DNA of 12,146 bases from an uncultured Oscillospiraceae bacterium (GTDB taxonomy: Bacteria; Bacillota; Clostridia; Oscillospirales; Acutalibacteraceae): contig URQJ01000041.1 in the NCBI GenBank assembly GCA_900549945.1, positions 1 through 12,146 on the forward strand, read 5' to 3'. The position numbers were made by a program, and so were the translations under genes. The first letter of the stretch is position 1. Each line of letters starts with the position of its first letter. Shown in pieces: positions 1 to 12,146 of the stretch. The notes beneath the pieces were generated by a model. The model made no database searches. It worked only from the letters and a program-made list of their open reading frames with translations, and was not told the DNA's origin.

Positions 1-1254
1 ATCGATGCGGGTCACGTCTACGCCGCCGACCTCCACCGTGCCCGAGGTCGCGTCCCAGAAGCGGGGGATCAGGCTGGCCGCGGTGGTCTTGCCGCCTCCG
101 GAAGGCCCTACCAGCGCCACGGTCTGGCCCGGCTCCGCCGTGAAGGAAACATGGGAGAGGGCGGGCACTTCCGCGCCGTCATAGGTAAAGCTCACATCCT
201 TAAATTCCACCCGGTTGCCCTTCGGTGCCAGCGGGCGCTCGGGCGCCTTCAGCGTGGGCGCTTCCATGACCTTGCTGATGCGGCCCAGCGCCGTGCCAGC
301 CAGCATCATGCCGGAGGCGGCAAACATGATCTTGGCGAGCGCCGTGGAGATGATGGCGGAGAATATCGCGTAGAAAGCGAAATTCGTGACAAAGCCGGCA
401 AAATCGCCGCTGGCCAGAGCGCCGGGCGCCAGAAACAGCGCGGCGGGAACAAGGAACACGAACGCGCCCTCCGTAAAGGTCAGATTGACCGACTGTGGAA
501 CCCGGCACACTTTCGACTGGTAGTGCTCGGCCTTGCTGCTGTACTCCTCGATGGCCTGCTGAAACGCCTTAAAGGAATACACCGTCTGCTGGAAGATCTT
601 CACGACCGGGATACCGCGGACATACTCGGTGCCCGCCTTGGTCATGCGGTCCTGCGCGGCCTGATACGCCGCCATCAGATGGGCGTTTTTGCCGCCCATC
701 ATGAAGCCCATTGCAAGCACCGAGATCACCGCTGCCAGCAGGCAGGCCGCGCCCATCCGCCAGTCAAAGACGAACATCAGCGCCAGCATGGTGATGAAAA
801 GGACGATTGTGCCCACAATATCCGCGAGGTTGTGGGCAAGCAGCGTTTCGGTGTCGGCGGCCGCCGCGTCAAGCCGGCCGCGGATCAGGCCGGAGGCGTT
901 GGCGTCGAAGAAGCCGAGCGGGGCCCGCATCACGTGGGTGATGCCCTGCTTGCGGATGTTGGACGCCGTGCGGAACGCCGCAAGATGGGTGCACATCAGG
1001 CCCGCGAAATAGATCACAATGCCGCCTACCGCAAAGGCGAACGCCAGCCACCCGTATTGGGTGACGTTTTGCGCCTGCGTCCACGCCGGCGCGACGGCGA
1101 TCAGGTCCCGGGCCGCGAGCCAGATGCAGATGTAAGGCGCCATGCTCAGCAGCATGGACACCGCTGACAGAGCCAGCCCCAAAAAGGTCAGGCTCTTGTG
1201 GCTGCCCGCATAGCCGAGCAAAACCGCGAAGTCGCTCTTCTTTTCTTTTTTCAT
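1..1254 (-). CDS. ABC transporter, fused permease/ATP-binding protein (half exporter), 3' end outside the window
   Basis: Partial protein, 418 residues visible, in the membrane. It is a type-1 exporter-fold half transporter: hydrophobic segments at roughly 22-50, 70-92, 145-165, 168-187 and 262-312 form the permease, then the nucleotide-binding domain begins near 348 (VEFKDVSFTYDG). Walker A is GPSGGGKTT at 383-391; the Q-loop, signature and Walker B lie beyond the left edge. The ATG at 1254 is preceded by an AGGAGGT ribosome site. It follows the tetR-type gene on the same strand but has its own promoter. Half transporters of this kind pair with a second half, expected next to the left. The substrate cannot be read from the sequence; drug export, lipid or peptide export, or siderophore-type import by exporter-fold proteins are all possible. 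Certain as an ABC protein, unknown in function. Confidence 0.93.
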   Translation of the reverse strand, partial: MKKEKKSDFAVLLGYAGSHKSLTFLGLALSAVSMLLSMAPYICIWLAARDLIAVAPAWTQAQNVTQYGWLAFAFAVGGIVIYFAGLMCTHLAAFRTASNIRKQGITHVMRAPLGFFDANASGLIRGRLDAAAADTETLLAHNLADIVGTIVLFITMLALMFVFDWRMGAACLLAAVISVLAMGFMMGGKNAHLMAAYQAAQDRMTKAGTEYVRGIPVVKIFQQTVYSFKAFQQAIEEYSSKAEHYQSKVCRVPQSVNLTFTEGAFVFLVPAALFLAPGALASGDFAGFVTNFAFYAIFSAIISTALAKIMFAASGMMLAGTALGRISKVMEAPTLKAPERPLAPKGNRVEFKDVSFTYDGAEVPALSHVSFTAEPGQTVALVGPSGGGKTTAASLIPRFWDATSGTVEVGGVDVTRID

Positions 1255-1287
1255 TGGATTACCTCCTATTACAATTTGCTTTGGCTG

Positions 1288-1312
1288 GCAGCCCGGTTTT
1301 CGGCCGGGCTGC
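1288..1312 (-). other. Hairpin in the 5' leader of the ABC transporter gene
   Basis: Perfect 9-bp arms (GCAGCCCGG at 1288-1296 and CCGGGCTGC at 1304-1312) around a 7-base loop, between the promoter and the ribosome site of the ABC gene. No T-run follows on the minus strand, so it is not a normal terminator. It may affect mRNA stability or translation. Confidence 0.45.
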
Positions 1313-1330
1313 TGTCCATCATAAATATCA

Positions 1331-1360
1331 ATAAGTTAGCTAAGACTAACCTATTTGCAA
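1331..1360 (-). promoter_or_regulatory. Promoter and inverted-repeat operator of the ABC transporter gene
   Basis: On the minus strand a -35 candidate TTGCAA (1355-1360) is followed after 16 bases by a -10 candidate TAACTT (1338-1333). An inverted repeat with 9-base arms (ATAAGTTAG at 1331-1339, CTAACCTAT at 1346-1354, one mismatch, spacer of 6) fills exactly the space between and over the -10. A repressor bound there would block transcription. The half-site resembles the TTAGGTTAG half-site of DtxR/IdeR-type boxes, though with wider spacing. The neighbouring TetR protein is the other candidate binder, but its own promoter carries a different repeat. Confidence 0.5.
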
Positions 1361-1382
1361 AAAAATAGGGGGGCGCACGCAG

Positions 1383-1410
1383 GCGCTCTGTCCGCCGCAG
1401 GACAGAGCGC
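1383..1410 (-). terminator. Hairpin after the tetR-type gene, possible terminator
   Basis: Perfect 11-bp inverted repeat (1383-1393 with 1400-1410, loop of 6) located 14 bases past the stop codon of the regulator. On the minus strand the T-run (T7, 1365-1359) comes only 17 bases later, so it is a weak intrinsic terminator at best, but the stem is strong and correctly placed. Confidence 0.45.
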
Positions 1411-1423
1411 AGTCTGCCGGCCG

Positions 1424-2041
1424 TCACGGCGTCATCAGCCGCGCCCAGCCGGCTGTGTAGAATGCCCGAAGCTGCTCCACATAGCGAACCGCCTGCTCGT
1501 AGGGCATGTCGTGGACAACCACCTCAAAAATACCGCTGAACATGCCGCTCGCGAGGATGTGGCACATCTGCCGGTCCACCTCCGGCACATTCTGCCCCAA
1601 ACGGCGGAGCACCTCGATATACTGCAGGGTGGATTCGACCTCGACCTCCACCATATTGTGGACGAAATTCTCGTAGCTTGTGCCCTCCGAGCGGCCCAGC
1701 AGCAGCTTTACAGGCTCGCGGTGCAGGCAGATATAATCCAGCATCCAATGGATATAGGCGCCGGATTCCTCGCCCATGCGCGCCGGCTGATCCTGCTCGG
1801 GCAGCTCGGCAAAGGAGATCTGCGCCGCCATGAACCTGCCCATCAGGGCGGCGGCATGGGGCTCTACGATAGAGGCAAACAGTGCCTCCTTGCTGGAAAA
1901 GTAACCGTAAAAGGCGCCGGTGGTTACCCCGGCCTGCTTCACGATCTGCCGCAGAGAGGCGCCGTGAAAGCCCTTTTCGGCGAACTCCTCCATCGCGGCT
2001 TCTTGGATTTTCTTCAATGTAACCGGTGAATTTTCCTGCAT
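1424..2041 (-). CDS. TetR/AcrR family transcriptional regulator
   Basis: 205-residue DNA-binding repressor of usual family length. The N-terminal helix-turn-helix (about residues 8-52) has the family pattern: LKKIQEAAMEEFAEKGF, then ASLRQIVKQAGVTTGAFYGYF, then SKEALF. The C-terminal part is a variable ligand-binding helical domain. The ATG at 2041 was chosen because GGAG lies 7 bases upstream; an upstream in-frame GTG at 2086 would place the operator inside the coding region and has no ribosome site. A promoter with an overlapping inverted repeat lies directly upstream, suggesting autorepression. The next gene downstream on the same strand is an ABC half exporter, the usual kind of target for such a regulator. 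The ligand is unknown. Confidence 0.93.
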   Translation of the reverse strand: MQENSPVTLKKIQEAAMEEFAEKGFHGASLRQIVKQAGVTTGAFYGYFSSKEALFASIVEPHAAALMGRFMAAQISFAELPEQDQPARMGEESGAYIHWMLDYICLHREPVKLLLGRSEGTSYENFVHNMVEVEVESTLQYIEVLRRLGQNVPEVDRQMCHILASGMFSGIFEVVVHDMPYEQAVRYVEQLRAFYTAGWARLMTP

Positions 2042-2053
2042 GACACACTCCGT

Positions 2054-2106
2054 ATAACAGTGATATGTAACGATGTTATGATACACCTGCCGCCGGATTC
2101 TGTCAA
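2054..2106 (-). promoter_or_regulatory. Promoter and putative autoregulatory operator of the tetR-type gene
   Basis: Minus strand: -35 TTGACA (2106-2101), spacer of exactly 17, -10 TATCAT (2083-2078). An inverted repeat with ATAACA (2054-2059) and TGTTAT (2074-2079), 14 bases apart, starts at the -10 and covers the expected start of transcription, a position suited to autorepression by the TetR protein. The promoter is a confident call; the operator is inferred from symmetry and position. Confidence 0.7.
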
Positions 2107-2326
2107 GAGGGGAAAAACGCTTTTTGCCGGTATTTTAAGCATGGATTTCAAAAAACGGCGGCTGCATTCAGCCTCGCGGCCTGCACGGTACGGGAAGCGC
2201 GGCGGCAGAGCGGAAATGACGCCGGATGTACGGCGCAGAACAGGAGCGGCGCCGTTTGCACAGCGCCGCTCCCTCGCAGTTTTATGATTATCCGCAGGCA
2301 GTACCGTGCGGTGCGGCCTATGGGCT
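2107..2326. other. Non-coding stretch between the sirtuin gene and the tetR promoter
   Basis: No gene could be supported here; small open frames have no ribosome site and no recognisable protein. Two hairpins are visible. One has perfect 10-bp arms (GGAGCGGCGC at 2243-2252, GCGCCGCTCC at 2263-2272) but no T-run on the minus strand. The other is a short 5-bp stem (2160-2173) followed on the minus strand by six T (2155-2150). Either could end the sirtuin operon. Confidence 0.6.
2150..2272 (-). terminator. Possible terminator region of the peptide/sirtuin operon
   Basis: Downstream of the last gene of the operon on the minus strand come a strong GC stem (2243-2272) and then a small stem (2160-2173) with six T four bases beyond it (2155-2150). 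Neither alone is a textbook intrinsic terminator, so the exact end of transcription is unclear. Confidence 0.3.
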
Positions 2327-3217
2327 TTATTGGGCTTTTTTCTCCAGTGTTTCCAAGGCGTGGAGCACGTCCCCGATGTCGCCGTTTATGCAGACGGCCT
2401 GCCGGCTGATCTCCTGCGGGCAAACGGCCTCGCCGTTGTTGACCGAGACGTAAACCGCCTGCGGGTTGGCGGCCGTCATCTGCCAGAAAGGATATTTGAT
2501 GATGCCGGGGGTATTATAGCCGACGCCGAGTTCTAAGAACAGGATGCGCTGGCTGCGCCGCGAGCGCAGAAAAGCGGCGTATCGCTCGGATGCACGGTGC
2601 CAACCCGCATCCTCCACAAAGGCTTGGTCGGCCCGCAGATTCATGGTTAGGGGCTTTCCGCAGTGCGGGCAGACGGGCAGCAGGGCGGAGGGGATGCGCA
2701 TATCCCGCTGCTGTTCGAGCATTTTTAGAATCGCACCGCGGTTGTCAAAGGTTTCCGCACAGCACGGCTCGGCACACTGAAAAAGGCCGTAGTCGCCCTG
2801 CGTGTAAAACAGGCGCTTTTTATCGAAGCCGGCTTTTTGAAAGCAGTGGTCGACGTTGGTCGTCAGTACAAAGTAATCCTTGTTCTTTATGAGCCGCAGC
2901 AGGGTGCCGTACACGGGCTTCGGCGCATCCATATAGCGGTTTACATAGACATAGCGGCTCCAGTAGGCCCAGTATTCCTCCGGCGTTTTATACGGATAGA
3001 AACCGCCGGAATACATGTCGTGAAAGCCGTATTTTGCTTCGAAATCGGCAAAGCTGCTGCGGAAGCGCTCGCCGCTGTAGGTGAATCCCGCCGAGGCGGA
3101 GAGTCCCGCGCCGGCGCCGATAACGACGGCGTCCGCCTGAGAAAGGCTCTCCAGAACCCGCTCAAGGCTCTTGGAGCAGGCGGCTGTAGATTGTATAGTC
3201 GATGTCCTTGAAAACAT
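2327..3217 (-). CDS. Class M sirtuin (SirTM), probable protein ADP-ribosyltransferase
   Basis: 296 residues, cytoplasmic, SIR2 fold. The NAD-binding loop is GAGAGLSASAG (34-44) and TTNVDHCFQKAGF (119-131) follows. At the place where deacetylating sirtuins carry the catalytic His-Gly, this protein has Gln140-Gly141 (YTQGDYG). Zinc ligands are probably C148 with C152 or C153, and C183/C186 (CPHC). The Gln substitution and the adjacent macrodomain gene are the marks of the SirTM class, shown in Staphylococcus and Streptococcus to ADP-ribosylate a lipoylated GcvH-like protein. No GcvH-like gene or lipoate ligase is visible here. The ATG at 3217 has a GAGGTG ribosome site, so the gene overlaps the macrodomain gene by 56 bases. 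It is the last gene of the operon. The target in this organism is unknown. Confidence 0.9.
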   Translation of the reverse strand: MFSRTSTIQSTAACSKSLERVLESLSQADAVVIGAGAGLSASAGFTYSGERFRSSFADFEAKYGFHDMYSGGFYPYKTPEEYWAYWSRYVYVNRYMDAPKPVYGTLLRLIKNKDYFVLTTNVDHCFQKAGFDKKRLFYTQGDYGLFQCAEPCCAETFDNRGAILKMLEQQRDMRIPSALLPVCPHCGKPLTMNLRADQAFVEDAGWHRASERYAAFLRSRRSQRILFLELGVGYNTPGIIKYPFWQMTAANPQAVYVSVNNGEAVCPQEISRQAVCINGDIGDVLHALETLEKKAQ

Positions 3218-3941
3218 TGAAAATCACCTCTATAGAACTGTTTGTCTGCTGGATGTAATCCCTTACGGTCTGCACGGCGATCGCCGCGGCGGATTCATTT
3301 GGAAAGTGAAATTCGCCGGTAGAGATGCAGCAGAACGCGATGCTTTTGACGGCGTTTTGCTCTGCGAGCGCCAAACAGGAGCGGTAGCACGACGCGAGAA
3401 GCGCCCGGTCTCGGTCGGTAAGCCGGCCGCGCACGACCGGGCCGACAGTGTGCAGGACGCAGCGGCAGGGCAGGTTGAAGGCCGGTGTGATCTTGGCGTG
3501 GCCCGTTTCCTCGGCGCACCCCTGCTGTGCCATGATTTTGGCGCAGGCGGCTCGGAGCTGCACACCGGCATAGGTGTGAATGGCATTGTCGATGCAGCCG
3601 TGATTCGGGTGAAAGCAGCCGAGCAGGCCGCTGTTTGCGGCGTTTACGATCGCATCGCATTTCAGCGCGGTGATATCGCCCTGCCACAGATACAGGCGGT
3701 CCCGTACAGGCCGGAGTGTGCGGTAGTCGACGACACCCTTTTGCTCGGTCTCCGCTTGCAGGTAGGCGTCCTGCACCCTTAAAAAATCCGGGCGGGCCGC
3801 AAGCGGCGGACGTACGTTGAGCAGTGCCCGCAGAAGCAGGCGCTGTGCCTGCTTGTCCTCCGGAAGCGCCGTCTCCCTGTACTGCGGCTGTTCGGCGAGC
3901 AGCGCGCCGATCAGAAAACGTCTCCGCTCATCCTGTGTCAT
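3162..3941 (-). CDS. Zinc-dependent macrodomain, protein-ADP-ribose hydrolase
   Basis: 259 residues, the usual length of the zinc-macrodomain proteins paired with SirTM. An N-terminal helical extension (1-80) precedes the macrodomain: WQGDIT (86-91), NAANSGLLGC (100-109), then the zinc-macro signature C109, H114, C116 followed by IDNAIH, and the phosphate loop STGEFHFP (207-214). Known members remove ADP-ribose from proteins modified by the partner sirtuin, making the modification reversible. The start at 3941 overlaps the stop of the upstream 75-residue gene as ATGA, which indicates translational coupling; the frame stays open upstream, but that part has no macrodomain-like sequence. The gene overlaps the sirtuin by 56 bases. 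The family assignment is firm; the substrate is inferred from the partner. Confidence 0.92.
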   Translation of the reverse strand: MTQDERRRFLIGALLAEQPQYRETALPEDKQAQRLLLRALLNVRPPLAARPDFLRVQDAYLQAETEQKGVVDYRTLRPVRDRLYLWQGDITALKCDAIVNAANSGLLGCFHPNHGCIDNAIHTYAGVQLRAACAKIMAQQGCAEETGHAKITPAFNLPCRCVLHTVGPVVRGRLTDRDRALLASCYRSCLALAEQNAVKSIAFCCISTGEFHFPNESAAAIAVQTVRDYIQQTNSSIEVIFNVFKDIDYTIYSRLLQEP

Positions 3942-4165
3942 ACGGCATCCTCCTTCCGGCACGGCGCCGCCTCCGGATCGCCGGAAAAGTCCCAAACGCC
4001 GATTCCGGCGCCGGCGTCCAATCTTCTGCCGATTTTTTCCGGCGCGGTAAAAATTGCGACCACACCCGTGGAGATGATTTGCGGGGCCTCGAGAATTGAT
4101 TTGCAGAGGCTTTCGCCCGGATCGACGCGCAGGTAGAGCGTGCCGTTCATCATTCTGTATTCCAT
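3938..4165 (-). CDS. Small protein of unknown function (75 aa), translationally coupled
   Basis: 75 residues starting MEYRMMNGTLYLRVDPGES, acidic at the C-terminus, no signal peptide and no membrane segment, two Cys. It begins 6 bases after the flavin reductase stop and ends in an ATGA overlap with the macrodomain start; this placement, rather than homology, is why it is called a gene. The first 20 or so residues recall the N-terminus of PPC/DUF296 domain proteins (MEY-R-x-G-x-x-x-x-R-x-D-x-GE), but the protein is about half their length and the rest does not follow the family, so this may be chance or a truncated relative. Starts at 4153 or 4150 (Met5, Met6) are possible because the ribosome site before 4165 is weak. 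It could be a partner or target of the ADP-ribosylation pair, which is speculation. Confidence 0.55.
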   Translation of the reverse strand: MEYRMMNGTLYLRVDPGESLCKSILEAPQIISTGVVAIFTAPEKIGRRLDAGAGIGVWDFSGDPEAAPCRKEDAV

Positions 4166-4171
4166 AGATTT

Positions 4172-4711
4172 TCACGTGCCTTTCTTTTCGTCCTGTACCA
4201 GAACCCGCAGAATTTCGCCGACATACATCTCGTGAAAATCCTGCTTCGGATAATTGAAGGGGATCAGGGCGGTGTCTGCAAAACCGGCCGCTGTGAGCGG
4301 TGCATGGTAGAGCTTCCGGCAGATATAGACCGTACTGGCCTCTTCGAAAAAGACGGTGCCGTGCGCATAGACGGGCGTCAGCCCGGCCCGCACAGTTTTA
4401 TCCCCATTCCGGCCGGAGTGGCTGCCAAGATACCCGAGCGCTTGTTTGAAGCCGCCGCCAAAGTGAGACAATGCGAAATATGGCTCGCGATCCAAAAAAG
4501 CCTTGGTGTATCGGCTGGGACGAACATAACAGACCGCCGTGGGCAGCCGGTTCGCATGGCTGCCGCGTTCCCAAAGCGTGCCGAAATTCCCCCAAGCGAC
4601 CGTCATTGCATTGAAGCCGATTTCTTCTGTTCCGGCGGAAAGTGCCATCCAGTCGTCCCCGAATGCGGTGAATGGGTTCAGTGACAGTGCTTTTACTGAG
4701 ATTTCCTTCAT
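4172..4711 (-). CDS. Flavin reductase family protein (FMN-binding split barrel, flavoredoxin-like)
   Basis: 179 residues, cytoplasmic. Family features are NAMTVAWGNFGTLWERG (34-50), a PTAVCYVRPSRYTKAF segment, YFALSHF, the SHSGRNGDK loop, and the late motifs EASTVYICRKLYH and FHEMYVGEILRVL. Such proteins bind FMN and either reduce free flavin with NAD(P)H or carry electrons to a partner. Its start ATG shares one base with the nitroreductase stop (TGATG), a typical coupling arrangement. Placed after a radical SAM enzyme and a nitroreductase, it may supply electrons to one of them. The subfamily is clear; the electron partner is inferred from position only. Confidence 0.88.
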   Translation of the reverse strand: MKEISVKALSLNPFTAFGDDWMALSAGTEEIGFNAMTVAWGNFGTLWERGSHANRLPTAVCYVRPSRYTKAFLDREPYFALSHFGGGFKQALGYLGSHSGRNGDKTVRAGLTPVYAHGTVFFEEASTVYICRKLYHAPLTAAGFADTALIPFNYPKQDFHEMYVGEILRVLVQDEKKGT

Positions 4712-5309
4712 CAGTCAATGCCTCCCACGCGCAGGATACGGCCGGGGTTCCGGGGCTTCGGCGTGGGGTGCGCGTCTCCGGGCCGCGGGTATCCGAGCAA
4801 AAGCTGCATCACAGCGTAGTAATCCGTCCGGATGCCCCAGCGGCGCAGGATATCCTGACCGTACGGGTCGGCGAAAGCCGTCCAGCCCTGCCCGATGTAG
4901 CAGGAGCCGACGCCGAGAGATTCCGCCGCGAGCATCATGTTTTCGGCGGCAGCGGCGCAGTCGTCTGTGGAAAAAAGGAAGTTCTTCGGCGCAAAAAGGG
5001 TGATCACCGTCGGCGCGTCATAAAAGGCATTGCGCAGATTGGGGTCGTCCGCAATACTCGGCTGCTCTTTGGAGACATAGCTCGCCGCTGTCGCCATGCG
5101 CGGGCTGGAATTTGCCCGCTTTATTCTGCCGAGGCGTTCGTTGACCGCGCGGTCCTGACAGACGGCAAACAGCACGCCCTGCCGGCCGCCCGCGCTCGGC
5201 GCGTACAGCCCGGCCTGCAGGATCTGATCCAGGTATCCTCCGGAAGCTGCTTTGTGTCGAACCGCCGGATGGAACGCCGGTGCAAAATGGTCTGTATCGT
5301 TTCGTTCAT
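4711..5309 (-). pseudogene. Nitroreductase family protein, interrupted by a single frameshift
   Basis: Joining two frames gives a protein of about 199 residues, normal for the FMN-dependent nitroreductase family. The first 26 residues (MNETIQTILHRRSIRRFDTK then QLPEDT) carry the family HRRSIRRF motif. The continuation lies in another frame: DQILQAGLYAPSAGGRQ, then MMLAAESLGVGSCYIGQGW and the end GRILRVGGID. The break is at about 5231-5233, where one base appears to be missing (ACC-TG-GAT for ACC-xTG-GAT). No slippery heptamer is visible there, so this is a real deletion or an assembly error rather than programmed frameshifting. The start lies 1 base past the radical SAM stop and the stop overlaps the flavin reductase start, so the intact gene clearly belonged to the operon. 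The role would be FMN-dependent reduction or oxidation, possibly of the modified peptide. Confidence 0.85.
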
Positions 5310-5310
5310 G

Positions 5311-6345
5311 TCAGTCAATCTCCTTCCAGCACTGTGGGTCGGCGGCGTAAAAATCCCCGTCCCTGCCGCTTGCAACGGCCGGACAGCCCCGGCACCACGC
5401 CTTGAGCACGCATTTGGCGCATTTTTCGAACCGATCGTAATCGCGGTAGCGTTCCATTTGGCAGACCCAAACGTCCGCGATCCGATCCTGAAATACGTTG
5501 CCGACTTTGCTGTTCTGCACGCGGCGGCAGGCGTACAGGTCGCCGGTCGGCAAAATGGTCATGTGGCAGTTTCCGCAGTTGCATCCGCCGTAGATCGTGC
5601 CGGGCTCAGCCGCCTCGGGAATCTTGAACGCACCGGTCTCGTACGCGTACAGCGTCCATAGGTGATCCTTTTTATTGAAGTAGGTCTTGCAGCCTGCCGC
5701 CTCGTACACCTTGAATTTCCGGTCGCACTCCGCCAGAAGCCGGCGGTAGCGCAGCGGCTCGATGCCCACGTCTTTTTCCTCGCTCGTGGGGCAGTAGCGC
5801 GCAAAGGCGAATACATCCGCGCCGGCCTTCACAACGGCGTCGATGATGTCCGGAACCTCGTCGATATTGGCGCCGGAAACCGTCGTCATTACCACACTGC
5901 GGATCCCGGCGCGGTTGATGCAGCCGATTTTTTCCAGCGTGACCGCAAAGCTGCCGGGCTTGCGGAACCAATCGTGCGTGCGCTCCATGCCGTCCAGCGA
6001 GAGCTGGTATTTTTGGCACCCGCAGGCTTTCAGCCGCGTGCACACTGCGTCGTCCAGATGGAACGGATTGCCGAGGATGGTGAAGGGGAGGCCGTGCGAT
6101 TTCATCAGCTCGAGGAGCCTCCAGAAATCCGGGTGCAGGATTGGGTCGCCGCCGGTGATATAAAAATAGGGCAGCCGATTGTTGACAGAGCAGAAATCGA
6201 GGCACTTGTAAAAGGTTTCCTCGAGCTGTGCCCAGCTCATGGAATCCAGCTTTTTGCAGCTGTTTTCCGAGAAGATGTAGCAGTGCTTGCACCGCTGGTC
6301 GCACGCATCGGTGATGTGCCACTGAAAGGCAAAGTATTGCTTCAT
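5311..6345 (-). CDS. Radical SAM/SPASM domain protein, ACGX peptide system (probable RiPP maturase)
   Basis: 344 residues, cytoplasmic. The radical SAM cluster motif is C15-x3-C19-x2-C22 in ITDACDQRCKHCYIF; GGDP (65-68) is the SAM-binding GGE-like motif. The C-terminal SPASM region is Cys-rich: C255, C257, C260, C273, then C309, C312, C318, C321 and C339, enough for two auxiliary iron-sulfur clusters. Enzymes of this architecture install thioether or other cross-links in ribosomal peptides. The short gene just upstream encodes a peptide with ACGX repeats, the kind of substrate that NCBI/TIGRFAM names link to a 'radical SAM/SPASM domain protein, ACGX system' (from memory). A GAGG ribosome site lies before the ATG. 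The enzyme class is firm; the chemistry performed is not known from sequence. Confidence 0.93.
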   Translation of the reverse strand: MKQYFAFQWHITDACDQRCKHCYIFSENSCKKLDSMSWAQLEETFYKCLDFCSVNNRLPYFYITGGDPILHPDFWRLLELMKSHGLPFTILGNPFHLDDAVCTRLKACGCQKYQLSLDGMERTHDWFRKPGSFAVTLEKIGCINRAGIRSVVMTTVSGANIDEVPDIIDAVVKAGADVFAFARYCPTSEEKDVGIEPLRYRRLLAECDRKFKVYEAAGCKTYFNKKDHLWTLYAYETGAFKIPEAAEPGTIYGGCNCGNCHMTILPTGDLYACRRVQNSKVGNVFQDRIADVWVCQMERYRDYDRFEKCAKCVLKAWCRGCPAVASGRDGDFYAADPQCWKEID

Positions 6346-6371
6346 ATATAGAAAACCTCGCTTTATAAGAG

Positions 6372-6421
6372 ACCGGCATCTGCCGGTGTGTATTCGGGAA
6401 TTCCCGGCAGAGCGCCGGGAA
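6372..6421 (-). promoter_or_regulatory. Two hairpins between the precursor peptide gene and the maturase gene
   Basis: The 90 bases between the two genes hold a stem TTCCCGGC (6401-6408) with GCCGGGAA (6414-6421), loop of 5, and a second stem ACCGGC (6372-6377) with GCCGGT (6382-6387), loop of 4. Neither is followed by a T-run on the minus strand. Structures here could protect the precursor mRNA or reduce read-through, giving more peptide than enzyme, as seen in many peptide-modification operons. Confidence 0.5.
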
Positions 6422-6435
6422 CCGCAGGGACGGAA

Positions 6436-6660
6436 TTATTTGTCGCCGGCGCCGCAGGCGGAACCACAGGCTGCGGGCGTTTCCTCCGGCTTATCGCCGG
6501 TGCCGCAGGCGGAACCACAGGCCGCGGGCGTTTCCTCCGGCTTGTCGCCGGCGCCGCAGGCGGAACCGCAGGCCGCGGGTATTTTCTCCGGCTTATCGCC
6601 GGCGCCGCAGGCGGAAACCGCCGTCTGATCGTTCCATCCGAAAAGATTGGAGAGTGCCAT
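6436..6660 (-). CDS. ACGX-repeat Cys-rich peptide, probable RiPP precursor
   Basis: 74 residues. An N-terminal leader of about 16 residues (MALSNLFGWNDQTAVS) is followed by a core with seven Cys, each one in an A-C-G context: ACGA, then ACGS-ACGA, ACGS-ACGT and ACGS-ACGA, separated by the linker GDKPEETPA. The unit is 17 residues (ACGAGDKPEETPAACGS). There is no signal peptide or hydrophobic segment. A GGAGG ribosome site stands 9 bases before the ATG, and a TATAAT -10 box lies further upstream. It is the first gene of an operon whose second gene is a radical SAM/SPASM enzyme. This layout and the repeat name match the 'ACGX-repeat peptide' families I recall from NCBI. The mature product and its function are unknown; the many Cys suggest cross-linking to neighbouring residues or metal binding. 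Confidence 0.85.
   Translation of the reverse strand: MALSNLFGWNDQTAVSACGAGDKPEKIPAACGSACGAGDKPEETPAACGSACGTGDKPEETPAACGSACGAGDK
6454..6606. repeat. Three tandem 51-bp direct repeats inside the precursor gene
   Basis: Units 6454-6504, 6505-6555 and 6556-6606 differ by only a few bases; partial copies flank them (6439-6453 and from 6607). 51 is a multiple of three, so gain or loss of a unit keeps the frame and changes the Cys number by two. Confidence 0.92.
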
Positions 6661-6723
6661 AATATATTGCCTCCGTTCTTGTAATCAGCGTGCTTTCCGC
6701 TCGCTGTACCTTTTATTTTACAA

Positions 6724-6752
6724 ATTATATCTTCGCGTACAAGTACGCACTT
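6724..6752 (-). promoter_or_regulatory. Promoter and operator of the ACGX peptide operon
   Basis: Minus strand -10 box is TATAAT (6729-6724); the expected -35 position (6752-6747, AAGTGC) is poor, suggesting that an activator is needed. A perfect inverted repeat, GCGTAC (6735-6740) and GTACGC (6743-6748), sits in the spacer and touches the -35 position. It is a natural operator for the divergently encoded HxlR protein. Confidence 0.6.
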
Positions 6753-6763
6753 TTTTATTACCC

Positions 6764-6781
6764 GGTTACTTTAAGGTGACC
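6764..6781. promoter_or_regulatory. Second inverted repeat between the divergent promoters (candidate HxlR site)
   Basis: GGTTAC (6764-6769) and GTGACC (6776-6781), arms matching in five of six bases with a 6-base spacer. It lies upstream of both the peptide-operon promoter and the hxlR promoter, where one bound dimer could act on both. Confidence 0.45.
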
Positions 6782-6809
6782 TATACAGAAGAAAAAATGG
6801 GGCGGATGC

Positions 6810-6838
6810 TTGACAGGCGCCGCACGCGGCGATATGAT
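6810..6838 (+). promoter_or_regulatory. Promoter of the HxlR-type regulator gene
   Basis: TTGACA (6810-6815), 17-base spacer, TATGAT (6833-6838): a near-consensus housekeeping sigma-factor promoter, 46 bases before the start codon. Confidence 0.8.
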
Positions 6839-6884
6839 TTTAATATAAGGCTTTCAGAAAGAGAACGAAAGGAGACGCTCGCCT

Positions 6885-7208
6885 ATGCTGACAAAGGAGG
6901 AAATGCCCGCCTGCCCGGTCGCGACTACGGTGCAGCTGATCGGGAGCAAATGGAAGCTGCTGATCATGCGGAACCTGCTTGCGCGCCCGTGGCGCTTCAA
7001 CGAGCTTAAAAAGGATCTGGAGGGCATCAGCCAGAAAGTGCTCACGGACAGCCTGCGCTCGATGGAGGAGGACGGCATCATTACGCGCACGGTATACCCG
7101 GAGGTGCCGCCGCGGGTGGAATACGCGCTGAGCGCGCTGGGCGAATCGATGCGCCCGATCATCGGTGCGATGGAGGCGTGGGGCACGGCGTACAAGAATA
7201 ACCGCTGA
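6885..7208 (+). CDS. HxlR family winged-helix transcriptional regulator
   Basis: 107 residues, normal for the family. Core features are CPVATTVQLIGSKWKLLIMRNLL (split here as Cys10-Pro, IGSKWKLLIMRNLL at 19-32), RFNELKKDLEGISQKVLTDS (37-56) as the recognition helices, and RTVYPEVPPRVEYALSALG (68-86) as the wing. Cys10 lies where thiol-sensing members such as YodB and HypR have their redox Cys; those proteins control nitroreductases and quinone reductases in Bacillus. The ATG at 6885 has AAAGGAG upstream; an AAAGGAGG just before Met7 (6903) is too close to be used well. It is transcribed divergently from the peptide operon, which itself contains a nitroreductase, so local control is likely, perhaps in response to electrophiles or oxidants. 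That response is inference. Confidence 0.92.
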   Translation: MLTKEEMPACPVATTVQLIGSKWKLLIMRNLLARPWRFNELKKDLEGISQKVLTDSLRSMEEDGIITRTVYPEVPPRVEYALSALGESMRPIIGAMEAWGTAYKNNR

Positions 7209-7237
7209 GCCGCGGAATCGGTGCGCCCGAAAAAAAG

Positions 7238-7266
7238 TTGACAATTTGCGGCAAAGCATGTATTCT
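7238..7266 (+). promoter_or_regulatory. Promoter of the cobalamin operon
   Basis: TTGACA (7238-7243), 17-base spacer, TATTCT (7261-7266). Transcription would start about 20 bases before the P1 stem of the riboswitch. Confidence 0.75.
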
Positions 7267-7292
7267 TAATGATGGACAACTGAATAAAGCGA

Positions 7293-7456
7293 CATGGATT
7301 TTGCGCGCAACGCGCAGGAAGCCGGGTGAAAATCCCGCACAGGAACGCTGCTGTAAGGACAGAGCGGTTTTTCAGGAAAGCCTTTGCTTTCCAGCCACTG
7401 AAGCGATTTGGGAAGGCGAAAAACGGCGATGAGGGCCAAGTCAGAATATATCCATG
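7293..7456 (+). ncRNA. Cobalamin (AdoCbl) riboswitch aptamer
   Basis: The conserved cobalamin-riboswitch blocks occur in order: GAAGCCGGGTGAAAATCCCG (from 7318), GCTGCTGTAAGGACAG, the B12-box part GCCACTG (7394-7400), GGGAAGGC and finally GAGGGCCAAGTCAGAATA. A 7-bp P1 stem closes it: CATGGAT (7293-7299) with ATCCATG (7450-7456). It lies between a promoter and a terminator and precedes a corrinoid importer and cbi genes, so binding of cobalamin should switch the operon off. Confidence 0.95.
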
Positions 7457-7569
7457 GCCGCTTGTGTATGGATTCGGCCGTTTGGCCGATGAAAACCTTT
7501 CGGACTCAAGGGGTACAGGAAATCTGCATTGATGCGGCATCTGGCGTCAGTGCCTGCTTTGCTATACGG

Positions 7570-7605
7570 AAAACGTACTGAGCCCACGGCTGCAGTGCGT
7601 TTTTT
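7570..7605 (+). terminator. Intrinsic terminator, riboswitch expression platform
   Basis: A stem AACGTACTG-AGCC (7572-7584) pairs with GGCT (7588-7591) and CAGTGCGTT (7593-7601) with one bulged G and one G-U pair, followed directly by a run of T (to 7605). It lies 37 bases before the first start codon. An alternative partner, CAGTGC at 7548-7553, can pair with GTACTG at 7575-7580 and would break this hairpin, acting as antiterminator when cobalamin is scarce. Confidence 0.85.
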
Positions 7606-7641
7606 ATTTAGAAAAAATAATAATTGTGTGAGGAAATCAAC

Positions 7642-8715
7642 ATGAGAAAAATCACTGCATTTGTTGTTGCCGCATTGCTTGCGGTATCGGTACTGACCGG
7701 CTGCGCGGGCTCGGAGCCGGAGCACTTTGCTTCAAAGAGCGAGGGAAAGAGCACAGCTGAAAGCAGCGCGGAAAGCGCCGCAGAGGAGAGCGGGAGCAGT
7801 ACCGATACGGCGCATTACCCGGTGACCGTTTCCAACTTCAACTATGCGAAGGAAGCGGTGGAGTACACCTATGAAAAAGCGCCGGAGCGCGTGATCACGT
7901 TCTGGTCGAATTCGATCGAGACGATGCTGGCGCTCGGCCTCGGCGACAGGATCATCTGCGCCGTCGGCATGGATGAGGACGCGGTTCTGCCCGAATTGCA
8001 GGACGAGCTCAAGAAATGTACGGAGAACATGGAGTATTACAACGACTTCAAGGATTCCAACGCGGCGATGAGCAAGGAGGCGGCGGTCATGATGGAGCCG
8101 GATTTCATTCTGGGCTGGCAGTCCTCGTTCTCGGATAAGACGATCGGCGACGTGGATTATTGGAACGAAAACGGCGTTGGCACCTACATGGCGCTCAATT
8201 CAAACAGCATCAGCGGGCAGCGCACACTGGAAAACGAATACGCGGATATTTTGAACATCGGCAAGATCTTCGACGTGGAGGATAAGGCGCAGGCGCTTGT
8301 GGATGAAATGCGCGCGGAGGTGGAACGCATAACGGCGGCTACCGAGGGACGCGAGAAGCGCTCGGTGCTGATCGTCGAGTTCATGAAGGATACGATCTGG
8401 GTGTACGACGACACGATGCTGGCCGGCGACATGGTAAAGGCGATGGGCGGCGACGTGATCAATGCCGGCGACATCGGCGCGGAGGATCTTCTGAATATCG
8501 ACCCCGAGGTCATGATCGTGATCGGCGATGAGACGGACGTGCAGTCGGTCATGGAGAATCCGGCCTATGCGAGCCTGCAGTGCGTCGAGAACAACGACGT
8601 GCATTCCATCGATCTGAGCGAGGTCTATACGAGCGGCGTGCGCACTATCCACGGCCTGAACCACATCGGGCAGATCCTTTACCCCGACCTGTACGCGGAG
8701 AATGAAGCGGAATGA
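7642..8715 (+). CDS. ABC transporter substrate-binding lipoprotein, corrinoid-uptake (BtuF-like)
   Basis: 357 residues. A lipoprotein signal is clear: MRKIT, a hydrophobic stretch, and lipobox LTGC with Cys21 as the lipid-anchored residue. A Ser/Glu-rich linker (22-58) joins it to a TroA/BtuF-type two-lobed domain: ERVITFWSNSIETMLALGLG (82-101), EPDFILGW (152-159), VLIVEF (242-247), NPAYASLQCV (306-315). GAGGAAAT precedes the ATG at 7642; an earlier in-frame start at 7624 would add six residues before the signal and lacks such a site. It is the first gene of a riboswitch-controlled operon and overlaps the permease gene (ATGA). Cobalamin or another corrinoid is the likely ligand from the riboswitch and the cbi genes; cobalt or iron complexes remain possible because family members look alike. 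Confidence 0.93.
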   Translation: MRKITAFVVAALLAVSVLTGCAGSEPEHFASKSEGKSTAESSAESAAEESGSSTDTAHYPVTVSNFNYAKEAVEYTYEKAPERVITFWSNSIETMLALGLGDRIICAVGMDEDAVLPELQDELKKCTENMEYYNDFKDSNAAMSKEAAVMMEPDFILGWQSSFSDKTIGDVDYWNENGVGTYMALNSNSISGQRTLENEYADILNIGKIFDVEDKAQALVDEMRAEVERITAATEGREKRSVLIVEFMKDTIWVYDDTMLAGDMVKAMGGDVINAGDIGAEDLLNIDPEVMIVIGDETDVQSVMENPAYASLQCVENNDVHSIDLSEVYTSGVRTIHGLNHIGQILYPDLYAENEAE

Positions 8716-9776
8716 CGGCGAAGAAAAAGGAAAAGCCGCTTTATCTTTTGGCATGCTTCGCGCTGCTTGCCGTGCTGCTCGGCTCGCTTCTGCTTGCCGT
8801 CACGATCGGCTCGGTGCAGATTCCGGTCGGCGACGCCTACCGCGTGATTCTGCACCGGCTCTTTGGGCTTTACGACGCTTCGGCGTACGGCGCCGGGCGC
8901 ATCCACGACGTGGTTTTGATGATCCGTCTGCCGCGTCTGATTCTGGCGGCGGCTGTCGGCATGGGGCTTTCGGTCAGTGGGGTCGTCATGCAGGCCGTCG
9001 TGAAAAACCCGCTCGCTGAGCCGTATGTGCTCGGCATCTCCTCCGGCGCGTCGCTCGGAGCAACGCTTGCGATTCTGCTCGGTGTGGGCGTGATATTCGG
9101 CGGAAATTATGTGGGCGTCACGGCCTGCATCGGGGCGTTTGCCATTTCGATCGCTGTGGTCGGCCTCGCGAACATCGGCGGCCGGGCGACCTCAGTGAAG
9201 CTGCTTCTGGCCGGTATGGCGCTCAGCGCGCTGTGCAGCGCATTTTCGAGCTGCGTCGTTTACTTTTCGAACGACCGCGATGCGACGCGGGAGGTTTCTT
9301 TCTGGATGATGGGCAGCCTTGCGGGCGCAGAGTGGGAGACAAATGCGGTGATCCTGCCGCTCACGGTGCTCGGCGTGCTGTTTTTCTGGACGCAGCACCG
9401 CACACTGAACCTGATGCTTCTCGGGGATGAGGCCTCCATCACGCTGGGCACAGATCTGCACCTTTACCGGCAGGTCTACCTGCTCGTCTCTTCTGTTCTC
9501 GTGGGCTTTGCGGTGTACTGCGCCGGGGTGATCGGCTTTGTCGGGCTCGTGATCCCGCATGTTGTGCGCATGCTGGTCGGCACGGACCACAAAAAGCTGG
9601 TTCCGCTCAGCGCGCTGACCGGCGCGGTGTTCCTCATCTGGGCGGACGTGCTCTGCCGCGCGGTGATCCCGGGCGTGGAGCTGCCGATCGGCATCCTGAC
9701 CTCAATCATCGGCGCGCCGTGCTTTATCTATCTGATGGCGCGCCGGCGGTACGGCTTTGGAGGAAACGAGGCATGA
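8712..9776 (+). CDS. FecCD/BtuC-family ABC transporter permease
   Basis: 354 residues, very hydrophobic, about ten membrane segments as usual for this family. Diagnostic pieces are RLPRLILAAAVGMGLSVSG (72-90), NPLAEPYVLGISSGASLGA (99-117), the late GFVGLVIPHVVRMLVG loop that couples to the ATPase, and PGVELPIGILTSIIGAPCF near the end. The start overlaps the binding-protein stop and the stop overlaps the ATPase start, both as ATGA, so the three importer proteins should be made together in fixed ratio. It forms the membrane channel for the complex brought by the lipoprotein. Confidence 0.94.
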   Translation: MTAKKKEKPLYLLACFALLAVLLGSLLLAVTIGSVQIPVGDAYRVILHRLFGLYDASAYGAGRIHDVVLMIRLPRLILAAAVGMGLSVSGVVMQAVVKNPLAEPYVLGISSGASLGATLAILLGVGVIFGGNYVGVTACIGAFAISIAVVGLANIGGRATSVKLLLAGMALSALCSAFSSCVVYFSNDRDATREVSFWMMGSLAGAEWETNAVILPLTVLGVLFFWTQHRTLNLMLLGDEASITLGTDLHLYRQVYLLVSSVLVGFAVYCAGVIGFVGLVIPHVVRMLVGTDHKKLVPLSALTGAVFLIWADVLCRAVIPGVELPIGILTSIIGAPCFIYLMARRRYGFGGNEA

Positions 9777-10579
9777 AAATCGCTGCGGAACAGCTTCATG
9801 CGGTACTCGGCCGGCGTGAGATCCTGAAGGGCGTGGACATGGAGGCCGGCGACCGCGAGTTCATCGGTGTAATCGGCCCGAACGGCAGCGGCAAGAGCAC
9901 GCTGCTGCGCTGCATTTACCGCGTGCTTTCCCCCGCGCAGGGCGCGGTTTATATTGACAGCCGGCCGCTTTCGGAGTACAGGCCCAAGGATTCGGCGCGG
10001 AAGATCGCCGTGGTGGCGCAGCACAACTACTATAATTTTGATTTTACGGTGCAGGACGTCGTGCTCATGGGGCGTGCGCCGCACAAGCGCGCTCTGGACC
10101 GCGACACGGCGGAGGACTATGCGCTCGTGCGTGAGGCGCTGGAAACGGTGGGCATGTCCGCCTTTGCCGAGCGCTCGTTTTCGTCGCTGTCCGGCGGCGA
10201 GCAGCAGCGCGTCATTCTGGCGCGCGCGCTGGCGCAGCAGACGCCGTGCCTGATTCTGGATGAGCCGACAAACCATCTCGACATCAAATACCAGCTCCAG
10301 CTTATGGATATTGTAAAGGCGCTGGACCGCACGGTGATCGCCGCGATTCACGATCTGAACATCGCGGCCATGTACTGCGACCGCCTGTATGCGGTGCAGG
10401 ACGGCCTGATCGTTGCGGCCGGAACGCCGGACGAGGTTTTAACACCGGAGCGGATCCGCACGCTCTATGAGGTGGACGCCGAGGTGATGCGGGACCGAAC
10501 CGGGCTCCTGCACATTCTGTACCATCCGCAGCATTCCGGTGCGCGGCAGGATGAGCCGGACAATCCAATCGAGACGTAA
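9773..10579 (+). CDS. ABC transporter ATP-binding protein of the FecE/BtuD type
   Basis: 268 residues, cytoplasmic ATPase of the importer. All motifs are intact: Walker A GPNGSGKST (35-43), Q-loop Gln83 in VVAQHN, signature LSGGEQQ (139-145), Walker B LILDEP (160-165), D-loop and switch His193 (AAIHDLN). The start at 9773 was chosen because GGAGG lies 9 bases upstream and the ATGA overlap with the permease fits; the frame is open further upstream, but that would lie inside the permease. The C-terminal tail (252-268) is polar and unlike the family core. It powers uptake together with the two preceding gene products. Confidence 0.94.
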   Translation: MKIAAEQLHAVLGRREILKGVDMEAGDREFIGVIGPNGSGKSTLLRCIYRVLSPAQGAVYIDSRPLSEYRPKDSARKIAVVAQHNYYNFDFTVQDVVLMGRAPHKRALDRDTAEDYALVREALETVGMSAFAERSFSSLSGGEQQRVILARALAQQTPCLILDEPTNHLDIKYQLQLMDIVKALDRTVIAAIHDLNIAAMYCDRLYAVQDGLIVAAGTPDEVLTPERIRTLYEVDAEVMRDRTGLLHILYHPQHSGARQDEPDNPIET

Positions 10580-10618
10580 GAGCACCATTGAATTTAGAAA
10601 AGAGGGAGAGGCGCGGCA

Positions 10619-10642
10619 ATGGCGCCGGAAACAGAGCTATGA
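10619..10642 (+). other. Mini-ORF (7 codons) coupled to the CGGC-protein gene
   Basis: An ATG at 10619 with GGGAG about 10 bases upstream opens a frame MAPETEL that ends in TGA overlapping the next start as ATGA. The ribosome site of the next gene is weak, so re-initiation after this short frame may drive its translation. It could be a chance arrangement. Confidence 0.35.
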
Positions 10643-10977
10643 AAAAAATCGCTGTGCTGAACTGCCTTCGGGCGAATGAGGTTTGCGCCGGTGTGGCCTG
10701 CCTGCAGGCATGGAATATAAAGGGGAAAGCCTTTGCACGATATGCGGGGCAGGAGGCGGAGCTGGCGGCGTTTATGCGCTGCAACGGCTGCGGGAAGGAT
10801 CCGCGTACGGATCGTGGCATGCGGGAAAAGCTGGATCGTCTGGTTTCGATCGGGGCGGACGCCGTGCATCTGGGCGTTTGTACGAAGAAGCGGGACGGAA
10901 CGCGCTGCCCGACGATCACCGCGGTCGTGCAGCTCCTGCGCGAAAGAGGCATACCCTGCATAGACGGCACGCATTGA
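10639..10977 (+). CDS. CGGC domain-containing protein, putative metal-binding
   Basis: 112 residues, cytoplasmic, ten Cys. It begins MKKIAVLNCLRANEVCAGVA and carries the motif RCNGCGKDPRTDRGMREK (here C-x-G-C-G in place of the named CGGC), then GADAVHLGVCTKKRDGTRCP. The CGGC family is thought to bind a metal through these Cys; no reaction is established that I know of. Its place between a B12-type importer and cobaltochelatase CbiK, all under one cobalamin riboswitch, suggests handling of cobalt or of a corrin precursor. This is inference. The ATG at 10639 is chosen because homologous sequence begins there; a frame open from 10588 would add 17 residues of no recognisable origin. Confidence 0.85.
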   Translation: MKKIAVLNCLRANEVCAGVACLQAWNIKGKAFARYAGQEAELAAFMRCNGCGKDPRTDRGMREKLDRLVSIGADAVHLGVCTKKRDGTRCPTITAVVQLLRERGIPCIDGTH

Positions 10978-11035
10978 GCGCATCGCCTGCTTTGCGGCGG
11001 AACTGAAAACAGGGACGAACAGGAGGAAAACGAGT

Positions 11036-11812
11036 ATGAAAAAAGCGCTGCTTGCCGTCAGCTTCGGCACAAGCGTGCCGAAGGCGCGGGAGGGTATTGC
11101 CGCCGTTGAGGCGGCGCTGAAGGCGCAGGCACCCGAGCTGGATTTTTACCGCGCCTTTACGAGCCCCAAAATCCGCGCGATATGGGAAAAGCGCGGGGAA
11201 AGCATCCCGGATCTTGCCGGCGCGCTCGAAAGGCTGGGGGCTTTGTCCTACGAACAGGTTTTTGTGCAGCCCACCCACTTGCTGTACGGCTTTGAGTATG
11301 ACAAGGTCAAGGAGACGACGGAATGCTTTGCCGGCAGCTTTTCGCGCCTTGTGCTCGGAAAGCCCCTGCTTTCGGAAAGCGAGGATCTCCTGCGCCTTGC
11401 CGCTGAGGCGCAGGCATACCCGAGGCAGGCCGGAGAGGCGCTGGTTTGGCTTGGGCACGGAACGGATCACTTTGCGAATATGGTCTATCCGGCACTGCAA
11501 ACGGCGCTGCACCTCGCGCATATTGAAAGTGCGTTCGTCGGCACCGTAGAGGGGTGGCCCGCATTTGAGGATGTTCTCAGCGAGCTGCGCGCATCCGGCT
11601 GCCGAAGCGTCCTGCTGGCGCCGCTGATGCTGGTGGCCGGCGACCACGCGCTGAACGATATGGCGGGCGATGCGCCCGAGAGCTGGAAAAGCCGCTTAGA
11701 AGCGGCGGGATTCTCCGTATGCTGCGCTATGGAGGGGCTCGGCCTGCATCCCGGTATCCAGAATCTGTACCGCGACCATCTCAAGGCGCTTGTGGAACAG
11801 TATGGCGTTTGA
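11036..11812 (+). CDS. cbiK: Sirohydrochlorin cobaltochelatase
   Basis: 258 residues, the size of class II anaerobic cobaltochelatase CbiK. It inserts cobalt into sirohydrochlorin (precorrin-2 level) at the start of the oxygen-independent cobalamin pathway. Visible features are the N-terminal AVSFGTSVPKAREGI, the ERLGALSYEQVFVQPTHLL segment, His141 in WLGHGTDHFAN and His204 in VAGDHALNDMAGD, which correspond to the metal-binding His pair of Salmonella CbiK. No signal peptide, so it is cytoplasmic. An AGGAGG ribosome site precedes the ATG. It lies 58 bases after the CGGC gene and overlaps cbiD by 11 bases. Confidence 0.96.
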   Translation: MKKALLAVSFGTSVPKAREGIAAVEAALKAQAPELDFYRAFTSPKIRAIWEKRGESIPDLAGALERLGALSYEQVFVQPTHLLYGFEYDKVKETTECFAGSFSRLVLGKPLLSESEDLLRLAAEAQAYPRQAGEALVWLGHGTDHFANMVYPALQTALHLAHIESAFVGTVEGWPAFEDVLSELRASGCRSVLLAPLMLVAGDHALNDMAGDAPESWKSRLEAAGFSVCCAMEGLGLHPGIQNLYRDHLKALVEQYGV

Positions 11813-12129
11813 GCATTACATCCGGTCCGGCAGCCGTTTCCTGCGCTGCGGATATACGACGGGCACCTGCGCGGCACTGGCGGCCGGCGGCGCTGCTGCT
11901 CTGCTGCTTTTCGGACACGCACCGAAGACGGCCTCGATCGTAACGCCGAAAGGGGTTGCCGTCGAGGCGGAGCTGCTTTCGTGCAGCCTTCAGAACGGCG
12001 CGGCGGTCTGTGCCGTGCGCAAGGACGCCGGGGACGACGCCGACGTGACCGCCGGCGCGCTGATCTGCGCCCGCGTGGAAAAAACAGCGGCGCCGGGCGT
12101 TCGGATCGACGGCGGCGAGGGTGTGGGCC
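11802..12129 (+). CDS. cbiD: Cobalt-precorrin-5B C(1)-methyltransferase, 3' end missing
   Basis: About 109 residues visible of a protein normally around 360. N-terminal family motifs are LRCGYTTGTCAALAAGG (14-30), IVTPKG (46-51) and KDAGDDADVT (74-83), ending in GGEGVGQ. CbiD methylates C1 of the corrin precursor with S-adenosylmethionine in the anaerobic pathway. The start overlaps the end of cbiK by 11 bases, so the two are co-translated. The reading frame continues to the last base, but the final 17 bases are adapter sequence, so the genuine gene sequence stops at about 12129 and the last residues (IGRAS) are artificial. Further cbi genes presumably follow in the genome. Confidence 0.94.
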
Positions 12130-12146
12130 AGATCGGAAGAGCGTCG
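12130..12146 (+). other. Illumina sequencing adapter remnant at the contig end
   Basis: AGATCGGAAGAGCGTCG is identical to the first 17 bases of the standard Illumina TruSeq adapter. It lies exactly at the end of the sequence, breaks the cbiD protein, and should be trimmed. Confidence 0.95.

Follow-up and report, generated by a model that had tools for sequence, protein, structure and literature searches.

The window analysed here, a stretch of 12,146 nucleotides, carries a class M sirtuin (SirTM) and a zinc macrodomain within the operon of an ACGX-repeat RiPP, and a tblastn search found no GcvH encoded anywhere in it, in agreement with the original prediction of such a pair lacking GcvH-L. 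These genes recur in relatives, where the association of SirTM with ACGX is found repeatedly, a putative operator is common to the loci, and most of these relatives lack strong GcvH matches. With middling confidence, we propose that the whole is an HxlR-controlled operon directed against thiol and electrophile stress, and that its ADP-ribosylation has a target different from GcvH-L.

The gene set originally named was recovered in full, with all genes of the operon on the minus strand. The sirtuin gene (2327–3217, minus strand) gives only 17.6 bits with the Pfam SIR2 model (cut-off 24); its closest solved match is chain 5a3a (E = 1.3e-72), listed as 'SIR2 family protein', which we take to be the SirTM of Streptococcus pyogenes. 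Residues N121, Q140 and R195 are invariant in 13 aligned sequences and were matched by order and spacing to SpySirTM Asn118, Gln137 and Arg192, residues which, with replacement of the catalytic histidine by glutamine in a QG motif, form the hallmark of the class in passages of PMC4518038. The pattern TTNxD...QG[DE]YG is present in 34 of 36 SirTMs, the other two being truncated. The adjoining gene (3162–3941, minus strand) encodes a predicted protein-ADP-ribose hydrolase with a full-length match to NF003163 (357 bits, cut-off 272) and close matches to the solved structures 5kiv (E = 1.6e-72) and 8rsi (E = 6.3e-72). A GC...CIDNxIH-type motif, presumably the zinc site of zinc macrodomains, is found in 26 of 27 macrodomains, and with the family match it marks the window protein as a member of that class. 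The sirtuin and macrodomain genes overlap in the window, and 20 of 26 ACGX-linked and 80 of 90 other SirTM loci have a macrodomain gene at most 0.5 kb away, so that both catalytic residues and gene linkage place the sirtuin in class M.

The ACGX precursor (74 residues; 6436–6660, minus strand) scores 80.4 bits with TIGR04341 (cut-off 28) and contains seven cysteines, every one followed by glycine; all cysteines lie in Cys-Gly in 66 of the 67 ACGX peptides extracted. Its radical SAM/SPASM maturase (344 residues; 5311–6345, minus strand) reaches 586 bits with TIGR04340 (cut-off 400), and the two proteins thus pass both curated cut-offs of the NCBIfam ACGX system. The second-best NCBIfam model of the maturase is TIGR04082, SbtM, of the thio(seleno)oxazole system, an enzyme that likewise modifies cysteines of a peptide; according to passages of PMC11002830, it forms a thiooxazole from cysteine with the loss of four hydrogens. 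However, the score of 163.8 bits falls far below the SbtM cut-off of 350 and model positions 1–197 are unmatched, which places the window maturase outside that family. The clustering of many Cys-Gly repeats in one stress-linked peptide also recalls the captophorins and bufferins, 5-thiooxazole copper peptides, but these are made by nonheme-iron MNIOs, whereas the ACGX system uses a radical SAM enzyme in Clostridia.

Further along the operon lie a nitroreductase-family gene (4711–5309, minus strand), a flavin reductase-like gene (4172–4711, minus strand; PF01613, 26.4 bits, just below the cut-off of 27) and a 75-codon open reading frame (3938–4165, minus strand). The genes are separated by gaps of 90, 1 and 6 bases or overlap by 1, 4 and 56 bases, and the description of a tightly coupled series holds. 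The nitroreductase announced by the original prediction is present as a gene, but its reading frame is broken by a frameshift about 27 codons from the start: the frame opened by the ATG at 5309 encodes 62 residues, and what remains of the domain (PF00881, 66.3 bits) lies in another frame. No intact near-copy was seen among the matches listed (120 of 1995 relatives), the closest intact one being 88% identical.

The 75-codon frame is probably a rare, lineage-specific and decaying sequence, since comparison with about 5.8 billion proteins returned only three relatives: a near-identical sequence, one with 26 residues missing and a frame-shifted one. It matched nothing in Pfam or NCBIfam at E 0.1 and nothing significant in 80 ACGX loci (best E 2.6), and the idea that it begins a PPC/DUF296 domain was dropped. 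The frame lies immediately ahead of the macrodomain gene, stop and start overlapping, which would suit the earlier suggestion that the small protein is the target of ADP-ribosylation. With so few relatives, one of them carrying a deletion and another a frame shift, and no significant match in the 80 loci, we regard this suggestion as extremely improbable.

Two features that did not appear in the original prediction lie upstream of the operon. An HxlR/DUF24-type regulator (6885–7208, plus strand; PF01638, 107.8 bits) is transcribed divergently, and a putative two-box operator, GTCAC-N6-GTAAC-N14-GTGCGTACTT (6741–6780, minus strand), lies between it and the operon. The regulator scores 116.9 bits with an RrpB-like redox-regulator model, below the cut-off of 175; it has an HxlR domain and a single N-terminal cysteine (ACPV), the features of HxlR/DUF24 redox regulators, and the C-x-V motif is kept in 120 of 127 relatives. 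In Bacillus subtilis, the N-terminal cysteine of DUF24 regulators senses quinones, diamide and HOCl, and the nitroreductase YodC has a role in quinone detoxification, as described in passages of PMC6943732. A divergent HxlR gene occurs within 3 kb at 57 of the 68 ACGX loci that have at least 1.5 kb of upstream sequence, and 35 of the 90 SirTM loci without ACGX have a similar HxlR gene no more than 5 kb away. Both boxes were found upstream of HxlR in only 55 of 91 regions from ACGX loci and, where SirTM occurs without ACGX, in only 17 of 32, and the second box alone in 79 of 91 and 21 of 32, respectively, against less than 0.4% for single boxes in shuffled sequences. The same kind of regulator and the same putative two-box sequence are thus common to ACGX loci and to SirTM loci without ACGX.

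The neighbourhood survey called for by the original prediction showed that the association extends beyond one contig to dozens of species genomes. In a class-wide sample of 391 Clostridia genomes, 13 of the 17 loci with an ACGX maturase have SirTM downstream on the same strand and no more than about 4 kb away; among 250 genomes of one family, it lies within 5 kb downstream in 14 of 29 (in one of these, G617, with a stop inside the SirTM gene); and it is linked in 38 of the 80 ACGX loci most like that of the window. The chance expectation is about 0.4% per locus, assuming 1.1 SirTM copies in 2.7 Mb, and recurrence in three sets that overlap only slightly led us to reject chance or a one-contig artefact. 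The linkage is nevertheless far from obligatory. SirTM is not nearby in 26 of the 58 ACGX loci with 4 kb of downstream sequence, and no ACGX maturase lies within 5 kb at 90 of 116 sampled SirTM loci, so that neither partner needs the other. On the SirTM tree, linkage requires 19 changes, at least 12 of which are imposed by branches with good support; the changes fall in two deep lineages of the sirtuin, and the ACGX-linked enzymes form no clade of their own.

The earlier proposal that the ACGX peptide is the ADP-ribosylated substrate is weakened by these data. In the form considered here, the matured peptide would be a thiol carrier that replaces lipoyl-GcvH-L and is switched off and on by SirTM and the macrodomain. 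The recurrent linkage argues for it, as do the genome-level co-occurrence of ACGX with SirTM and the lack of GcvH matches in all 13 linked genomes of the class sample. Moreover, Asp or Glu is found among the residues that follow about half of the Cys-Gly motifs, and in GcvH-L the modified residue is an aspartate according to passages of PMC11490716. However, such acidic residues follow 110 of 211 motifs in peptides with an adjacent SirTM and 117 of 228 in those without, and peptides with (n = 31) and without (n = 36) an adjacent SirTM show no difference in length, cysteine number or acidic motif. Because most SirTM loci lack the peptide, the peptides are alike in both settings and the linked sirtuins form no clade, the peptide gains no support as the target; some ACGX genomes also lack SirTM altogether, and we consider this proposal unlikely.

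Co-regulation alone could be enough to explain the linkage of ACGX with SirTM. Two independent stress functions would then be clustered in one HxlR regulon with no biochemical contact, a possibility that we regard as real but distinctly secondary. The occurrence of the same regulator and operator at SirTM operons without ACGX and at ACGX loci without SirTM is what it predicts, as is the gain and loss of linkage across the tree. Against it, co-occurrence persists where the genes are unlinked, since 42 genomes of the 80-locus set show no linked SirTM in the sequence examined, yet 28 of them have one elsewhere (the other 14 have none at all), although a shared lifestyle might also give such co-occurrence. 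Similarly, in the one family, SirTM is present, linked and unlinked together, in 24 of 28 ACGX genomes versus 90 of the 222 genomes that make up the rest (Fisher p = 8.6e-6), a comparison in which effects of kinship partly remain and for which a shared lifestyle is another possible cause.

The reductases provide a further candidate. Of 58 ACGX loci, 52 carry either a nitroreductase or a PIG3-like quinone reductase, and none carries the two together; an FMN split-barrel-ferredoxin (PNPOx-ferredoxin) gene often follows. The window has a broken nitroreductase and shows no PNPOx-ferredoxin gene, and the flavin reductase occupies the place often taken by the latter; a tblastn search with it against the 80 loci matched one, a fragment in L027. 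The PNPOx-ferredoxin protein, or the flavin reductase replacing it here, might itself be the ADP-ribosylated target, which we consider quite unlikely. Among ACGX loci, a downstream SirTM accompanies 25 of the 34 that have the PNPOx-ferredoxin gene versus 6 of the 24 that do not (p = 0.0004), and 20 of the 90 SirTM loci without ACGX also have this gene no more than 1.5 kb from SirTM. However, loci of related species are not independent, the census set shows no difference (17 of 20 versus 4 of 5, p = 1.0) and in 70 of the 90 loci the gene was not found within 1.5 kb. Its use as a marker for SirTM was dropped on account of the disagreement between the two sets.

The original prediction also allowed for a GcvH-L/LplA2 set elsewhere in the genome serving as the SirTM target, as in Staphylococcus. 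In relatives this holds for few genomes at best. GcvH was found in one of 201 loci searched, the clostridial SirTM locus L149, where a GcvH-type gene lies alongside, so the scan is able to detect such cases; none was found in any ACGX locus examined. The 13 class-sample genomes with a linked pair gave no match at E 1e-8. Among the 38 linked-pair genomes of the 80-locus set, 16 have some match (E 0.001) and 10 exceed the Pfam cut-off, but only five have strong ones (E < 1e-30), of 124–138 residues and none within the SirTM loci examined. Although the genomes may be incomplete, we judge a distant GcvH-L set to be a very improbable target.

Oxidative stress activates the extended, GcvH-L type SirTM operon according to passages of PMC4518038; this operon, found in Lactobacillales and Staphylococcaceae, comprises GcvH-L, the zinc macrodomain, SirTM and LplA2 together with the oxidoreductases OYE and LLM. 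The window operon resembles it in the macrodomain–SirTM pair, the kept catalytic residues, the oxidoreductases and a probable oxidative-stress context, but differs in lacking GcvH-L and in having the ACGX RiPP, the radical SAM enzyme, HxlR and the putative operator; ACGX operons further carry a reductase of the nitroreductase or quinone reductase kind, in many cases with PNPOx-ferredoxin. In lacking GcvH-L the window pair is like minimal pairs such as those of Enterococcus faecalis and Treponema pedis (passages of PMC11490716), but it sits in a larger recurrent operon with a radical SAM peptide system. An anti-phage sirtuin/viperin defence system was rejected: SirTM and the macrodomain matched no PADLOC model at E 0.001, the maturase gave partial pVip matches only (49.8 and 31.4 bits) and a PNPOx-ferredoxin protein matched BrxP at 20 bits, across its ferredoxin part. 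No paper on the operon was found among the matches listed in the literature searched: none had both SirTM and radical SAM, or ACGX with radical SAM, and those listed for the ACGX names were all unrelated by title. The NCBIfam ACGX model names cover the maturase and peptide only, and no text found connects these two with SirTM, the macrodomain, HxlR or the operator.

In the reading that we prefer, the HxlR protein would act as a cysteine-based sensor controlling the operon. The maturase would most likely convert the ACGX cysteines to sulfur heterocycles or another thiol-derived group, and the matured peptide may scavenge oxidants, electrophiles or metal alongside the interchangeable reductases. 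SirTM and the zinc macrodomain would add and remove ADP-ribose on a stress-response protein that replaces the lipoyl-GcvH-L target of Staphylococcus and Streptococcus. This protein, which need not be the peptide, is most likely a component common to HxlR–SirTM operons whether or not they carry ACGX, for instance a redox partner. A more specific version, offered tentatively and held to be doubtful, is that Clostridia have a second class of SirTM system that does not depend on GcvH-L. In it, a thiooxazole-type Cys-Gly scavenger of thiol or metal type, made by an oxygen-independent radical SAM enzyme as an anaerobic equivalent of the captophorins, would be switched by SirTM and reset by the zinc macrodomain, with ADP-ribose on the modified peptide or a redox partner.

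Passages of a 2024 paper (PMC11490716) name GcvH-L as the sole target known for SirTM and describe those of the remaining SirTM/zinc-macrodomain systems as unknown. A recurrent operon of gut Clostridia, with a putative common operator and mostly without GcvH, reduces the candidate targets to a short list, and the uncharacterized ACGX RiPP family gains a probable physiological setting in thiol and electrophile stress. The operon points to use of the ADP-ribosylation switch beyond its one known target, in many gut Clostridia.

Seven genes or reading frames occupy the minus strand of the window from 6660 to 2327, in the order ACGX-repeat peptide, radical SAM/SPASM maturase, nitroreductase-family protein, flavin reductase-like protein, 75-codon ORF, zinc macrodomain and class M sirtuin (SirTM). 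The peptide and maturase pass their NCBIfam cut-offs (80.4 bits against 28 and 586 bits against 400), as does the macrodomain for NF003163, protein-ADP-ribose hydrolase (357 bits against 272); its best solved relatives are the protein-ADP-ribose hydrolases 5kiv, 8rsl and 8rsi, presumably Zn-macrodomains. The sirtuin is scarcely detected by Pfam (17.6 bits); among solved structures it matches chain 5a3a best (E = 1.3e-72), an entry titled 'SIR2 family protein' that is presumably the Streptococcus pyogenes SirTM. Residues N121, Q140 and R195 (window SirTM numbering) are invariant in 13 aligned SirTMs and, paired by order and spacing, correspond to Asn118, Gln137 and Arg192 of S. pyogenes SirTM, which have been shown to matter in that enzyme (PMC4518038). 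All seven members of the originally predicted gene set are present, with the qualifications that the nitroreductase is frameshifted ∼27 codons in and that a search of 5.8 billion proteins found only three relatives of the 75-codon ORF, of which two are altered. The intact nitroreductase relatives (later-frame search; 120 listed of 1995) reach 88% identity at most, so the frameshift may be either a real mutation or a sequencing error. A TetR-family regulator (1424-2086) lies downstream of the sirtuin on the same strand. Genes for a CGGC-domain protein (10588-10977) and then a CbiK-type cobaltochelatase (11036-11812) come after those of a FecCD/BtuCD-type ABC importer (binding protein, permease and ATPase; 7624-10579); together they suggest corrinoid or heme-type metal uptake.

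The original prediction called for a neighbourhood survey, and this shows that the linkage of SirTM to the ACGX maturase recurs across GTDB species, class and family sets (which have a few genomes in common) rather than being confined to one contig. Among the best 80 of 554 GTDB species-genome loci encoding a relative of the maturase (profile search, similarity to the query), 38 have SirTM downstream of the maturase. Restricting the count to the 58 loci with 4 kb or more of downstream sequence gives 32 (31 by a stricter ORF-based count); the macrodomain is also present in 23 of these 32 and absent from nine. Of the 42 genomes in this set whose examined sequence shows no linked SirTM, 28 encode one elsewhere and 14 do not. 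In a census of 391 Clostridia genomes, the maturase exceeds its cut-off in 16 (17 loci) and SirTM (E 1e-30 or better) occurs in 66; by coordinates, in 13 of the 17 loci a same-strand SirTM follows on that contig, no more than ∼4 kb downstream, and SirTM is found in all 16 ACGX genomes versus 50 of 375 others (p = 8e-14). Within 250 genomes of one family, ACGX loci number 29 (28 genomes) and SirTM (E 1e-60 or better) occurs in 114 genomes, with 24/28 ACGX genomes positive versus 90/222 others (p = 8.6e-6). Here 14 of the 29 loci show the usual linkage, including that of genome G617, the SirTM of which has an internal stop, and two further loci (genomes G495 and G505) are linked in another orientation. 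Chance linkage under simple assumptions is ∼0.4% per locus. Two genomes, G303 and G645, each carry two maturase loci, only one per genome being seen linked to SirTM.

On a tree of 116 SirTMs (the window's and 115 from the census and family samples, after removal of L179, the split SirTM from G617, on grounds of length), the association recurs. The ACGX-linked label spans two deep lineages and requires 19 changes, with at least 12 changes forced by well-supported branches, on a sampling that includes nearly all linked loci and only part of the family-sample unlinked loci. Label shuffles average 23.7 changes and only 1/500 is as low as 19, so the label is somewhat clustered, with the bootstrap not fully settled. 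In L180 and L181, linked loci of one deep lineage, SirTM precedes the macrodomain.

A frequent gene order is HxlR (divergent), ACGX peptide, maturase, nitroreductase or quinone-oxidoreductase-like zinc dehydrogenase, PNPOx-ferredoxin, Zn-macrodomain and SirTM. In NCBIfam the dehydrogenase matches PIG3 quinone oxidoreductase best, with a score of 152 bits that falls below the cut-off of 296.8; exactly one of the two reductases is present in 52/58 loci, both in none and neither in six. Maturase-nitroreductase domain fusions in single 553-residue proteins (P0067, P0070, P0080 and P0084; sequences of P0067 and P0084 read) support a direct functional pairing of the two. Among 105 macrodomain/SirTM gene pairs from the fetched loci, with start codons picked by rule, 35 overlap by 56 bases and 30 by 50 bases, the SirTM start lying inside the end of the macrodomain gene. 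A DUF5131 gene occurs downstream in 7/58 ACGX loci with enough sequence and is immediately 3' of SirTM in loci L017 (14703-15620) and L041 (9725-10600).

Every Cys is followed by Gly in 66 of the 67 ACGX peptides extractable by rule from 81 loci (the 80 and the window). The second-best family of the maturase is SbtM, although its cut-off is not reached; SbtM removes four hydrogens from its Cys substrate to form a thiooxazole (PMC11002830). MNIO-made 5-thiooxazoles occur in copper-binding peptides with repeated Lys-Cys-Gly (PMC12668002). These precedents make a thiooxazole-type product a lead, not a result.

Between HxlR and the operon lies a conserved two-box sequence, GTNAC-N6-GTNAC-N14-GTGCKTACTT (window 6741-6780). 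Under somewhat relaxed criteria, both boxes are present in 55/91 ACGX-locus regions, a group comprising all HxlR-like genes of the 80 loci including those away from the operon, and in 17/32 SirTM loci lacking ACGX; for the second box on its own the figures are 79/91 and 21/32, respectively (one region of under 150 bases was dropped). Three regions outside both groups have both boxes in none and the second box in two, and single boxes occur in under 0.4% of shuffled sequence. Of 100 two-box sites in the fetched loci, 68 precede an ACGX maturase operon, 24 a macrodomain, PNPOx-ferredoxin or SirTM, and eight no labelled gene. This putative operator is common to ACGX and non-ACGX SirTM loci and would imply shared regulation. 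An N-terminal Cys motif is kept in 120/127 HxlR relatives; in Bacillus subtilis DUF24 regulators a Cys of this type senses HOCl, quinones and diamide, and an azoreductase and a nitroreductase have roles in diamide and quinone detoxification (PMC6943732). An Rrf2-type regulator lies near 18/90 SirTM operons without ACGX (L127, L131, L154, L155, L157, L158, L193-L195, L197 and other loci).

The lipoylated GcvH-like protein GcvH-L was still the sole known SirTM target in 2024 (PMC11490716). As predicted, no GcvH is found in the window operon, nor in any ACGX locus examined: a GcvH-type gene adjoins SirTM in one of 201 loci (200 fetched and the window), the non-ACGX clostridial locus L149 (genome G423), and its detection indicates that the scan is able to find GcvH. 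L149, with ABC genes also nearby, is closer to the Staphylococcus arrangement in having this gene beside SirTM. The reservation that GcvH elsewhere in the genome might serve as target is mostly not borne out in relatives, although the genomes may be incomplete. In the 80-locus set, PF01597 matches at E 0.001 in 16/38 linked genomes, passes the Pfam cut-off in ten and is strong (E under 1e-30; 124-138 residues) in five, none of these five lying inside a fetched SirTM locus. The remaining matches (E 4.5e-5 to 1e-3) cover the domain partially. A search of 46 other genomes (limit E 1e-8) yielded GcvH in three; these 46 take in all 13 class-sample genomes with a linked pair, none of which is among the three.

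That the ACGX peptide itself is ADP-ribosylated, as originally suggested, now appears unlikely: 90/116 SirTM loci have no ACGX maturase nearby, ACGX-linked SirTMs do not group as a clade, and the peptides with (n = 31) and without (n = 36) an adjacent SirTM are alike. Somewhat more doubtful still is PNPOx-ferredoxin, or the window flavin reductase in its place, as target; SirTM accompanies it in 25/34 loci versus 6/24 without it in the 80-locus set, but in 17/20 versus 4/5 in the census set, which is no difference. Given the evidence against the peptide and this set-dependent result, the target probably lies within the regulon, with no single component singled out.

Rack and co-workers reported SirTMs from groups including Lachnospiraceae and Clostridiaceae, and described SirTM/macrodomain pairs in independent or extended operons, the GcvH-L operon being one type (PMC4518038). 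In agreement with the original prediction, searches of open-licence PubMed Central papers showed, among the matches listed, none that treats the ACGX system or SirTM together with a radical SAM enzyme. The ACGX-SirTM operon is a variant, not previously described in the literature searched, of the SirTM/Zn-macrodomain operon.
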